Source: Actinospica robiniae DSM 44927 (lineage in GTDB: Bacteria > Actinomycetota > Actinomycetes > Streptomycetales > Catenulisporaceae). From it: a stretch of DNA of 64,000 bases. The position numbers and the translations under genes are program-made. Shown one piece after another: positions 1 to 64,000 of the stretch. The stretch lies in contig NZ_KI632511.1 in the NCBI RefSeq assembly GCF_000504285.1, positions 9,158,154 through 9,222,153 of the forward strand, given 5' to 3'. Every line of letters begins with the position of its first letter. Position 1 is the stretch's first letter. The notes under the pieces were generated by a model, which saw only the letters and a list, made by a program, of their open reading frames with translations, did not search any database and had not been told where the DNA came from.

Positions 1-268
1 GACCGAGGAGAGAGCACACCCCCGGCACCCGACCACCCCCAACGTCAGGCCGCCCCGCCAACGCCAGCACCCACGCAACCCCGGCATCTCTCTCCGAGGA
101 AGGGCCCGCGCCGGAGGCGAGATCTTGAAACCGCAGCCCGCCCCGCTACGCAACGGGTGGGCGGGTGGTCAGACGAAACAGGGCGACGCGAAGCGGCCGC
201 CCACGGCCTGACGACCACCTCAGCCCAGCAGGCCACCACGCCCCACCAGTGCTCAACATGATCATCGA
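1..268. repeat. Dispersed non-coding repeat, copy A (cut by window edge)
   Basis: This stretch aligns in the same orientation with 54167-54420. Shared exact blocks include the 18 bases at 81-98 and 54247-54264, the 22 bases at 108-129 and 54275-54296, and the 22 bases at 181-202 and 54350-54371, with diverged sequence and small indels between them. Similarity fades near a GATCAT motif at about 255-265. No open frame here has convincing codon bias. The left end is lost at the window edge. It could be a degenerate non-autonomous mobile element or a structured non-coding repeat. Confidence 0.75.
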
Positions 269-374
269 CTCGCGTTAGGCGTAGGGTCCAGCATCGCGCC
301 ACAGCTCTCTTGGCGGCATATCGACGATATCGATCGGCAGCGCCGGAAACTCCTCCTCAGGCTTCGATGACGGT

Positions 375-403
375 CGGGAAGCGGGTCGGCGGCCCGCTTC
401 CCG
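375..403 (-). terminator. Hairpin terminator of the multicopper oxidase gene
   Basis: An 11-bp perfect stem (375-385 with 393-403) with a 7-nt loop lies 25 bases past the stop codon of the oxidase. There is no U-tract, as is common for actinobacterial terminators. Confidence 0.7.
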
Positions 404-427
404 GCTCAGCCGTTTCAGGGGCCTTCA

Positions 428-2029
428 TCAACCCTCGACGTAGTCGATCTGCTGCATCATGCCGAGGTCCTCGTGCTGGAGATTGTGGCAGTGCAGCATG
501 GTGAGGCCGATGAAGTCCTCGTACTTGACCAGGATGGTCACGCTCTCGCCGGGGCTGCCGCCGGAGATGCCGATGGTGTCGTGCCAGACCGGGGGATCGA
601 GTGCGACGCCATTGCGGTGGGTGACCAGGAAGGGGTTGGTGTGCAGGTGGAAGGGGTGCATGAAGGCCGTCATCTTGTCGTCGGTGCTGATGACCCAGCG
701 CTCGACGGTTCCGAGGGGCAGGATGTGGTTGACGTACGTCGGGTCGAAGCGTCCGTACATCGGGTCGCGGGTCAGGTCGCCGTGCGGGTCGGCCGCGGGC
801 GTCGGGTTGCTGCCGAGGACGCGGTAGGCGTTGGGGAAGGGGGTGGGGAGCACGTTCGCGTCCACGTGCCAGCGCACCTCGCGGTGGACCTGGGAGCTCG
901 CGATGTCGGCGTCGTCGAGGGGCGCCTTGCCGGGCGGCAGCTCCTCCGGCAGGCCCATCGGTGGCACGATGGGATGGCCGACGACGTGGATCGTCATCAG
1001 CGGCTTGGCGAGCGAGGCCGCGCGCAGCTCGTAGGTGCCGGCACGGTCGGCCCGCACCAGGATGTCGGCCCGGTTGCCCATGGCCATGCTCACCTGGTTC
1101 GTCGCGACCGGGGCGGCGAAGGTGATGCCGTCCTGCGCGATCTGGTGCATCGTCGGCACGGACTGGTCGCCGGTGATCTCGAGGGCCAGCGCCGTGAAGG
1201 CGGTCGCGCACACCAGGCGCCAGCGCTGCACCTCGCCCGGCCGCAGCACGATGGTCGGGTTGACCTGGCCGTTCACGGTGTACGTGGCGGCGGGGGCGGT
1301 GAGCGCGGCATCGGAGGTGAACAGCGGTCCGGCTGTGTTCGGCGCGATCTTCAGCTCGTTGATGCAGACGACGACGTCCGCGGCTTTCGCGATCTCCGGG
1401 ACCTCGTCCACGTCGCCTTCGACGACGAGGACGCCGGTCATACCGCCGGAGACCTGCTGGGACACGGATCCGTGCAGGTGGGGGTGGTACCAGAAGGTGC
1501 CGGCAGGGTGATCGAGCGGGATGTCGATCACGCTCAGGTAGTGCGGTTCGGGATCCCCGGCCTTGCTGCGCGGGGCGAACTCGCGCATGACGTTGTCGGC
1601 CTGGCCCGAGGGGGAGACGTGCAGGCCGTGGGTGTGCAGGTTGAAGCTGTTGAAGTTGTGCGGGATGTTGTGGTCCCCGTCGAACGGCGCGTTCGGCGGC
1701 AGGCCGTTGATCTGCGTCAGCCGCAGCTGGTCGCCGCCGCGCACGCGCAGGGTGGGACCCGGGATCGTCCCGTTGTAGGTGCGGGTGTTCGCCGTGCCGA
1801 AGCCGGGGATGCGGGTCTCGGTGAAGCGGACGTCGAGCGTGCGCTCCAGAACCCGTCCCGGCGCGCCGGGGGCGGCCCGCGGGGCCCAGACCTTCGGTTG
1901 GGGGAACGGGCGCGCTGACGCCGCGCTCGCCCGTTCCGCGAGTAGGCCGTCCGGGGACGCGATCAGGGCGGCCGCCACCGGGACGGCTTTGAGGACCGCG
2001 CGGCGGCTGATTCGTGTCTGGTTGTCCAT
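428..2029 (-). CDS. Exported multicopper oxidase (laccase/CotA-like)
   Basis: This 533-residue protein should oxidise phenolic or metal substrates and reduce oxygen to water outside the membrane. The four copper-ligand clusters are visible: HTHG near residue 132, WYHPHLHG near 180, HPFHLH near 455, and HCHNLQHEDLGM near 510. The last has the type-1 Cys and an axial Met. The N-terminus reads MDNQTRISRRAVLKA, a Tat signal, followed by a hydrophobic stretch and an Ala-rich cleavage region. This fixes the start at 2029, although the frame stays open for 29 more codons upstream. A terminator follows directly, so the gene is probably monocistronic. The substrate cannot be read from the sequence. 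Confidence 0.93.
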   Translation of the reverse strand: MDNQTRISRRAVLKAVPVAAALIASPDGLLAERASAASARPFPQPKVWAPRAAPGAPGRVLERTLDVRFTETRIPGFGTANTRTYNGTIPGPTLRVRGGDQLRLTQINGLPPNAPFDGDHNIPHNFNSFNLHTHGLHVSPSGQADNVMREFAPRSKAGDPEPHYLSVIDIPLDHPAGTFWYHPHLHGSVSQQVSGGMTGVLVVEGDVDEVPEIAKAADVVVCINELKIAPNTAGPLFTSDAALTAPAATYTVNGQVNPTIVLRPGEVQRWRLVCATAFTALALEITGDQSVPTMHQIAQDGITFAAPVATNQVSMAMGNRADILVRADRAGTYELRAASLAKPLMTIHVVGHPIVPPMGLPEELPPGKAPLDDADIASSQVHREVRWHVDANVLPTPFPNAYRVLGSNPTPAADPHGDLTRDPMYGRFDPTYVNHILPLGTVERWVISTDDKMTAFMHPFHLHTNPFLVTHRNGVALDPPVWHDTIGISGGSPGESVTILVKYEDFIGLTMLHCHNLQHEDLGMMQQIDYVEG

Positions 2030-2188
2030 GTTCGGCACTTTAAGATGCCGCGGTGCGCCCGCCCGGTCAGGCGCACCGTTGCGGTGACCAGCATGGCCCG
2101 CGTCCGCGTGGACCACGCCGATATCAGGATCAGATGATCAAAACACCGCAGCGTCGGGCATCCGGTGTCCCCAGACATCACCGACAAA

Positions 2189-2219
2189 GCGGGGACCGGA
2201 AGTTGCTTCCGGTCCCCGC
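2189..2219 (-). terminator. Strong hairpin terminator after the phosphatase gene
   Basis: A 14-bp perfect inverted repeat (2189-2202 with 2206-2219) with a 3-nt loop lies 21 bases beyond the phosphatase stop. On the minus strand it is followed by a short TTTG. The remaining 2030-2188 is the oxidase leader, where no convincing promoter was recognised. Confidence 0.8.
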
Positions 2220-2240
2220 AGCATCGTCAGTCTGGAGGGA

Positions 2241-4277
2241 CTAACGGGAGATGTGCCGTCCGAAGACGAACTTCTCGAAGGGCGCCGTCGGCATCGTGGT
2301 CGTGCCGTCGTGGGCCGAGCCGGACTCGTTGCTCACGGCCGGCACGGCGAAGTACTGCATGGTGATGGTGGTCTCACCGCGGCGCTTGCCGGGATCGACG
2401 TCGAAGACCGCGTAGCCGTACGCGTCGCCGGCGTTGCGGGCCGCGGACCACGGCGCGTCCTCGATCGAGTCGGCGGCGTTGCGCTTGAAGCCGGCGGCCT
2501 GGGAGCCGGTGATCGCGTTGCGCTGGGTGATGACCTTGGACTGCGGCATGTTGGTTGCCGCGTCCTCGCCGTAGGTGTTGGTCGGGCCGTTGGTCCCGCC
2601 GCCGCCCAGCACCAGGTACACGGTTCCGGCGGCGGTGTCCCAGGCCGGCACGCCGTCGACGGTGGAGTACTGCGTCGTCGCGACCTTCGGCCGCCGGGTG
2701 TCGACCGCGTCGCCGGCCGTCTGGCCCGGGTTGGGGGCGACCACGGTGCCGTGCGCGCCGGCGTCGTAGCCGCGCACCGGGTAGCTGCGCTCGTAGTCGT
2801 GCTCGTGGCCGGAGAGCACCAGGTCCACCTGGTAGTGGTCGAACAGCGGCAGCCAGGCCCGGCGGATGCCGAGGTCCGAGCCGTTGCCCGGGAGCGAGGT
2901 GGACAGCGCGCACTGGTGCATGAACACCACGATCATGTCCACGCCCGGGTCCCGGCGCGCGTCCGCGAGGGTCCGCTCGAGCCACTGCGTCTGCAGGTTC
3001 GGCCGCCCGTGCCGCCGGTCCGGCACCGCGGAGTTGTCCTGCTCCACGATCTCCAGGTCGCCGGTGTACCCGTGGTTGTAGGTGACCGTGCCGTTGGGGA
3101 TCTGCGCGCCGGAGGAGGTGGTCTCGGGCGCGGCGTCGGCGGCCGCGTTGAGGTACGCGGAGCCGCCGTCCTGGTAGATGACGTCGTCGGCGTCCAGGGA
3201 GATGAACTTCACGGTGCCGACCTGGAAGCTGTAGAAGTTGCCCCGCAGGTGGTTGCCGTCCCAGTTGGTCACGCCGTTGTCCGGCAGCAGGAACCGGCTC
3301 AAGTAGTGGCCGTAGCCGTAGGGGCCGTTCCAGTAGTTGCCGGCCGCGCCCTGAGCCGCGATCCCGCCGTGCGCCTTGCCGGCGTGCCCGGCGTGGTCGC
3401 AGACCCCGAACTCGGTCTCGTGGTTGCCCAGCGCGGGCATCCACGGCCGGTTCGCCGCCGAGCGGGCCACGTTGACGCCGAAGTCGCGCCAGACGCCGGG
3501 CGCGTTCTGGATGTCCAGGTTGGCGTAGCAGAGGTCTCCGTTGAGCAGGTGGAACAGCGGCGCGGGGCCACCGTCGCCGGGGTTCTCGACGGCGTTCACC
3601 GCGTAGTACGCGTTGTCGCAGGACTCGTGCCAGATGTTGCCGGAGGCGTTCAGGTCCCAGGACGGGGTGGACAGGTCGCCGTAGCTGGAGAAGCGGTACT
3701 TCGCCCGGCCGAACGGGGCGGTCTCGAAGGACGCCGCCGCCGTGGACGCCTCGGCCGCGCCGTCGCTCACCTCGTAGTAGTACCGGGTGTCCGGCTCCAG
3801 ACCGGTCAGCTGCACGTGGTAGAAGTACGTCGTCTGGCCGTTGAGGCCGTCGGTGAAGCTCACCGCGGAGGCCTTCTGGTAGCGGCGGGTGACGTCGAGC
3901 GGCGCCGGCTCGGGCAGCTTGACCAGGTGGCCGCGGTTGTGCGCGGTGATCGGCGAGGTCGAATAGGCCAGCGTCGGCGCGGGCTGGGCGACGGTGCCCG
4001 GAGCCGACCAGGACACGGTGACCGAGGTCGCCGGGTCGGCGCCCCAGGTCAGCAGGAGCTGCTCCGGCTCGGTGGTGGTGGGCAGCGGCAGGGTCGCGGT
4101 GGGCGGTCCGGACGGCGCGGTCGCGGCCTGCGCGTCCTCGGGCAGCGCGATGCCCTCGCCGACGCCGACCAGGGCGACGGCGCTGATCCCGGCGGCACCG
4201 GCGAGGAAGCCGCGGCGGGAGAAGCCGGACTCGTCGACGTCGGTCCCGGCTGATTCTTCAACTACTGACTCATCCAT
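2241..4277 (-). CDS. Tat-exported purple acid phosphatase-like metallophosphoesterase
   Basis: This 678-residue exported phosphohydrolase starts with an acidic leader and a twin-arginine signal (SRRGFLAGAAG, residues about 21-31). A fibronectin-like N-terminal domain of the purple acid phosphatase family follows (about 60-190), then the calcineurin-type metal site. The metal-site motifs, in order, are YGDLS, NGDLCYAN, GNHE, FMHQ and GHEHDYERSY. The GNHE and GHxHxYER motifs are diagnostic of this family, which uses a two-metal centre to hydrolyse phosphomonoesters. It is probably a phosphate-scavenging enzyme. The gene lies 52 bp after the LacI gene in the same direction. No PhoP box was recognised. 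Confidence 0.92.
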   Translation of the reverse strand: MDESVVEESAGTDVDESGFSRRGFLAGAAGISAVALVGVGEGIALPEDAQAATAPSGPPTATLPLPTTTEPEQLLLTWGADPATSVTVSWSAPGTVAQPAPTLAYSTSPITAHNRGHLVKLPEPAPLDVTRRYQKASAVSFTDGLNGQTTYFYHVQLTGLEPDTRYYYEVSDGAAEASTAAASFETAPFGRAKYRFSSYGDLSTPSWDLNASGNIWHESCDNAYYAVNAVENPGDGGPAPLFHLLNGDLCYANLDIQNAPGVWRDFGVNVARSAANRPWMPALGNHETEFGVCDHAGHAGKAHGGIAAQGAAGNYWNGPYGYGHYLSRFLLPDNGVTNWDGNHLRGNFYSFQVGTVKFISLDADDVIYQDGGSAYLNAAADAAPETTSSGAQIPNGTVTYNHGYTGDLEIVEQDNSAVPDRRHGRPNLQTQWLERTLADARRDPGVDMIVVFMHQCALSTSLPGNGSDLGIRRAWLPLFDHYQVDLVLSGHEHDYERSYPVRGYDAGAHGTVVAPNPGQTAGDAVDTRRPKVATTQYSTVDGVPAWDTAAGTVYLVLGGGGTNGPTNTYGEDAATNMPQSKVITQRNAITGSQAAGFKRNAADSIEDAPWSAARNAGDAYGYAVFDVDPGKRRGETTITMQYFAVPAVSNESGSAHDGTTTMPTAPFEKFVFGRHISR

Positions 4278-4329
4278 TCCCGCGACGATAGAAGGGGCGG
4301 GTGAACGGGCCGTGGCCGGACGCTGTCGG

Positions 4330-5316
4330 TCAGGCTGACGCGCGCAGGATGAGTCGGGGGCGCGCCAGGACGTCCACCGCCGCCGCCGGGTCGCCGACCG
4401 CGATGCCCAGCAGGGCCGCGACGGCTTGGGCCGATTCCCGGCCCTGCTCCGCGTAGTCGAAGCCGATGGTGCTGAGCGCCGGAATGCTCACCTGCGCCGC
4501 GGCGACGTCGCCGACGCCGATGACGGCCAGGTCGTCCGGAGCGCGCAGGCCGCGCAGGTGCATTCCGGCGAGCACCGCCATGGCCGTCTCGTCGTTGTAG
4601 GCGCACACACCCGTCACCGACGCGCGGACCCACTGATCCACGGCCACGGCGGCCTTCGCCGCGTCCAACTCGACTTCCAGCGCGATCGGTTCGGCGAGCC
4701 CTTGTTCCGCGCACACGGCCGCCACACCGCGCAGGCGTTCCTGCACGCGCCACTCGGACGAGTGCTCTCCGGGCAAGGCGTAGCCTAGGTTTTCGCGTCG
4801 CAGGCTCGTGATATGCCGGGCCTGAATCCGTCCGATCTCCTGAAGTTCCGCAGTGGCCTGTTTCCCGGCCCCGAGCACCACTTCGGCACCTGCGCGGTGC
4901 AGCGCCTCGGCCGTGGCCTCGTCGAAGGGGATGAGGCTGACCACGGCGGAGGCGTCCACCGCGGCGCAGAGATCGGGCAGCGGCCGGCCGTGGCCCTCGG
5001 CGAGATGCGTGACCAGGGACAGGCCGTGCTCGGCGAGCGCGCCCGCGAACTGCTCGATGAAGCGGGAGAGGTTCGTCGAGATCGGCACTCCCGGCAACGC
5101 CAGCAGCACCACGTCGCTGCGGCCGGCGGCCAGCGAACGGGCCGAGGCGCGCGGCCGGTAGTCGAGCCGCTTGGCCGCGTCGAGGACGCGCCGCCTGGTC
5201 TCTTCGGGGATGGTCTGCCCCTGGGTGTCGTTGAGCACGAAGCTGACCGTGGTCTGCGATACCCCGGCTTCACGTGCCACATCAAAGCTGGTGATCCGCT
5301 TGGGGGCTCGTCGCAT
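4330..5316 (-). CDS. LacI-family transcriptional regulator
   Basis: This 328-residue repressor-type protein has an N-terminal helix-turn-helix (FDVAREAGVSQTTVSFVLN, about residues 10-28) and a periplasmic-binding-protein-like effector domain. The ATG at 5316 is preceded by GAGGAAGCG, a good ribosome binding site. The same frame stays open far upstream through the flavin monooxygenase gene, but that extension is antisense-type shadow sequence. Its stop is 52 bp before the phosphatase start, so the two may be co-transcribed. The inducer is unknown. Confidence 0.9.
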   Translation of the reverse strand: MRRAPKRITSFDVAREAGVSQTTVSFVLNDTQGQTIPEETRRRVLDAAKRLDYRPRASARSLAAGRSDVVLLALPGVPISTNLSRFIEQFAGALAEHGLSLVTHLAEGHGRPLPDLCAAVDASAVVSLIPFDEATAEALHRAGAEVVLGAGKQATAELQEIGRIQARHITSLRRENLGYALPGEHSSEWRVQERLRGVAAVCAEQGLAEPIALEVELDAAKAAVAVDQWVRASVTGVCAYNDETAMAVLAGMHLRGLRAPDDLAVIGVGDVAAAQVSIPALSTIGFDYAEQGRESAQAVAALLGIAVGDPAAAVDVLARPRLILRASA

Positions 5317-5360
5317 CGCTTCCTCGCTCGTGGAAAGCCCCACCTTAGCGTGCGGTTCGC

Positions 5361-6512
5361 TCAGCGGTCCGCCCCCGTGCTCTGCTGCTGCGCGCCGGTG
5401 AAGAACTCGATCAGCCCATAAGGGGCCAGGTCGCCGAGGCAGAGGTCCAGGAGCACGTCCGCGTCGACAGCGGCCGCGTCGCTGCGCACGAACATCTTCT
5501 CCTCGTACGCGCTGAGTGCCGCATCGAGGTCGCCGGGGTGCGCGGCGATGGCCAAGCCGAGCTCCGCGCCGTCGAGCATCGCGAGGTTCGCGCCCTCGCC
5601 GGACGGCGGCATCAGGTGCGCGGCGTCGCCGACGAGCGTCACCCCGGGCACGCGCTCCCAGCGGTAGCTGCCCGGCAGGGTGTGGATCATGCGCGGGACC
5701 GGCGCCGTCTCGCCGTCGGTGATCAGCGCGGCCAGCTCCGGAGCCCAGCCCTCGAACTCGGCAGCGACGCGGGCGGCCGCGCCGGCGGCGTCGCTGAAAT
5801 CGATCGCCTCGACCCATTCGGCAGGTCGGCTGAGCTGCACGTATGTGTGCAGGACGCTGTTCGCCTCGCGGTGCGCGGTGATGCCCTTGCCCGGGGTGAG
5901 CGCGGCCATCGAACCCTCGCCGACCGCGCGGGCCGTGGCGGGATGGCGGGCGTCGACGTCGTAGAGGTAGGTCTCGATGAAGGTCGTGCCGACGTACTCC
6001 GGCTCGGCATCCGACAGCAGAGGCCTGATCTTCGACCAGGCGCCGTCCGCGCCGACGAGCAGCCCGGTGGTGACGCTCGAGCCGTCCGCGAAGGTCAGTT
6101 CGTGCCGGCCGCCGCCGAGCGGCCGCACGCCCGCGACCTTGTGGCCCCAGCGGACGCTGCCCTCCGGCAGCGCGTCGAGCAGAATGCGCCGAAGGTCGCC
6201 GCGAAGCACCTCCGGGCGCCCGCCGCTGCCGTCGTCGGGCTCCTCGAACAGCGCGCCGCCGCGGGCGTCGAGGATGCGCATGGCCTGGCCGCCCTCGCGG
6301 ATGAGCGCGCGGAACTCCTCGGTGAGCCCGGCCGCCTCGAGCGCGACCTGCCCGTCGTGCTCGTGGATGTCCAGCTGGCCGCCCTGGGCGCGCGTGCCGG
6401 CCGAGGCCTCCGCCTCGTAGACGGTGGCCGGGATGCCGTGAACGTGCAGGACGCGGGCGAGGACGAGCCCGCCGAGGCCCGCGCCGATGATCGTGATCGG
6501 GGTGTCGGTCAT
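5361..6512 (-). CDS. FAD-dependent monooxygenase (TetX/PHBH type)
   Basis: This 383-residue class A flavoprotein monooxygenase hydroxylates aromatic or polyketide-like substrates using NAD(P)H and oxygen. It has the Rossmann FAD motif GAGLGGLVLAR near residue 11, an adenine-side segment with LVGADGAWSK, and the second FAD motif GDAAHLMPPSGEGAN near 290. Overall arrangement resembles TetX-type drug-inactivating enzymes. The start follows AAGGGAG. The gene is divergent from a TetR gene across two identical operators, so it is very probably that repressor's target and inducible by a small molecule. Resistance is possible, but catabolic or biosynthetic roles fit equally. Confidence 0.9.
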   Translation of the reverse strand: MTDTPITIIGAGLGGLVLARVLHVHGIPATVYEAEASAGTRAQGGQLDIHEHDGQVALEAAGLTEEFRALIREGGQAMRILDARGGALFEEPDDGSGGRPEVLRGDLRRILLDALPEGSVRWGHKVAGVRPLGGGRHELTFADGSSVTTGLLVGADGAWSKIRPLLSDAEPEYVGTTFIETYLYDVDARHPATARAVGEGSMAALTPGKGITAHREANSVLHTYVQLSRPAEWVEAIDFSDAAGAAARVAAEFEGWAPELAALITDGETAPVPRMIHTLPGSYRWERVPGVTLVGDAAHLMPPSGEGANLAMLDGAELGLAIAAHPGDLDAALSAYEEKMFVRSDAAAVDADVLLDLCLGDLAPYGLIEFFTGAQQQSTGADR

Positions 6513-6542
6513 GGTCTGCTCCCTTCGTGGCGGACGGCGGAT

Positions 6543-6582
6543 TGGAACGCCGTTCCATCACCCATCTTGGAACGCCGTTCCA
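6543..6582. promoter_or_regulatory. Twin TetR operators in the divergent promoter
   Basis: The 15-base palindrome TGGAACGCCGTTCCA occurs twice without change, at 6543-6557 and 6568-6582, with centres 25 bp apart. The second overlaps a candidate tetR -35 box (TTGGAA, 6567-6572), which is 17 bp from CAAAAT (6590-6595). A repressor bound there would block tetR itself, and the pair is well placed to control the flavin monooxygenase in the other direction. Confidence 0.85.
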
Positions 6583-6601
6583 TTTCTGTCAAAATGGGAG
6601 C

Positions 6602-7288
6602 ATGGCGAGCAGCGAACCGAAGGCCGGAAGATCCGAGCGGCGCACCGACGCGCTCTCCAAGGAGCGCATCGTCGAGGCCGCGATCGAGCTGCTCGACGCC
6701 GAAGGCGAGAGCGGGCTGACCTTCCGCGCCCTCGCCGCGCGCCTCGCCACCGGCAGCGGAGCGATCTACCACCACGTCGCCAACAAGAACGACCTGCTCA
6801 CCGCCGCCACCGACGACGTGATCGCGCGCGTGCTGGCCGGCGTCGTCCCCGACGAGCAGCCGCGCGCGGCGATCCGATCCGTCGCGCTCGGCATGTTCGA
6901 CGCGATCGACCTCCACCCCTGGGTCGGCACGCACCTGGCCCGCGAGCCCTGGCAGCTCGCGCTCCCGCAGATCCTCGAAGGCCTCGGCGGCCCGCTACAG
7001 GCCCTCGGCGTGCCCGAACAGGCGCAGTTCGACTGCGCGTCCGCCCTCTTCAACTACGTCCTCGGCGTCGCCGGACAGAACGCCGCACACGCCCGCCTGC
7101 ACGCGGACGCCACCGACCGGACGACCTTCCTCACCTCGATCGTCGCGCGCTGGACCCGCCTCGATCCCGCCCGCTACCCCTTCGTCCACCGGATGGCGGC
7201 CCAACTGCGCGAGCACGACGACCGCGAGCAGTTCCTCGCCGGCATCGACCTGATCCTGGACGGCGCCGGCCGTGGGCAAGCTCGTTAA
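6602..7288 (+). CDS. TetR-family repressor
   Basis: This 228-residue regulator has the usual N-terminal helix-turn-helix (LTFRALAARLATGSGAIYHH, about residues 38-57) and a larger helical ligand-binding region resembling the TetR C-terminal class. The start at ATG 6602 is chosen because the upstream in-frame extension runs through the operators. That ATG lies 6 bases after CAAAAT, so the transcript may be leaderless, although GGGAG also precedes it. It should control its own gene and the divergent monooxygenase. Its TAA (7286-7288) directly abuts the stop of the convergent P450. Confidence 0.9.
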   Translation: MASSEPKAGRSERRTDALSKERIVEAAIELLDAEGESGLTFRALAARLATGSGAIYHHVANKNDLLTAATDDVIARVLAGVVPDEQPRAAIRSVALGMFDAIDLHPWVGTHLAREPWQLALPQILEGLGGPLQALGVPEQAQFDCASALFNYVLGVAGQNAAHARLHADATDRTTFLTSIVARWTRLDPARYPFVHRMAAQLREHDDREQFLAGIDLILDGAGRGQAR

Positions 7289-8599
7289 TCAGGCTTCTGC
7301 GAATGCATCCCGCCCCAGCCGGACCGGCAGACTGCGCACTCCGTTGTTGACGAAGCTGCCGAAGCGCGGCACCTCGTCGTCCGGCACCGCGACGGCCAGG
7401 TCGGGAAAGCGCGTATAGAGCTGCTCCAGCGCGATGGCACCCTCCAGCCGGGCCAGCGGCGCGCCGAGGCAGAAGTGCACCCCGTGCCCGAACGAGAGAT
7501 GCCCCGCACTCGTGCCGGCCGGGTGAAATTCGCCAGCCCCCGGCCCGAGACCGGCGGTATCGCGTCCGGCAGCGGTGTAGCCGGCGAGCACCGCCGTCCC
7601 GGCCGGGATGAGCGCGCCGCCCAACTCCAAGTCCCGCGTCGGAAAGCGGAACGGGAAGAACCCGACCGGCCCATCCCAGCGCAGCGTCTCCTCCACCACA
7701 TCCGCCCAGCCGACCGAGCCGCTCCGAACCCGCGCGAGCTCGTCCGGGTGCGCGCTGAGCGCCCGCACCGCATTGGTGATCAGGTGGGTGATGGTCTCGT
7801 TCCCGGCCACCGTGAGCGTCATCAGCGTGCCGACCAACTCCTCGGTGCTCAGCCGATCCCCGTCTTCCGCCCGCGCCCCGATCAGAGCGCTGGTCAGGTC
7901 GCCGCCGGGCTCGGCCGTCCGCCGCTCCACCACCGTCGTCATCAGCTGGAACATCGACTGATTGGCCGCGATGGCCTCCGCAGGAGTGGAATCGGTGCTG
8001 ATCACCCGGTTGGACAGCGCGTGCGCCTCGTCCCAGTACTCTTCGTCGACCCCCAGCAGCTCGCAGATCACCGCCATCGGCAGCGGCTCCGCGAACACCC
8101 CGCGCAGATCCACGACCGCTGTTTCCTCCGCAGCCGTTCCATCTGCCGCAGCCGTCGCATCTGCCGCGTCCGCCGCGACCCGGTCGAGCAGACGCGCCGT
8201 CAGCTCGACGATCCGCGGCCGCAGCCCCTCCGCCCGCCGCGGCGTGAACGCCCGGTTCACCAGCGTCCGGAGTCGGCGGTGGTCCGCCCCGTCCGCGGTG
8301 AGCAGCCCCGGCGTGGCGATGAAAGCCAGCAGCGGCCACCCCTCCGGCACCTGCCCCGACCGCAGCGCCGCAAAGTGCTCCGGCGCCTTCGCCACGTCGG
8401 GATGCGCCAGCAGCTCCCGCAGCGCATCGTGCCCGACCACCGCCACCCCCGGCACCCCGCCCGGCAGCTCGACGTCCACCACGTCGCCGAGTTCGCGCAG
8501 CCGAGCCAACTCCGCATGCGGACACCCGCCCGCCGGATCGAGCCGGTAAGGCAGCCGCAGTGCGTCAGCCGAAGAAACTGCAGGGGAAGTGGCGTCCAT
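7289..8599 (-). CDS. Cytochrome P450
   Basis: This 436-residue soluble bacterial P450 has all class-defining elements. They are the I-helix AGNET oxygen-activation motif, the K-helix EETLRW (ExxR), and the heme loop FGHGVHFCLGAPLARLEG with the axial Cys near residue 380. It should hydroxylate a small hydrophobic substrate with a separate ferredoxin and reductase, neither of which is in the window. The start MDATSP at 8599 is preferred over a 33-codon Arg-rich extension. GGAG lies 8 bases upstream of it. The gene converges on tetR with no intergenic base. A functional link with the flavin monooxygenase is plausible but unproven. Confidence 0.92.
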   Translation of the reverse strand: MDATSPAVSSADALRLPYRLDPAGGCPHAELARLRELGDVVDVELPGGVPGVAVVGHDALRELLAHPDVAKAPEHFAALRSGQVPEGWPLLAFIATPGLLTADGADHRRLRTLVNRAFTPRRAEGLRPRIVELTARLLDRVAADAADATAAADGTAAEETAVVDLRGVFAEPLPMAVICELLGVDEEYWDEAHALSNRVISTDSTPAEAIAANQSMFQLMTTVVERRTAEPGGDLTSALIGARAEDGDRLSTEELVGTLMTLTVAGNETITHLITNAVRALSAHPDELARVRSGSVGWADVVEETLRWDGPVGFFPFRFPTRDLELGGALIPAGTAVLAGYTAAGRDTAGLGPGAGEFHPAGTSAGHLSFGHGVHFCLGAPLARLEGAIALEQLYTRFPDLAVAVPDDEVPRFGSFVNNGVRSLPVRLGRDAFAEA

Positions 8600-8787
8600 G
8601 AAGGCACTCCGAAGGTCGTCGGCGCACGGCCGCGGCGGACGGGCACGCGACGCACCGCGCCGCCCACCCAGTGTCTCGCCGGGGGAGCGGCCGAACAAGG
8701 AGTATCAGGGTTATGTGAAGCTTTGCGTCGAGTGGTCGCGCCGGCAGCCTGAGGCCCTCGCCACGCTCCCGCCGCATAGCGCTCTGG

Positions 8788-9025
8788 ATGATCCCGGTCA
8801 CCTTGCTGGTCCTTGTGTCCAGTTCTTCGGCTGGCTCCGCACGACCGGTGATGAGCCCGAAAGCCCGCGCTTACCTGACTCACGCCCTTGATCTGCTTGA
8901 ACAGAACTCGATCGACACGGGCGCGATCGCTCACCGTCCTCGCCCCGCTGCTGACCGGACCCACCCTCGGCTACTTCGTAGACGCCTCCGGACATCGCAG
9001 CACCCGGATACAAAGCGCCACCTGG
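8788..9025 (+). pseudogene. Remnant of an exported S41-type peptidase
   Basis: A hydrophobic leader (about 8788-8848) is followed at 8851 by MSPKARAYLTHALDLLEQNS, which resembles the start of exported S41 peptidases. At about 8928 the similarity moves to another frame, giving LTGPTLGYFVDASGHRS, which resembles a mid-domain segment of the same family. The catalytic region is absent. I infer a deleted, frameshifted relic. Region 8600-8787 is P450 leader and 9026-9217 shows nothing recognisable. Confidence 0.3.
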
Positions 9026-9217
9026 CCCCGATCCGGTGATCACCGCCGCGACTCAGTGGCTGATCACCCGCGCGCACTGCTGACGAACGTAGGCCATCGC
9101 TCACCCGTCGGACCCGACCGTCGGCCCGCGCGCCCTGACGATGCGGCCCCGTCCACGGGTGTCGCCAATTGCTCGGCGGCGGCAAGCCGAGCCGGCACGG
9201 TATGCGATCGGCTCCGG

Positions 9218-10207
9218 TCAGCCGCCGTTCATCGCGGCGGTCCACGGCTGCATCTGCTGGAGAGCCTCCACGTTGGCCACGTACTGCGGATTCGGGATCC
9301 CGCCGCCGGTGGCGGTGGGATCCACGTCGCCGGGCCCGACGTTGTACGCGGAGATCACGTCGTTGAGCAGGTTCTGGTTGCTCAGGTTGAAATCGTCGTC
9401 GTAGTAGACCTCGCCGAACCAGGCGATCAGCCATTCGAGGTACTCGGATCCGATCTGAGTGTTGCCATCCAGCGTCGTGTAGTCATAGCTGGTCCCGAAA
9501 CGGTTGTTCATCCACGTCGCGGTGGCGCTCATGATCTGCATCGTGCCGTAGCCGCCGTCGCACGCGACGATCTGTGACTGCCAACCGCTCTCCTGCCACG
9601 CCTCGGCCTCGATCAGCTCGGGCGGCAGCGTGATCGAGACGGTCTGCGTCGCCCCGGTCGAGTCCTGATACGTGAAGGTGCGGGGCGTGGCGGCGGCCGA
9701 CTGCAAGGCTGCCTGCACCTGCGAGAGGCTCGCATCGGTGCCCGCGTACGTCGGGCAGCTCGGCTTGGCGCTCGCCGACGCGCTCGCCGACGCGGCACCC
9801 GAAGCGATCGGGCTCGGCGAGGACGTGGGCACGGTGCCCGGATTGTGCGGCGGCGGAGGCAGCGGAATGCTGGCCGCGGCCGTCTTGTTCTTGCTCGGCT
9901 TCGGCGCGGGCTTGTTGTTCGAAGTGACCGCGCTGCGGGTCGGCGCCTTCGTCGCCGATGCGCTCGCGCTCGGCCGCGCACTGGCGCTCGCGGACGCGGA
10001 CGCGGACGCGCTCGCCGACGCGGTCGCCGCGGTCGGGCTGATGCTGTCCTCCGCCGCCAGAGGGCTACCGACGGGCGCCGGGCCGGACGACGCCGAACTG
10101 GGCGCCGAGGTGGGGCTGACCGCCACGAACACGCCCACCCCGACCGCGACCACGGTGATCGCGGCTATCCCGCTCTTGGCTCGCGGACCCAGATTTTTGA
10201 TGCTCAT
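9218..10207 (-). CDS. Secreted SLT-type lytic transglycosylase
   Basis: This 329-residue protein should cleave the glycan strands of peptidoglycan outside the membrane. An N-terminal hydrophobic segment (about 13-32) is a signal or membrane anchor. It is followed by about 110 residues of Ala/Ser/Pro-rich linker, including long SASA runs. The C-terminal domain has the SLT signatures: the catalytic Glu in AEAWQESGW, YGTMQIM, and ISAYNVGPGDV. The ATG at 10207 follows a GGGGGG-type ribosome site. The linker should let the catalytic domain reach through the cell wall. Related muralytic enzymes act in growth or germination. Confidence 0.88.
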   Translation of the reverse strand: MSIKNLGPRAKSGIAAITVVAVGVGVFVAVSPTSAPSSASSGPAPVGSPLAAEDSISPTAATASASASASASASASARPSASASATKAPTRSAVTSNNKPAPKPSKNKTAAASIPLPPPPHNPGTVPTSSPSPIASGAASASASASAKPSCPTYAGTDASLSQVQAALQSAAATPRTFTYQDSTGATQTVSITLPPELIEAEAWQESGWQSQIVACDGGYGTMQIMSATATWMNNRFGTSYDYTTLDGNTQIGSEYLEWLIAWFGEVYYDDDFNLSNQNLLNDVISAYNVGPGDVDPTATGGGIPNPQYVANVEALQQMQPWTAAMNGG

Positions 10208-10582
10208 CGGATACCCCCCGAAATAGGATTTGTCGTCAGCCGGACCGGACCTGCGCTGGACACAGAGGTGGCGTCCCGGCCGGCCAGGCCGAACATGATG
10301 CTGTACAGGTCATGAATTCTACGAGGTGTGCAGCCGGTCGGTGCACCCGGAAGCACGGTGGCTGGAGTACAGCGGTCACCACTTGGCAGGAAGCAGTCGA
10401 GCAGATGGCCGCACTGGCCGCTGACGTCCACGCCTTCCTGCACGAAGCCCCGATTTCCAGTGGCTGAGCCTTCGCCTGAGACGCCGCGAGAACGGGCGAT
10501 GCCGACCGGCGGGCGACCCCATCCCGTCGGGTGCCACTTGGCTGCGTCTGCGATCCTTGCCGTATGCCGGCTGACCTTCCTG
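10208..10582. other. Intergenic stretch without a recognised gene
   Basis: This holds the leader of the transglycosylase gene. I looked for a c-di-AMP riboswitch, which controls some actinobacterial muralytic genes, but the conserved motifs are not visible. Short frames here lack convincing codon bias. Confidence 0.5.
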
Positions 10583-10786
10583 ATGGATGGACGCTTGACC
10601 GCATCCGCACTTTCAGGGGACAGCGCTGCAACGCTGCTCTCGCCGGAGCGGCTCGTTGTCCTCGAGCTGCCCTCGCGTCGCGACTACGAGACGCTTCCAG
10701 CCGAGGTCATCATCGGCTCCGATGGATCAGTGATCTGCTGGGCGTCGTACGGCGCCGGCCTCGACGACGCCATCCGCAACCTGTAG
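10583..10786 (+). CDS. Possible small hypothetical protein
   Basis: A 67-residue frame ends in VICWASYGAGLDDAIRNL. Its second half has typical G/C-ending codons, which supports real coding there. The N-terminal part is ambiguous. A competing frame starting at 10564 (MPADLPDGWTLDRIRTF) also looks protein-like, so the gene may be a frameshifted version of a longer one. No family is recognised and there is no clear ribosome binding site. Confidence 0.35.
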   Translation: MDGRLTASALSGDSAATLLSPERLVVLELPSRRDYETLPAEVIIGSDGSVICWASYGAGLDDAIRNL

Positions 10787-10808
10787 TCGGCTCATCGCGC
10801 CTACCCCG

Positions 10809-11168
10809 TCACTTCTGAAACGCGCCCCCGTCTCGGTCCACGCCCTTGCGCTTCTTGGCCTGTCGAGCCGCCCGGTAAGTCATGGCCCGCAATACCGGAG
10901 CGGCAGGGATGAAGAGAACAAGTATGCATAGCTTTATGTACCATTTGCGGGATAGCTCCATTGTCCCTGATACGGGGAGCGACGCCATGGCAGCCAGAAG
11001 CCAGATGGCCAGCAAGACCTCCAGCACGGGGTGGCGCGGCTGATGAACGCTGAGTGTGACGAGAACAATGACGCCGGCCCAAGGGATGAGCGCGGCAGCC
11101 ACGAGCAGGGCCCACACTCCCAGGATGGCGAGCTGAATGCTGCGAGTGTGCTTTCGCGTGAAGCCCAT
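10809..11168 (-). CDS. Small integral membrane protein of unknown function
   Basis: This 119-residue protein has three predicted membrane segments (about 13-38, 45-65 and 80-98) and a basic C-terminal tail (RAARQAKKRKG), which suggests a cytoplasmic C-terminus. No family is recognised. Codon use is less G/C-biased than in neighbouring housekeeping genes. Region 11169-11411 upstream holds nothing recognisable beyond its leader. Confidence 0.6.
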   Translation of the reverse strand: MGFTRKHTRSIQLAILGVWALLVAAALIPWAGVIVLVTLSVHQPRHPVLEVLLAIWLLAAMASLPVSGTMELSRKWYIKLCILVLFIPAAPVLRAMTYRAARQAKKRKGVDRDGGAFQK

Positions 11169-11411
11169 ATCCGCATGCTGATGCTGCCCGGACCGCGGGT
11201 CATGAGCGCCGGCGCTTATTTCGTCGTGAGTACGGACGCTCTCGTCGTTTCCGGGCTACGTCACCTGGTTTCGCACGATCACGCAGCTGTCGGCGCGTGT
11301 CAGACCCCTCACTTTCGGCGGCACGCGGGCCAGCGCCACGAGTACGGCCCGATCCGGCCGGAGCCGCTCCGGGTCCGCGTTTCTCGGTGCGGCCGCCTAC
11401 GTGGCTATGCG

Positions 11412-12245
11412 TCAGCCGGTAGTGTCCAGGCGCGCTCCCCAGGTCGTCGTCACCGATTCGCCCGGCTCCAGCCGGAGTACGCTTTCGCCCTCGGCGAAGG
11501 CGTTCGGAGGGCAGGTCATCGGTTCGACGCCAAGGCCGCGGCGGCGACGGTCCGGGGAGTTCGTGTCCGCCGTGTAGATCTCAAGAACGGGATAAGTCGA
11601 GTCCACCCACAACGACGCCGTCGCTCCGTCGCTGCCACGCAGTCGCACCCATGCTCGCCCGTCCTCGTCGCGGCTGAGGTCCGTGAAGGCGTAGTCGACC
11701 TCGAGATCGCCGATCTGCCGGCCGTCGCGGAAGTGGTACGGGCTGCACTTCACCGGGACGCGGCCCGTCGGCAACTGCCGTTCGGGGTCGGTGTCGATAC
11801 GGGTCGCCGCCTCGAACGTCAGCGTGCACGCGTCGATGGTGCCGTTGCCAGGCGAGAGGTAGGGATGCTGTCCGCATCCGTACGGCGCGGGCCGGTCGCC
11901 GGCATTGGTCGCCGTCGTGCGCACTGTGAGGCCGTCGTCAGCCAGCCGGTATTCGATCTGGACGTCCACGGTGAAGGGGTAGCCCTGCATGGGGTGGAGG
12001 GTGGTGGCCATGACGACGCGGTCCTCTTCGTGCAGCACGGCCTGCCAAGGGCGCCAGCGCAGCAGCCCGTGGATTGCGTTGTGCTTGTCCGGCTCGGTCA
12101 GCGCAAGCTGATAGTCGGACCCGTCGAAGCTGTAGCGGCCGTCACACAGCCGGTTGGGCCACGGGATGAGCGGCGCGCCGTGCGCCCCGTCGGCCATCTT
12201 GTCGACCGCGTAGGCCAGCGAAGGCTCCGCCGCATCCGCCGACAA
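11412..12245 (-). CDS. Aldose 1-epimerase-like protein with a damaged or misread N-terminus
   Basis: The 277-residue frame has galactose-mutarotase family features: GAPLIPWPNRLCDGRY near residue 23, the catalytic-type His in NAIHGLLRWRPW and in GCGQHPYLSPG, and a Glu in the C-terminal GVEPMTCPPNAF segment. Such enzymes interconvert sugar anomers. The family usually begins about 25-30 residues earlier. A fitting N-terminal stretch (GQTISVSVGNQQ) is found at about 12258-12300 in another frame. The gene is therefore either frameshifted near 12230 or starts unusually late. A sequencing error would give the same picture. Confidence 0.7.
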   Translation of the reverse strand: MSADAAEPSLAYAVDKMADGAHGAPLIPWPNRLCDGRYSFDGSDYQLALTEPDKHNAIHGLLRWRPWQAVLHEEDRVVMATTLHPMQGYPFTVDVQIEYRLADDGLTVRTTATNAGDRPAPYGCGQHPYLSPGNGTIDACTLTFEAATRIDTDPERQLPTGRVPVKCSPYHFRDGRQIGDLEVDYAFTDLSRDEDGRAWVRLRGSDGATASLWVDSTYPVLEIYTADTNSPDRRRRGLGVEPMTCPPNAFAEGESVLRLEPGESVTTTWGARLDTTG

Positions 12246-12302
12246 GAACAGAAGGAAACTGCTGGTTCCCGACGCTCACCGAGATTGTCTGACCCGCGGT
12301 GC

Positions 12303-12674
12303 CTATCCGGCGTCGCCCTGCATGGGGAGCACGTCGCGGATCACGGCGGACGCCACCACTTTCGGTCCCTCCGTGACCAGCATCTCGGCCCCCGGATGCA
12401 GGAACGGCCGAGCCAGATCGCGCACCAGGAAGTCGACCTTGTACAGGCCTGCGTCTCCAGCGGATCCGGGAACCGCTTGCAGTAGAACGCTGAGCTTGTT
12501 CGCCGTAGCGGGCCAGCCCGGCTGCGTCTCGCGCTCGTCGCCCGGAGGGAAGACCGCGGTCGCCATGTACACCGGCGCGGTCGGCGGCCCGGAATGCCGC
12601 CCTCCCTGCTCCGCGGAAAGCCACGAGATCACCGCGTGCGCCACCGGCCTCTCGATCCTATCTCTCATCACCAT
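12303..12674 (-). CDS. Stand-alone EF-Tu domain-III-like beta-barrel protein
   Basis: This 123-residue protein begins with a strand pattern and SAEQGGRHSGP, and ends with LARPFLHPGAEMLVTEGPKVVASAVIRDV. This resembles the C-terminal beta-barrel of elongation factor Tu, where PFxLREGxRTVGxGVV is typical. No GTPase domain is present. Small actinobacterial proteins of this kind exist, but their role is unknown to me. Its stop lies directly before the presumed original start of the epimerase-like gene, so the two are probably co-transcribed. Start codons at 12674 and 12668 are both possible. Confidence 0.6.
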   Translation of the reverse strand: MVMRDRIERPVAHAVISWLSAEQGGRHSGPPTAPVYMATAVFPPGDERETQPGWPATANKLSVLLQAVPGSAGDAGLYKVDFLVRDLARPFLHPGAEMLVTEGPKVVASAVIRDVLPMQGDAG

Positions 12675-12961
12675 AGCCTGATTCCATTTCCATCCATCGA
12701 CTCATGATCTGGCCGAGCTGCTCGCCTTGGGTATAGAGGCCAGGTTTGATACCGTCCAATTGCTCGGCTCGAAATGCAAATGGTCCGCAAGCGGGCTGGG
12801 AATGTTCATCTCAATTGTGGCGCTTTGCCCGCCGTTCAGGACCTCACCCCCTTTTGTGGCAGCCACGAGTGTGGGCTCGGCCTCCGATGGGCCGACGCCG
12901 ACAGGCCCCGTCTGCCGCCTCCGAGATGCGAGGTTCCGGACCTCCTGCGCAGAATTGCAGC

Positions 12962-13291
12962 ATGCGCAGACCAGATCCGCTGCTGGAAGCGATCTCGAAG
13001 GACGCGTCCAGTGAGCATGCCCGGAACAGTCCGTACCGGGTCTCGGTGCTGATCGGGGGCGCCGTGCTGACCGGGCACGTGTTCAGTCCCGACGCGTTCA
13101 TCGACGACGCGCTGCCTGAGGACGTCGCCGCGGAATACCGGCAGCAGTATCTCGAGGACGGCGCGGCGGAGTACCTGCATCTGCACACGGACGAGACCGG
13201 CCAGGGCGTGGCGCAGGCCAACATGGCGGATGTGCGGATCCCGCTCGACCGGGTCGACGCCTGGTGGATCGCCACCCCGATCGCCATGTGA
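12962..13291 (+). CDS. Hypothetical protein
   Basis: This 109-residue acidic protein begins MRRPDPLLEAISKDAS. The core alternates beta and alpha character (YRVSVLIGGAVLTGHVFSP), and it ends with RIPLDRVDAWWIATPIAM. I do not recognise a family. It has no signal peptide or membrane segment, so it is probably cytoplasmic. Codon bias supports coding from about 12962. The 287 bp before it (12675-12961) is unusually low in G+C in places and shows no gene. Confidence 0.65.
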   Translation: MRRPDPLLEAISKDASSEHARNSPYRVSVLIGGAVLTGHVFSPDAFIDDALPEDVAAEYRQQYLEDGAAEYLHLHTDETGQGVAQANMADVRIPLDRVDAWWIATPIAM

Positions 13292-13410
13292 TGCACGCCA
13301 CCCGTCGTGAGACCCGGGTCGTCCAACTCGCCTAGCAGCCGAGCGATGAGCGCACTCTCAGGGCTTCGAACCGTCCGACAGGTTGGCGGCCATCCAAGAC
13401 CTCGCGACAT

Positions 13411-13439
13411 TTGCCGACCATAGAATATGCGCCTATATT
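13411..13439 (+). promoter_or_regulatory. Candidate sigma-70-type promoter
   Basis: TTGCCG (13411-13416) and TATATT (13434-13439) are separated by 17 bp in a locally A+T-rich island. A perfect TATAAT lies slightly downstream at 13449-13454. Both would drive the membrane protein gene that follows. Confidence 0.45.
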
Positions 13440-13499
13440 TCTAAGGCATATAATTGCTCGTTCACATGCGGGGTTCCCCCAGCGTCCCCGTCTACGTGG

Positions 13500-14114
13500 A
13501 TGAGTGGCGCGGGGGGGGGGGGGGGGTCAGGAGCCAGTCCATACGGATTTATTCGCACTGAATATGAGGTTATCGTCCGAAATAGGACGCAAGGGCTCGC
13601 CGCGCTGATCGGCTCCAGCGGATTCGTCGTGATCATCGCGCTCATAGGCGTCGCCCATGCATTTCGAGGATCGCCGCTTGTGGATTCGTTCGGCGCCGGT
13701 CCGGTCAGCGCGGTTGTCTTCTATGGGGCATGGCTGGTGGGCCAACGGGCGAGCATCCGGCTGCGTCCCGAGGGGATCATCATCGAGAATATCGTTGTCC
13801 GCCATGTGATCCCCTGGCGGCAGGGCCGGCAGTTCTATGTTCACAACGGGTTGAGGCTGCGCCTGCTCGATGGGCGCACTTACGGGATCGCGGCGTTCCA
13901 GGGCTCACTCGTCTCGAAGCTGGCCGGGTATCCGGTTCACCATCAGATCGCCAAGCAGTTGACAGTGGAATGTGATCGCCTCGTGGTCGAGGATCTGCCC
14001 GAGTTTCCAGCCCCGCCGACGCGCCGGCATCTGCAGCTACCGGACTTGTGGGTGCTGTTCGCCGTGGCCGTCGCCGTGGACGGCTTGATCGGTCTCGCTG
14101 TCCTGAGTCGGTGA
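13500..14114 (+). CDS. PH-domain-like membrane protein with a poly-G N-terminus
   Basis: From ATG 13500 this gives 204 residues. A Gly-rich start is encoded by the 16-G tract, followed by two membrane segments (about 40-60 and 70-88). Next comes a bacterial PH-like domain (SIRLRPEGIIIENIVVRHVIPW), then a C-terminal hydrophobic segment. Downstream of the tract there is no in-frame ATG or GTG until the first membrane segment, so translation very probably begins at or before the tract. One-base slippage would put the gene out of frame. Start choice is uncertain because no clear ribosome site is visible. Function is unknown. Confidence 0.6.
   Translation: MSGAGGGGGSGASPYGFIRTEYEVIVRNRTQGLAALIGSSGFVVIIALIGVAHAFRGSPLVDSFGAGPVSAVVFYGAWLVGQRASIRLRPEGIIIENIVVRHVIPWRQGRQFYVHNGLRLRLLDGRTYGIAAFQGSLVSKLAGYPVHHQIAKQLTVECDRLVVEDLPEFPAPPTRRHLQLPDLWVLFAVAVAVDGLIGLAVLSR
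13511..13526. repeat. 16-base homopolymeric G tract
   Basis: An uninterrupted run of 16 G lies within the first codons of the PH-domain-like membrane protein gene. This length is prone to slipped-strand mispairing, and also to base-calling errors. Confidence 0.9.
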
Positions 14115-14260
14115 ACCAGCTCCGGATCGCAGTGGTGCGCAGCTGGTCGGGCGAAACCGAGTGCGCTGCGCTGCGCGCCGGAGTCGACGCGGTTGCCGGT
14201 CGTCACCACGAACCGGACCGTGCGGGAATAACGGTGGGCTGATTCAGTGCTGCCCGGACC

Positions 14261-15220
14261 ATGGTGACCCTCCGCAACATTCCGCTGTTCACCGCACTGG
14301 CCGACTCCAAGCGCGTCCTCGTCGCAGGCGCGGGCGGCGGATTCGACGTCTACGGCGCCCTGCCGTTGGCGCTCGCGCTTCGAGCGGCCGGAGTGGAGGC
14401 GTTCCTTGCGAATCAGTCCTTTTCGCCGCTCGGCCTCCTGCCTCTGGACGACTGGCTCATGCCGGACGTCGCCGTCGTCACCCCGGCGACCGGCGACGTC
14501 TCGGAGTACTTCCCGGAGCGGACGCTGGCGTGCTGGCTGGAGCGCAACGGTCAGCCCTCGACGGTCTACGCGTTCGCGCAGACTGGCGTGCAGCCGCTCC
14601 GAGAGGCCTACACCGCACTGGTCGACGCCCTCGGCCTAGACGCGATCGTCCTGGTCGACGGCGGAACCGACATCCTGATGCGCGGGGACGAGGACGGTCT
14701 GGGCACCCCCGCTGAAGACATGGCAAGCCTCGCGGCCGTTGCCGGGTTGAGGAACGTCCCCGTGAAGCTGGTCGTCAGCATCGGCTTCGGGATCGACGCG
14801 TACCACGGCGTCAACCACGTCCAGGTCCTGGAGAATCTCGCCGATCTGGAGGCGGACGGCGCTTACCTCGGCGCTTTCTCCCTTCCACGGGCGTCGCAGG
14901 AGGGTCAGCTGTATCTGGATGCTGTCGCGGACGCGCAACGGGCGACGCCGATCCGGCCGTCGATCGTGCACGGACAGATCGCGGCGGCGATGACCGGTGT
15001 CTGCGGCGACGCGCACTTCACCGAGCGGACTCGAGGCAGCAAGCTGTTCGTGAACCCCCTCATGGCCATGTACTTCGCGGTGACGGTGGAGGGACTCGTC
15101 GGACGGCACCGGTACCTGGACCGTCTGGAGCAGACGGTCACGTTTCGCCAGGTGTTGCTCGTGATCGAAAAGTTCCGCCTCGACGTCGACCGGCGGATTC
15201 CGCGGATGTTCCCGCACTGA
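14261..15220 (+). CDS. DUF1152-family protein
   Basis: This 319-residue cytoplasmic protein has the glycine-rich GAGGGFDVYGALPLALAL near residue 24, VLVDGGTDILMRGDEDG near 130, and DLEADGAYLGAFS near 195. These match the DUF1152 family, whose biochemical function I do not know. The Rossmann-like start suggests nucleotide or substrate binding. It stands alone and is followed by a hairpin terminator. The ATG at 14261 has no strong ribosome binding site, and GTG 14264 is an alternative. The preceding 146 bp is non-coding. Confidence 0.8.
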   Translation: MVTLRNIPLFTALADSKRVLVAGAGGGFDVYGALPLALALRAAGVEAFLANQSFSPLGLLPLDDWLMPDVAVVTPATGDVSEYFPERTLACWLERNGQPSTVYAFAQTGVQPLREAYTALVDALGLDAIVLVDGGTDILMRGDEDGLGTPAEDMASLAAVAGLRNVPVKLVVSIGFGIDAYHGVNHVQVLENLADLEADGAYLGAFSLPRASQEGQLYLDAVADAQRATPIRPSIVHGQIAAAMTGVCGDAHFTERTRGSKLFVNPLMAMYFAVTVEGLVGRHRYLDRLEQTVTFRQVLLVIEKFRLDVDRRIPRMFPH

Positions 15221-15230
15221 GCGCGATAGA

Positions 15231-15254
15231 GCCCGGCTGTCCGAGCAGCCGGGC
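15231..15254 (+). terminator. Hairpin terminator after the DUF1152 gene
   Basis: A 9-bp stem, GCCCGGCTG (15231-15239) with CAGCCGGGC (15246-15254), and a 6-nt loop lie 10 bases after the stop codon. Confidence 0.75.
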
Positions 15255-15303
15255 CGCCCTGGTGCTCAGTCGACATCCACGAATCGTTCGATTCCCGACA
15301 GGA

Positions 15304-15738
15304 TCACGAGGGAGTCCCGCGGGAGAGGTCGAAACCGGAGTGCTCGTCCCACGCCACCACCGACCACAACCGCTCCAGTGCCGACCAGATTCGCTCGACC
15401 AGTGCCCAGTCCGGATCCCCGCTGCCGAGCGAGATCATCGCGTACAGGTCGCCGCCCCAGATCCCGTGCTCGGCATCCGGATCGGCAAAGATCACCGTCT
15501 CGGCATTGTGGGCGACGCCGGTGTGCACCTCCAAGGAAAGCCAGTCCGCCGCAGCCGCCCGCTCGTGCGTCATCGTCGCCAGGCGGTACGCCGCGATCTC
15601 ATCCACCGGCGTGACCGGGCTTCGCACCTCGCCCAGGACCGGAGCGCCGTCGGCGAGCAACTCGTCGAGAAGCAGGCCGATCACCTCATGCGCCGACTGG
15701 CCGCCGCATCGGCCGAAAAACGAGAGCCGATACACCAT
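15304..15738 (-). CDS. Hypothetical protein downstream of exonuclease III
   Basis: This 144-residue soluble protein starts MVYRLSFFGRCGG and has an acidic centre and a Trp-rich C-terminal half (RIWSALERLWSVVAWDE). No family is recognised. It begins 21 bp after the exonuclease III stop in the same direction, so it is probably the second gene of that transcript. The length and acidity would fit a small immunity- or regulator-type protein, but nothing supports that directly. Confidence 0.6.
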   Translation of the reverse strand: MVYRLSFFGRCGGQSAHEVIGLLLDELLADGAPVLGEVRSPVTPVDEIAAYRLATMTHERAAAADWLSLEVHTGVAHNAETVIFADPDAEHGIWGGDLYAMISLGSGDPDWALVERIWSALERLWSVVAWDEHSGFDLSRGTPS

Positions 15739-15759
15739 CGGATCTCAGGTCGCCCGACT

Positions 15760-16578
15760 CTACGCCCCGTACACCACCGCCACCGGCGCGTGGTCGGACC
15801 AGCGGGAGGGGTGGTCGACGGCGCGCTCGACGACGGCGGTCTTGGCGAGCTTGGCGAGGCCGGGGGTGGCGATCTGGTAGTCGATGCGCCAGCCCGCGTC
15901 GTTGTCGAAGGCGCGGCCGCGGTAGGACCACCAGGAGTAGGGGCCCACGGCGTCGGGGTGCAGGGCGCGCATGACGTCGACGTAGCCGGCCTCGCCGAAG
16001 ACGCGGTCGAGCCAGGCGCGCTCGGACGGGAGGAAGCCGGCCACCTTCTGGTTGGTCTTCCAGTTCTTCAGGTCGGCCTCGCGGTGGGCGATGTTCCAGT
16101 CGCCGCAGACGACCAGTTCGCGGCCCTCGGCCTCGAGGCGCGCGCGGGTCTGCTTGAGGTAGGCGAGGAACTCCTCCATGAAGCGTTCCTTCTCCTCCTG
16201 CCGCGGCGTGCTCACCTCGCCCGAGGGCAGGTAGAGGCTGGCCACGGTGATGCCGGGCAGGCCGTCGGCGGCGGGGAGGTCGATCTCGACGTAGCGGCCG
16301 GAGGCGTCGAACTCGGCCGAGCCGAACCCTATCTGCGTCCGGGTCGGCGCGACGCGGGTGTAGAGGGCGACGCCGGCGCGGCCCTTCGCGGCGGCGGGGG
16401 CGAACAGCGGGGCCTGCCAGCCGGCCGGCGCGCGCAGGGCGGCGGGGACCTGGTCGGCCTCGGCGCGGACCTCCTGCAGGCACACGACTTGGGCGTCGGT
16501 GGCGGCGAGCCAGGCGTCGAAGCCCTTGGTCGAGGCCGCGCGCAGCCCGTTGACGTTGACGGTGGTGATTTTGATCAT
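15760..16578 (-). CDS. xth: Exodeoxyribonuclease III
   Basis: This 272-residue DNA repair nuclease of the exonuclease-endonuclease-phosphatase fold acts at abasic sites and 3-prime blocked ends. Visible motifs are VNVNGLRAA at the N-terminus, VVCLQEVR with the metal-binding Glu, VVCGDWNIAHRE, RIDYQIAT, and the C-terminal SDHAPVAVVY with the catalytic Asp-His. The start MIKITTVNVNG at 16578 has AGGAG 6 bases upstream. The longer open frame upstream lacks family similarity. It is divergent from the prsW-like gene across 254 bp, in which I see no other gene. Confidence 0.93.
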   Translation of the reverse strand: MIKITTVNVNGLRAASTKGFDAWLAATDAQVVCLQEVRAEADQVPAALRAPAGWQAPLFAPAAAKGRAGVALYTRVAPTRTQIGFGSAEFDASGRYVEIDLPAADGLPGITVASLYLPSGEVSTPRQEEKERFMEEFLAYLKQTRARLEAEGRELVVCGDWNIAHREADLKNWKTNQKVAGFLPSERAWLDRVFGEAGYVDVMRALHPDAVGPYSWWSYRGRAFDNDAGWRIDYQIATPGLAKLAKTAVVERAVDHPSRWSDHAPVAVVYGA

Positions 16579-16832
16579 GGTGCTCCTGCCGATGTCGCCC
16601 TCGCCCGGGCCGTCCCCGCGCCGGGCATCCACCATTGTGCACGCCGCCACCGACAGACCGGGCCGGAACGCCGCCGTCGGCCGAGGCCGCGCACGTCGGG
16701 GCCGGTGTGTCGGGCCGCGGATCCGTGTGGCGGGGGCGGGCGCGGGCATGAAAGCATGCGTACCCGTATTCCTGTTTCGAACGACCGCCGCGGCCGAGGC
16801 TCCGGTGGGCCCTGACGAGGGGGAGCTCCAGC

Positions 16833-18419
16833 ATGACCGTGCCACCCGGCCCGGACCAGCCACAGCGCGGTTACGGGTCCCGACCAGGGCAGCCGCAGGA
16901 CTCGGCCGGCGGGACGCCGGTGCCCGGGGACCAGGGTCAGGGGCTGATACCGGATCCGGCGACGGGACACGGCTCCGCACCTCAGCTGCCGGCTCCGTAC
17001 GCACCGCCGGCGCCGGGCCAGTTCCCGCAGCCTCCCCAGCCGCAGTTCCCCCCGCAATACCCGCAGCAGCACGCGCCGGGCGCGCCGCAGTTCCCCGGCC
17101 AGCCCCAGCCCCTGCCGCCGCAGTACCAGCCGGGCCCCGTGCCGCAGTACCAGGGATACCCTCCGCAGCCTCAGTTCCAGCCGCAGCCCCAGCCCGGAGT
17201 CCCGCCCTACGGCGCCTCCTCCTTCCCCCCGCCGCAGGCCTCCTACGCCGGCTGGCCGCAGATCCAGCCGACGCCGGCGGCGCACTTCAACCCGGCCATG
17301 CTGCTGCCGATCCAGCACTGGCTGCGCGACCGCTCGCTGCGCAACTGGATCACGATCCTCTTCGTCGCGCTCGTGGTCGTGCCGTCCATCGCGCTGGTCT
17401 ACGTGGGCCAGGACGTCGACAAGATCTCGAAGTCGACCTGGGCCTTCGCCATCTACTTCGCCTGCGCCTGGCTGCTGGTGCTGTGGATCTCGATCCGGCC
17501 GCCGATGATCAGGCCTCTGATGTTGCTGGAGGTCGGCGTCATCGGCCTGCTCTTCGAGGCGCCGCTGGCGATCTGGCTGGAGAAGAAGCTCGAGACGCCG
17601 AACCAGAACCTGTTCAACTACATCTTCACGGTCGGCCTGCCGGAGGAGTTCGTCAAGATCCTTCCGGTCGTGGTGCTCGGCTTCCTGCTCAAGCAGGTGT
17701 GGGGGCCGCTGACGCCGAAGGACTACCTGTTCCTGGGCGCGGTGAGCGGTCTCGCGTTCGGTGCCGCCGAGGCGGTGCAGTACATCAACGTCTACATCCC
17801 GTCGCAGGCGGCGACGATCGCCGAGTCGGCGGCGCAGCAGAACGTCGACCCGGCCTCGCTCGGGCAGTTCATCGCGCAGACCTCGATCCAGAGCGGGTCC
17901 TGGCGGTTCGTGACCGACCCGATGAGCCACGCGGTGTGGGCCGGCATCACCGGCTACTTCGTCGGTCTGGCCTTCCAGCACCGCCGCTACTTCTGGCTCG
18001 CCCTCGTCGGCCTGGGGCTCACCTCGGTGCTGCACGGCATCAACGACGACGTGGCCGGCCACTGGTTCTGGATAGTCGAGATCATCGTCAGCGTGTTGCT
18101 GTTCATGGCGTACGTGCAGGCCGGCGGCGTGATCGAGCAACAGCTGACCGAAGCCGACGAGGCGCACGCCCGGGCGCACCCGCATCCGGTCTACCCGATG
18201 CCGGTGCCCGGCGGCATGCCGGCGCCGGGGTGGGCCGCCGCGCCGGCTCCGCCGGCCGCACCGGGCTGGGCGCCGGCCGGCTACGGCACCGGCTCGATGC
18301 CCGTCGCCCCTTCGTGGAACCCGGCCGCCGGCTGGGGGCAGAGCGGATTCACTCCGCTCCGCGGCTATCGCGCGCCGAACACCTCGGGCCAACCCGCACC
18401 GCCGCCGCCTCAGCTCTGA
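16833..18419 (+). CDS. PrsW-family intramembrane metalloprotease
   Basis: This 528-residue protein carries a Pro/Gln-rich cytoplasmic N-terminus (about 1-155), then a multi-pass membrane domain (about 170-430), then a Pro/Ala-rich tail. PrsW-family catalytic motifs are present in order: EEFVK (EExxK), FGAAEAVQY, SHAVWAGITGYFVG and LHGINDD. In Bacillus the family performs site-1 cleavage of an anti-sigma factor. No anti-sigma factor gene is adjacent here, so the substrate is unknown. The start follows GGGGGAG. The low-complexity tails may serve in protein interactions. Confidence 0.9.
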   Translation: MTVPPGPDQPQRGYGSRPGQPQDSAGGTPVPGDQGQGLIPDPATGHGSAPQLPAPYAPPAPGQFPQPPQPQFPPQYPQQHAPGAPQFPGQPQPLPPQYQPGPVPQYQGYPPQPQFQPQPQPGVPPYGASSFPPPQASYAGWPQIQPTPAAHFNPAMLLPIQHWLRDRSLRNWITILFVALVVVPSIALVYVGQDVDKISKSTWAFAIYFACAWLLVLWISIRPPMIRPLMLLEVGVIGLLFEAPLAIWLEKKLETPNQNLFNYIFTVGLPEEFVKILPVVVLGFLLKQVWGPLTPKDYLFLGAVSGLAFGAAEAVQYINVYIPSQAATIAESAAQQNVDPASLGQFIAQTSIQSGSWRFVTDPMSHAVWAGITGYFVGLAFQHRRYFWLALVGLGLTSVLHGINDDVAGHWFWIVEIIVSVLLFMAYVQAGGVIEQQLTEADEAHARAHPHPVYPMPVPGGMPAPGWAAAPAPPAAPGWAPAGYGTGSMPVAPSWNPAAGWGQSGFTPLRGYRAPNTSGQPAPPPPQL

Positions 18420-18440
18420 TCCGCTCCCGCCGTTCGCCGT

Positions 18441-18515
18441 CGCGGGAACCGCGGTCCGTCCTCGCACGTCCGTTCATGAAGAGAACCTGAACGAGGACGG
18501 TCCGCGGTACCCGCG
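18441..18515 (+). terminator. Long imperfect inverted repeat after prsW
   Basis: Two 24-nt arms (18441-18464 and 18492-18515) pair at 22 of 24 positions around a 27-nt loop. The element lies between the PrsW stop and the next start, 33 bp before the latter, so besides termination it could act in the leader of the downstream gene. Confidence 0.65.
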
Positions 18516-18548
18516 GGGCCGACGGACGAGCACGGGAGATCCGGCTGC

Positions 18549-19781
18549 ATGGCGCGTGGACCCGAGGTCTCGGATCATCCGAAAGCCACGGCGGTCCGTC
18601 CGCCGGGAGAGCGGGCCAACCGCCGCAAGGGCAAGAAGCCGCGCAAGGTGCTGAGCCGGGGCAGGCAGGCGCGCCGGCGCTACCTGTGGCGGCCGCTGAC
18701 GGCCGTGTTCGTGCTGGTCTTCGGGTACGCCGGGGTCACCATCGAGCCGTATCTCACTTATGCGGGTTCCGATACGGTCGCCGCGCGGGTGGCCGAGTGG
18801 GGCCGCGATCATCACATGAGCGGCCTCGTCACGTGGCTGGAGAACGAGACGTACTCCGCCCCGCCGACGGGCGGAACGCTGAGTTCGCAGCAGGTCCACA
18901 CGCTGCAGGGGGCCACGGTCGCGCCGAGCGCGGCCGCGGAGAACGAGCTGCCTGCGAACATCGCGCCGCTCGCGGCCGGATCGGTGCCGGGCGAAGGCGT
19001 CTGGCACCCGGCCGTCTACGCGAAGAACGGCGTGCCGGTCGTGGAGTGGGCCGGCCTGCGCCCGGACGCCCAGCACACTTCTAAACTCGCCTACGTCGCG
19101 TGGTTGAACGTCAAGGCGCTCAGTTTCCAGCTGCATCCGGGTTCGCAGCAGCCCGGCGGCACCTTCGCCACCCCGGACGAGGTGCCGCCCGGCCGGCGCG
19201 CAGGCCTCGTGGCGACCTGGAACGGTGGCTTCAAGGTCAACCCGAACGACTCGCTCAGCGGCTATTACGAAGACGGCCGCACCGTGCGGGCGCTGGTCGA
19301 CGGCAAGGCCGCGGAGGTGTTCTACCGCGACGGGTCGATCAAGATCGGCGATTGGGGACGCGATCTGACGATGACGCCGCAGGTCGTCGGGGTGCGCCAG
19401 AATCTGAGTCTGCTCGTGAACAACGGACAGGTGACGGCCGCGGTGAACTCCGGATCCGGGGCGCAGTGGGGCGTGACGGTCAACAACTTGTTCTTCGTGC
19501 CGCGTTCAGGCGTCGGTGTCACAGCCAAGGGCGACGTCATCTACGTCGGCGGGCCGGACCTGTCCGTAGCCTCGCTGGCGAGGCTGCTCAAGCAGGCCGG
19601 CGCCGTCGACGCGATGGAACTCGACATCAACGCCGACTGGACCTCGTTCATGTATTACACGGTGCCGGGCGCTGGGGATGCCGCCGATCCGACGCCGACC
19701 AAGCTATGGAATTTCTCCCAGCCCGCCGACCGCTACTACCAGCCGAGTAGTCGAGATTTCGTAGCCGTCTACCTCAGATGA
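18549..19781 (+). CDS. Membrane-anchored phosphodiester glycosidase (NAGPA-like) domain protein
   Basis: This 410-residue protein has a strongly basic N-terminus (RANRRKGKKPRK), one membrane segment (about 51-70) and a large extracytoplasmic domain. Family-type motifs are ATWNGGFKV near 220, DGSIKIGDWG, LLVNNGQ, and KGDVIYVGG followed by LKQAGAVDAMELDINADW. These match the NAGPA domain, which removes GlcNAc from phosphodiesters or acts on cell-wall glycopolymers in bacteria. The substrate here is unknown. Its stop overlaps the first of three short palindromes that precede moaA. Confidence 0.8.
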   Translation: MARGPEVSDHPKATAVRPPGERANRRKGKKPRKVLSRGRQARRRYLWRPLTAVFVLVFGYAGVTIEPYLTYAGSDTVAARVAEWGRDHHMSGLVTWLENETYSAPPTGGTLSSQQVHTLQGATVAPSAAAENELPANIAPLAAGSVPGEGVWHPAVYAKNGVPVVEWAGLRPDAQHTSKLAYVAWLNVKALSFQLHPGSQQPGGTFATPDEVPPGRRAGLVATWNGGFKVNPNDSLSGYYEDGRTVRALVDGKAAEVFYRDGSIKIGDWGRDLTMTPQVVGVRQNLSLLVNNGQVTAAVNSGSGAQWGVTVNNLFFVPRSGVGVTAKGDVIYVGGPDLSVASLARLLKQAGAVDAMELDINADWTSFMYYTVPGAGDAADPTPTKLWNFSQPADRYYQPSSRDFVAVYLR

Positions 19782-19807
19782 GGCACCTTAGGTGAACCAC
19801 CTCAGGT
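19772..19807. promoter_or_regulatory. Three clustered short palindromes upstream of moaA
   Basis: CCTCAGATGAGG (19772-19783), CACCTTAGGTG (19784-19794) and ACCTCAGGT (19799-19807) lie almost end to end and share ACCT/AGGT half-sites. They are centred 45-75 bp upstream of the moaA -10 box, a fitting place for a regulator. No known molybdenum operator was recognised. Confidence 0.4.
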
Positions 19808-19841
19808 ATGCCGACGTGCAGGAGCCGCCACCGCGAACGGT

Positions 19842-19847
19842 TAGGCT
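19842..19847 (+). promoter_or_regulatory. moaA -10 box, leaderless start
   Basis: TAGGCT ends 6 bases before the moaA ATG (19854). Transcription is therefore predicted to start at the A of the start codon. No ribosome site is needed, and none is convincing. Confidence 0.55.
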
Positions 19848-19853
19848 GGAAGC

Positions 19854-20861
19854 ATGCTCGTGGACCGCTTCGGACGTATCGCCACCGACCTGAGGGTCTC
19901 GGTGACGGACAAATGCGACCTGCGGTGCACGTACTGTATGCCGGCCGAAGGCCTGCCCTGGCTGCCCCGAGCCGACGTGCTCACCGATGACGAACTCGAG
20001 CGGCTCGTGGGCATCGCGGTGCGGCTGCTCGGCGTGCGCGAGGTGCGGCTGACCGGTGGCGAACCGCTCATCCGGCCGGGTCTGCCGGACCTGATCGGCC
20101 GCCTGGCCGCGCTGGAGCCACGGCCGCGGCTCTCGCTGACGACGAACGGCGTCGCCCTGGCCCGCCTCGCCGCGCCTCTCGCGGCCGCCGGGCTCGACCG
20201 GGTCAACGTCAGCCTGGACACGCTCGACCCCGAACTCTTCCGCACCTTGACCCGTCGGGACCGGCACGAGCGCGTGATCGCCGGCATCGACGCCGCGCTC
20301 GCCGCCGGCCTCGGACCGGTGAAGATCAATACGGTGCTCATGCGCGGCGTCAACGAGCGCGAGGCGCCGGATCTGCTCCGCTGGAGCCTGGAACGCGGCT
20401 GCGAGCTGCGCTTCATCGAGCAGATGCCGCTGGACGCGCAGCACAGCTGGGACCGGGCGGCCATGGTCACCGCCGAGGAGATACTCGAGAGCCTGGCAGC
20501 CGAATTCGTGCTCGAACCCGAGGGCGCCGAGGCCCGCGGCACGGCTCCGGCGGAGACCTGGCGGGTCGTCGGATACTCGGCGCCGGACGGGAGTCCGGCC
20601 CGCGTCGGGGTCATCGCCTCGGTCACCCGGCCTTTCTGCGGGGACTGCGACCGGGTGCGGCTGACCGCCGACGGCCAGGTGCGCACCTGCCTGTTCGCCC
20701 GGGACGAATCAGACCTGCGCGGAGCGTTGCGGGCCGGGGCCGGGGACGAGGAGATCGCCGAGCGCTGGCGCACGGCCATGCTGGGCAAGAAGGCGGCCGC
20801 CGGTATCGGCGAACCCGGATTCGTCCAGCCTGATCGCCCGATGTCCGCCATCGGCGGCTGA
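19854..20861 (+). CDS. moaA: GTP 3',8-cyclase MoaA
   Basis: This 335-residue radical SAM enzyme catalyses the first step of molybdenum cofactor synthesis, converting GTP to 3',8-cyclo-GTP. The N-terminal cluster motif CDLRCTYC (about residues 22-29), the SAM-binding LTGGEPL, and the C-terminal second cluster [21 protein letters not shown] region (Cys at about 263, 266 and 280) are all present. The protein ends in Gly-Gly, as MoaA does. No other moa gene is nearby, so it is a stand-alone copy. The A of ATG lies 7 bases past TAGGCT. Confidence 0.95.
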
Positions 20862-20953
20862 GGAACCGGCTCGGCCTGAGCCCACTGCCGGGAGCGCGCA
20901 AGCGTGGGATACCTGGACGGTGTGGGATACGTGGAAAGCCGCAGAGAAAAGGC

Positions 20954-20988
20954 GAGCGGCCGGCACACGGGGGGGATGCCGGCCGCTC
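20954..20988 (+). terminator. Hairpin terminator after moaA
   Basis: A 12-bp perfect stem (20954-20965 with 20977-20988) with an 11-nt G-rich loop lies in the convergent gap between moaA and the DUF3099 gene. The rest of 20862-21112 shows no gene. A direct repeat GTGGGATAC occurs at 20904 and 20921. Confidence 0.7.
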
Positions 20989-21112
20989 ACGGCGAACGCG
21001 GCTGTCGACGGCCGGGTTCGCAAGGCACCGCCCCGACGGGGGAACGGAGCGGGCGTAAGAAGTATGGCATACGGAGGCGCTTGGAGTGAACAGGGGTTCA
21101 AGGATCAGCGGG

Positions 21113-21646
21113 CTACGGCTCTTCGACCTCGGCGTTCGCGGGGACGCGGCCTTCCGCCTCCACCCACTCGGCCTGCACCCGCGTATCGCGTTCGCCGCCG
21201 GCTGAGTGCTCTTCGCCGGCGACCGGCTCGTCTTCCCCTGCGGCCGGCTCGTCTTTCCAGCCGAACGACGCGTCGTCCCCGTCGATCGGCTCGCCGTCCG
21301 CGTCGATCCGGTGCGTGCCGCCGAGCGACCGGTCCGGCCCCGGGAGCTCGCTCTGCCGGGGCGCGCCGACCATCATGTTCGTCGGGGCCTCGCTCAGATC
21401 CGGCCCGCCGTTGGCCCGCACCACCGCGAAGTACGGGATGATCGTGGCCACCAGCCCCAGCACGGTCCGCTCGAGCAGCGTCGGCCCGGGGACCAGCACC
21501 ACCACCAACAGCAGCACCAGGCGCAGCAGCATCGTCCAGATGTACTGGCGCTGCCGCCTGCTGATGTCGCTCAAATGGCTGGAATCGGCGGTGGTGATCC
21601 CGTACGACTGCTCGGTCGGCTCATGCCGGGAGATCGGAAGCCTCAC
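21113..21646 (-). CDS. DUF3099-family membrane protein
   Basis: This 177-residue protein has a cytoplasmic start with ISRRQRQYIWTMLLR near residue 30, two closely spaced membrane segments (about 38-55 and 60-75), and a long acidic disordered C-terminus (about 80-177). The RRQRxYxxxMxxR motif before the helices is characteristic of the actinobacterial DUF3099 family, whose function is unknown. The gene is divergent from fabG with 225 bp between. It is longer than typical members because of the acidic tail. Confidence 0.8.
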   Translation of the reverse strand: MRLPISRHEPTEQSYGITTADSSHLSDISRRQRQYIWTMLLRLVLLLVVVLVPGPTLLERTVLGLVATIIPYFAVVRANGGPDLSEAPTNMMVGAPRQSELPGPDRSLGGTHRIDADGEPIDGDDASFGWKDEPAAGEDEPVAGEEHSAGGERDTRVQAEWVEAEGRVPANAEVEEP

Positions 21647-21871
21647 GTCATCCAGCGTAAGGCGGCGTCACCGGCCCCGGAAGCCCGGGGTGCGCTCGGC
21701 ACGCCGGGAGATCCGTCCTCCCGCGCGCGATCATGTGCGGACCCAAGCGGCGTGGGCTTTCTTTGTACTGCTCCGCCACACGACCTCGGCGGCGGAGCCG
21801 GTACGGTAAGGCCTGCAGCCCGCCGCGCGGGCCGCCGAACCAGCCGTCACCGCGATCGAAAGGGCGCACCT

Positions 21872-22597
21872 TTGAGCAGGTCAGTTCTCGTCACCGGAGC
21901 GAACCGGGGCATCGGCTTGGCCATCGCCGCCGCCTTCGCCGAGAAGGGCGACAAGGTGGCGGTGACCTACCGCACCGGCGAACCGCCCGAGCTCAAGGCC
22001 AGCGGCGACGGGTCCGTGCTCCCGGTCCGGTGCGACATCACCTCCACCGAGGACGTCGAGCGCGCCTTCACCGAGATCGAGGCCGCGCACGGCCCGGTCG
22101 AGATCCTGGTGGCCAACGCCGGGATCACCCGGGACACCCTGGTGCTGCGGATGAGCGAGCAGGACTTCACCGACGTCCTCGACACCAACCTGACCGGCTC
22201 CTTCCGCGTGGCCAAGCGCGCGTCCAAGGGGATGCTGCGGCTCAAGCGCGGCCGGCTGATCTTCATCTCCTCCGTGGTGGGCCTCTCCGGCTCCCCGGGC
22301 CAGGTCAACTACGCCGCCTCCAAGGCCGGCCTGGTCGGCATGGCCCGCTCGCTCGCGCATGAGCTGGGCTCGCGCTCGATCACCGCGAACGTGGTGGCGC
22401 CCGGGTTCGTGCAGACGGCGATGACCTCGGAGCTCAGCGAGGACCGCAAGAAGCAGATCCTCGACGCCGTCCCGCTCGGCCGCTACGCGCAGCCCGAGGA
22501 GATCGCGGGCGTCGTCACGTTCCTGGCCTCGCCGGAGGCCGCGTACATCACTGGCGCCGTCGTCCCCGTGGACGGCGGACTCGGAATGGGGCACTGA
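21872..22597 (+). CDS. fabG: 3-oxoacyl-ACP reductase FabG
   Basis: This 241-residue short-chain dehydrogenase reduces beta-ketoacyl-ACP with NADPH in type II fatty acid synthesis. It has the cofactor motif TGANRGIG at the N-terminus, VANAGI, the Ser-Tyr-Lys catalytic set (SSVVGLSGSPGQVNYAASKAG), and the C-terminal VPVDGGLGMGH. The start is TTG 21872, placed by AAAGGG 9 bases upstream and by the family N-terminus. The upstream open frame is not coding. It is followed 7 bp later by fabI, the same arrangement as mabA-inhA in mycobacteria. Confidence 0.93.
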   Translation: MSRSVLVTGANRGIGLAIAAAFAEKGDKVAVTYRTGEPPELKASGDGSVLPVRCDITSTEDVERAFTEIEAAHGPVEILVANAGITRDTLVLRMSEQDFTDVLDTNLTGSFRVAKRASKGMLRLKRGRLIFISSVVGLSGSPGQVNYAASKAGLVGMARSLAHELGSRSITANVVAPGFVQTAMTSELSEDRKKQILDAVPLGRYAQPEEIAGVVTFLASPEAAYITGAVVPVDGGLGMGH

Positions 22598-22604
22598 TAT
22601 CAGC

Positions 22605-23369
22605 ATGGGTATTCTCGACGGCAAGCGCATCCTGGTCACCGGGGTGTTGCTGGAGTCCTCGATCGCCTACCAGGTCGCGAGGCTGGCCCAGGAGGAGGGC
22701 GCGGACATCATCCTGACCGCGTTCCCCCGGCCGAGCCTGACCGAGCGGGTGGCCAGGAACCTGCCCAAGCCGGTGAAGGTGCTCGAGCTCGACGCGACGA
22801 ACCGGGAGCACCTCGACGCGCTGGCCGAGAAGGTCCGGGCCGAGCTCGGCGGCCTCGACGGCGTCGTGCACTCGATCGGCTTCGCCCCGCCGGACGCCCT
22901 GGGCGGCGCCTTCCTGGACACGCCGTGGGAGTCGGTCTCGACGGCGATGAACGTCTCGGCGTTCTCGCTCAAGGCGCTGACCATGGCGTGCCTGCCGCTG
23001 ATGGAGAACGGCGGTTCGGTGGTCGGCCTGACCTTCGACGCGACCGTCGCCTGGCCGCAGTACGACTGGATGGGCCCGGCGAAGGCGGCGCTGGAGGCCA
23101 CCTCGCGGTACCTGGCCCGCTACCTCGGCGAGCAGAACGTGCGCTGCAACCTGGTCTCGGCCGGGCCGATCGGCTCGATGGCGGCCAAGTCCATCCCGGG
23201 CTTCGGGCTGCTCGCGGACACCTGGAACGACCGGGCCCCGCTGGCCTGGGACGTGAGCGACCCCGAGCCCGCCGCCCGCGGCGTGATCGCGCTGCTCTCG
23301 GACTGGTTCCCGAAGACCACCGGCGAGATCGTCCACGTCGACGGCGGCCTGCACGCGATCGGCGCCTGA
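22605..23369 (+). CDS. fabI: Enoyl-ACP reductase FabI (InhA type)
   Basis: This 254-residue NADH-dependent enzyme completes each fatty-acid elongation cycle. Family features are MGILDGKRILVTGVLLESSIA at the start (the SxxxxGVxxxxSI variant nucleotide motif), HSIGFAP near residue 87, and the catalytic pair in FDATVAWPQYDWMGPAKAAL (Tyr and Lys near 153-162). FPKTTGEIVHVDGG follows at the C-terminus. The Tyr-xxx-Met-xxx-Lys pattern matches InhA, the isoniazid target. It is co-transcribed with fabG and followed by a strong terminator. Confidence 0.95.
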   Translation: MGILDGKRILVTGVLLESSIAYQVARLAQEEGADIILTAFPRPSLTERVARNLPKPVKVLELDATNREHLDALAEKVRAELGGLDGVVHSIGFAPPDALGGAFLDTPWESVSTAMNVSAFSLKALTMACLPLMENGGSVVGLTFDATVAWPQYDWMGPAKAALEATSRYLARYLGEQNVRCNLVSAGPIGSMAAKSIPGFGLLADTWNDRAPLAWDVSDPEPAARGVIALLSDWFPKTTGEIVHVDGGLHAIGA

Positions 23370-23548
23370 CGCCGGACCGTCGGGCCTGGGTACGTCGGGC
23401 TGCCACCTGACGCCGAGCCGACGGGCGCCGAGCACGTCAGGCCGCAGGCGGGCTCGGGCCGGCCGGTCGCCGCTGCCGCTGAGCAGCCGGATCCGCCGGA
23501 CGCCGAGCCCTCCTGGCGCTGACGGGCCGTCAGGCACCCGAGGCTCCC

Positions 23549-23583
23549 GGGCCTCGCCGCTGCATGAAGCGGCGGCGAGGCCC
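23549..23583. terminator. Bidirectional hairpin terminator
   Basis: A 12-bp perfect stem (23549-23560 with 23572-23583) and 11-nt loop lie in the convergent gap between fabI and the tricorn-type gene, 49 bp from the latter's stop. Region 23370-23548 is otherwise empty. Confidence 0.75.
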
Positions 23584-23631
23584 GCGCCCTTTTCCCGGGA
23601 GGCCGCGTCCGGCCCGCTCGGCTCGGCCCAC

Positions 23632-26600
23632 TCAGCCCGGCGGCGGCAGCTCCGGCGGCGACGCCGCGGGCCGCTGCTCGAGGGCGGCCAGGGCTATGCG
23701 TATCGCCTCGTCGAGTTGCGGGTCGCGGCCGGCGGCCCAGTCGTGCGGCGGGATCGGCACCTCCACGTCCGGGTCCACGCCGTAGTTCTCCACTCCCCAG
23801 CCCACGTCGTCGAACCAGAACGAGTACTTCGGCTGTGTCACCTCCGTGCCGTCCACCAGCCGGTACCGGCTGTCGATGCCGATCACCCCGCCCCAGGTCC
23901 GGGTGCCGACGACGGGGCCGAGCCCATAGCGCTTGAACGCGTGTGTGCCGATGTCGCCGTCCGAGCCGGCGATCTCGTTGGACAGCGCCACGATCGGGCC
24001 GCGCGGCGCCTGGATCGGGTAGCTGGCCGGCTCCGAGCGGCGGGCGAGGTTCCAGCCGATCACCTCGCGCCGCAGCTTCTCGATCACCAGCTCCGAGACA
24101 TAGCCGCCGCCGTTCTCGCGCAGGTCGAAGATGAGGCCCTCACAGTGCAGCTCGACACCCATGTCGCGGTGGAACTCGGCCCAGCCGGTGTAGCTCATGT
24201 CGGGCACGTGCAGGTAGCCGAGCCGCCCGGCCGACCGCTCGTGTACGACGGCCCGTTGGGTGCGGATGACGTCGTGGTAGCGCAGCACGCTCTCCTTGCG
24301 CAGCGGCACCACCGCCACCCGCCGGTCCCGCCCGTCGCGACGCAGCGTCAGCTCCACCGGCTTGCCCGCCTTCCCGACCAGTAGCGGGTCGGGACCGTGC
24401 GCCGGGTGCAGCGGACGGCCGTCCACGGCGACGATCTCGTCGCCCGCCCGGGCCGCCACGCCCGGAGCCTCCAGCGGAGAAAGACCCGCCGCCACCGAGG
24501 TCTCGCTCGGGATGATCCGGGCTATCCGCCAGGCGCCGGAGGAATCGCGGACCAGGTCGGCGCCGAGCCGGCCCTGCGCCCGCTCGAGTGGTATCGGGCC
24601 CTGATTCGGGTCGCGGACATACGCGTGCGAGGAGCCGAGCTCGGCGCCGACCTCGAACATCACGTCGCGCAGATCGTCGGTGCTGCCGATCCGCTCGAGC
24701 AGCGGCCGGTACCGGTCGCGGACGGCCGGCCAGTCGACCCCGCCCATGTCGGCGCGCCAGAAGTTGTCGCGCATCAGCCGCCAGTTCTCGGCGTACATCT
24801 GCCGCCACTCGGCCGAGCGGTCCACGGTGATCCGGATCCGATCGAGGTCCACGCCGACGTCGTCCTGGTCGCCGGCGGAGGCGACCGGACGGATCGTGAG
24901 CGCGCCGTCCTTGCGGAAGGCCAGCCTTTCGCCGTTGCCCGAGACGGCGTAGTCGTCGACGGCGTCGACGATCGTGCTCTGCCTGCGCTTGACCAGATCG
25001 AAGCGCACCAGGCTCGCCTTCGGGTGCTCGTCGCCGCCGATCAAGGCCTCGCCGAGCTCACCGACCAGGGGAGAGGCGAGCCACAGTACCGATTTTTCGG
25101 CCGCGCACAGGCCGTGGTACCGGCCCGCCGGCACCGGGAACGGCACGATCCGCGCGGCCAGCCCTTCGAGGTCGAGGCGCACCCGCTCGACGGTCGGCTC
25201 GGCGCCCTCGGCGGAGTCTTCGTCGGCTTCGCCGCCCTCTTGCGGCTTCTCCGGCTGCTTGACCGGGCGCCCGTCGATCTCCGGGGCGAACGGTGACGGG
25301 GTGTCAGCAGCCAGCGTGACCAGGTACGGGCGGGTGCCGGCGGCGAAGGCGAGGTCGAACGGCTGCGTCTGCTCGATCGGATCGAAGGTGCGGTTCGACA
25401 GGAACGCGAGGTACTTGCCGTCGAGCGTGAAGGCGGGGGAGACGTCGTCGAACCGCGGCGGGGTGACGTCCACGATCGTGCGGTCGGAGAGCCGGCCGAG
25501 GCGGATGTGGCTGCCGGCGTAGTGCTGCCATTGCTGCGACCAGGCGAGCAGGGCGGAATCCGGCGAGAAGGTCAGCCCGCACGCCTCCTGGTTGAGCACA
25601 CGGGTGAGCTCCTGGGCCGTGCCGGACTCGAGGTCGACGATCAGCAGCCTGCCGTCGTCGCAGGACAGCGCGAGCGTCTTCGCGTCCGGAGCCGCCGCCG
25701 ACTCCAGCACCCGGCCGATCCGGCCGCTCAGGATCCGCCGCGGGGCCGAGCCGTCCGCCGGGATGAGGTCGAGCCCGTCCTCGCCGTCGGCGTCCGAGAC
25801 GCACACCACGGTCGAGGTGCCGGGGAGGATCAGCGGCAGTCGAGCCCTGACTCCGGGCTCGGCCAGCAGCGCGCGGGCCGGTCCCGCCTCGGCGGGCAGC
25901 CAGTGCGCGGTGCCGCGCACCTCGGCGGCGATCACCCGGCCGCTGCGGCACAACGTGTAGTCGCTGAGGCCTTCGCGCCCGCTGACGGCGAACGGCGCCC
26001 TGCCGTTGCGCACGCCGCCGAGGCGGACGGTGAGCGGGACCGGCTCGGCGTCGAGGGATTCGAGCAGCCACAGCTCGCCCGCGACCTGGTAGACCACGCG
26101 CGCGCCGTCCGAAGAGGCCTGACGTGCGTAGAAGGGCCCGTGGTCGGTGTGCCGCCGCAGGTCGGTTCCGTCCGGGCGGGCCGAGTAGAGCGCGCAGACG
26201 CCTTCGTGATCGGACAGGAAGGCGACCCGGCCGGACACCCACATCGGGTTCACCAGGTGGCCGCCCACCTCGGCCAGGATCCGGTGGTACTCGCCGCCGT
26301 CCGGCGAGTACCAGATCTTGCCGCCGGTGCCGCCGCGGTATCTCTTCCACCGGGCCGGTTCCCGGTAGAACGAGGAGCCCACCAGCACCGCGCCCTCCGG
26401 CGAGGTCGAGACATCCGAGGCGGGGCCGTAGGGCAGCTCGCGGGCCGGGCCCTCCAGCGGCACCGCGAACGGCCAGGTCCGCAGGTCCTGCGGATGCCCG
26501 TGGAAGCCGGTGACCAGGACCTCGTCCCCGGACAGCCAGCCGCGCACGCCGGCGGTCTCCCAGGCGCGGTCGCCCCAGTACGTCAGCTGTCTGACGGGCC

Positions 26601-26847
26601 CGCCCTCCACCTCCACCGCGTAGGCCTCCCGGGCGCCGCCCTCCCGCGCCGCGCTCCAGGCGACGTGCGTGCCGTCCGGGCTCAGGCGCTGGCAGGCCAC
26701 CGGCGTGCGGTCGGCGGTCAGCCGCCAGGCGCGGGCGCGGCCGGCCACGGCCTCGTCCACGGCGGCGAGCCAGAGATCGTCCTCGGCCACGAAGCTCAGC
26801 AGTCCGCGGGCCAGGTGTGGTTGGCGAAGATAGTGAAGTCCAGTCAC
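23632..26847 (-). CDS. Tricorn-type peptidase (S41 family)
   Basis: This 1071-residue cytoplasmic protease trims peptides released by larger proteases. The N-terminal 650 residues form beta-propeller repeats with recurrent SPDG blades. The core domain follows: ELGSSHAYVRD contains the Ser-His pair, a PDZ domain covers about 760-850, and FDLRENGGGYVSE follows. The nucleophile lies in SNEIAGSDGD near residue 970, and a terminal YGVDPDVEVPIPP completes the site. All expected catalytic elements are present. The start is a GTG at 26847. It is divergent from the TIGR01777 epimerase gene. Confidence 0.93.
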   Translation of the reverse strand: MTGLHYLRQPHLARGLLSFVAEDDLWLAAVDEAVAGRARAWRLTADRTPVACQRLSPDGTHVAWSAAREGGAREAYAVEVEGGPVRQLTYWGDRAWETAGVRGWLSGDEVLVTGFHGHPQDLRTWPFAVPLEGPARELPYGPASDVSTSPEGAVLVGSSFYREPARWKRYRGGTGGKIWYSPDGGEYHRILAEVGGHLVNPMWVSGRVAFLSDHEGVCALYSARPDGTDLRRHTDHGPFYARQASSDGARVVYQVAGELWLLESLDAEPVPLTVRLGGVRNGRAPFAVSGREGLSDYTLCRSGRVIAAEVRGTAHWLPAEAGPARALLAEPGVRARLPLILPGTSTVVCVSDADGEDGLDLIPADGSAPRRILSGRIGRVLESAAAPDAKTLALSCDDGRLLIVDLESGTAQELTRVLNQEACGLTFSPDSALLAWSQQWQHYAGSHIRLGRLSDRTIVDVTPPRFDDVSPAFTLDGKYLAFLSNRTFDPIEQTQPFDLAFAAGTRPYLVTLAADTPSPFAPEIDGRPVKQPEKPQEGGEADEDSAEGAEPTVERVRLDLEGLAARIVPFPVPAGRYHGLCAAEKSVLWLASPLVGELGEALIGGDEHPKASLVRFDLVKRRQSTIVDAVDDYAVSGNGERLAFRKDGALTIRPVASAGDQDDVGVDLDRIRITVDRSAEWRQMYAENWRLMRDNFWRADMGGVDWPAVRDRYRPLLERIGSTDDLRDVMFEVGAELGSSHAYVRDPNQGPIPLERAQGRLGADLVRDSSGAWRIARIIPSETSVAAGLSPLEAPGVAARAGDEIVAVDGRPLHPAHGPDPLLVGKAGKPVELTLRRDGRDRRVAVVPLRKESVLRYHDVIRTQRAVVHERSAGRLGYLHVPDMSYTGWAEFHRDMGVELHCEGLIFDLRENGGGYVSELVIEKLRREVIGWNLARRSEPASYPIQAPRGPIVALSNEIAGSDGDIGTHAFKRYGLGPVVGTRTWGGVIGIDSRYRLVDGTEVTQPKYSFWFDDVGWGVENYGVDPDVEVPIPPHDWAAGRDPQLDEAIRIALAALEQRPAASPPELPPPG

Positions 26848-26906
26848 ATGTCGACTGTAAGCATCCGGTGAGACACCAGTCGAGACGATTTGCCCGCTAG
26901 ATCAAG

Positions 26907-26927
26907 GATTCTGCTATCAGCAGAATC
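26907..26927. promoter_or_regulatory. 8-bp dyad in the tricorn/epimerase divergent promoter
   Basis: GATTCTGC (26907-26914) and GCAGAATC (26920-26927) form a perfect inverted repeat around TATCA. It is roughly central in the 128-bp intergenic gap, so it could be an operator acting on either gene. Confidence 0.4.
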
Positions 26928-26975
26928 GCGGGGAGTCGTCGCCGTATCGTCGGCGGCGGCCGCTAGAGTCGGGGC

Positions 26976-27908
26976 ATGCGAGTGGTGATCACGGGATCGA
27001 GCGGGCTGATCGGATCGGCCTTGACCGCGTCGCTGCTCGAGGACGGGCACGACGTGCTCCGCCTCGTGCGCGGCGGGCCGATCGAGCCCGGCCGGGCCCG
27101 GTGGGATCCCGCGCGCGGGCAGCTCGATCCGAGCCTGATCGACGGCGCCGACGCGGTGGTGGGCCTCGGCGGCGCGGGCGTGGGCGACCACCGCTGGACC
27201 CCCGCCTACAAGCAGAAGCTGCGCGAGAGCCGGGTGGCCGGCACCGCTCTGCTCGCGGGCACCATCGCCGCGGTCTTCCACCCGCCGAAGGTGTTCGTCT
27301 CCGCCTCGGCCGTCGGCTACTACGGCGACGTGGACGGCCGCGAGGTGGACGAATCCGCCCCGCCCGGCCGCGATTTCCTGGCCGGGCTCACCGTGCAGTG
27401 GGAGGCCGCCGCCGACGCCGCGGCCGCGCGCACCCGCGTCGTGCATCCGCGCTTCGGCATCGTCCTCGCCTCCTCCGGCGGCGCCTTCGGCCGGATGCTC
27501 CCGCTGGCCCGGCTCGGCCTCGGCGGCCCGCTCGGCGACGGCAGCCAGTACTGGAGCGTCATCTCGCTGACCGACACCGTGCGTGCGCTGCGCTTCGCGC
27601 TCGAGCACGACGGCCTGGCCGGCCCGGTCAACCTCACCGGCCCGGAACCGGTCACCAACAAGGACTTCGCCCGGGAGCTCGGCCGCGCCCTGCACCGGCC
27701 GGCCGTGCTGCCGGCCCCGGCGTTCGCGCTGCGCCTCGCCCTCGGCGGCTTCGCCGACAGTGTCCTGATGAGCCAGCGGGTGCTGCCGAAGGCCCTGACG
27801 GCGGCCGGTTTCACCTTCGCGCATCCGACCGCGGCGGACGCCGTGCGCGCGGTCACCGACCCGGACCCGAAACCGATAGGCTCGCCTCCGGCCGCCGCTC
27901 CGCGGTGA
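26976..27908 (+). CDS. TIGR01777-family NAD-dependent epimerase (YfcH-like)
   Basis: This 310-residue SDR-superfamily protein has ITGSSGLIGSAL at the N-terminus, VGLGGAGVGDHRWTP, VSASAVGYYGD (active-site Tyr region), and RFGIVLASSGGAFGRMLP. The VGYYG signature defines the YfcH/SulA group. The cellular role is poorly defined. The ATG is 6 bases after TAGAGT (26964-26969), indicating a leaderless transcript. It ends 67 bp before tex in the same direction, so it may be co-transcribed with it. Confidence 0.9.
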   Translation: MRVVITGSSGLIGSALTASLLEDGHDVLRLVRGGPIEPGRARWDPARGQLDPSLIDGADAVVGLGGAGVGDHRWTPAYKQKLRESRVAGTALLAGTIAAVFHPPKVFVSASAVGYYGDVDGREVDESAPPGRDFLAGLTVQWEAAADAAAARTRVVHPRFGIVLASSGGAFGRMLPLARLGLGGPLGDGSQYWSVISLTDTVRALRFALEHDGLAGPVNLTGPEPVTNKDFARELGRALHRPAVLPAPAFALRLALGGFADSVLMSQRVLPKALTAAGFTFAHPTAADAVRAVTDPDPKPIGSPPAAAPR

Positions 27909-27975
27909 CCGGCACCCCGCCCGACCAGCAGTGAGACTGCCCACGACCCCTTAAGACGCGGAAGAACGAGGAAAG

Positions 27976-30432
<2,457 letters not shown>

Positions 30433-30439
30433 CGTCAGG

Positions 30440-30501
30440 CGGCCGCCGAGCCTGGATAACAGGCCCACTCTGCTGGGACCGGGGTGAGGGCTCGGCGGCC
30501 G
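30440..30501 (+). terminator. Inverted repeat after tex
   Basis: Perfect 13-bp arms (30440-30452 and 30489-30501) are separated by 36 nt, starting 7 bases after the tex stop. The long loop is unusual for a terminator, but no other role is apparent. Confidence 0.5.
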
Positions 30502-30535
30502 ACTGCCGGTACGGCCGGCGATGGCACGGGCTGTG

Positions 30536-30740
30536 GCGTTCCACCGTGGCGGATTCGGTGGGTGCGGCTGGGGCTTCAAGCCGGGGCGTTGGACCGGGGG
30601 TGGCGGCGTTCCACCGTGGCGGATTCGGTGGGTGCGGCTGGGGCTTCAAGCCGGGGCGTTGGACCGGGGTGGCGGCGTTCTACCGTGGCGGATTCGGCGT
30701 GTCCGGCTGGGTTTCAAACCGGGCGTTGAACCGGGGGCGG
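30536..30740. repeat. Tandem repeat, three copies of about 70 bp
   Basis: Unit starts at 30536, 30606 and 30675. Copies 1 and 2 are identical over 64 bases (30536-30599 and 30606-30669), and copy 3 is diverged and slightly shorter. Each unit contains CCACCGTGG or its variant, a short palindrome. It lies between tex and the lipoprotein gene. No frame across it has convincing codon bias. Confidence 0.9.
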
Positions 30741-30807
30741 CGGCGGGCCGTGGTGGTGGGGGCTAGCGGACCCAACGCCCGCAGCATGTCCGGAACGGAG
30801 CACGCTG

Positions 30808-31404
30808 ATGCGAAAGCCGACCTACCACCGTCTTCTTCTCGCGGCACCTGCCGCCTTGATCCTCGCCGCCGCGGCGGCCTGCAGCTCCTCGTCGAGCCCT
30901 GGCACGGCGCCGAGCGCCACCCCCGACTCCGTCTCCACCTCGGTCGCGGGCGCAGGCGCGACGACGGGCTCGAACTCCTCCGGCAGCGTGCTGATGGTGG
31001 CCAGCTCCTCCAGCCTCGGGCAGATCGTCACCAACGGGCAGGGCATGACCGTCTACCGCTACGACCTCGACACGGCGAACTCCGGCAAGAGCAGCTGCAG
31101 CGGATCCTGCGCCACCGCTTGGCCGCCGGTGACGGTCAGCGGGTCGGGCACGCCGACGGTGACGGGCGTCAGCCAGAGCCTGGTGGGAGAGATCACGCGC
31201 TCCGATGGCACCAAGCAGCTCACCCTCGACGGGTGGCCGCTCTACACCTACGCCGGTGACACCGGGGCTGGGGCCGTGAGCGGGCAGGGCGTGGGCGGGA
31301 TCTGGTGGGCCGTCACTCCTTCCGGCGCGAAGGCCGCGGCGGGCTCGGGCGGCGGTTCGTCGCCCAGCGCCGCCGGTGCCGGTGCCGGCGGCGGCAACTA
31401 CTGA
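30808..31404 (+). CDS. Lipoprotein with COG4315-type secreted repeats
   Basis: This 198-residue exported protein has a lipoprotein signal (ALILAAAAACSSSSS, modified Cys near residue 25), a Ser/Thr-rich spacer, and two repeats of the lipoprotein_15 type. The repeats are GQGMTVYRYDLD with CSGSCATAWPPV, and DGWPLYTYAGD with GGIWWAVTPSG. Function in the family is unknown; surface redox or metal roles have been suggested from the conserved Cys and aromatic residues. A Gly/Ala-rich tail follows. It lies downstream of the tandem repeat. Confidence 0.88.
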   Translation: MRKPTYHRLLLAAPAALILAAAAACSSSSSPGTAPSATPDSVSTSVAGAGATTGSNSSGSVLMVASSSSLGQIVTNGQGMTVYRYDLDTANSGKSSCSGSCATAWPPVTVSGSGTPTVTGVSQSLVGEITRSDGTKQLTLDGWPLYTYAGDTGAGAVSGQGVGGIWWAVTPSGAKAAAGSGGGSSPSAAGAGAGGGNY

Positions 31405-31515
31405 TCCTTTCTTTCGCCCTGGCCGACGGGCTCGACACGCCCGATGGCGGGTGACTTCGCCGTCTGACCTCCCTCCTGGTTGCGTAGCGTGACTGCAGAC
31501 CGGGAGGAGGCAGAC

Positions 31516-31821
31516 GTGCACCCGAAGAGCGGGTTCTCGATCACACCCGCCGATTTCTCTGCGGCGGCCAAGCGCTTCGCCATGGCGGCCGACGTGTTGG
31601 CGGCGCTGGCGGAGCGCGTGCTCATCGAGGCTCAGGACTACGGCTCTCACCGCGCTCACGCCGATCCGCACGATCAGCATGCGTACGCTGACGGCGCGGA
31701 GCGTGCGGCGGCTCTGGCCACCGAGTGCGTGCGGCGGCTTCGCGAGCTGGAGAGCAACGCCCACAACGTCGCCGACGCGTACCAGAGGACAGAGGACGCA
31801 GTGGCGGGGCGGCTCCGGTGA
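31516..31821 (+). CDS. ESX-1/EspC-like small helical protein
   Basis: This 101-residue all-helical protein begins at GTG 31516, which follows AGGAGG by 5-6 bases. The frame upstream is shadow. The pattern (SITPADFSAAAKRFAMAADV, then a second helix with AERAAALATECVRRLRELE) resembles the EspC/DUF2580 and WXG100-like substrates of type VII secretion. Those usually form antiparallel helical pairs. Its stop overlaps the start of the next gene by 4 bases, so the two are translationally coupled. No type VII secretion component is in the window. Confidence 0.7.
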   Translation: MHPKSGFSITPADFSAAAKRFAMAADVLAALAERVLIEAQDYGSHRAHADPHDQHAYADGAERAAALATECVRRLRELESNAHNVADAYQRTEDAVAGRLR

Positions 31822-32075
31822 CCACTGCCGAGCACTCGTTCACCACTGCGGATTCCTGGCGGTCGCTGGCGGAGGCGGCGCTGGACGCTGAGGCGCTGGC
31901 CGGGGGAGCGGTCGATGCGGTGCGGGCCAACAACTCCGGCGAGGCGGTCGACGGGTTGGTCCGGCGCTGGCGGGCGCTGGCCGACCCGCCCCAGGCCCTG
32001 CCTGAGCTGGTTGAGCTGTGCCGACGGTTGGCGGTGCTGTGCGAGCACGATGGTCGGCGGAGTGGCGTGGCGTAG
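31818..32075 (+). CDS. Partner helical protein of the ESX-like pair
   Basis: This 85-residue helical protein starts at GTG 31818 inside the GTGA overlap with the preceding gene. Its first helix (DSWRSLAEAALDAEALAGGAVDAV) resembles the N-terminal targeting region of large type VII effectors. It then ends without a toxin or enzyme domain. It may be the heterodimer partner of the upstream protein, or a truncated effector. No family is recognised with certainty. It converges with alkB, 4 bp apart. Confidence 0.6.
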   Translation: MTTAEHSFTTADSWRSLAEAALDAEALAGGAVDAVRANNSGEAVDGLVRRWRALADPPQALPELVELCRRLAVLCEHDGRRSGVA

Positions 32076-32079
32076 GGGC

Positions 32080-32673
32080 TCAGCCGGCGGGCGCGCTGGC
32101 GAACGAGCGGAACGTGAGGCTGATGCGGCGACCGGCTGTGTCGTCGCGGGGTACAGCGTGGCTCCAGCCGCGCTGGGTCAGTGCGGTCATCAGCAGCAGG
32201 GAGCCGTGCTCCAGCGTGAGCTCGTGGTGGTGATCACGGTCGAGGCTGCGGAAGACGAGGCGGCGGGCGGCGCCGAGGGAGACGATGGCGATGGAGCTGC
32301 CGGGGGTCAGACCATCGTAAGAGTCCTGATGGAAGCCCATCGTGTTCTGTCCGGTCTCGTACAGGTTGGCCAGGCAGTTGTTGAACGGATGCCCGGCGTG
32401 CGTGCCGCAGAGGCCTGCGATGGCGGCGATCGGCGCCGGCATCGGGGCGGCCGCGTACTGCTGGCCGGCGTAGTTGTAGGGGACGCCGAAGCTGGCGGTG
32501 CGCCGTGCTCGCATCCGCTCGTCCCAGGTCACTTCGCGCATGACGGAGGCCAGGTCGGCGTCGGGGCCCGGTAGCGCGGCGGGGAAGTGGCGCAGATCGA
32601 GGGGCGGCGGCGGGCTTGCGGTGTCGGCGGAGGTCGCGTCGTCGCCGTGGCTGTCGGGGTGCTGGCTTCGCAT
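32080..32673 (-). CDS. AlkB-type 2-oxoglutarate/Fe(II) dioxygenase
   Basis: This 197-residue enzyme should oxidatively demethylate alkylated bases in DNA or RNA. AlkB motifs are FNNCLANLYETGQNTMGFHQD with the His-x-Asp iron ligands, the distal iron-binding His in WSHAVPRD, and the 2-oxoglutarate-binding RRISLTFR. The start at 32673 is supported by TATAAC (32680-32685, minus strand) 6 bases upstream, predicting a leaderless mRNA. A longer frame to 32721 would run through a dyad. A DNA-damage role is inferred from the family. Confidence 0.9.
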   Translation of the reverse strand: MRSQHPDSHGDDATSADTASPPPPLDLRHFPAALPGPDADLASVMREVTWDERMRARRTASFGVPYNYAGQQYAAAPMPAPIAAIAGLCGTHAGHPFNNCLANLYETGQNTMGFHQDSYDGLTPGSSIAIVSLGAARRLVFRSLDRDHHHELTLEHGSLLLMTALTQRGWSHAVPRDDTAGRRISLTFRSFASAPAG

Positions 32674-32685
32674 GGTGCTGTTATA

Positions 32686-32713
32686 GACCGTGCCGGGCTC
32701 TGGCGGCACGGTC
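32686..32713. promoter_or_regulatory. Dyad overlapping the alkB promoter
   Basis: GACCGTGCC (32686-32694) and GGCACGGTC (32705-32713) form a perfect 9-bp inverted repeat directly upstream of the alkB -10 box, covering its spacer and -35 region. That suits a repressor site. On the plus strand the hairpin is followed by TTTT, so it could also terminate transcription entering the kinase gene. Confidence 0.5.
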
Positions 32714-32752
32714 TTTTCCACGGTGTCAGATCATGGATGCAAGACTCATCGG

Positions 32753-33631
32753 ATGAACCCTGACATCGAGTTTCCCCGAGCCGAGCGTCTCGATGCCGAG
32801 GCCAAGGCTCGCGCCGTGTCCGAGCAGACCGGTATCCGGTTGACCGTCGAGGGCCCATGCGCAGGCGGCCAGGTCGGTGCGGCGTACGTGCGCTGGCCGG
32901 ATGGACGTCGCGCCGTGCTCAAATGGCGACCGAACTACACCGTCGCGGAGCTCGAAGCCGGGCCGCTCGCCGTCACCGAACGGCTGCGCGAACTGGGGTA
33001 TCCGGCTCCTGCGATGGAGCTCGCCACGCAGGTCGGCGGGGCCGTCGTCACGGTGCAGGAACTCTTGCCGGGCAGAAAGATCGACAACCTCGACCTGCAC
33101 CTCCTCGAGCGCGTTCTCGCGGTGCACAGTCGCCAGGCCGACGCGCTGGCCGGCCGCGACGACGTTCCCTCCTTTCATCTCTACCTGCGTGACGACGGCC
33201 CGGGCTACTGCCTGCATGAGCCGCTGCGCCGCTTCAGCGCGCGTACCGCAGAGCTCGAACGGCGAATCAGCAGGCTGGCGGACGCCCATCCGACGCGGCT
33301 TCCCGGCTACGGTGCCGTGCACTCGGACTTGCATCCGGGCAACATCCTCGCCGCCGACGGCGAGGTCACCGGCGTGGTCGACTGGGACGGCTCCGCGCGC
33401 GGGGACCACCGCTTCGACCTGGTCGTGCTTCGGTTCGGCGTCCATCCCAAGGGGTCCGAGCGCGGCGTCGTCGAACGCCTCGACGGTCTGCTCGACGCGC
33501 TGCCCGAGGCGATCCTTCAGCCCGCTTGGGCGCATATGAGCCTGCGGATGACCGACTGGGCGATCCGGCATTTCCCGCCGGAGGAGGTGGACGACTGGGT
33601 CGATCTCGCCGAGCAGCGCCTCGAGCAGTGA
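32753..33631 (+). CDS. Aminoglycoside phosphotransferase (APH)-fold kinase
   Basis: This 292-residue cytoplasmic small-molecule kinase has the APH-family catalytic loop AVHSDLHPGNILA near residue 198 and the metal-binding GVVDWDGS near 219. An N-terminal lobe with AVLKWRP carries the ATP-binding Lys. Such proteins phosphorylate antibiotics, sugars, choline or other small molecules, and the substrate cannot be told here. The ATG at 32753 is preferred to an upstream frame crossing the dyad. It converges with the Nudix gene, with 17 bp between stops. Confidence 0.85.
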   Translation: MNPDIEFPRAERLDAEAKARAVSEQTGIRLTVEGPCAGGQVGAAYVRWPDGRRAVLKWRPNYTVAELEAGPLAVTERLRELGYPAPAMELATQVGGAVVTVQELLPGRKIDNLDLHLLERVLAVHSRQADALAGRDDVPSFHLYLRDDGPGYCLHEPLRRFSARTAELERRISRLADAHPTRLPGYGAVHSDLHPGNILAADGEVTGVVDWDGSARGDHRFDLVVLRFGVHPKGSERGVVERLDGLLDALPEAILQPAWAHMSLRMTDWAIRHFPPEEVDDWVDLAEQRLEQ

Positions 33632-33648
33632 CTCGAGTAGGGCGGGAA

Positions 33649-34125
33649 TCAGTGCTCGACCAGGCCGCCGACCGGCACCGCGGCGGCGTGGCCGGTCGGC
33701 GGACTGGTCTGGGCCAGGCGGATCCCGACGTCGACGAGCCCTGATCGGCGCAGGCCGGCCACGTCCGGGAGCGGCGTCCACACGGACTCGAAGATCTCGC
33801 CCTCCGGCTCGGGGCGCAGCTCGCCGCCGGTGATGCGGACGCGGTAGAAGATGCCGATGTTCTGGTGCGGCCCCGCGCCGGGCACGTTGCACTCCGCGAT
33901 CGGGATGACCCTCGAATCGACGCCGAGCAGGCTTTCGACCACCGCTTCGCAGCCGGTCTCCTCGGCGACCTCCCTGATCACGGCGTCGAACGGGTCTTCG
34001 CAGTGTTCTACCCGGCCGCCCGGAAGGGTCCACAGGGTGCCGCGGCCCGAACCCGACAGGTGGTGGGCGAGGAGCACTCGTCCTTCCTCGATGCACACCG
34101 CGTAGGCGGCCAGCCTGAAGCTCAT
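33649..34125 (-). CDS. Nudix hydrolase
   Basis: This 158-residue pyrophosphohydrolase has the Nudix box [23 protein letters not shown] (read GxxxxxExxxxxxxREVxEETG, residues about 36-58). The metal-binding Glu residues are intact. It probably acts on a nucleotide or sugar diphosphate derivative. The ATG at 34125 is preceded by GGAGG at optimal distance. No partner gene indicates the substrate. Confidence 0.9.
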
Positions 34126-34186
34126 CGGGATCCTCCGCTTCCTCGCGTGGATTCACCCTACCGAACGGAACCGAACCGAAGAGGAA

Positions 34187-34222
34187 CTTCCCGGGCGCGC
34201 TCCGCAGAGCCCGCCCGGGAAG
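34187..34222 (-). terminator. Hairpin terminator after the GH6 gene
   Basis: An 11-bp perfect stem (34187-34197 with 34212-34222) and 14-nt loop lie 51 bp beyond the GH6 stop, in the gap before the Nudix leader. Confidence 0.65.
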
Positions 34223-34272
34223 CCCGGTATCAGGTGGTGCGATTCATCTGTAGCTGTGCTCCACCTACCGGA

Positions 34273-36165
34273 TTACAGCGCCGGGTAGGCGTTCGCGACC
34301 AGCTGCTGGAACTCGTACGCGTACCACTGGCCGGCCGGCACGTCGTAGCCGGGGATGGACCCGGTGCTGTACGTGCCGCCGTTGCCGTCGGTGTTGGTGC
34401 TCGCCGGGTCGCAGTGCGGGTCGCCGTGCGTGTGCGAGCCGCTCGGGTAGTCACCGTCGGACTCACCCGGGGGCTTGATCCACACGAAGCCCTCGATCGC
34501 GCTCGAGGTGCCGAACGGCTCGTCGGTGGGCGGGGTGCCGATACCGGCGCCGTTCTGGTTGCACCAGTCACCGCGGAACGGACGCTGGTCGATCTTGTTC
34601 GCCGCGACGTAGGCGGCGGCGGTGGTCGGCGACGAGTTGAGCGCCGTCGGCCGGCTGGAGCCGCCCCAGCCGTTGCGGGAGGTGTCGACCAGGAACCGGT
34701 CCGAGGACGGGAAGCCGGCCGACACCAGGGTGTTGTACATCTGGGTGTCGTACGTCTGCTCGTCGAAGGTCGGGTTGTACTGGTAGAACGTGACCGAGTC
34801 GAGCGGGTTGCCGCCGACGTTCAGCGTCGGGTTCGTCAGGAACGGCTCCGTGGTCGGCGTGTAGTTCGCCGTGTCGCTGATGAAGCCGTCGATGCTCGCG
34901 TAGCCGGCGGTGGTGGCGGTCACGACCGACTTGTACACGGCCGGGGTGCCCGACATGTTGCTCGGCCAGCCGAGCCACGCCGAGTGCGCGATGTCGAGGT
35001 AGTTGTACACGTTCGGAACCGCGTGCAGTTCGTTGAGCGCGTACGTGATGCCCTGCTCGTAGTACGGGGTCGCCGTGGCGCAAGCGGACTTGCTCTGGTT
35101 GGTGACCACGTTCGGCAGCGAGTCGGGCTCGATGATCGCGACGATCCGCAGGCTCGCGTACGCCGGGTTCGACAGGATCGCGGCGATCGGCTGGATGTAC
35201 TGCGTCTCGTACTCGGTCAGACCGGCGGCCGTGGCCGGGATCTCACCGTTCGAGGCGAGCGCGGCGCAGTCGCGGCCGGGGAGGTCGTAGACCACGATCT
35301 CGGCGACCTCGGGGGTGCCGGACTTCGCCGCGGCCAGCGCGCCGTTGAGGTACGCGGCCAGGCCGACGTTGGTGTCGCCGGCGATCGCGCCGATGTGGTC
35401 GAGCCACAGCGCGGTCTGGTACGTGCCGACCTTGGCCTCCGCGGCGTTGCCGCCGTCAGCCGAGACCTGCGCGTTGACTTCCGAGACGTAGCTCGGGTTC
35501 AGGTACCGGTTGCCGCCGGTGAACGGGTCGGCCACGTGCGCGCCGTAGCTGCCGGTGCCGCTCGGGCTGGCCGACGGCGAGGCCGACTTCGAGGCGCTGG
35601 CCGAGGCCGACGGCGAGGCCGACTTCGAGGCGCTGGCGCTGGCCGAGGCGGACGGGCTCGCGCTCTTGCTGGCGCTCGCGCTCGCGCTGGGCGAGGACGA
35701 GGTCGTGGTGCCGCCGTTGCAGGCGACGCCGTTGACCGCGAACGCGGTCGGGATCGCGTCGCTGCTGGTCCAGGTGCCCTGGAAGCCGAACGTGGTGTTC
35801 GCGCCCGAGGCGATGGAGCCGTTGTAGGACAGGTTGGTGGCGGTGATCGCCTTGCCGGACTGGGTGACCGTCGCGCTCCAGGCGTTGGTGACCTGCTGGT
35901 CGCCGCCCTCGTTGAACGTGAGGGTCCAGCTGCTCAGGGCGCTGGTGCCGGTGTTGGTGATGGTCACGTTCGCCACGAATCCGCCCGCCCACTCGCTGGC
36001 GTTCGTGTAGCTGACCGAACAGGCGTTGGCCGCGGCCTGCGCCGTATCGAGCATCGCCGGAATCAGGGTGGACGCGGCGGCCATGCCGAGCGCGCCGGTC
36101 ACCGAGACCCAGACCCTCCTGCGGAACCGGGCCGTCGTCGGCCCGCTTCGTGCTTCCTCATGCAT
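34273..36165 (-). CDS. Secreted GH6 cellulase with N-terminal CBM2
   Basis: This 630-residue extracellular enzyme hydrolyses beta-1,4-glucan, probably as a cellobiohydrolase. It has a Sec-type signal ending near residue 46 and a CBM2 cellulose-binding domain (about 48-150: CSVSYTNASEWAGGFVANV to VNGVACNG). A Ser/Ala/Lys linker of SASASKSAS repeats follows (about 155-205), then a GH6 domain. GH6 motifs are VYDLPGRDCAALASNGE, IIEPDSLPN, DTSRNGWGG and WIKPPGESDG. The CBM2 is a close paralogue of that in the GH5 protein. The gene is downstream of a second hydrolase gene in the same direction, 86 bp away. Confidence 0.94.
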   Translation of the reverse strand: MHEEARSGPTTARFRRRVWVSVTGALGMAAASTLIPAMLDTAQAAANACSVSYTNASEWAGGFVANVTITNTGTSALSSWTLTFNEGGDQQVTNAWSATVTQSGKAITATNLSYNGSIASGANTTFGFQGTWTSSDAIPTAFAVNGVACNGGTTTSSSPSASASASKSASPSASASASASKSASPSASASASKSASPSASPSGTGSYGAHVADPFTGGNRYLNPSYVSEVNAQVSADGGNAAEAKVGTYQTALWLDHIGAIAGDTNVGLAAYLNGALAAAKSGTPEVAEIVVYDLPGRDCAALASNGEIPATAAGLTEYETQYIQPIAAILSNPAYASLRIVAIIEPDSLPNVVTNQSKSACATATPYYEQGITYALNELHAVPNVYNYLDIAHSAWLGWPSNMSGTPAVYKSVVTATTAGYASIDGFISDTANYTPTTEPFLTNPTLNVGGNPLDSVTFYQYNPTFDEQTYDTQMYNTLVSAGFPSSDRFLVDTSRNGWGGSSRPTALNSSPTTAAAYVAANKIDQRPFRGDWCNQNGAGIGTPPTDEPFGTSSAIEGFVWIKPPGESDGDYPSGSHTHGDPHCDPASTNTDGNGGTYSTGSIPGYDVPAGQWYAYEFQQLVANAYPAL

Positions 36166-36197
36166 CTGTGCTGATTCTCCTTATCGGGGGGAAGCCC

Positions 36198-36222
36198 CCG
36201 CGGGCCGGGCAGGCGCCCGCGG
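36198..36222 (-). terminator. Hairpin between the two hydrolase genes
   Basis: CCGCGGGC (36198-36205) pairs with GCCCGCGG (36215-36222). A second small hairpin (CGGGGG/CCCCCG, 36185-36100s side at 36195-36200) is adjacent. They lie between the stop of the upstream hydrolase (36252) and the GH6 start, so read-through may be only partial. Confidence 0.5.
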
Positions 36223-36251
36223 AGGACAATCGTGGGCCGCGCGAGGGGCGG

Positions 36252-38336
36252 CTAATCGTTGCTGCAGACGGTGCCGTTGAGGGCGAACACGGTCGGGGCC
36301 GGATCGGAGCCGGTGTCGGTCCCGTTGAATCCGACCGAGGTGCTGCCGCCGTTCGCCGCGAGCGCCCCGTTGTAGCCGGCGTTCGTCACGGTCACGGCCG
36401 AGCCCGTCTGCGTGAAGGTCCCGTTCCAGCCGGCGGAGACCGCCTCGCCGGCCGTGGGCCAGGTCCAGGTCAGGGTCCAGCTGGTGGTGGGCGCGGTGCC
36501 GCGGTTGGTGATCGTGATCGCCGCGCCGAACCCGCCGGGCCAGGCGCTGGAGACCGCGTAGTGCACCGCGCAGGTGCTGTCGGCCGGCGCCGGCACGGTG
36601 AAGGTCACCGGTGGCGAGGGCAGCGACGTGTCGCCGTGCGTGTCTACGGCCACGACGTTGTAGGTGTACGTGCCACCGATCGTCAGGCCGGTGAGGGCCA
36701 GCGAGGTCGAGGTGGTGGTGGCTATCAGCGTGCTGGTGGCGCCGTTCTGCCGGTATACCTGGTAGTCGGCCGGCGGATAGGTGCCCGCCGTGGACGCCGG
36801 CCAGGTCAGCGTTCCGCCGGCCGATGTCAGGCTGCTGACGATAGGCTGGCCGGGCGCACCGGGTGCGGTGACGCCGGTTCCGCCGCCGCCGGGCAGCGAG
36901 ACCACCACGAGCGAGTACGCGGGCACGGTCACGGATGTCGCCGAGCCGCTCGCGCTGGTGATCGAGGTGGCGTTGTCGCCCAGGGTGTAGACGGTGGGCG
37001 CGCCGGAGGCGGTGAAGCCGCTGTAGCCGAGCGAGACGGTATCGGCGTTGCTCGGATCCTCGTTGTCCAGCAACAGGTCCAGGCCGCCGCCGGCCCGGCG
37101 CACGGCGTGCACCTTCAGCAGCGCGGTGTTCGAGGTCGAACCCACCATCTCGTCGCCGGCGCCGCCGAGCCGCGAGAGCATCTCGATCCCGTAGTAGGGC
37201 GCGAACGGGGTTTCGGCCGCCGGTTCCGAGTAACCGCTTCCTGTAGACGCGTTGGAGAAGATCCCCTGGTCACCGAAGTCGGTGGCGCCGTCGACGGTGC
37301 TCGGCGTCCCGATGCCGTTGTGCTCGTTCCACCAGTCGACGTTCACCGCGCCGTTCTCCAGCCAGCTCATGTACATGTCGGCGGCGAACAACGCGCCGGG
37401 CTGGGTGTCCATGTCGAGGCTGGAGTTCGTCTCGGTGACGATCACCTTCGCGCTCGCCGCGGCGGAGCCGGCGTACGCGTTGATCTCCTGGTGCAGCGTG
37501 GTCATGATCCCGGAGACGTCGGCCGGGTCGGTGAGCATCCCGGCCGTGGTGCTGCCGCCGGGGTAGTAGTGCACGATCGCGCAGTCCAGGCTCGAGCCGA
37601 TGGCCGACAGGACGGTGTGGTTCCAGTCCATCGTGTCGCCGGTGCCGACCACTCCGTCCGGCCAGAAGCCGGGGGTGGTGAGCACCGCGCAGACCTTGAT
37701 GTTCGGGTCCACGGCCTTCATCGCCGAGCGGAACTGCAGGAAGTTGGCCGCGTAGGTGTCAGGGCTCTTGCTCGCGTGGGAGTCCTGCTCCCACCCCGAG
37801 CCGTAGAACCCGTTGCCGTAGACCTCGTTCCCGACCTCCCAGTAGGTGACGCCGTCCGAGTGGGTGACGTCGGCGTCCTGGACCCACGCGGCCGCGAGGG
37901 CCGGGGTGCCGGTGCCGTAGTTCACGGTCACGATCGGGCTGGCGCCGGCCGCCTTGGCGGTGGCCATGAAGGAGTCGAAGTCGGTGCCCGGCGCGTCGTA
38001 GCCGCCGGCGGCGGTGTTCGTCTGCCAGTTGTAGATGTCCGAGTACGAGCCGCCGGGGTAGCGCATCGCGTCGATGCCGGCCGCTTTCACCAGGGCCGGG
38101 ATCGTGCCGTCGTTCATGTACGAGTCGTAGACGGCCGTGTTCAGGCCGATCGCGCCGGACGGGATGACGCCGAGTCCGGCGGTGGCGTTCACGGTGACCG
38201 AGGCGGCGACCGCGGCCGACTGCGCGGCCCGGGCGCTGGTCCCGCCCGCGACGGCGGCGCAGGCGAGCGCCGTGATCGCGGCGAGGGCCGGCCGGGGACC
38301 GGAACGGGCCGTGCGCCGGGAGCCGTGTTCGGGCAT
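36252..38336 (-). CDS. Secreted GH-A clan glycoside hydrolase with FN3 and CBM2
   Basis: This 694-residue extracellular enzyme has an N-terminal signal (about 1-38) and a TIM-barrel catalytic region (about 45-395). The acid/base Glu is in YWEVGNEVYGNG and the probable nucleophile in VIVTETNSSLD. A beta-sandwich part follows, then an FN3 domain (about 480-575) and a C-terminal CBM2 (about 590-694, CAVHYAVSSAWPGGF to NGTVCSN). The barrel resembles GH51-like arabinofuranosidase/endoglucanase proteins, but I cannot assign the GH family with certainty. It is divergent from the GH5 gene. Confidence 0.82.
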   Translation of the reverse strand: MPEHGSRRTARSGPRPALAAITALACAAVAGGTSARAAQSAAVAASVTVNATAGLGVIPSGAIGLNTAVYDSYMNDGTIPALVKAAGIDAMRYPGGSYSDIYNWQTNTAAGGYDAPGTDFDSFMATAKAAGASPIVTVNYGTGTPALAAAWVQDADVTHSDGVTYWEVGNEVYGNGFYGSGWEQDSHASKSPDTYAANFLQFRSAMKAVDPNIKVCAVLTTPGFWPDGVVGTGDTMDWNHTVLSAIGSSLDCAIVHYYPGGSTTAGMLTDPADVSGIMTTLHQEINAYAGSAAASAKVIVTETNSSLDMDTQPGALFAADMYMSWLENGAVNVDWWNEHNGIGTPSTVDGATDFGDQGIFSNASTGSGYSEPAAETPFAPYYGIEMLSRLGGAGDEMVGSTSNTALLKVHAVRRAGGGLDLLLDNEDPSNADTVSLGYSGFTASGAPTVYTLGDNATSITSASGSATSVTVPAYSLVVVSLPGGGGTGVTAPGAPGQPIVSSLTSAGGTLTWPASTAGTYPPADYQVYRQNGATSTLIATTTSTSLALTGLTIGGTYTYNVVAVDTHGDTSLPSPPVTFTVPAPADSTCAVHYAVSSAWPGGFGAAITITNRGTAPTTSWTLTWTWPTAGEAVSAGWNGTFTQTGSAVTVTNAGYNGALAANGGSTSVGFNGTDTGSDPAPTVFALNGTVCSND

Positions 38337-38540
38337 CGCTGCGTCCTCCTCGCGCTCGGGTCGTTCGTCGGCTGGGGTGGGGCCTCGCGGCTCCGTGACG
38401 TAAGTAAGGGGCCAGTGTTCGGTCGTGTCCAGCCCGTAACACCCGAGACACCGGCCCCGGCGGCCCGCGGGCCCGGCTCCGGGCCGGGACGCGGCTGGTC
38501 ACAGGGCGCGTGGACGCGGGCGGCGGCGGCATCCAGGGCC

Positions 38541-38586
38541 GGAAGTGAAATGTAAGTAAGCACACGGCTTACAGGCTGAAACTTCC
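38541..38586. promoter_or_regulatory. Nested dyad in the glycoside hydrolase divergent promoter
   Basis: GGAAGT (38541-38546) pairs with ACTTCC (38581-38586), and inside it TGTAAG (38551-38556) pairs with CTTACA (38568-38573). The element sits in the 434-bp gap between the GH-A and GH5 start codons. The 9-mer GTAAGTAAG in it also occurs at 38400-38408. It is a candidate operator for the nearby LacI regulator or a leader hairpin. No classical CebR site was seen in the gap. Confidence 0.45.
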
Positions 38587-38770
38587 ACGGTCATGCGAGG
38601 TGGGGCCCGGCGCCGGGCGCGCAGGTCCGGCGCCGATCGCCCGCGCACCCCGGCGGCGGGCGCGCCCGATCTCCTTCACCGGCAACGCAAGCGCGCCTAC
38701 GGTGACGAGCGCGGCACCGCTGCGACGTGCCGTCAAGCTTCTGATATCGGCACCAGGAGGAATAAGAACC

Positions 38771-40378
38771 GTGATCGACCCTACCGGCCGCCGCGAACGC
38801 GGCCGACCGCATCCCCGGCTCCTGGCGGTCGCCGGGGCGGTGACGCTGGCGGCGGCCTCCACGCTCGCCCCCGCGCTGCTGTCCTCGGCGTCAGCGGCCA
38901 CGGCCGGGTGCTCCGTCACCTACACCAACGCCAGCCAGTGGGCGGGCGGGTTCGTGGCGAACCTGACCATCACCAACACCGGCTCGGCCGCCCTGAGCAG
39001 CTGGACCCTGACCTTCAACGAAGGCGGCGACCAGAAGGTCACCAACGCCTGGAGCGCGACGGTGACCCAGTCCGGCACGGCCGTGACCGCCACCAACCTG
39101 TCCTACAACGGCACGATCGCGGCCGGCGGCAACACCTCGTTCGGCTTCCAGGGCACCTGGACTAACAGCGACGCGGTGCCCACCAGCTTCGCGGTCAACG
39201 GCGCCACCTGCGGCGCGGTCTCCTCGACCACGCCGTCGCCGAGCGCCAGCGCGAGCAAGAGCGCGAGCCCGAGCCCCTCGGCCAGCGCGTCCGCGTCCGC
39301 GTCGAAGTCGGCCTCGCCGTCCGCGAGCGCCTCGCCCTCCGGCAGCACCGGCACCTCCGGCGCCGCCCCGCAGCTGCACGTCTCCGGCAACAAGCTGGTC
39401 ACCGCCTCCGGCGCCACGTTCGTGCCGCACGGCGTGAACCGGTCCGGGACCGAGTACGAGTGCGTGCAGGGCTACGGCATCTTCGACGGCCCGAGCGATC
39501 AGGCCTCGATCACCGCGATGAAGAGCTGGGGCCCGGTCAACGCGGTGCGCGTGCCGCTGAACGAGGCCTGCTGGAACGGCGAGTCGTACGTCACCGCGGC
39601 CGACGCCGGCTCGAACTACATCAACGCGATCAAGGCCTACGTCAGCCTGCTCAACTCGAACGGGATCGTCGCGATCCTGGACCTGCACTGGACCGACGGC
39701 ACCTACACCGGCAACTCCTCCGGCTGCTCCTCGGCTCAGGCGACCTGCCAGAAGCCGATGCCGGACGCGGCCGAGGCCATCCCGTTCTGGTCCTCGGTGG
39801 CCACGACCTTCAAGGGCAACAACGCGGTCATCTTCGACCTGTTCAACGAGCCCTACGCCTCCCGGGCCACCGGTAACACCACCACCGGCTGGCAGTGCTG
39901 GGAGAACGGCGGGACCTGCTCGGGCATCTCCTACCAGGTGGCCGGCATGCAGCAGATGGTCAACGCGGTCCGCTCCGCCGGCGCGAGCAACGTGCTCATG
40001 CTCGGCGGCGAGGAGTACTCGAACGACCTGACCGGCTGGCTGCAGTACGAGCCGAGCGACCCGGACGGCAACCTCGTCGCGTCCTGGCACTCGTACAACT
40101 TCAACACCTGCAGCGCGTCCTCGTGCTGGACCTCCCAGATCGCGCCGGTCATCGCCAAGGTGCCGGTCATCCCCGGGGAGATCGGCGAGAACGACTGCGG
40201 CGGCAGCTACATCGACCCGCTGACCACCTGGCTGGAGAGCGAGAACACCGGCTTCCTGGCCTGGACCTGGGACAACTGGTCCGGCGGCTGTTCCAGCGGC
40301 CCGACCCTGATCAGCGACTACACCGGCACCCCGACCGGGTACGGGTCGGCCTTCAAGGCGATCCTGCAGGCGCTGTGA
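38771..40378 (+). CDS. Secreted GH5 cellulase with N-terminal CBM2
   Basis: This 535-residue extracellular endoglucanase-type enzyme starts at GTG 38771 behind AGGAGG; the open frame upstream is not coding. A Sec signal ends near ASAATAG, CBM2 covers about 48-150, a SASASKSAS linker follows, and GH5 occupies about 200-535. GH5 motifs are VRVPLNEACW, LDLHWTDG, the acid/base Glu in IFDLFNEPY, WHSYNFN, and the nucleophile Glu in VIPGEIGEN. It is followed by two strong hairpins. It acts with the GH6 and GH-A proteins on plant cell wall glucan. Confidence 0.94.
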   Translation: MIDPTGRRERGRPHPRLLAVAGAVTLAAASTLAPALLSSASAATAGCSVTYTNASQWAGGFVANLTITNTGSAALSSWTLTFNEGGDQKVTNAWSATVTQSGTAVTATNLSYNGTIAAGGNTSFGFQGTWTNSDAVPTSFAVNGATCGAVSSTTPSPSASASKSASPSPSASASASASKSASPSASASPSGSTGTSGAAPQLHVSGNKLVTASGATFVPHGVNRSGTEYECVQGYGIFDGPSDQASITAMKSWGPVNAVRVPLNEACWNGESYVTAADAGSNYINAIKAYVSLLNSNGIVAILDLHWTDGTYTGNSSGCSSAQATCQKPMPDAAEAIPFWSSVATTFKGNNAVIFDLFNEPYASRATGNTTTGWQCWENGGTCSGISYQVAGMQQMVNAVRSAGASNVLMLGGEEYSNDLTGWLQYEPSDPDGNLVASWHSYNFNTCSASSCWTSQIAPVIAKVPVIPGEIGENDCGGSYIDPLTTWLESENTGFLAWTWDNWSGGCSSGPTLISDYTGTPTGYGSAFKAILQAL

Positions 40379-40414
40379 CACCCGTCCGCCGGTAGCGCTT
40401 CCCGGCGGCACCGA

Positions 40415-40444
40415 CGCCCCCGGCGGGTCCGCCCGCCGGGGGCG
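40415..40444 (+). terminator. Hairpin terminator of the GH5 gene
   Basis: A 13-bp perfect stem (40415-40427 with 40432-40444) with a 4-nt loop lies 36 bp after the GH5 stop. Confidence 0.8.
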
Positions 40445-40475
40445 CGCGGCGTCGAACGTGATCCCGCCACCACGT

Positions 40476-40537
40476 CGAAGGCCCCGTGCGGCGCTCGGCA
40501 TCTGCCTCCAGATGCCGAGCGCCGCCCGGGGCCTTCG
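40476..40537. terminator. Very long hairpin, 29-bp stem
   Basis: Arms 40476-40504 and 40509-40537 pair at 28 of 29 positions around a CCTC loop. It lies in the convergent gap between GH5 and the LacI gene. It is longer than an ordinary terminator and could give a stable structured RNA. Confidence 0.7.
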
Positions 40538-40655
40538 CCGTCCGGCGGGGTGCGGCGAGGATTTCGGACAAAGGGTCCTTCATCCGGCCGCACCGCCGTA
40601 CTGTCGTATATCCCGCGCTATTCCTGACGCCGGACACACCTCAGTAGATTGCGTA

Positions 40656-40691
40656 CTCTGATTCGCTCCGCTGGTGGCGGAGGAATCAGAG
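40656..40691 (-). terminator. Hairpin terminator of the LacI gene
   Basis: Arms 40656-40671 and 40677-40691 form a 15-bp stem with one bulged base and a 5-nt loop, 82 bp beyond the LacI stop. Confidence 0.6.
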
Positions 40692-40724
40692 CATGTCAGA
40701 GCACGTGATCGCCCGACCAGCTCG

Positions 40725-40748
40725 GGAAGCGGTTACGGAAGCGGTTAC
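40725..40748. repeat. Two tandem 12-mers near the LacI gene
   Basis: GGAAGCGGTTAC occurs twice head to tail (40725-40736, 40737-40748) and runs into the small palindrome CGGTTACCG (40742-40750). LacI-family half-sites often look like this, but here it lies downstream of both genes. Confidence 0.5.
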
Positions 40749-40773
40749 CGTAAGCACCGTGTCGAAGCCTCGG

Positions 40774-41790
40774 CTAAGCCGAGCCGCGGACGATCAGCTG
40801 CGTTTCGAACACTTCCTGGCAGGGGGTCTGCTCCCGTTGGTCGATCAGCCGCAGCAGCTCGCCGACGGCCCGGGCTCCGATCTCCTCCACCGGCTGGCGC
40901 ACCGTCGTCAGCGGCGGGCTGGTATGCCGCGCCAACGGGGCGTCGTCGAAGCCGATGACGGCCACGTCGCTCGGCACCTTCCGGCCGGTGCGCCGCAACG
41001 CGCGCAGCACTCCGGTGGCCATCAGGTCCGAGGTGGCGAAGACGGCGTCCACGTCCGGGCGACGATCGAGCAGGCGGTAGACCGCGTGCTCGGCCGAGGC
41101 CGCGGAGAAGTCACCGTAGACGACCAGGTCCTCGCGGTCCAGGCCGCCCTCCGCCAGTGCCTTGCGATAACCGCGCAACCGGTCCTGGCTCACGGCCATG
41201 TCCGGGGGCCCGGCTATCGTGGCGACGGTGGTGCGTCCGGCTTCCAGGATGTGCCGTACCGCTGCTTCGGCGCCGCCCATGTTGTCCGCGTCCACATATG
41301 ACGAGGCGTCGGCGTCGTACACCGGGCGCCCCACGAACACGACGGGGATGCCGAGCTTGCGCACATCCATCGGCGGGTGTCCGTGCAGGCTCACGAACAC
41401 CGCGCCGTCCACGTGGCCGTCGCGCAGATAACGCGCGCAGCGGCGGCACTCGTGGGGAGAGCGCACGGACAGCACGATCAGCTGCACGTCGGTCGGCGCG
41501 AGTTCCGCCGATACGCCGCGCAACAGCCGGCTGAAGAACGGGTCTGAGAACATCCACAAGCTGTTCTCGCAGACCACAAGGGCGACCGACCCGGCTTTGC
41601 GCACTCCGGCCCGGGCGGCCCGGTTGCGGACATAGCCGAGGTCCGCGATCGCCTGCTCCACTTGGCGCCGCGTCTCAGGGCGCACCTGAGCGGAGCCCGT
41701 GAGCACCCGGGAGGCCGTGGCGGACGATACCCCTGCCAGCAGGGCGACGTCCTCGAGCCTAGCCCGGGAGGGCGTGTGGGTAGCGGGCAC
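40774..41790 (-). CDS. LacI-family regulator of the glycoside hydrolase locus (probable)
   Basis: This 338-residue protein starts at GTG 41790 behind AGGAGG 7 bases away. The upstream open frame is not coding. It has the LacI helix-turn-helix (LEDVALLAGVSSATASRVLTG, residues about 12-32), a hinge region, and a sugar-binding domain (VIGFDDAPLARHTSPPLTTVRQP). Its position next to three cellulolytic enzyme genes suggests that it senses a plant-wall oligosaccharide and represses them. That is inferred from position only. A rough TTG...CAA dyad (41835-41849) precedes it and may be an autoregulatory site. Confidence 0.9.
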   Translation of the reverse strand: MPATHTPSRARLEDVALLAGVSSATASRVLTGSAQVRPETRRQVEQAIADLGYVRNRAARAGVRKAGSVALVVCENSLWMFSDPFFSRLLRGVSAELAPTDVQLIVLSVRSPHECRRCARYLRDGHVDGAVFVSLHGHPPMDVRKLGIPVVFVGRPVYDADASSYVDADNMGGAEAAVRHILEAGRTTVATIAGPPDMAVSQDRLRGYRKALAEGGLDREDLVVYGDFSAASAEHAVYRLLDRRPDVDAVFATSDLMATGVLRALRRTGRKVPSDVAVIGFDDAPLARHTSPPLTTVRQPVEEIGARAVGELLRLIDQREQTPCQEVFETQLIVRGSA

Positions 41791-42381
41791 GTGCGCCTCC
41801 TCGCGCAACGCCTTTTCCGATGGGTAAGAGAAATGTTGCACGCGCGACAAATTCTGGCAAGACTCAGTCCTCGATCTCTTTATCAGTGATCTCACGGGAC
41901 GCGCCCGGCGCACCAGCCGGGGCAGGCTGGAAAAGGGCCCGTACGCAGGGTTCGGGCCCATGTGACAGGGGCGGGAGCCGCTCCGGACGGATTCGACGGG
42001 GCCCGGTAACCCTGGCCGTGCCGGATGAAACCTTCCTGAGCCGGCCGGCCGAGGCACAGCGCGGCGGTCACGCTACCGCCGCGGGACCCCACCGCCCAGA
42101 GAGCTCCGATGGGCTAGCGCCGGACGGCTGGCCCGGCGAGCCGGACGGAGTGCCGAGGGCCTTCGCAGGGCCATGTCATCGGAGGACCGTACCACCCGGG
42201 GCGGTGTCCGGCCGTCCTCAGGCCGCGTCTTCGAACTATCGCCGGGGCCGCGACGCCTGCCACGCACGTTCGCTGCGTCGCCGAAATGCCCACAGACGAG
42301 GCGAGTACGAGGGCATCCCGGCGCCTTGCCAGACGAACGCTGGAACCGATTTCTCATGCAGCGAATTTCCGGACCGGGCCA
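41791..42381. other. Intergenic region without a recognised gene
   Basis: This is 591 bp between the LacI start and the phosphatase stop. Apart from the LacI leader I see nothing. Several short frames exist on both strands, but none shows recognisable protein features. It might hold an eroded gene. Confidence 0.5.
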
Positions 42382-43578
42382 CTAGCGCAGCGGAGAGGCG
42401 GCCAGGGCGGAGCGGCCGCCGCGGCGCCGGGCGGCGGGCGCGGCCGGCAGGTGCGGCGGGTCGCGGCGCAGCAGGAGCACGGCGCGGTCGTCGCCGCCGT
42501 CCGGCGCCACCGCCCGCACCAGCCGGGTGGCCGCGTCGGGCAGCAGGACCCATTCGTCGCGCAGCAGGGTGCCGGCGGCCTCGAGCAGCCGGTCGGTGCC
42601 GAGCTCCAGGCTCTGCCCGGGCCGCTCGATCAGCCCGTCGGTGAACAGCAGCAGCGCGTCCCCGGCCTCGAGCTCGCCCTCGCAGGCCCGGTAGTCCTCC
42701 CCGGCCAGCAGCCCGAGCGCCGGGCCGCCCTCGTCCAGCCGCTCCCAGCGCTGCTCCGCGTCGCGCCAGCGCGCGGCCGGGTGGTGGCCGGCGTTGTAGA
42801 CCTCGAACCGGCCGGTCTCCGGGTCCAGGCTGGCGTGCACGGCGGTGGCGAAGGTCTCCTCCCAGCCGCGGCCGAAGACGTGGTCGTTGGCCGCGCCCAG
42901 GAACCCGTCCGGCGGCACGGCGTCCAGCAGCGCGCGCAGGGCGCCGGACAGCTGCAGGGCCCGCCCGGCCGCCCGGCTGCCCTTGCCCGAGACGTCCACG
43001 AGGGCCACCTGGAGCCCCGGGTACTGCGGCGCGCAGGAGATCAGGAAGTCGCCGGAGAAGCGGGTTCCGCCGGCCGGGACGAGGGCGTGCGCGGCGCTCC
43101 AGCCGGACAGGCCGCTGCCCGGCGTCACGGAAGGCTGGAGCCGGTCGCTCAGCTCCAGCAGCACCGTCTCGGCCCGGTGCCCGCGCAGGCCGAGCCGCAG
43201 CCGCATCCGCGAGGTGAACAGCACCGTCGCGGTCAGCAGGAGCAGCACCACGGCGGTGCCAGGCGAGACCCCGAGCGGATCGCGCGCCACCCCGTCGACG
43301 ACCAGCGCGGCCAGTACGGCGGCGTAGAGCAGGATCTGGTGCAGCCGGCCCAGCAGCACCCCGCCGAGCAGCACCGGGAAGACCAGCGAGGACGGCGGGT
43401 CCCAGTCCGGCACGGCGATCGAGCCCCAGGTGAGCACGGCCACCAGGGCGGTGAGCCCGAGCAGCGTCGGGCCCCCGGCGGCCGGGTCGCCGTCGAGCAG
43501 GCGATCCCAGAACCGGCCGAGGCGGCTCGCGGACCAGCGGGCGGCCAGGCGGGGGCGGACGGAGGGCAGCGGTGGCAT
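42382..43578 (-). CDS. Membrane PP2C-type (SpoIIE-like) serine phosphatase
   Basis: This 398-residue protein has four to five N-terminal membrane segments (about 38-140) and a cytoplasmic PPM/SpoIIE phosphatase domain. Domain features are GGTRFSGDFLISCAP, the metal-binding Asp in VALVDVSGKG, FEVYNAGHHPA, and LLLFTDGLIER. In actinobacteria such enzymes dephosphorylate anti-anti-sigma factors in partner-switching networks. No anti-sigma pair is adjacent. The start at 43578 lies 7 bases after TATACT (43586-43591, minus strand), which indicates a leaderless mRNA and excludes a 23-codon extension. Confidence 0.9.
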   Translation of the reverse strand: MPPLPSVRPRLAARWSASRLGRFWDRLLDGDPAAGGPTLLGLTALVAVLTWGSIAVPDWDPPSSLVFPVLLGGVLLGRLHQILLYAAVLAALVVDGVARDPLGVSPGTAVVLLLLTATVLFTSRMRLRLGLRGHRAETVLLELSDRLQPSVTPGSGLSGWSAAHALVPAGGTRFSGDFLISCAPQYPGLQVALVDVSGKGSRAAGRALQLSGALRALLDAVPPDGFLGAANDHVFGRGWEETFATAVHASLDPETGRFEVYNAGHHPAARWRDAEQRWERLDEGGPALGLLAGEDYRACEGELEAGDALLLFTDGLIERPGQSLELGTDRLLEAAGTLLRDEWVLLPDAATRLVRAVAPDGGDDRAVLLLRRDPPHLPAAPAARRRGGRSALAASPLR

Positions 43579-43712
43579 CACGCTAAGTATATGAATCGAC
43601 GATCCATCTTGGCGATATTCAGCCATAAACCACTCTGAAAGGCGCAAAAAGGGGATACTGCGCCGTTCGAGTGAGGCGGGCGGCGTCCGCCGGCGCGGGA
43701 CGCGCCGACCCG

Positions 43713-43738
43713 TCCGCTCACCCGAACGGGTGAGCGGA
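43713..43738 (-). terminator. Hairpin terminator of the TPR operon
   Basis: An 11-bp perfect stem (43713-43723 with 43728-43738) with loop GAAC lies 54 bp beyond the second TPR gene. Confidence 0.75.
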
Positions 43739-43791
43739 CAGGGCTCCGGCCGGGCTGTCGGCCGGGTGATCGTCGAGGTGGCGAGCGGCGG

Positions 43792-46700
43792 TCAGCCCAC
43801 CGGTGCGGGCGAGGGCGCGGGCGCCTCCGCCCCCGCCGTGCCGCGGGCCGCTCTCACCCGTCCGGCCGCACCCGGGGCCATCGCCGCGGCGTTGTCCCGC
43901 GCGGCGCTCGCGGGGCCCGGCAGGGCGCACGCCTCGGCCAGCTCGGCCAGTCCGGTGAACCGCGCCGCCGCCCCGGTCTTGTCGCCGAGGCCCGCCTGGA
44001 CGGTGGCCACCCAGCCGATCCCGGTCTCCAGCGCGGTCATCAGCTCCTCGCGCCACGGGTCCTCGGCGTTCGCGGCGTGCGCCTCGCGCAGCAGCTCGGC
44101 CAGGCTGTCGGTGCCCTCCGCCGCCTCCCGGTACGCGCCCGGCAGCAGCCGGCCCAGCGCGTCGTCCGGCGCCGGGTCCGGGTCGATCAGCAGCCGCACC
44201 TTGGACGCCTTGAGCTCGGCCAGCCGGGCCAGCTTGCGCCGGTCCGGGCTCGGCGCCGCGGCCGGCTCGGCGGACTCGCCCCGCTCGGCCGCGGCGGCCG
44301 CCCGGCGTGCGGCCAGCTCGCGCCGCTCGGCCAGCTCGGCCTCGATGATCCGCCCGATCCAGGCCGCCGCGTCGTCGATCAGCGCCAGCGCGCCCTTCGG
44401 GTCCCGGGACACGGTCAGCGCGGCCAGCCGCTCGAGCGCGCAGGCCCGCGGGTCGATCTCGTCGTCCTTCTCGGCCAGCCGGGCCGCCCAGGTGTAGTCG
44501 GCGATGGCCTGCTCGGGCAGCTCCAGCGCGGCGAAGGCCTCGCCGGCGTCGAAGTGGATCCAGCCGACGGTGACCTTGTTCCAGTCCGGCAGCTGCCCGT
44601 AGAGCCTCTTGAGCAGCTCGCGGGCCTGCTCGGACGCGCCGGTGCGGCGCAGGCTGACGATCTGCCCGGCGGTGGCCCGGCGCAGGAAGGCGCGGGCGGT
44701 GAGGCTGCCCCAGCCGTCGCCGATCTGGGCGACCGCGTCCGCGTACATCTCCAGCGCCACCGCGTGCCGCTCGGCCCGCCGGTGCACGTCGGCCAGCAGG
44801 ATCCTCGCGTACGCGGCCTCCTCGGCCCCCTCGCCCGCGGCGAGCACCGCGGCCTCGCGGGCGGCCTCGAGCAGCTCCTCGTCCCGGGCGCCGTCGCGCA
44901 CCTGACGGGCGATCGACTCGGCCCGCAGCAGGGCGATCGGGCCGGTCAGGTCGGCGTCGATGCCGGCGTTGAGCCGGGCCGCCTCGGCCGCCGCGGCCTC
45001 GGCCCGGGCGAAGCGGCCGTGCTGGAGCAGGTTCTGACCCCGCTTCAGCTCGGCGTCGGCCTGCTGCGGGAACTGCAGCGCGTCCCGATACGCGTCCCGG
45101 GCCTTGGCGTACCAGAAGTCCACCCGGTCCGCGGTCTCGGCCACGAAGTCCGGCGCCAGCCCGTACCGGCCGTAGAGCGCGCCGAGGTTCTGCCGCAGGA
45201 ACGCCCAGGCGCCGAGCATGTCCGCCCAGGGCGCGGCGTAGAGCTCGGTGGACAGGTACAGGTCCTTGACCGCGGTGAACTTCTCGTTCGTGGTCGGATT
45301 CTCGACCATGTGGTCCGGGCCGGCCGCCAGGGCCTTGATCTCGATGATCGAGTCCAGCCGGAAGTCGTTGACCAGCAGCAGCATCAGGTCGCCGTCGGTC
45401 AGCCGGCCGGCCGCGTGCCAGGTGCGGGCCCGGGCCACGATCTCGTCCCGCTCGGCCAGCGCAGTGGCCTGATCCCCGGTCAGGTACGCCGAGAGCGCCG
45501 CGATCATCCGGCTCACCAGGGCGTCGCCGGGCCGCTCGCACTGCTGGTAGATCCGCGCCTTCTCCAGCTCCAGAGTCCGGGCCGAGGCGAAGTCGTGCTC
45601 GCGCATCAGCACCGCGGCCCGGTAGCCGGTCAGCCGCGCCTGGTCGGCGAGCGAGCGCGGCGTGCCGAGCGCGGCCACCCGGGCCCAGGCCCCGTTCAGG
45701 TGCGGATGGTCGAGGTAGGCGAGCACCCGGGCCTCGGCCAGCAGCGCGTCCTGCGCGGTCCAGCCCTTCGGCAGGTCCTCCAAGTCCGGCGGCGCGGCCC
45801 AGGGCGCGGGCACCGGCGGGAGCGCCGACTCCCAGAACGCGTCGTCCTCCTCCTCGGCCGGCAGGTCGACCTTGTGCAGGGTCTCCTCGCGCCAGGAGGT
45901 CAGCCGCTCGGTGTAGCGCTCCCGGTCCGCCTCGTCCGCGCACCCGGCGGCATGCGCGGCCAGCCCCGCGTCCAGGCGCTCGCGCAGCTTGTCCGCCGTG
46001 GTCTCGGTGCGGTCGGGCAGCGTGATCGGCAGCTGGGCGTGGCCGCGCAGGCAGAGCAGGTGCAGGAACTGCAGCACCCGGCCGTGGTACCAGGCCACGT
46101 CGTCGTCGAGGGCGGCGTCGAGCAGCTCGACGTGGTCGTGCACGATCCGCAGGAACCCGGCCGCGTCCCGGACCCGGTTCGCGTAGATCATGTGCAGGTC
46201 CAGCGCCCGCCACTGCCCGCTCGCCCGCCGGATCAGCGGGTAGCCGGCCCGGTGGCAGCGCCGGGCCAGGGCCGGGCGGCCGAGCACGAGCGAGAGGAAG
46301 GCCAGCTCGGCGTACGCCTGGATCCGGTGGTCCTCCTCGCAGCGCTGGTCCGGCAGGTCCAGGATCCGCTGCCACAGCTCGGCCGCCCGGGCCCGGTTCT
46401 TGACCGGGCCCTGATACCACTGGGCGGCCACCATCGGGCCCATCGCGTCGCAGTGCGCCCCGGCGTCGCCCGGCTCCTCCACCAGCAGCTCGACCAGCCG
46501 GGTGGCCTCCTTGGGTTCGTCCCGGCGGCGGTGGAACCAGTACCGGGTCCGGTACGGGATGCGCATGCTGTAGCCGCCGTCGCGGTAGAACGCGTCCATC
46601 TCGTCGAGCCGGCGCACGATCTCCTCGGCCGGCACCGCCGGATCGAGGTCGAGCGCCGTGATCACCGGGGCGAAGGTGGTGCGCAGGTTGTAGCGCACCC

Positions 46701-46953
46701 GCGGCTCGATCTCGTCGGCGTGCTCGCGGTACAGCGACCAGGCGCGGTCGAAGAACTCGATCATCCGGGCCTTGTCATCGATCTCCATGTAGTCGTCGGA
46801 GATCCAGATCAGCAGTTTGCACTGGAGCGAGTAGTCCTCGCCCGCCTCGGCCTCGGCCGACAGCCGCAGGTGCCCCTCGATCCGCGCGGGGCCGTACGGC
46901 AGCTGGTCGAGCTCCTCGAACTCCGCCCTGATCCGCTCCGAGTCCATCGCCAT
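43792..46953 (-). CDS. Large TPR-like protein B of a two-gene operon, function unknown
   Basis: This 1053-residue cytoplasmic protein is almost entirely helical, with degenerate tetratricopeptide repeats throughout (for example LPEQAIADYTWAARLAEKDDE near 875). It begins MAMDSERIRAEFEELDQLPYG. A segment near 195-290 (AAELWQRILDLPDQRCEEDH onward, then RCHRAGYPLIRR and GHAQLPITLPD) matches in order a segment of the upstream protein, so the two are paralogues. It starts 5 bp after the upstream stop and is co-translated. No enzymatic domain is visible. It ends with an Ala-rich tail. A scaffold or regulatory role is only inferred from the repeats. Confidence 0.85.
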   Translation of the reverse strand: MAMDSERIRAEFEELDQLPYGPARIEGHLRLSAEAEAGEDYSLQCKLLIWISDDYMEIDDKARMIEFFDRAWSLYREHADEIEPRVRYNLRTTFAPVITALDLDPAVPAEEIVRRLDEMDAFYRDGGYSMRIPYRTRYWFHRRRDEPKEATRLVELLVEEPGDAGAHCDAMGPMVAAQWYQGPVKNRARAAELWQRILDLPDQRCEEDHRIQAYAELAFLSLVLGRPALARRCHRAGYPLIRRASGQWRALDLHMIYANRVRDAAGFLRIVHDHVELLDAALDDDVAWYHGRVLQFLHLLCLRGHAQLPITLPDRTETTADKLRERLDAGLAAHAAGCADEADRERYTERLTSWREETLHKVDLPAEEEDDAFWESALPPVPAPWAAPPDLEDLPKGWTAQDALLAEARVLAYLDHPHLNGAWARVAALGTPRSLADQARLTGYRAAVLMREHDFASARTLELEKARIYQQCERPGDALVSRMIAALSAYLTGDQATALAERDEIVARARTWHAAGRLTDGDLMLLLVNDFRLDSIIEIKALAAGPDHMVENPTTNEKFTAVKDLYLSTELYAAPWADMLGAWAFLRQNLGALYGRYGLAPDFVAETADRVDFWYAKARDAYRDALQFPQQADAELKRGQNLLQHGRFARAEAAAAEAARLNAGIDADLTGPIALLRAESIARQVRDGARDEELLEAAREAAVLAAGEGAEEAAYARILLADVHRRAERHAVALEMYADAVAQIGDGWGSLTARAFLRRATAGQIVSLRRTGASEQARELLKRLYGQLPDWNKVTVGWIHFDAGEAFAALELPEQAIADYTWAARLAEKDDEIDPRACALERLAALTVSRDPKGALALIDDAAAWIGRIIEAELAERRELAARRAAAAAERGESAEPAAAPSPDRRKLARLAELKASKVRLLIDPDPAPDDALGRLLPGAYREAAEGTDSLAELLREAHAANAEDPWREELMTALETGIGWVATVQAGLGDKTGAAARFTGLAELAEACALPGPASAARDNAAAMAPGAAGRVRAARGTAGAEAPAPSPAPVG

Positions 46954-46958
46954 GGCCG

Positions 46959-48947
46959 CTACCGCTCCTCTTCCCGCGCGAACCGGTCCGCCTGCTCCGT
47001 CAGCGTCTTGACCAGGTCCGCGAAGCCCTCCGGGGCCGCCGCCTCGAGCTCGGCCACCAGCTCGCGCAGCCGGCGCTCGGCCCGGCCGGTCGCGCCGTAC
47101 CGGGCGATCTCGATCCGGCCGAGCAGCAGCGCGCAGTCGGCGATCCGGCCGTAGAGCCCCAGCAGGTCCTCGGTGCCCTCGGCCTCGGCGCGGGCACGCG
47201 CCCCGGAGCCCAGCACCCGGCGCATGCCGCTCAGCGCCGCGGCGGCGTCCTGCTCCGCCAGCACCGGATCCGCCTCGGCGGTCAGCTCGGCGCGCTGGAA
47301 GTGGGTCTCGGCCAGCTCGAGCCGCAGCGCGTCGCGGCGGGAGACGTCCGGCTCGCCCTCGAGCCGGCGCACCAGCGCCGTGCCCGCCTCGTCCATCAGG
47401 TCCGTGCCGTCGTCGCGGCCGGCCCGGAACTCCAGCCAGGCCGCCGAACGCAGGCACCTGATCCGCACCAGCAGCCGCTCCGGGTCCTGCCCGGCCAGCC
47501 GCGCGGCGCGCAGGAAGGCGTCCGCGGCCGGCCCCGGCAGCTCGGCGTCGCGCAGCGCGTAGGCCGCGCCGACCGTCATCTCGAACAGGATCGTGTCGTC
47601 CGGCCAGTGCTCGAGCCGGGCGCGCAGCCGCTCGAGCACGGCCAGGCCCTCGTCCTCGGCGCCCAGCGCGAGCAGGGCCCTGATGTACTGCATCTGGTGC
47701 CGGGCCAGCGTCGCGCCGTACTCCTCCGGGTCCCAGAACGACTCGTCGTCGAGCTCGGCGAACGAACGCTGATACAGCCCGACCGAGGCCCGCCGGCGCC
47801 CGGTGAAGGCCAGCGCGTCGGCCGCGCGCAGCCGGGCCAGGGCCGCCTCGGCGCCGCGGTCCTCCGCGGTGTAGATCTCCGCGGCCTCCAGGGCCGGCGC
47901 GACCGCCTCGGCCTCCCGCCCGTCCAGCTCCCACAGCGCGGTGGCCAGGGTCAGCGCCGCCGGGCCGCGCAGCCGCGCGTCCACGCAGTCCATCACCGCC
48001 GCGCGGGCCAGGCGCACCGCCTGGTGCGAGTCGGACACCAGCCGGGAGAGGTTCATCTCCGCGCGGGCCGCGTACCAGGGCGCGCCGGCGGCCATCGACC
48101 GCTCGATCACCTGCTGCAGGGCCGGCTCGACCTCGTCCAGCTCGCCGGCCTGGAACAGCGTGTCGCTGAGTGCGTAGAGGTCCCCGGTGCCGGGGACCTC
48201 CAGATGTGCCGCGGCCGGTTCGGCGTACGGGGGAGCGGCGCCGGCCGGCTCGCGCAGCGTGCTGCGCACCGGCAGCGGCAGCCGGCCGAGCGCGGGCTGT
48301 CGCAGACGCCGGATGTGCAGCCGGGCGGTGTAGCCGGGGGCGACGCCCTCCTCGGCCTCGGCCCGGGCGATCCGGGCCGCGAGCGAGTCGAGCTCGGCGT
48401 CGACGAAGCCGCGCAGCACGCTGACCGTCAGCTCCTCGCCGCCCGGCACGTGCGCGCCCGGGGAGGGGGGCATCGGCACCGGCAGCTCGGCGTGCCCGAG
48501 CGCGGCCAGCCGGGCCAGCAGCACGCTCGCGCCGGTGAGGAACTCGGCCTGCGCGGCGATCCCGGGCGCCGGCTCGGTGAGCCAGTCGGCGTGCTCGGCC
48601 AGCAGCTCGAGGCCGCGGTGCTCGTTGCCGGTCAGCGCGCAGAACTCCAGGTGCTCGCCGATCGCGCCGCGGAAGGCGGGCTTGCGGCGGGCGAGGCGGT
48701 AGCCGTATTCGTGCGCGTGCACGGCCCGGTCGAGCTCGTCCCGGCGCAGCAGCACCAGCAGGCAGGCGCCGAGCACGCCCTGCGGCTGGTGGTCGCACAG
48801 CAGGTCGCCCTCGAGCACCGGCGCCCAGATCTCCAGCGCCCGTTCGTCCTGGCGCAACGCCGCCGCCTCGGCCCCTTCGGCATGCCGCGCGCACGCGGCG
48901 CAGTCCCGGCGGCGGCCCATCTGCCCGCCGAGCCAGCTCTCGTACAC
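46959..48947 (-). CDS. Large TPR-like protein A of a two-gene operon, function unknown
   Basis: This 662-residue helical repeat protein starts at GTG 48947 behind GGGAGGGA, and an 18-codon extension upstream has no ribosome site. Near the N-terminus it has RRRDCAACARHAEG and then LLCDHQPQ, a Cys-x-x-Cys plus Cys-x-His set that could bind zinc. ALEIWAPVLEGDLLCDHQ, HEYGYRLARRKPAFRGA and GHAELPVPMP correspond in order to segments of protein B. Repeats of TPR type follow to the end. No signal peptide or catalytic domain is seen. Confidence 0.85.
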   Translation of the reverse strand: MYESWLGGQMGRRRDCAACARHAEGAEAAALRQDERALEIWAPVLEGDLLCDHQPQGVLGACLLVLLRRDELDRAVHAHEYGYRLARRKPAFRGAIGEHLEFCALTGNEHRGLELLAEHADWLTEPAPGIAAQAEFLTGASVLLARLAALGHAELPVPMPPSPGAHVPGGEELTVSVLRGFVDAELDSLAARIARAEAEEGVAPGYTARLHIRRLRQPALGRLPLPVRSTLREPAGAAPPYAEPAAAHLEVPGTGDLYALSDTLFQAGELDEVEPALQQVIERSMAAGAPWYAARAEMNLSRLVSDSHQAVRLARAAVMDCVDARLRGPAALTLATALWELDGREAEAVAPALEAAEIYTAEDRGAEAALARLRAADALAFTGRRRASVGLYQRSFAELDDESFWDPEEYGATLARHQMQYIRALLALGAEDEGLAVLERLRARLEHWPDDTILFEMTVGAAYALRDAELPGPAADAFLRAARLAGQDPERLLVRIRCLRSAAWLEFRAGRDDGTDLMDEAGTALVRRLEGEPDVSRRDALRLELAETHFQRAELTAEADPVLAEQDAAAALSGMRRVLGSGARARAEAEGTEDLLGLYGRIADCALLLGRIEIARYGATGRAERRLRELVAELEAAAPEGFADLVKTLTEQADRFAREEER

Positions 48948-49304
48948 TGCCGATCCCTCCCGGTCCGCCGCTTCTCCCCGCGGTCGCGCGCCCAGCCACA
49001 ACTTACCTTACGAGGCCTGGCTGATCGCGGGCAGGCGGATCATGCAGGTGTGGCCGAAGCGTGTCAGAGGCCTGGCGCGCGGGGCGCGACGCGCCGGCAA
49101 CTTCCCAGGGTGGCGGGCGCATGGTGCGGCCGGGTGCGGGAACCTGTGCTCAGGTCTCCCGGACGGGCCCGTCCGGCGCGGCCCGCCCGCGGCCGCGCAA
49201 CTGGACAAAGGCCCCGGCGCGTCGGTTAGATTCGGGGGAAGGCTCAGCATGCGACGGGGCGTGACGCCGGCCAGATATGTCAAGAGGGACGAGGCGGTAG
49301 AGGC
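48948..49304. other. Divergent promoter region, TPR operon and PBP
   Basis: This is 357 bp. TTAGAT (49224-49229) is a possible -10 for the PBP gene. An inverted CCGGACGGGCCCGTCCGG palindrome lies near 49158-49175. No gene is recognised; an 88-codon frame here is not supported by codon bias. Confidence 0.5.
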
Positions 49305-51764
49305 ATGACGGACGCACCGGTCGGCGACGGTCGGGACAGCGGAACCGCTACGGACGTCGAGGACTCGCCCACCGCGTCGAGTCCGCCGCGCATCCCGGTC
49401 TCCGAGGTGCCCGAGCTCGAGCCGGAGGACGGGGCCGAGACGGAGCCCGACGCGGACGAGGACGACGCCGGCGACGCGGACGAGGCCGAGGACCCGGCGC
49501 TGGCGGAGACGACCGTCGTCGCGCCGCGCAAGCCCGACCCGGCCGAGGTCGACGAGCCCGAGGAGCGGTCGCAGGACCGGGGCGAAAGCCCCGCCGAAGC
49601 CGGCGACGACGACGAGACGCGCCTCGAGGAGGAGTCCGAGCCGCCCGCCGCCGAACCCGCGCAGACCGCCGAGGCCGAAGCCGAGGCCCGCCGGGTCGCG
49701 CTGGCCGAGGTCGAAGAGACGACGCTGATACCGAAGGTCGCCGAGGCCAAGCCGGTGGAGACCACCACGGTCATGCCCGCCGTCGCGCCCGAGTCCGACA
49801 TGGCCCGCCGCCCCTATTCCGACGCCACCGCCGCAGGCACCTCGCCCGCCGCCCGCCGCGCCTACCGCGCCCCGTCCGCCGAGCAGCACCGGCAGGCGCC
49901 GAAGGGCTATGCCCGCGAGGCCGCGGCGGCCCCGGCGTGGACCGCGGCCCCCACCCCCATCCCCGCCCCCGCCACGGACCCGGCCGAGGCCACCCAGGCC
50001 GCGCGCAAGGCCCGTTACAGCTACCGGCCGCCGGAGTTCCACACGGTCGACCCGCAGCGCGACGAGCTGCCCCCGCCGCACAACTTCCAGCTCGACCAGC
50101 GCGAGGTCGACGGCGACGACCGCCGCCCGCGCAGCATGGTCCGGCGCGTCCTGCTGGTCACCGGCGGCCTCGCGGTGGCCGCGGCGGCCGGGCTGACCGC
50201 CGCCGGCAAGATCAAGGTCCCCGGCACCACCCCCGCCATCCCCACCGTCGGCTTCTCCCCGGCGGCCGAGACCGGCGCGTCCTCGTCCACCCAGACCGGC
50301 ACCGCGTTCCTCACGGCCTGGCAGAACGAGCAGTTCGAGGCGGCGGCGAACATCACCGACGACCCCGGCGCCGCGCTCGCCGCGCTCCAGGAGTACAAGA
50401 AGGTCCTCGGCGTCAGCGGCATGGTGGTCAACCCCAACCCGGCCAACAGCGTGGGCTGGATGACGTACTCGATCACCACCCAGGCCGGCACGCCGATGGG
50501 GGAGTGGCAGTACGCCGGCGGCTTCGCCACCTACTCGAAGCAGATCGACGGCTACACCCGCTGGTTCGTCAAGTGGGACCCGGCGATCCTCTACACCTCG
50601 CTCAAGACCGGCTACAAGCTGGCCATCCGCAAGACCCCGGCCAGCATCAAGGGCCTGGTGGACCGCAACGGCAAGACGATCGATGCGACCGCGCACCCGA
50701 GCCTGGCCGGGATCATCCTGCTGGTGACGAAGTCGGCCGAGGCCTCCGGCGGCACGGCCGGCCAGGACATCATCATGACCGACGCCAAGGGCAAGCAGCT
50801 GGCCACGGTCACCACCCTGACCAAGCCGATCGACAACGGCACCGTCGCCACCACGCTGGACCTCGACGTGCAGACCGCGGCCGAGGCGGCGGTGACCAAG
50901 CACGCCGACAGCTCGGTGGTGGCCATCCAGCCGTCCACCGGCCACATCCTGGCCATCGCGAACCACACCACCAGCCAGTACTACGACGACGCGCTGCTGG
51001 CCGGGGTCGCACCCGGCTCCACCTTCAAGATCATCACCTCGGCCGCGCTGCTGTCCAAGGGGCTGACCACCCTCGACAGCTCGGCGCCCTGCCCGGCGAC
51101 GATAACGATCGACACGACGGTGCTGCACAACAGCGAGGGCGAGGCCGGCGACTACACCTACAAGACCGACTTCGCCACGTCCTGCAACAACGCCTTCTCC
51201 AGCTTCTGGAACCACTCCGGGATGACCGGGAACCTCCTCGCGGACACCGCGCTGAAGTACTTCGGCCTCAATCAGGCGTGGGACATCGGCCTGGGCCAGA
51301 AGGCCACGTACATGGACATCCCGAAGAACCTCACCCGCGGCGACCTGGCCGAGTCCCTGGTCGGCCAGGGCAAGGTGGTCTCCTGCCCGCTGGCCATGTG
51401 CTCGGTGGCCGCGACGGTGGCCAACGGCAGCTTCAAGCAGCCGATCCTGCTGCCCGGACAGAAGCAGCTGACCGCGACGCCGCTCGGCTCCGGACTCCAG
51501 GGCAACCTCAAGACCCTGATGGCCAGCGTGATCTCCTCGGGCACCGCCGCGTCCGTGGGCTTCCCGAACAACGGGCACTTCTACGGCAAGACCGGCACCG
51601 CCGAGGTCGGCAGCCCGCCGAACGTGTACAACAACAGCTGGTTCGTGGTCTTCAACGACCAGCACGACCTGGCCGTCTGCGCCCTGTCGATCAAGGGCGG
51701 CTACGGTGCCTCCGTCGGCGCCCCCGAGTGCCTGAAGGTGTTCCAGAAGATGGGCTACGCCTAA
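49305..51764 (+). CDS. Penicillin-binding transpeptidase with long acidic N-terminus
   Basis: This 819-residue protein crosslinks peptidoglycan. The first 275 residues are cytoplasmic, acidic and disordered (many Glu, Asp, Pro), ending near DRRPRSMVRR. One membrane segment follows (about 282-302), then an NTF2-like/MecA-N type domain (about 315-420). The transpeptidase domain has the Ser-x-x-Lys motif in APGSTFKII, SCNN as the Ser-x-Asn motif, and YGKTGTAEVG. The architecture is that of a class B PBP, perhaps a cell-division or sporulation type. It is monocistronic with a strong terminator. Confidence 0.92.
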   Translation: MTDAPVGDGRDSGTATDVEDSPTASSPPRIPVSEVPELEPEDGAETEPDADEDDAGDADEAEDPALAETTVVAPRKPDPAEVDEPEERSQDRGESPAEAGDDDETRLEEESEPPAAEPAQTAEAEAEARRVALAEVEETTLIPKVAEAKPVETTTVMPAVAPESDMARRPYSDATAAGTSPAARRAYRAPSAEQHRQAPKGYAREAAAAPAWTAAPTPIPAPATDPAEATQAARKARYSYRPPEFHTVDPQRDELPPPHNFQLDQREVDGDDRRPRSMVRRVLLVTGGLAVAAAAGLTAAGKIKVPGTTPAIPTVGFSPAAETGASSSTQTGTAFLTAWQNEQFEAAANITDDPGAALAALQEYKKVLGVSGMVVNPNPANSVGWMTYSITTQAGTPMGEWQYAGGFATYSKQIDGYTRWFVKWDPAILYTSLKTGYKLAIRKTPASIKGLVDRNGKTIDATAHPSLAGIILLVTKSAEASGGTAGQDIIMTDAKGKQLATVTTLTKPIDNGTVATTLDLDVQTAAEAAVTKHADSSVVAIQPSTGHILAIANHTTSQYYDDALLAGVAPGSTFKIITSAALLSKGLTTLDSSAPCPATITIDTTVLHNSEGEAGDYTYKTDFATSCNNAFSSFWNHSGMTGNLLADTALKYFGLNQAWDIGLGQKATYMDIPKNLTRGDLAESLVGQGKVVSCPLAMCSVAATVANGSFKQPILLPGQKQLTATPLGSGLQGNLKTLMASVISSGTAASVGFPNNGHFYGKTGTAEVGSPPNVYNNSWFVVFNDQHDLAVCALSIKGGYGASVGAPECLKVFQKMGYA

Positions 51765-51772
51765 AAGCGAGA

Positions 51773-51810
51773 GCGCGGCCGGGGTGCGCACCTGCGCACC
51801 CCGGCCGCGC
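51773..51810. terminator. Bidirectional terminator, 17-bp stem
   Basis: A 17-bp perfect stem (51773-51789 with 51794-51810) with loop ACCT starts 8 bases after the PBP stop and lies 10 bp from the stop of the convergent FAH-family gene. Confidence 0.9.
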
Positions 51811-51820
51811 CGTCGTCGTA

Positions 51821-52675
51821 TCAGGCCGCTGCGAACTCCTGCCGGGCCCGGCCGAGCCCGTCGATCTCCAGCTCCACGACGTCCCCGGCGCGCAGGTACG
51901 GCTTGTCCGGCAGGCCCAGCGCGACGCCCGCGGGGGTGCCGGTGTTGATCACGTCGCCGGGCTCGAGGCGCATGTACTGGCTCAGGTACCACACCAGGTA
52001 CGGCACGTCGAAGATCATGTTGGCGGTGCTGCCGTTCTGCCGCGGCGTGCCGTTGACCGACAACCGCAGCCCCAGCTTGCCCGGATCGCCGACCTCGTCC
52101 GCGGTCACCAGGTAGGGGCCGAGCGGGTTGAAGGTCTCACAGCTCTTGCCCAGGTCCCACTGGTGTGACTGCTCGAGCTGGAACTCGCGCTCGGAGACGT
52201 CGTTGCTGATCGCGTAGCCGGCCACGTGTGCCAGCGCGTCCTCGGGGCCGGCGAGGTAACGCGCCTCGCGGCCGATCACCACCGCCAGCTCCACCTCCCA
52301 GTCGGTCCGGGTCGAGCCGCGCGGGATCAGCACCTCGTCGTACGGGCCGACCACGGTGTACGAGGCCTTCATGAACACGACGGGCCGCGGCGGGATCTGG
52401 GCGCCGGTCTCCTGCGCGTGGTCGCGGTAGTTCAGGCCGATGCACACCACCTTGCCCGGGCGCGCCACGGCCGGCCCTATCCGGGCCTCCGCCGCGCCGG
52501 CCAGCTCGGGCAGCTCGCCCGCCGCCAGCGCCGCGCGCACCCGCGCGATCCCGTCCCCGCCGAAGAACGCCCCGTCCAGATCCGGGGTCAGCGCGGAAAG
52601 GTCCAGGATCCGGTCATCGTCCGAGAGCACCGCGGGGACCTCCCGGCCCGGCTCTCCCACTCGCAGCAGTTTCAT
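51821..52675 (-). CDS. Fumarylacetoacetate hydrolase family protein
   Basis: This 284-residue enzyme of the FAH superfamily has CIGLNYRDHAQE near residue 78, RPVVFMKASYTVVG, the metal ligands in TDWEVELAVVIG, GYAISNDVSERE, and the C-terminal GDVINTGTPAGVALG. Members cleave or decarboxylate 2-oxo diacid-like compounds in aromatic or sugar degradation; the substrate is unknown. The ATG at 52675 lies 7 bases after TAGTCT (52683-52688, minus strand), predicting a leaderless mRNA. It is divergent from the SpoU methyltransferase gene. Confidence 0.92.
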   Translation of the reverse strand: MKLLRVGEPGREVPAVLSDDDRILDLSALTPDLDGAFFGGDGIARVRAALAAGELPELAGAAEARIGPAVARPGKVVCIGLNYRDHAQETGAQIPPRPVVFMKASYTVVGPYDEVLIPRGSTRTDWEVELAVVIGREARYLAGPEDALAHVAGYAISNDVSEREFQLEQSHQWDLGKSCETFNPLGPYLVTADEVGDPGKLGLRLSVNGTPRQNGSTANMIFDVPYLVWYLSQYMRLEPGDVINTGTPAGVALGLPDKPYLRAGDVVELEIDGLGRARQEFAAA

Positions 52676-52763
52676 GGCCCCGAGACTAGGGCCGAGCACG
52701 GCTCCGGCGCAAGAATCATCGGATGTCTCGCCCGCGAAGCCGGACCGGCTAGGCTCGTCTCCC

Positions 52764-53579
52764 GTGACCAGCATCGAAGACCAGCTCGTGCGGATCGAGG
52801 ATCCGGCCGATCCGCGCCTGACGGACTATCTGGACCTGACCGACATGGAGCTGCGCAAGCGCACCGAGCCCGAGCGAGGCCTGTTCATCGCCGAGGGCGA
52901 CAAGGTGATCCAGCGCGCGGTCCAAGCCGGGCATCCGATGCGTTCGATGCTGCTCTCGGACAAGTGGCTGCCGCTGATGACCCCGGTGCTCGAAGCCACC
53001 GGCGCCACCGCCTTCGTCGGCGAACCCGCGCTGCTCGAGCAGGTCACCGGCTTCCACGTGCACCGCGGCGCCCTCGCCGCGATGGCCCGCACCCCCCTGC
53101 CGGAGGCCGCCGAAGTCCTCGACGGCGCGCGCCGCATCGTCGTGCTCGAAGGCGTGAACAACCACACGAACGTCGGCGCGATCTTCCGCGGCGCGGCAGC
53201 CCTCGGCATGGACGCGGTGCTCCTCGCCCCCGACTGCGCCGACCCGCTCTACCGCCGCTCCGTCCGGGTGTCGATGGGCACGGTCTTCGCGATCCCGTGG
53301 ACCAAGCTCGAACCCTGGCCCCAGGCGCTCGGCCTGCTCGAAGAACACGGCTACCGCCGCATCGCCCTCACCCCCGCAGCCGACGCGGTCGACCTGCGCG
53401 AGCTGCGCCTCGAGAAGGAGCAGAAAGCCGCACTCTTCCTCGGCTCCGAAGGCGAGGGCCTCACCCCCCGCGCCTTCGCCGCCTGCGACCTGAAGGTCCG
53501 CATCCCCATGGCCGCCGGCGTCGACTCGCTCAACGTTGCGGCCGCCTCCGCTGTCGCCTGCTACGCGCTTGCTTTGTAG
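52764..53579 (+). CDS. TrmH/SpoU-family RNA 2'-O-methyltransferase
   Basis: This 271-residue SPOUT enzyme methylates ribose in rRNA or tRNA using SAM. It has a substrate-binding N-terminal domain (LFIAEGDKVIQRAV) and the knotted SPOUT domain. The SPOUT motifs are motif 1 EGVNNHTNVGAIFRGAAALG, motif 2 ALFLGSEGEGLTPR, and motif 3 VRIPMAAGVDSLNVAAASAV. The start is GTG 52764, 8 bases after TAGGCT (52750-52755), probably leaderless. The exact RNA target is not evident. Confidence 0.93.
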   Translation: MTSIEDQLVRIEDPADPRLTDYLDLTDMELRKRTEPERGLFIAEGDKVIQRAVQAGHPMRSMLLSDKWLPLMTPVLEATGATAFVGEPALLEQVTGFHVHRGALAAMARTPLPEAAEVLDGARRIVVLEGVNNHTNVGAIFRGAAALGMDAVLLAPDCADPLYRRSVRVSMGTVFAIPWTKLEPWPQALGLLEEHGYRRIALTPAADAVDLRELRLEKEQKAALFLGSEGEGLTPRAFAACDLKVRIPMAAGVDSLNVAAASAVACYALAL

Positions 53580-54020
53580 CCCCGCCTACGTGCTTGCTTC
53601 GCTGCGCACTACAGCGGCGCTACACCGCGCGTACGGCTCCCCTGCGCCTATTTCGGGGCACGGCCCCGAGCCCCACGCCGGGGACACCCCGGACCCCGCG
53701 CATGAGTCATGCAGGGGTCAGGACTCTTCGGCGGCGGGGGCGGGGACCGGAGGTGGGTCGACGACGGCTCCACCGACCTGACGGTCGTCGGAGCAAGGCG
53801 CTACGCGACCCTCGCAAGCTCGGGAGCCCAACCCCACGCGCAGCTAAGAGGATGTCAGGTGGGCTCAGGCTCCTGGCGTTAGCCTCTGCTATTCAACGCT
53901 TGCTGCGGAAGCCCGAACCTAGAAGCAACGGCGTTGCAGAATCCTTCCGCATCGTGGGCTTTCCCCTCGAGGCTGGGCCACGGGATGGGTCTCGGGCCGA
54001 GCGCAGCTCGCACTGGACCT
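53580..54020. other. Non-coding region after the methyltransferase
   Basis: No gene is supported. A 13-base odd palindrome GCATGAGTCATGC lies at 53700-53712. The sequence reads like degraded or repeat-derived DNA leading into the inverted repeat that follows. Confidence 0.5.
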
Positions 54021-54190
54021 CAGGGGGTGTGCTCTCTCCTCGGTCGGGCAGGCGAAGCCCGATCAGGGTTCTGTCGGGAGGTCAAGCGGCGCGGTGTATG
54101 ATTCACCATCAGCGGAAGCCGCCGCCGCTTGACCTCTCGGCAGGTTCCTGATTGCCTCTGGTGCCCGGCCGAGGAGAGAGCACGCCCCCG
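54021..54190. repeat. Long imperfect inverted repeat
   Basis: Arms of about 68 bases (54021-54090 and 54124-54190) pair imperfectly around a 33-base centre. The outer parts contain GTGCTCTCTCCTCGG and its complement (54028-54042 with 54169-54183), and the inner parts 13 perfect bases (54078-54090 with 54124-54136). The right arm merges with the start of dispersed repeat copy B. It could be a terminal structure of a small mobile element, or a large RNA hairpin. Confidence 0.75.
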
Positions 54191-54424
54191 CTACCTCACC
54201 ATTCCGAACCTCAGCCCGCCCCGCCAACGGCAGCAACCGCGCAGCTCCGGCATCTCTCTCCGAGGGAAGGGCCTGCGCCGGAGGCGAGATCTTGAACCTC
54301 AGCCCGCCCAGTCAACGCAACGGGTGGGCAGGGTGGGCAAGCGAAATGTGGGCGACGCGAAGCGGCCGCCCCCACCCGACAGGCCAACTGCACTCCGCCA
54401 GCACTCAGCCGATCATGAATCGGT
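54167..54424. repeat. Dispersed non-coding repeat, copy B
   Basis: This is the same-orientation counterpart of 1-268, sharing long identical blocks as listed for copy A. Together with the inverted repeat on its left it forms a unit of about 400 bp. No codon bias is seen. Confidence 0.75.
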
Positions 54425-54750
54425 GTGAGAGATATTGGACGGGTAAGTCCTATAAGAACTCTTTCGTGCGTTATCTCCGTTCCAGCGCTTTTGTCGGCAT
54501 AGGTGGCTATGCTCGAAAAGCAGGGTCGAACGCAGGTCGGGAGGGAGCAGGGAAAATCGGGGGGTTGACGAAGTCAAGAGACTGTTGTGGGGGAGGGGCG
54601 TGCTGCCTGTGCGGGTGCCGGGATGAGCTCTGCTGTTGCCGCCGCGTTGACGCAGGTCCGTGCGGAGCTGCGCGCGGGGTCCGGGTGTCCCCGGCGTGGG
54701 GTCTGGGGCCGGGCCCCGGGAGGCGAACTGGGTGCCGTGCCGATCGACGT
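54425..54750. other. Region between repeat and gatD, no supported gene
   Basis: The first 80 bases are A+T-richer than the rest of the window, and the remainder is very G-rich. A 49-codon plus-strand frame from about 54623 (MSSAVAAALTQVRAELRAG) has a helical look, but I cannot support it as a gene. Confidence 0.4.
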
Positions 54751-54785
54751 CGGCCCGCCCCCTAGCGGAGCGTAGGGGCGGGCCG
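54751..54785 (-). terminator. Hairpin terminator of the murT-gatD operon
   Basis: Arms 54751-54764 and 54773-54785 form a 13-bp stem with one bulged C and an 8-nt loop, 16 bp past the gatD stop. Confidence 0.75.
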
Positions 54786-54800
54786 GGAGGTCAAGCGCGC

Positions 54801-55535
54801 CTAGGCAAGTCTCTCGGCTCGGAGACGGTTGGGCCAGGTGTCGTCGGTGGGGGTGGCCTTCGGGTCGCCGTCGACCCAGCCGAGGATCAGGTCGGCGAGG
54901 GCGGGGTTGCGGGCGAGGACGGGGCCGTGCAGGTAGGTGCCGACGATGCGGCCCTGGTGGGCGCCGTCCGCGCCGGAGCCGGCGCCGTTGCCGTTGCCGG
55001 CGCTGACGCGGGAGAGCGGGCGGGCGGCCGGGCCGACCTCGGTCGTGCCCATGTGGTTCTCGAAGCCGGTCATCCGCGGCAGCGGGCGGCCGCCGACGTT
55101 CAGCGACTCGTCCACGTCGCCGACCACCTCGCCGACGCAGCGCACGGTGCCGCGCTTGGAGGTCACGTCCAGCAGGCCGAGGCCGGGCAGCGTGCCCTGC
55201 TCGTCGTCGTAGAAGGAGTGGCCGAACAGCTGGAAGCCGGCGCACACGGCCAGTGCCGCCGCGCCCGCCTCCAGGCCGCGGGCCAGGCCGTCGTCCTTGC
55301 GCAACCGCTCGGCCGCGAGCCGCTGCGGCCGGTCCTCGCCGCCGCCGATCAGGTACACGTCGGCCTGCGCCGGGATCGGCTGGTCGCTGCGCACGTCCAC
55401 CCGCTCCACCGTGTGGCCGCGCAGCCGCGCCCGGTACGCCATGATCAGCGCATTGCCCTGATCCCCGTAGGTGGAGAGCAGGTCGGGGTAGATCCAGACC
55501 ACGCGCACCGCGCTCGGCCCAGCCATGTCAGCCAC
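54801..55535 (-). CDS. gatD: Lipid II isoglutaminyl synthase, glutaminase subunit GatD
   Basis: This 244-residue class I glutamine amidotransferase of the CobB/CobQ type supplies ammonia to MurT to amidate the D-Glu of lipid II. Motifs are YPDLLSTYGDQGNAL near residue 16, the nucleophile Cys in AVCAGFQLFGHS near 95, and the catalytic His in GTYLHGPVLARNP near 200. A short Gly/Asn-rich insertion (SAGNGNGAGSGADG) before the His motif is unusual. The GTG start overlaps the murT stop by 8 bases; ATG 55526 is an alternative. Confidence 0.95.
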   Translation of the reverse strand: MADMAGPSAVRVVWIYPDLLSTYGDQGNALIMAYRARLRGHTVERVDVRSDQPIPAQADVYLIGGGEDRPQRLAAERLRKDDGLARGLEAGAAALAVCAGFQLFGHSFYDDEQGTLPGLGLLDVTSKRGTVRCVGEVVGDVDESLNVGGRPLPRMTGFENHMGTTEVGPAARPLSRVSAGNGNGAGSGADGAHQGRIVGTYLHGPVLARNPALADLILGWVDGDPKATPTDDTWPNRLRAERLA

Positions 55536-56790
55536 CGACTTTCTGTCGCAGTTGCTGGAACGCGGTGTAGTTCGCGATGACCTCGATCTCGCCCGCGGGC
55601 GCGGCGTCCACCGCAGCCTCCACGGTGTCGAAGACCTCGAACTCCACTCCGGCGACCTGCAGCCGCACGGCCAGGTCGAGCCGGCGCTGGCCGATCACCA
55701 GCACCTTGTGCCCGGCCAGCCGGGTGTAGTCCACGTCCCACAGCCACGAGGTGTCCGTGCCGTCGGCCGACAGGGCGTTGACGGACAGCAGCACCGGTAC
55801 CGGCGCCTGGCCGTCCGGCCGGGTCAGCGGGGCGACCAGGTCGAAGGTCTCCAGCCAGCCCGCCGGGTTCTTCGCCAGCAGCAGACGCAGGGTCCTGCCA
55901 CGGTACGACACCGTGTCGTACCGGCCGGCCACGGCCGTGACGTGCTCCATCCGCCCTATCGCGACGCCCGGCTCGACTCCGAACACCGCGGCCACCGCGG
56001 CCGCGCTGACCGCGTTGGCCCGGTTCGCCCGGCCGGGCAGCCGCAGCCCGGTCAGCGCCACCCGCGTGTCGTCCGGAGCCACCAGCTCCGTGCCGTCGAG
56101 CGACCACTCCGGCTTCGGCCGGCGCAGGTCGCAGGAGCCGCAGCCCCAGTCGTCCTGCTCCAGGTGCAGCACGCCGCCGCACTGCGGGCAGGACCAGGCG
56201 TCGTCCTTCCAGCTCTGGCCCACCGCGACCCACACGACGCGCTCCACCCGGCCGGCCGCCCAGACCACCAGCGGGTCGTCCGCGTTCGCGATCACCGTGG
56301 CCGCCGTCCCGGCCAGCCCGTCCCGCCAGCGCTGCGCCAGCATCCGCGTCTCCGCGGCCCGGTCCAGCTGGTCCCGGGACAGGTTGAGCAGCGCGATCGC
56401 CGCCGGGGCGGTCTGCTCGGCCACCCCCGGCAGGTACTTCTCGTCCACCTCTATCACCGCGAACTGCGCGGTGCGGTCGCTCGCCATCGCCGCGGTGATC
56501 CCGGCCGGCATGTTCGCGCCCAGCGCGTTCGAGGCGACCTGGCCCTTGGCCCGCAGCGCCTCGGCCGCCAGCCGGGTCGTCGTGGTCTTGCCGTTGGTCG
56601 CCGAGATCAGCACACACGAGCGTCCGGCCGTCAGCCGCCGCAGCAGCTCGGGGTCGAGCCTGAGCGCCACCCGCCCGCCGACCACCGCGCCCGAGCCGCG
56701 GCCCGCCGCGCGCGAGACCGCCCCGGTCAACTTTCCGGCCGCGACCGCGACCCGCGCGCGCGGGGGCAGCTGCGCCTCCGTCATCGTCAC
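55528..56790 (-). CDS. murT: Lipid II isoglutaminyl synthase, ligase subunit MurT
   Basis: This 420-residue Mur-ligase-like protein activates the glutamate carboxylate of lipid II with ATP and amidates it with GatD-derived ammonia. The ATP-binding SATNGKTTTTRL is near residue 64, and VIEVDEKYLPG and NLSRDQLDR follow. A Cys4 zinc ribbon characteristic of MurT (CPQCGG and CGSCDLRRP) is present near 205-225, with the C-terminal DUF1727 domain after it (LWDVDYTRLAG). The overlap with gatD ensures coupled translation. Confidence 0.95.
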   Translation of the reverse strand: MTMTEAQLPPRARVAVAAGKLTGAVSRAAGRGSGAVVGGRVALRLDPELLRRLTAGRSCVLISATNGKTTTTRLAAEALRAKGQVASNALGANMPAGITAAMASDRTAQFAVIEVDEKYLPGVAEQTAPAAIALLNLSRDQLDRAAETRMLAQRWRDGLAGTAATVIANADDPLVVWAAGRVERVVWVAVGQSWKDDAWSCPQCGGVLHLEQDDWGCGSCDLRRPKPEWSLDGTELVAPDDTRVALTGLRLPGRANRANAVSAAAVAAVFGVEPGVAIGRMEHVTAVAGRYDTVSYRGRTLRLLLAKNPAGWLETFDLVAPLTRPDGQAPVPVLLSVNALSADGTDTSWLWDVDYTRLAGHKVLVIGQRRLDLAVRLQVAGVEFEVFDTVEAAVDAAPAGEIEVIANYTAFQQLRQKVGG

Positions 56791-56917
56791 CTGTCCATCA
56801 CACCGTTCGCTGTCAGGGCCCGGCCTAGCCCGGTCCCGGGGGCTGCGTGCACGCCGTCACATTATCGAAGATCCAACGACGCGCGGACCCGCAGCGCACT
56901 GCGCCGGGCGCTCCGGC

Positions 56918-57694
56918 TCAGAACAGCGCGAGATCGGCGCAACCGCGGGCCGTGCGGCGCCGCTCGGCCGCGGACTCCTCCGGCACCTCGATCTCCACCG
57001 GCTCGTTCAGGTCGAACAGGTCCACCACGACGCTGTGGTCGTCCATCGGGTTGTCCGCCGGAGTCCAGTGCGGCAGCTCGAGGCGCAGCCGCTCGATCCG
57101 GGTCCCGGACGGCTCGTCCTCCTCCTCGTCCCAGGAGCTCGGGTCCACCAGCCCGGTGACCTGCAGCACGATCGCGCCGTGGTCGCGCAGCTGCCGGGCC
57201 AGCCGGGCCACCCGCCCGTCCGGGTCGGTGGTCTTGGGCTTGAGCGAGACCGTCACCGGCACCAGCTTCTTGTCCCCGACCTCCTCCGGCCGCCCGGTGG
57301 TCACGCTGCCCGCCGCGCGCACCGCCGCCGCGATCACCTCCGGTATCGCGTAGGCGTGGATGCCGCAGGCGTCCGTCTCCGAGGCGTACTCCCAGCTCGG
57401 CTCGGCGTCCTCGGCGTCCTCCTCCGAGACGGCGGCGCGGAAGGCGGTCGAGCCGCGGCGCAGATACTCGTAGGTGGCCCGGCCGCGGATCACGGTGGCC
57501 CGGGATTCGCGCGCGGAGAAGTCCACCGTGCCCTCGGCCATCATCGAGCCGTTCGCGTGCCGGCACTTCCAGGTGGCCGAGGTCGAGGCCGTGGCCAGCG
57601 TCTCCCAGGCCGCGGCGAGCTGCTCTGCGGTCACGGGGGCGGAGTTCGTCGAAGTCTCGGACCGTCGTCCGGGCAGCAGCCGTTTCAGCACCAT
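56918..57694 (-). CDS. Hypothetical protein divergent from the Ski2-like helicase
   Basis: This 258-residue acidic cytoplasmic protein has no recognised domain. It begins MVLKRLLPGRRSETS and includes TWKCRHANGSMMAEGTVDFS and VVVDLFDLNEPVEIEVPEE. The start at 57694 is 8 bases past TAGCCT (57703-57708, minus strand), so it is leaderless; the long open frame reaching 60217 is the antisense shadow of the helicase. It shares a 57-bp promoter region with that helicase, which is weak evidence of a linked role. Confidence 0.75.
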   Translation of the reverse strand: MVLKRLLPGRRSETSTNSAPVTAEQLAAAWETLATASTSATWKCRHANGSMMAEGTVDFSARESRATVIRGRATYEYLRRGSTAFRAAVSEEDAEDAEPSWEYASETDACGIHAYAIPEVIAAAVRAAGSVTTGRPEEVGDKKLVPVTVSLKPKTTDPDGRVARLARQLRDHGAIVLQVTGLVDPSSWDEEEDEPSGTRIERLRLELPHWTPADNPMDDHSVVVDLFDLNEPVEIEVPEESAAERRRTARGCADLALF

Positions 57695-57751
57695 GGGCGC
57701 AAAGGCTACCGTTCCCACCTTGGCGTACGGAAGACGAGGACCTGAGATGAT

Positions 57752-60304
57752 GTGGGGGTGAACCTCTTCGACCATCTGCCGGACATCACCGACCCGGACT
57801 CCCTGTACGCGGCGTTCGAGGCCTGGGTGGCCGGCCGGGGCATCGCCCTGTACCCGGCGCAGCAAGAGGCCCTGATCGAGCTGGTCGCCGGGGACAACGT
57901 GATCCTGGCCACCCCGACCGGGTCGGGCAAGTCCCTGGTCGCGGCCGGCGGGGTGTTCGCCGCCTTCGCCCGCGGCGAGCGCGCCTTCTACACCGCCCCG
58001 ATCAAGGCGCTGGTCTCGGAGAAGTTCTTCGACCTGTGCGAGGCCTTCGGCTCCGCGCACGTGGGCATGATGACCGGCGACGCGTCGGTCAACCCGGGCG
58101 CGCCGATCATCTGCTGCACCGCCGAGGTGCTGGCCAACATCGCCCTGCGCGACGGCGCCGAGGCCGAGGCCGGCCTGGTGGTGATGGACGAGTTCCACTT
58201 CTACGCCGACCCGGACCGCGGCTGGGCCTGGCAGATCCCGCTGCTGGAGCTGCCGCAGACCCAGTTCCTGCTGATGTCGGCCACCCTCGGCGAGGTCGAG
58301 CGGTTCGAGGCCGACCTCAAGCGGCGCACCGGGCGCGAGACCGTCACGGTGCGCTCGGCCGAGCGCCCGGTCCCGCTGTCCTACTCGTACCGGATGACCC
58401 CGCTGCACGAGACGGTGCAGGAGCTGCTCGAGGGCGGCCAGGCGCCGGTCTACATCGTGCACTTCACCCAGGCCGCGGCGGTGGAGCGGGCCCAGTCGCT
58501 GATGAGCCTGAACGTGTGCTCGCGGGCGGAGAAGGACGCCATCGCCGAACTGCTCGGCGGCTTCCGGTTCACCACCCGCTTCGGCCGCACGCTCTCCCGG
58601 TTCATCCGGCACGGCATCGGCGTGCACCACGCGGGCATGCTGCCGAAGTACCGGCGGCTGGTCGAGCGCCTCGCCCAGGCCGGCCTGCTCAAGGTCATCT
58701 GCGGCACCGACACCCTGGGCGTCGGGGTGAACGTGCCGATCCGCACGGTGCTGTTCACCGCCCTGTCCAAGTACGACGGCCGCCGCTCCCGGCTGCTGCG
58801 CGCCCGCGAGTTCCACCAGATCGCCGGCCGGGCCGGCCGGGCCGGGTTCGACGTCATCGGCTACGTCGCCGCGCAGGCCCCGGACCACGTGATCGAGAAC
58901 GAGCGGGCGCTGGCCAAGATCGGCGACGACCCGAAGCGGCGGCGCGGCTACACCCGGAAGAAGCCGCCGGAGGGCTTCGTCAACTGGAGCGAGCAGACCT
59001 TCGAGAAGCTGATCGAGGCCGAGCCCGAGCCGCTGGTCTCCCGCTTCCAGGTCACCCACGCGATGCTGCTGTCGATCATCGCGAGGCCCGGCAACGCGTT
59101 CGACGCGATGCGCAAGCTGCTGACGGACAACCACGAGCCGGCCGCGGCCCAGCGCCGGCACATCCACCGGGCCATCGCGATCTACCGGTCGCTGCTCGAC
59201 GCGGGCGTGGTCGAGCGGCTCGAGATCCCGGACGAGACGGGCCGCACGGTGCGCCTCACGGTGGACCTGCAGCAGGACTTCGCGCTCAACCAGGCGCTCT
59301 CGACGTTCGCGCTGGCCGCGTTCGACCTGCTCGACCCGGAGTCCCCGTCGTACGCGCTGGACCTGCTCTCGATCATCGAGTCGATCCTGGACGACCCGCG
59401 CCAGATCCTGATCGCGCAGGAGAAGAAGGCGCGCGGCGAGGCGATCGCGGAGATGAAGGCGTCCGGCATCGAGTACGAGGAGCGGATGGAGCGGGTCAGC
59501 GAGATCGGCCACCCCAAGCCGCTCGAGGAGCTGCTCGGCCACGCCTACGACACCTACCGCCGGGCCCACCCGTGGATCGGCGACCACCCGGTGAGCCCGA
59601 AGTCCGTGGTGCGCGAGATGTACGAGCAGGCGATGACCTTCTCGGACTACATCGCGGCCTACGACCTGGCCCGGGTCGAGGGCATCGTGCTGCGCTACCT
59701 CGCCGACGCGTACCGGACGCTGGACCACACCATCCCCGAGTCGATCAAGCGCGACGACCTGGTCGACCTGATCGAGTGGCTCGGCGAGACGGTGCGCCAG
59801 ATCGACTCCAGCCTGGTCGACGAGTGGGAGGCGCTGCGCAACCCGGAGGCCCACGCCGCCGCGCAGGCCGCCCTCGACGACACCCCGCCCCCCGTCACCG
59901 GCAACAAGCGCGCGTTCCGCGTCCTGGTGCGCAACGCCATGTTCCGCCGGATCGAGCTGGCCGCGCGGGACGACGTCGCGGGCCTGGTCGCCCTCGACGC
60001 CGAGGACGCGGAAGGCCTCGCGCACACCGATGACTGGGACGGCCCGTGGCTGTTCGAGGACTGGGACGAGGCGGTGGGCGACTACTTCGACGAGCACGAG
60101 GAGCTCGGCACCGGCCCGGACGCGCGCGGCCCGAAGCTGTTCCAGGTCGAGGAGGGCGCGCGGGTGTGGAAGGTGCGCCAGATCCTGGACGACCCGGCCG
60201 ACAACCACGACTGGCACCTGCGCGCCGAGGTCGACCTCGCGGCCTCCGACGCGGCCGGCCGCGCGGTGCTGCGGATCCTGGAGTTCGACCGCTTCGACGG
60301 CTGA
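57752..60304 (+). CDS. Ski2-like DEAD/DEAH-box helicase (DUF3516)
   Basis: This 850-residue superfamily 2 helicase shows TPTGSGKS (motif I, near residue 53), APIKALV (Ia), MDEFHF (II, DEFH variant), LMSATL (III), VHHAGMLPKYRRLVE, GTDTLGVGVNVP (V) and QIAGRAGRAG (VI). A C-terminal DUF3516 domain follows (about 400-850). Related actinobacterial proteins are thought to act in RNA or DNA metabolism, without a defined substrate. Two close GTG codons (57752, 57758) are possible starts. Confidence 0.92.
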   Translation: MGVNLFDHLPDITDPDSLYAAFEAWVAGRGIALYPAQQEALIELVAGDNVILATPTGSGKSLVAAGGVFAAFARGERAFYTAPIKALVSEKFFDLCEAFGSAHVGMMTGDASVNPGAPIICCTAEVLANIALRDGAEAEAGLVVMDEFHFYADPDRGWAWQIPLLELPQTQFLLMSATLGEVERFEADLKRRTGRETVTVRSAERPVPLSYSYRMTPLHETVQELLEGGQAPVYIVHFTQAAAVERAQSLMSLNVCSRAEKDAIAELLGGFRFTTRFGRTLSRFIRHGIGVHHAGMLPKYRRLVERLAQAGLLKVICGTDTLGVGVNVPIRTVLFTALSKYDGRRSRLLRAREFHQIAGRAGRAGFDVIGYVAAQAPDHVIENERALAKIGDDPKRRRGYTRKKPPEGFVNWSEQTFEKLIEAEPEPLVSRFQVTHAMLLSIIARPGNAFDAMRKLLTDNHEPAAAQRRHIHRAIAIYRSLLDAGVVERLEIPDETGRTVRLTVDLQQDFALNQALSTFALAAFDLLDPESPSYALDLLSIIESILDDPRQILIAQEKKARGEAIAEMKASGIEYEERMERVSEIGHPKPLEELLGHAYDTYRRAHPWIGDHPVSPKSVVREMYEQAMTFSDYIAAYDLARVEGIVLRYLADAYRTLDHTIPESIKRDDLVDLIEWLGETVRQIDSSLVDEWEALRNPEAHAAAQAALDDTPPPVTGNKRAFRVLVRNAMFRRIELAARDDVAGLVALDAEDAEGLAHTDDWDGPWLFEDWDEAVGDYFDEHEELGTGPDARGPKLFQVEEGARVWKVRQILDDPADNHDWHLRAEVDLAASDAAGRAVLRILEFDRFDG

Positions 60305-60323
60305 GCGCGGAGCCGGCGGCCCG

Positions 60324-60929
60324 TCAGAAGTCGCCGGTCTCCAAGGTCACCGGCGGATCGAGCGGCAGGGTGACGGGCTTGCCGAAGGGGATCTCGTGCC
60401 GGGTCAGGTAATGGTCGACCTCGGGTTCGGTGAATACGATGCAAGTGCGCCGCTTCCGGTCGACGAGCAGATAGATCGGCGTGCCCGACCTGGCGTAACC
60501 GTCTGCCTTGGCATAGTCGCGGCGCTCCTGATCCGGGGAGGTGACCTCGACCGCGAGGAGGCAGCCCTCGCCGGCGAATACCCACTCGGCCTCAGCGTCG
60601 ACGAGTTCCTCGGGCCAGACCGCCAGGTCGGGAATGTAGCGGTCGATCTCGGGTTCCTCGAGCGTGATGTTCTCGAAAGCCCCGATCTCCGCAGGCGTGT
60701 CCTTCTCGACTGCCTGCCTGATGCGGCGGACGAGCACCGCGTGCCGTCCCATCGGCGTCGCGGCCACTTCGATCTTCCCCTCGATGATCTCGATCCGGTA
60801 GCCCTCCGGTGGATCGAGCTGATCGTGCAGCGCGCGCACCACCGCAGCACGCCCGCGGCGGTGATCGTCCGAGGGCCCGTGCCCTTCGTCGTCTTCGGAC
60901 GTCGGCCGTTCCATCGTCATGACCGCCAT
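60324..60929 (-). CDS. Uma2-family (DUF820) putative restriction-like endonuclease
   Basis: This 201-residue protein has RIEIIEGKIEV, RYIPDLAV, LAVEVTSPDQERRDYAKADGYA, and GTPIYLLVDRKRRTCIVF. That is the Uma2 fold pattern, a PD-(D/E)XK nuclease relative with the Asp and Glu in place. AGGAGG precedes the ATG at 60929 at ideal distance. The family is very common in actinobacteria and cyanobacteria, and its biological role is unsettled. It converges with the helicase gene. Confidence 0.88.
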   Translation of the reverse strand: MAVMTMERPTSEDDEGHGPSDDHRRGRAAVVRALHDQLDPPEGYRIEIIEGKIEVAATPMGRHAVLVRRIRQAVEKDTPAEIGAFENITLEEPEIDRYIPDLAVWPEELVDAEAEWVFAGEGCLLAVEVTSPDQERRDYAKADGYARSGTPIYLLVDRKRRTCIVFTEPEVDHYLTRHEIPFGKPVTLPLDPPVTLETGDF

Positions 60930-61125
60930 CGTCCCACCTCCTGTTCATGCCGAAAAGTCCGTCAGGTCCGTTCGGGCCCGCCGGGTTCAGCATGCGCGAC
61001 AAAGCATCAGATCGGAACAGGTTTCGAACATATTCACGCGCTAGAGTGAGTATCTGGTGCCTGATTCTTCCCACCACGGGCGTCGAAGCCGGGCCGGGAG
61101 CCCGCCGATGGTCCAGACTGGAAGC

Positions 61126-61581
61126 ATGCTCGTGACCAACCACGTCCTGTCCGGCGCGGCGCTCGGCGCGGCGGTGCGCTCGCCCTGGCTCGCCTTCCCG
61201 CTGGGCTTCGCCTCGCACCTCGTGCTCGACGCGGTGCCGCACTGGGGGCGGTTCGAGAACCCGGACCGCTTCATGCGGGTGGCGGTGGCGGACGGGCTGA
61301 CGGGGCTGGCGGCGATGGGCGCGGCGGCGGTGGCGGCGGGGCCGGGGCAGCGGGCGGGGGTGGTGGCCGGGATGGCGGGGGCGGCGCTGCCGGACCTCAA
61401 CAAGCCCGCTCTGGTCTTCTTCGGGCGCTCGCCCTTCCCGGCGAGGTTCGATGACTTCCACGGGCGCATCCAGGACGAGGCGCCGACCCGCTTCCGCACG
61501 CACGAGGTGCCCGCGGCGGCCGCGTTCGTCGGCGCGTTCGCCGCGTTGTGCCTGCTCGGCGCGAGATCGCGGCGGCGCTGA
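61126..61581 (+). CDS. Small multi-pass membrane protein (YdjM/DUF457-like)
   Basis: This 151-residue protein begins MLVTNHVLSGAALGAAV, followed by FPLGFASHLVLDAVPHWG. This His/Asp arrangement is seen in the membrane-bound metal-dependent hydrolase YdjM group. About three membrane segments are visible (22-40, 60-85, 130-145). PDLNKPALVFFGRSPFP lies on a loop. The hydrolase link is tentative. Region 60930-61125 before it is the shared divergent promoter with the Uma2 gene and holds no gene. Confidence 0.7.
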   Translation: MLVTNHVLSGAALGAAVRSPWLAFPLGFASHLVLDAVPHWGRFENPDRFMRVAVADGLTGLAAMGAAAVAAGPGQRAGVVAGMAGAALPDLNKPALVFFGRSPFPARFDDFHGRIQDEAPTRFRTHEVPAAAAFVGAFAALCLLGARSRRR

Positions 61582-61600
61582 GGACAGCTCGTACCTCGAC

Positions 61601-61705
61601 GTGGTGTGGTTCCAGGACGACCTCTCAGCCGACATCCCCTCGTTCGTCACCGCGGCGGTCGCGGACCTCGACCGGGACGCGCCCGCCCGGGACGAGGCGA
61701 TCTGA
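61601..61705 (+). other. Possible micro-ORF or gene remnant
   Basis: After the membrane protein stop, a short frame encodes VVWFQDDLSADIPSFVTAAV and ends at 61705. The composition looks like the C-terminus of a real small protein, but only GTG codons and no ribosome site are available. Confidence 0.25.
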
Positions 61706-61823
61706 GCCTCGCGCGCACCCGCCCGTGACCCGGACGCAACGGGCCGGAAACCGGAACCCGTTTGACTGGGCCGTGCCCGGGCACGGACCGCTCGGCGGCG
61801 GGTCGAGCGGAGAGGACGTCAGG

Positions 61824-62462
61824 ATGCTGCTGCGACTGCGACTGTGGGTGGCGGACCGGCCGGGGGCGCTCGGGCAGGTCACCCGGGAACTCGGCGCCTG
61901 CGGGGCCGACATCGTGCAGGTCAGCGTGCTCAGCCGGGAGCAGGGGCGGGCGCTGGACGAGATCACCGTCTTCCTGCCGGAGGAGCACCGGCGCCCGGCG
62001 CTCGAGGCGGCGCTGCGCTCGCTGGCCGGGGTGAGCGTGGCGGGGGTGCGGCCCTCGGGCGAGGTGCCGGGCGCCTTTCCCGACCTCGACCTGCTCGGAC
62101 GCATCGCGGCCGACCCGCGTGCGGCCGTCACCCTGCTCGCCGACGCGCTCCCGCGCATCCTCGCCGCGGACTGGGCCCTGGTGCTCGGGGCCGAGCACGG
62201 CGCCGCCGTCGTGGCGCGCAGCTGGGGCGCCCCGGCGGACTTGGCCCTGCCTGACCTTCCGCCGCAGGCCAGCTCGCTCACCGTGGGCTCGGCGCACTAC
62301 GCTTCGGCTCCGGTCGGGCCGTCCGGGCTGCGGGTGCTGGTGTGCCGGGCCGGCGAGCCGAGCTTCCACCGGTTCGAGGTGCTGCGGCTGACCAGGCTGG
62401 CCGAGGTGACGGCGGCGGTGGCCGGCTCGCGGCTGCTGCCGAAGCCGGCCCGGACGCGCTGA
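61824..62462 (+). CDS. ACT-domain protein
   Basis: This 212-residue protein has an N-terminal ACT domain (LLRLRLWVADRPGALGQVTR and GADIVQVSVLSREQGRALDEI), which usually binds an amino acid. A second half (about 85-212, AVTLLADALPRILAADWALVL onward) resembles a degenerate GAF-like sensor. AGAGGA lies 7 bases before the ATG. It is probably a regulatory or sensor protein, and no partner is next to it. It ends 119 bp before the FMN riboswitch. Confidence 0.75.
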   Translation: MLLRLRLWVADRPGALGQVTRELGACGADIVQVSVLSREQGRALDEITVFLPEEHRRPALEAALRSLAGVSVAGVRPSGEVPGAFPDLDLLGRIAADPRAAVTLLADALPRILAADWALVLGAEHGAAVVARSWGAPADLALPDLPPQASSLTVGSAHYASAPVGPSGLRVLVCRAGEPSFHRFEVLRLTRLAEVTAAVAGSRLLPKPARTR

Positions 62463-62580
62463 GCGCCCGCGCCGCCGCCGCGCCCGGTGTGCGCCGGATC
62501 GCCGCGCTGTGAGGCGCATTACCCGCTCCGGGGGTGATCGGGAATGCGATTTCGTGGCACACTGTTAGCGAAGACGACAA

Positions 62581-62787
62581 GCGTGCCCCGGGGTCGGTGA
62601 AATTCCGAACCGGCGGTGACAGTCCGCGACCCGGCTGGTCCTCGGCCGGCGGTCCGCGCTCGGATGAGCGCGTGCCGCGCGAGGGGACCGAAGGTGGACC
62701 CGGTGAAACTCCGGGACCGACGGTGACCGGCGCGTCCGACCGCGAGAGCGGCCGAGCGCCCGGAAGTCCGGATGGGAGGCGGCACGC
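62581..62787 (+). promoter_or_regulatory. FMN riboswitch (RFN element)
   Basis: The closing stem is GCGTGCC (62581-62587) with GGCACGC (62781-62787). Conserved RFN segments are in order: GGTGAAATTCCGAACCGGCGG, then GGTGAAACTCCGGGACCGACGG, and AGTCCGGATGGGAGG. At 207 nt it is longer than usual because of extra GC-rich peripheral hairpins. It lies 136 bp upstream of ribE and should shut off riboflavin gene expression when FMN is abundant. Confidence 0.95.
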
Positions 62788-62810
62788 GGGACGTCGGGCC
62801 TGCCGCGCCC

Positions 62811-62835
62811 GGCCGGACTCGCTGACGAGCCGGCC
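62811..62835 (+). terminator. Candidate expression-platform hairpin
   Basis: GGCCGG-A-CTCG (62811-62821) pairs with CGAGCCGGCC (62826-62835) around CTGA. It lies between the FMN aptamer and the ribE start and could serve as the regulated hairpin, although no U-tract follows. Confidence 0.45.
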
Positions 62836-62923
62836 GTGAAGCGCCGTGCCCGGCTGCGCCCGTCCACGCCTCCCCGTCCGCCCCCGGTGCATCCCACCCG
62901 CGGTGTGATGAGGGAGCAACACG

Positions 62924-63577
62924 GTGTTCACCGGAATCATCGAGGAACTCGGCGAGATCGTCGCCATCGAGACCCTGCCCGACGCGGCCCGCTACACCGT
63001 GCGCGGAGCCGTGGTCACCGAGGACGCCGTGCACGGCGCCTCCATCGCGGTCAACGGCGTGTGCCTGACCGTCGTCGACGAGACCGGCTCGCCGGAGCTC
63101 AAGTCCGGCCAGTTCACGGCGGACGTCATGGCCGAGTCCCTCACCCGCTCCAGCCTCGGCGACCTGCGCCCGGGCGACCGGGTCAACCTGGAGCGGCCGA
63201 TGGTGGCCAACGGCCGCTTCGGCGGCCACATCGTGCAGGGCCACGTCGACGGCACCGGCGCCGTGCTCGAGCGCACCCCGGCCGAGCACTGGGAGCTGGT
63301 GCGCATCTCGCTGCCGGCCGACCTGGCCCGCTACGTGGTGGAGAAGGGCTCGATCACGGTCGACGGCATCAGCCTGACCGTCAGTGCCCTGACGGACGGG
63401 CCGGAGCCCGACTTCACCGTCTCGCTGATCCCGGGCACCCTGGCCCAGACCACCCTCGGCATCAAGCAGCCGGGCACCCGGGTCAACCTCGAGGTGGACG
63501 TGATCGCCAAGTACACCGAGAAGCTGCTCGGCCGCTCGCAGACCGAGGCGCCCGCGCCGATCGAGGCGACCCGGTGA
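62924..63577 (+). CDS. ribE: Riboflavin synthase, alpha subunit
   Basis: This 217-residue enzyme dismutates two 6,7-dimethyl-8-ribityllumazine molecules to riboflavin. It has the two-barrel duplication: MFTGIIEELG and NGVCLTV with HIVQGHVDGTG in the first half, and GSITVDGISLTV with NLEVDVIAKY in the second. The start is GTG 62924 behind AGGGAG. It is controlled by the FMN riboswitch upstream and overlaps the next gene by 4 bases. Confidence 0.96.
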   Translation: MFTGIIEELGEIVAIETLPDAARYTVRGAVVTEDAVHGASIAVNGVCLTVVDETGSPELKSGQFTADVMAESLTRSSLGDLRPGDRVNLERPMVANGRFGGHIVQGHVDGTGAVLERTPAEHWELVRISLPADLARYVVEKGSITVDGISLTVSALTDGPEPDFTVSLIPGTLAQTTLGIKQPGTRVNLEVDVIAKYTEKLLGRSQTEAPAPIEATR

Positions 63578-64000
63578 ACCACCTGTTCGGCTGGGCGAAC
63601 GCGCTGGCCTTCCAGGCCGGCGGGGAGAGCGTGCGCTGGTCCGACCTGCTCGGCAACCTGCTCGGCCTGGCCACCGTCGCGCTCGCCGTCCGCCGCTCGC
63701 TGTGGGCCTGGCCGGTGCAGATCACCGGTGCGGTGCTGCTGTTCGGCGCCTCCATGTCGGTGCACCTCGGCGGGAACGCCGCCCGCCAGCTCGTGGTGAT
63801 CGCCGCCGCGTCCTACGGCTGGTGGCGCTGGAACCGGCAGCGCGGCGCACAGCACCCGGAGGGCGTGCGCATCCGCTGGGCCGCCCCGGCCGAGCGCCTG
63901 GCGCTGCTCGGGTTCCTGGCCGTGGGCACGGTCGGCTTCGCCTGGCTGCTGACGGCCACGCACGCCTCCTGGGCGCCCTGGCCGGACGCCTACATCTTCG
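63574..64000 (+). CDS. PnuC-family transporter, probably riboflavin (partial)
   Basis: The frame opens at GTG 63574 within the ribE stop (GTGA) and runs off the window end after 142 codons. The translation starts with NHLFGWANALAFQAGG and includes WSDLLGNLLGLATVALAV, and it has at least three membrane segments and a YGWWRWNR loop. This matches the PnuC/PnuX fold. Because it lies in the FMN-riboswitch operon, it is probably a riboflavin rather than nicotinamide riboside importer. The C-terminus is outside the window. Confidence 0.85.
   Translation, partial: MNHLFGWANALAFQAGGESVRWSDLLGNLLGLATVALAVRRSLWAWPVQITGAVLLFGASMSVHLGGNAARQLVVIAAASYGWWRWNRQRGAQHPEGVRIRWAAPAERLALLGFLAVGTVGFAWLLTATHASWAPWPDAYIF

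Follow-up and report, generated by a model that had tools for sequence, protein, structure and literature searches.

Two adjoining TPR-protein genes of Actinospica belong to a family usually encoded directly behind an actinobacterial HSP90 gene

Two neighbouring genes and their flanks

The window analysed here, the whole 64-kb stretch from Actinospica robiniae, carries two genes on the minus strand separated by 5 bp (46954–46958), gene A (46959–48947, 662 aa, GTG start) and gene B (43792–46953, 1053 aa, ATG start). A check of the open reading frames placed the GTG of A at 48947 and the ATG of B at 46953, and the arrangement of two frames of 662 and 1053 codons is as the preliminary description had it. 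Protein A consists of a common Cys module (residues 2–232, 48252–48944, with C16, C19, C51, and C103) and a TPR-like superhelix (residues 249–662, 46962–48203). Protein B is a full-length, divergent homologue of a family that we call T (see below) and begins with the N-domain of this family (residues 1–153, 46495–46953), which A lacks, followed by a degenerate Cys module that keeps C168 and C205 (residues 154–365, 45859–46494) and a TPR-like helical superhelix (residues 400–1036, 43846–45756), all of these parts being read on the minus strand. The GTG start of A is supported by the similarity among the orthologues of three Actinospica species, which starts there, and by a purine-rich stretch read from the sequence, GGGAGGGA (48948–48961, minus strand), which precedes it in all three.

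Behind B lies a perfect 12-bp inverted repeat with a 4-nt loop (43712–43739, minus strand), and a segment of 71 nt that surrounds it has a folding energy of -49.3 kcal/mol (z -4.62). The repeat lacks a T-run, and a simple terminator scan lists nothing at this place; we regard it as a probable terminator that would separate A and B from the gene of a SpoIIE-type phosphatase (Pfam), whose possible starts are found 144–210 nt behind B. Given this distance and the strong hairpin in between, the phosphatase was rejected as a third gene of the operon. All three Actinospica have the same set of flanking genes, comprising the phosphatase and, from reading by eye, a penicillin-binding protein, a LacI regulator, and a cellulase. 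The gene of the penicillin-binding protein is divergent from A and B and, together with the hairpin, this makes the flanks look separately transcribed.

Membership of A and B in the T family

The T family comprises proteins of about 1000 residues made of an N-domain (about 153 residues), a cysteine module, and a TPR tail. Against the T profile (Hhalign), B aligned from residue 1 (E 8.5e-43) and A over the module and the TPR tail (E 1.3e-61), A being devoid of the N-domain and of a middle block of about 190–200 columns. The direct similarity of A and B is modest and located in their C-terminal portions (BLASTP E 5e-4; profile–profile comparison 80.6%, E 1.3e-5); since both align to the same family, a chance likeness is excluded. 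The preliminary description had proposed a homologous module set in different surroundings, a view that the alignments to T bear out, and the paired segments on which it rested (ALEIWAPVL/AAELWQRIL, a Cys-containing turn, GYRLARR/GYPLIRR, and GHAELPVPMP/GHAQLPITLP) occupy identical columns when A and B are aligned with 11 relatives from the T family. What has to be abandoned is the idea of an isolated pair, both proteins being members of an actinobacterial family whose genes usually stand directly behind an HSP90 gene.

Profile searches led both proteins to T and gave no match for either in Pfam (its TPR families included), NCBIfam, or PADLOC at E up to 1; PDB chain sequences gave none at E up to 0.1. 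The T relatives do match Pfam TPR families, mostly under the cut-off. Among the PHROGs, B had no match and A had one, phrog_34905, a family of unknown function whose profile of 368 positions holds the module and matches residues 11–120 of A (E 8.1e-15). A was unmatched in the phages collection and matched four plasmid records, of which two were examined, the scan of viral_contigs was without match, and a Nocardia T protein used as query retrieved five phage records, of which the two examined look bacterial (a scaffold with a GC of 0.77 carrying an HSP90–T pair, and a low-GC contig). On these records, a phage or plasmid origin of A and B was not retained. The low-GC contig (5.1 kb, no HSP90 found on it) contains a module-only gene that matches the T profile (E 1.6e-39); unlike T, it stops after the module and has no TPR tail, its start being cut by the contig end.

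The conserved cysteines of the module are a CxxC, a third Cys (C-x-E-E-P in most T proteins), and usually a fourth (FCALTGN), and they are conserved in A and T, whereas B has lost the second and the fourth. Of the putative zinc-binding set that had been noted in A, the CxxC is conserved but the CxH is not conserved among relatives. The module may be a structural, possibly zinc-held, hub. A keeps 33 of its 42 conserved residues, though with an overall module identity to T of 37–46%, and B keeps 12, together with 7 of the 18 conserved residues of the N-domain. The loss of 30/42 and 11/18 residues in B argues for a changed function. In a tree of the module, A appears among the T proteins (support 95) and B on a long branch (support 100) that makes its position unreliable. 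The proposed paralogy stands as homology through T, but the two are not sisters in this tree, which gives no support to a recent tandem duplication. Nor did we retain the idea that A is a full-length T shortened by truncation or a frameshift, as no T N-domain or HSP90 match was found upstream of it in the window and the start codon is the same in the three species.

The helical-repeat fold suggested in the preliminary description is supported. The helical models of A and B are confident, and the predicted helices pair one to one across the module, a result that is not independent of the homology because both alignments contained T proteins. Residues 252–615 of A matched LGN (VIA-align, Z 27.8, rmsd 3.7, 325 aligned residues), the rows of this comparison covering mainly residues 249–662. 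Foldseek matches of B were large TPR proteins, and TM-scores were low for B and also for the model of A.

The HSP90 gene upstream of T

In the 41 genomes surveyed, T was found behind all 47 genes of the "HSP90 family protein" (NF010683) over the cut-off, matches under it being left uncounted, and HSP90 at 47 of 52 T places (from 55 listed rows, after dropping G024, G038, and G028, which are C-terminal fragments of T genes that had entered the count before). Among the best 80 of at least 536 relatives, in named loci, T came directly after HSP90 in 75. The distance from HSP90 stop to T start was measured in 75 loci; it was 109 nt in one and between -8 and +12 nt in the other 74, taking the start codon closest to the HSP90 stop, a rule that favours small gaps. 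The gap set leaves out L062 (no start by the rule) and L050 and L097 (no HSP90), and the gap of L119 was taken from an HSP90 fragment of 120 residues. One independent annotated example likewise has adjoining HSP90 and T genes, the latter encoding WP_114059341.1 ("hypothetical protein"). Outside the order, T stood behind 16 of 17 HSP90 loci, the 17th having behind it a different protein that also matches Pfam TPR models; here the places behind HSP90 matches were those examined, so that a T without HSP90 would escape. Phylum-wide, full-length T and HSP90 were present in the same 4 of 149 genomes.

Further cases bear on how closely T and HSP90 are tied. Among 14 control genomes, those of Deinobacterium chartae and Corynebacterium glutamicum had NF010683 over the cut-off, which we counted against a T–HSP90 reading. 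The T proteins of Nocardia alni and N. albiluteola retain 41 of the 42 conserved residues at loci that lack HSP90, in genomes without an NF010683 match over the cut-off, and T is thus not strictly tied to HSP90. In Actinomyces oris, two YbjN-type genes precede a T-like gene, and in another genome (G019) the gene of an IS110-type transposase adjoins a T without HSP90.

A consensus of HSP90s (26 of 103) keeps REL.QN..DA, D.G.GL, GQFGIGLL, and PTASRE, which we take to be the ATP-site and catalytic stretches of HSP90. The T-coupled HSP90s are distinct from their superfamily relative HtpG (NF003555), as four T-coupled HSP90s scored 792–825 bits with NF010683 (cut-off 455) vs 150–182 bits with HtpG (cut-off 371).

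In Nocardia, 12 of 13 HSP90–T loci (among the best 80 of at least 536 relatives; several are strains of one species, and L078, the 13th, is cut by a contig end) have upstream genes of a VWA_CoxE protein and of an AAA ATPase, which is over the cut-off for Pfam AAA and AAA_5 and was taken for MoxR-like. The systems described by Kaur et al. (PMC7159879) are built around MoxR–vWA pairs. T, A, and B might belong to a system for cell protection or conflict whose threshold would be set by a chaperone pair, as has been proposed for the MoxR–vWA ternary systems. We consider this improbable. MoxR–CoxE pairs are common outside conflict systems. The anti-phage defence models of PADLOC were matched neither by A and B nor, up to E 0.1, by four T proteins, two HSP90s matched in the N-terminal ATPase part only, and the main text of that group's two papers, as far as covered, does not mention HSP90 (PMC7159879, PMC8195603).

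The Actinospica pair and its possible function

The A–B pair was found in three of the 41 genomes, which are the three genomes of Actinospica, and it is syntenic in all of them. The coupling that the preliminary description called conserved is kept in the three Actinospica genomes, but confined to this one genus among the genomes surveyed. No HSP90 match was found in the window, in the orthologous stretches L018 and L019, or at the orthologous loci L040 and L041; the A. robiniae genome has two HSP90–T pairs elsewhere. Against an adaptor role of T stand this lack of an HSP90 near A and B, dN/dS values of 0.57–0.81 in comparisons with A. acidithermotolerans, and the nature of the T–HSP90 association, which is one of gene order.

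With HSP90 absent, A deprived of the N-domain, B poorly conserved, and an insertion-sequence gene beside the G019 T, one could see in A and B the relics of a decaying HSP90–T locus. We judge this very unlikely indeed, since both frames are intact in the three species, the helical models are confident, upstream of A no remnant of an HSP90 or T N-domain was found, and dN/dS values of A and B against A. durhamensis, the closest pair, are 0.26 and 0.35.

A tentative alternative, to which we give more weight, is that A and B have wholly changed their role and now serve, as a heteromeric TPR scaffold with no remaining tie to HSP90, in a genus-specific process such as cell wall, signalling, or cellulose use. 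The missing HSP90, the loss of most conserved residues in B, and the flanks shared by all three species would fit it; against it, A retains most of the conserved module positions and the flanks look separately transcribed.

Both proteins are divergent members of T, a TPR family whose genes, in the other actinobacteria examined, almost always come immediately after an NF010683 HSP90 gene. Most likely the pair is an offshoot of a TPR adaptor linked to a chaperone, with two subunits and no HSP90 of its own. In the explanation that we prefer, with a probability of roughly 0.5, T proteins would be dedicated adaptors or co-chaperone-like partners of HSP90 that hold a client or a complex with their TPR tail. 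In Actinospica two T genes may have become a two-gene unit, in which A would have retained the Cys module but not the N-domain, and B the full architecture but not most of the conserved residues. Together they would form a scaffold acting in trans, at the service of a different chaperone or of the HSP90s whose genes lie elsewhere in the genome.

The HSP90 neighbourhood of T, absent from the preliminary description, is a functional lead. Almost all the members of one actinobacterial HSP90 lineage that were examined are followed by a TPR gene, which makes its product a direct candidate partner, open to testing. Actinospica and the two Nocardia species offer natural experiments, the partner having persisted there with no such chaperone beside it. 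To our knowledge, bacterial Hsp90 has been described without TPR co-chaperones. A broader reading, possible though rather doubtful, is that one Hsp90 lineage of actinobacteria is served by its own TPR co-chaperone, which would have evolved separately from the eukaryotic EEVD-clamp ones, with A and B as a two-subunit offshoot (one module-keeping, the other full-length and diverged) that would serve HSP90 in trans or a different chaperone. The literature searched, as far as covered (PMC7159879, PMC8195603, PMC1525184, PMC10490939, and PMC3603443 among it; most subscription papers and preprints lie outside its scope), gave no description of an HSP90–TPR gene pair in bacteria.

The TPR co-chaperones of eukaryotic Hsp90 (Hop, FKBP51, and others) are likewise helical TPR proteins linked to an Hsp90, but none of the 103 actinobacterial HSP90s ends in the C-terminal EEVD that is the TPR-clamp target, A and B have no match among PDB chain sequences, and the T–HSP90 link is here one of gene order. 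The nearest known relatives of A and B are the other T proteins. Unlike these, they have no HSP90 neighbour and form a two-gene unit, A being without the N-domain and middle block and B without most of the conserved residues, yet they share the same ancestry over nearly the whole of B and over the module and TPR tail in A, and are similar in fold and size.

Kinship of A and B with HSP90-linked TPR proteins

Genes A (46959-48947, GTG start, 662 aa) and B (43792-46953, ATG start, 1053 aa) lie on the minus strand of the window with A upstream and 5 bp between them, and a perfect 12-bp inverted repeat (hairpin) located 3' of B, at 43712-43739, is the sole match to its pattern within the window. 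Searches with both products gave no match in Pfam, NCBIfam and PADLOC (up to E 1) or among PDB sequences (up to E 0.1). A search of the 9.92-Mb Actinospica robiniae genome with A retrieved two further genes coding for TPR-type proteins of 982 and 652 aa, each directly behind an HSP90-family gene. Four of these HSP90s were tested (two from this genome), and they scored 792–825 bits against NF010683 (cut-off 455) and under the cut-off of HtpG.

These HSP90-linked TPR proteins, here called T, are relatives of both A and B. An alignment of A, B and 11 T proteins gives the layout of T as an N-domain of ca. 153 residues, a Cys module and a TPR tail, the module carrying a CxxC that is usually followed by C-x-E-E-P, FCALTGN and FDARNGT. 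In profile comparisons, B matches T from its residue 1 over 818 columns (probability 100, E 8.5e-43), while A matches over 620 columns beginning at T column 154 (probability 100, E 1.3e-61) and lacks a middle block of ca. 190–200 T columns. Compared directly with each other, the profiles of A and B gave an E of 1.3e-5.

AlphaFold2 models were obtained for A (mean pLDDT 88.2, pTM 0.63) and B (mean pLDDT 85.9, pTM 0.62). The preliminary description had proposed a common module from short segments recurring in the same order, and in the models the module helices of A (residues 17-30, 34-45, 56-68, 72-86, 90-105, 109-118, 130-149, 175-199, and 205-214) match those of B (171-181, 187-199, 207-223, 227-241, 248-260, 264-273, 284-302, 320-336, and 341-356), a match that is not independent of homology since T proteins are present in both model alignments. 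Residues 252-615 of A superpose on the TPR domain of LGN (Z 27.8, rmsd 3.7, 325 residues), and Foldseek matched B to large TPR scaffolds with low TM-scores. Such a fold in common says nothing on function.

Coupling of T and HSP90 genes

A survey of 41 genomes (A. robiniae and 40 relatives), with A as query for T and NF010683 over its cut-off for HSP90, gave 52 T places in 33 genomes and 47 HSP90 places in 32 genomes; three of the 55 rows for T were left out, each being a second piece of a gene already counted. Behind every one of the 47 HSP90 genes a T place lies on the same strand at a distance of no more than 3 kb, and 47 of the 52 T places are accompanied by the HSP90. The other five are A itself in three Actinospica genomes, a T beginning 85 bases from a contig end (genome G012), and an open T gene of 1070 codons (L120:6802-11441) beside an IS110-type transposase gene in a genome (G019) where no HSP90 match was found at E 1e-20.

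Among the best 80 of 536 relatives from the genome_contigs collection, an HSP90 match above 200 bits precedes T in 75 loci. The distance from the HSP90 stop to the nearest T start codon is -8 to +12 nt in 74 of 75 loci measured. The remaining five loci are two Actinospica A-B pairs, Streptomyces tailanensis L119, where HSP90 is present as a fragment, and two from Nocardia (L050 and L097, see below). The two genes also adjoin in an annotated Streptomyces globosus plasmid. HSP90 was detected in 36 of 296 genomes class-wide, and T accompanies it in 16 of 17 loci outside the order. The 17th (L134:1593-4369), from a genome of another family, has a weak, divergent HSP90 and, next to it downstream, a short protein that matches a Pfam TPR model and not the T profile, possibly a second kind of HSP90-TPR pair. 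Across 149 genomes of the phylum, full-length T and HSP90 occurred in the same four, and three additional genomes had weak matches to the TPR part. Control genomes with NF010683 over cut-off were those of Deinobacterium chartae and Corynebacterium glutamicum. Our literature search found no account of an HSP90-TPR pair.

Some loci carry an additional small gene ahead of HSP90-T (L024:6217-7116, L027:10696-11565, L005:11665-12366). In Pfam scans the copy from L005 matched DUF4034 below the threshold, and the one from L027 gave no match.

T in other settings

Of the 13 Nocardia HSP90-T loci, which include several strains of one species, 12 show the order AAA ATPase (MoxR-like by our reading), VWA_CoxE gene, HSP90 and T (L043, L046, L047, L052, L054, L056, L064, L067, L068, L074, L089, and L108), and the 13th is cut by a contig end. 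At the loci of Nocardia alni (L050) and N. albiluteola (L097), T comes directly after the ATPase and VWA genes and keeps 41 of 42 conserved module residues, and no NF010683 match over cut-off was found in either genome. An Actinomyces oris replicon carries a T-like gene of 1011 aa (L145:3764-8481) behind two YbjN-type genes, one over and one below the Pfam cut-off, and no HSP90 is annotated in the 12-kb stretch. T can thus persist with other neighbors, and these exceptions count against a strict HSP90-T pair.

Two records bear unverified phage labels. One, a low-GC contig labeled Listeria phage (L143:55-930), encodes an N-domain and Cys module without the TPR tail (T profile E 1.6e-39); its next gene appears SMI1/KNR4-like by eye. 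The other, labeled Bacteriophage sp. (L142:1915-6488, GC 0.77), contains HSP90 and T as a pair and resembles bacterial DNA.

The A-B pair and its possible role

Among the 41 genomes, full-length, high-identity B was found only in the three from Actinospica, and so was A; identity to the window's proteins in the other two is 86 and 54% for B and 89 and 67% for A. Their flanks are identical in gene content in all three, comprising a SpoIIE-type phosphatase (Pfam) and, by eye, a cellulase, a LacI regulator, a penicillin-binding protein, a FAH-type hydrolase and a TrmH-type methyltransferase. The dN/dS values were 0.26 (A) and 0.35 (B) against A. durhamensis, and 0.62 and 0.80 against A. acidithermotolerans, the latter marking both genes as fast-evolving. 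A set of 38 HSP90-coupled T proteins has 42 module positions with conservation of 95% or more; of these, 33 are kept by A of the window, 29 by A of A. acidithermotolerans and 12 by B, which also keeps 7 of the 18 conserved N-domain positions.

From the gene order, T would serve as an adaptor for the adjoining HSP90, and A-B would be a two-subunit derivative of T, acting in trans or with another chaperone. The HSP90 consensus (26 of 103) keeps conserved stretches that we take to be those of the ATP site, and none of the 103 HSP90s has a C-terminal EEVD; with these sequence features, a clamp of the eukaryotic type is unlikely.
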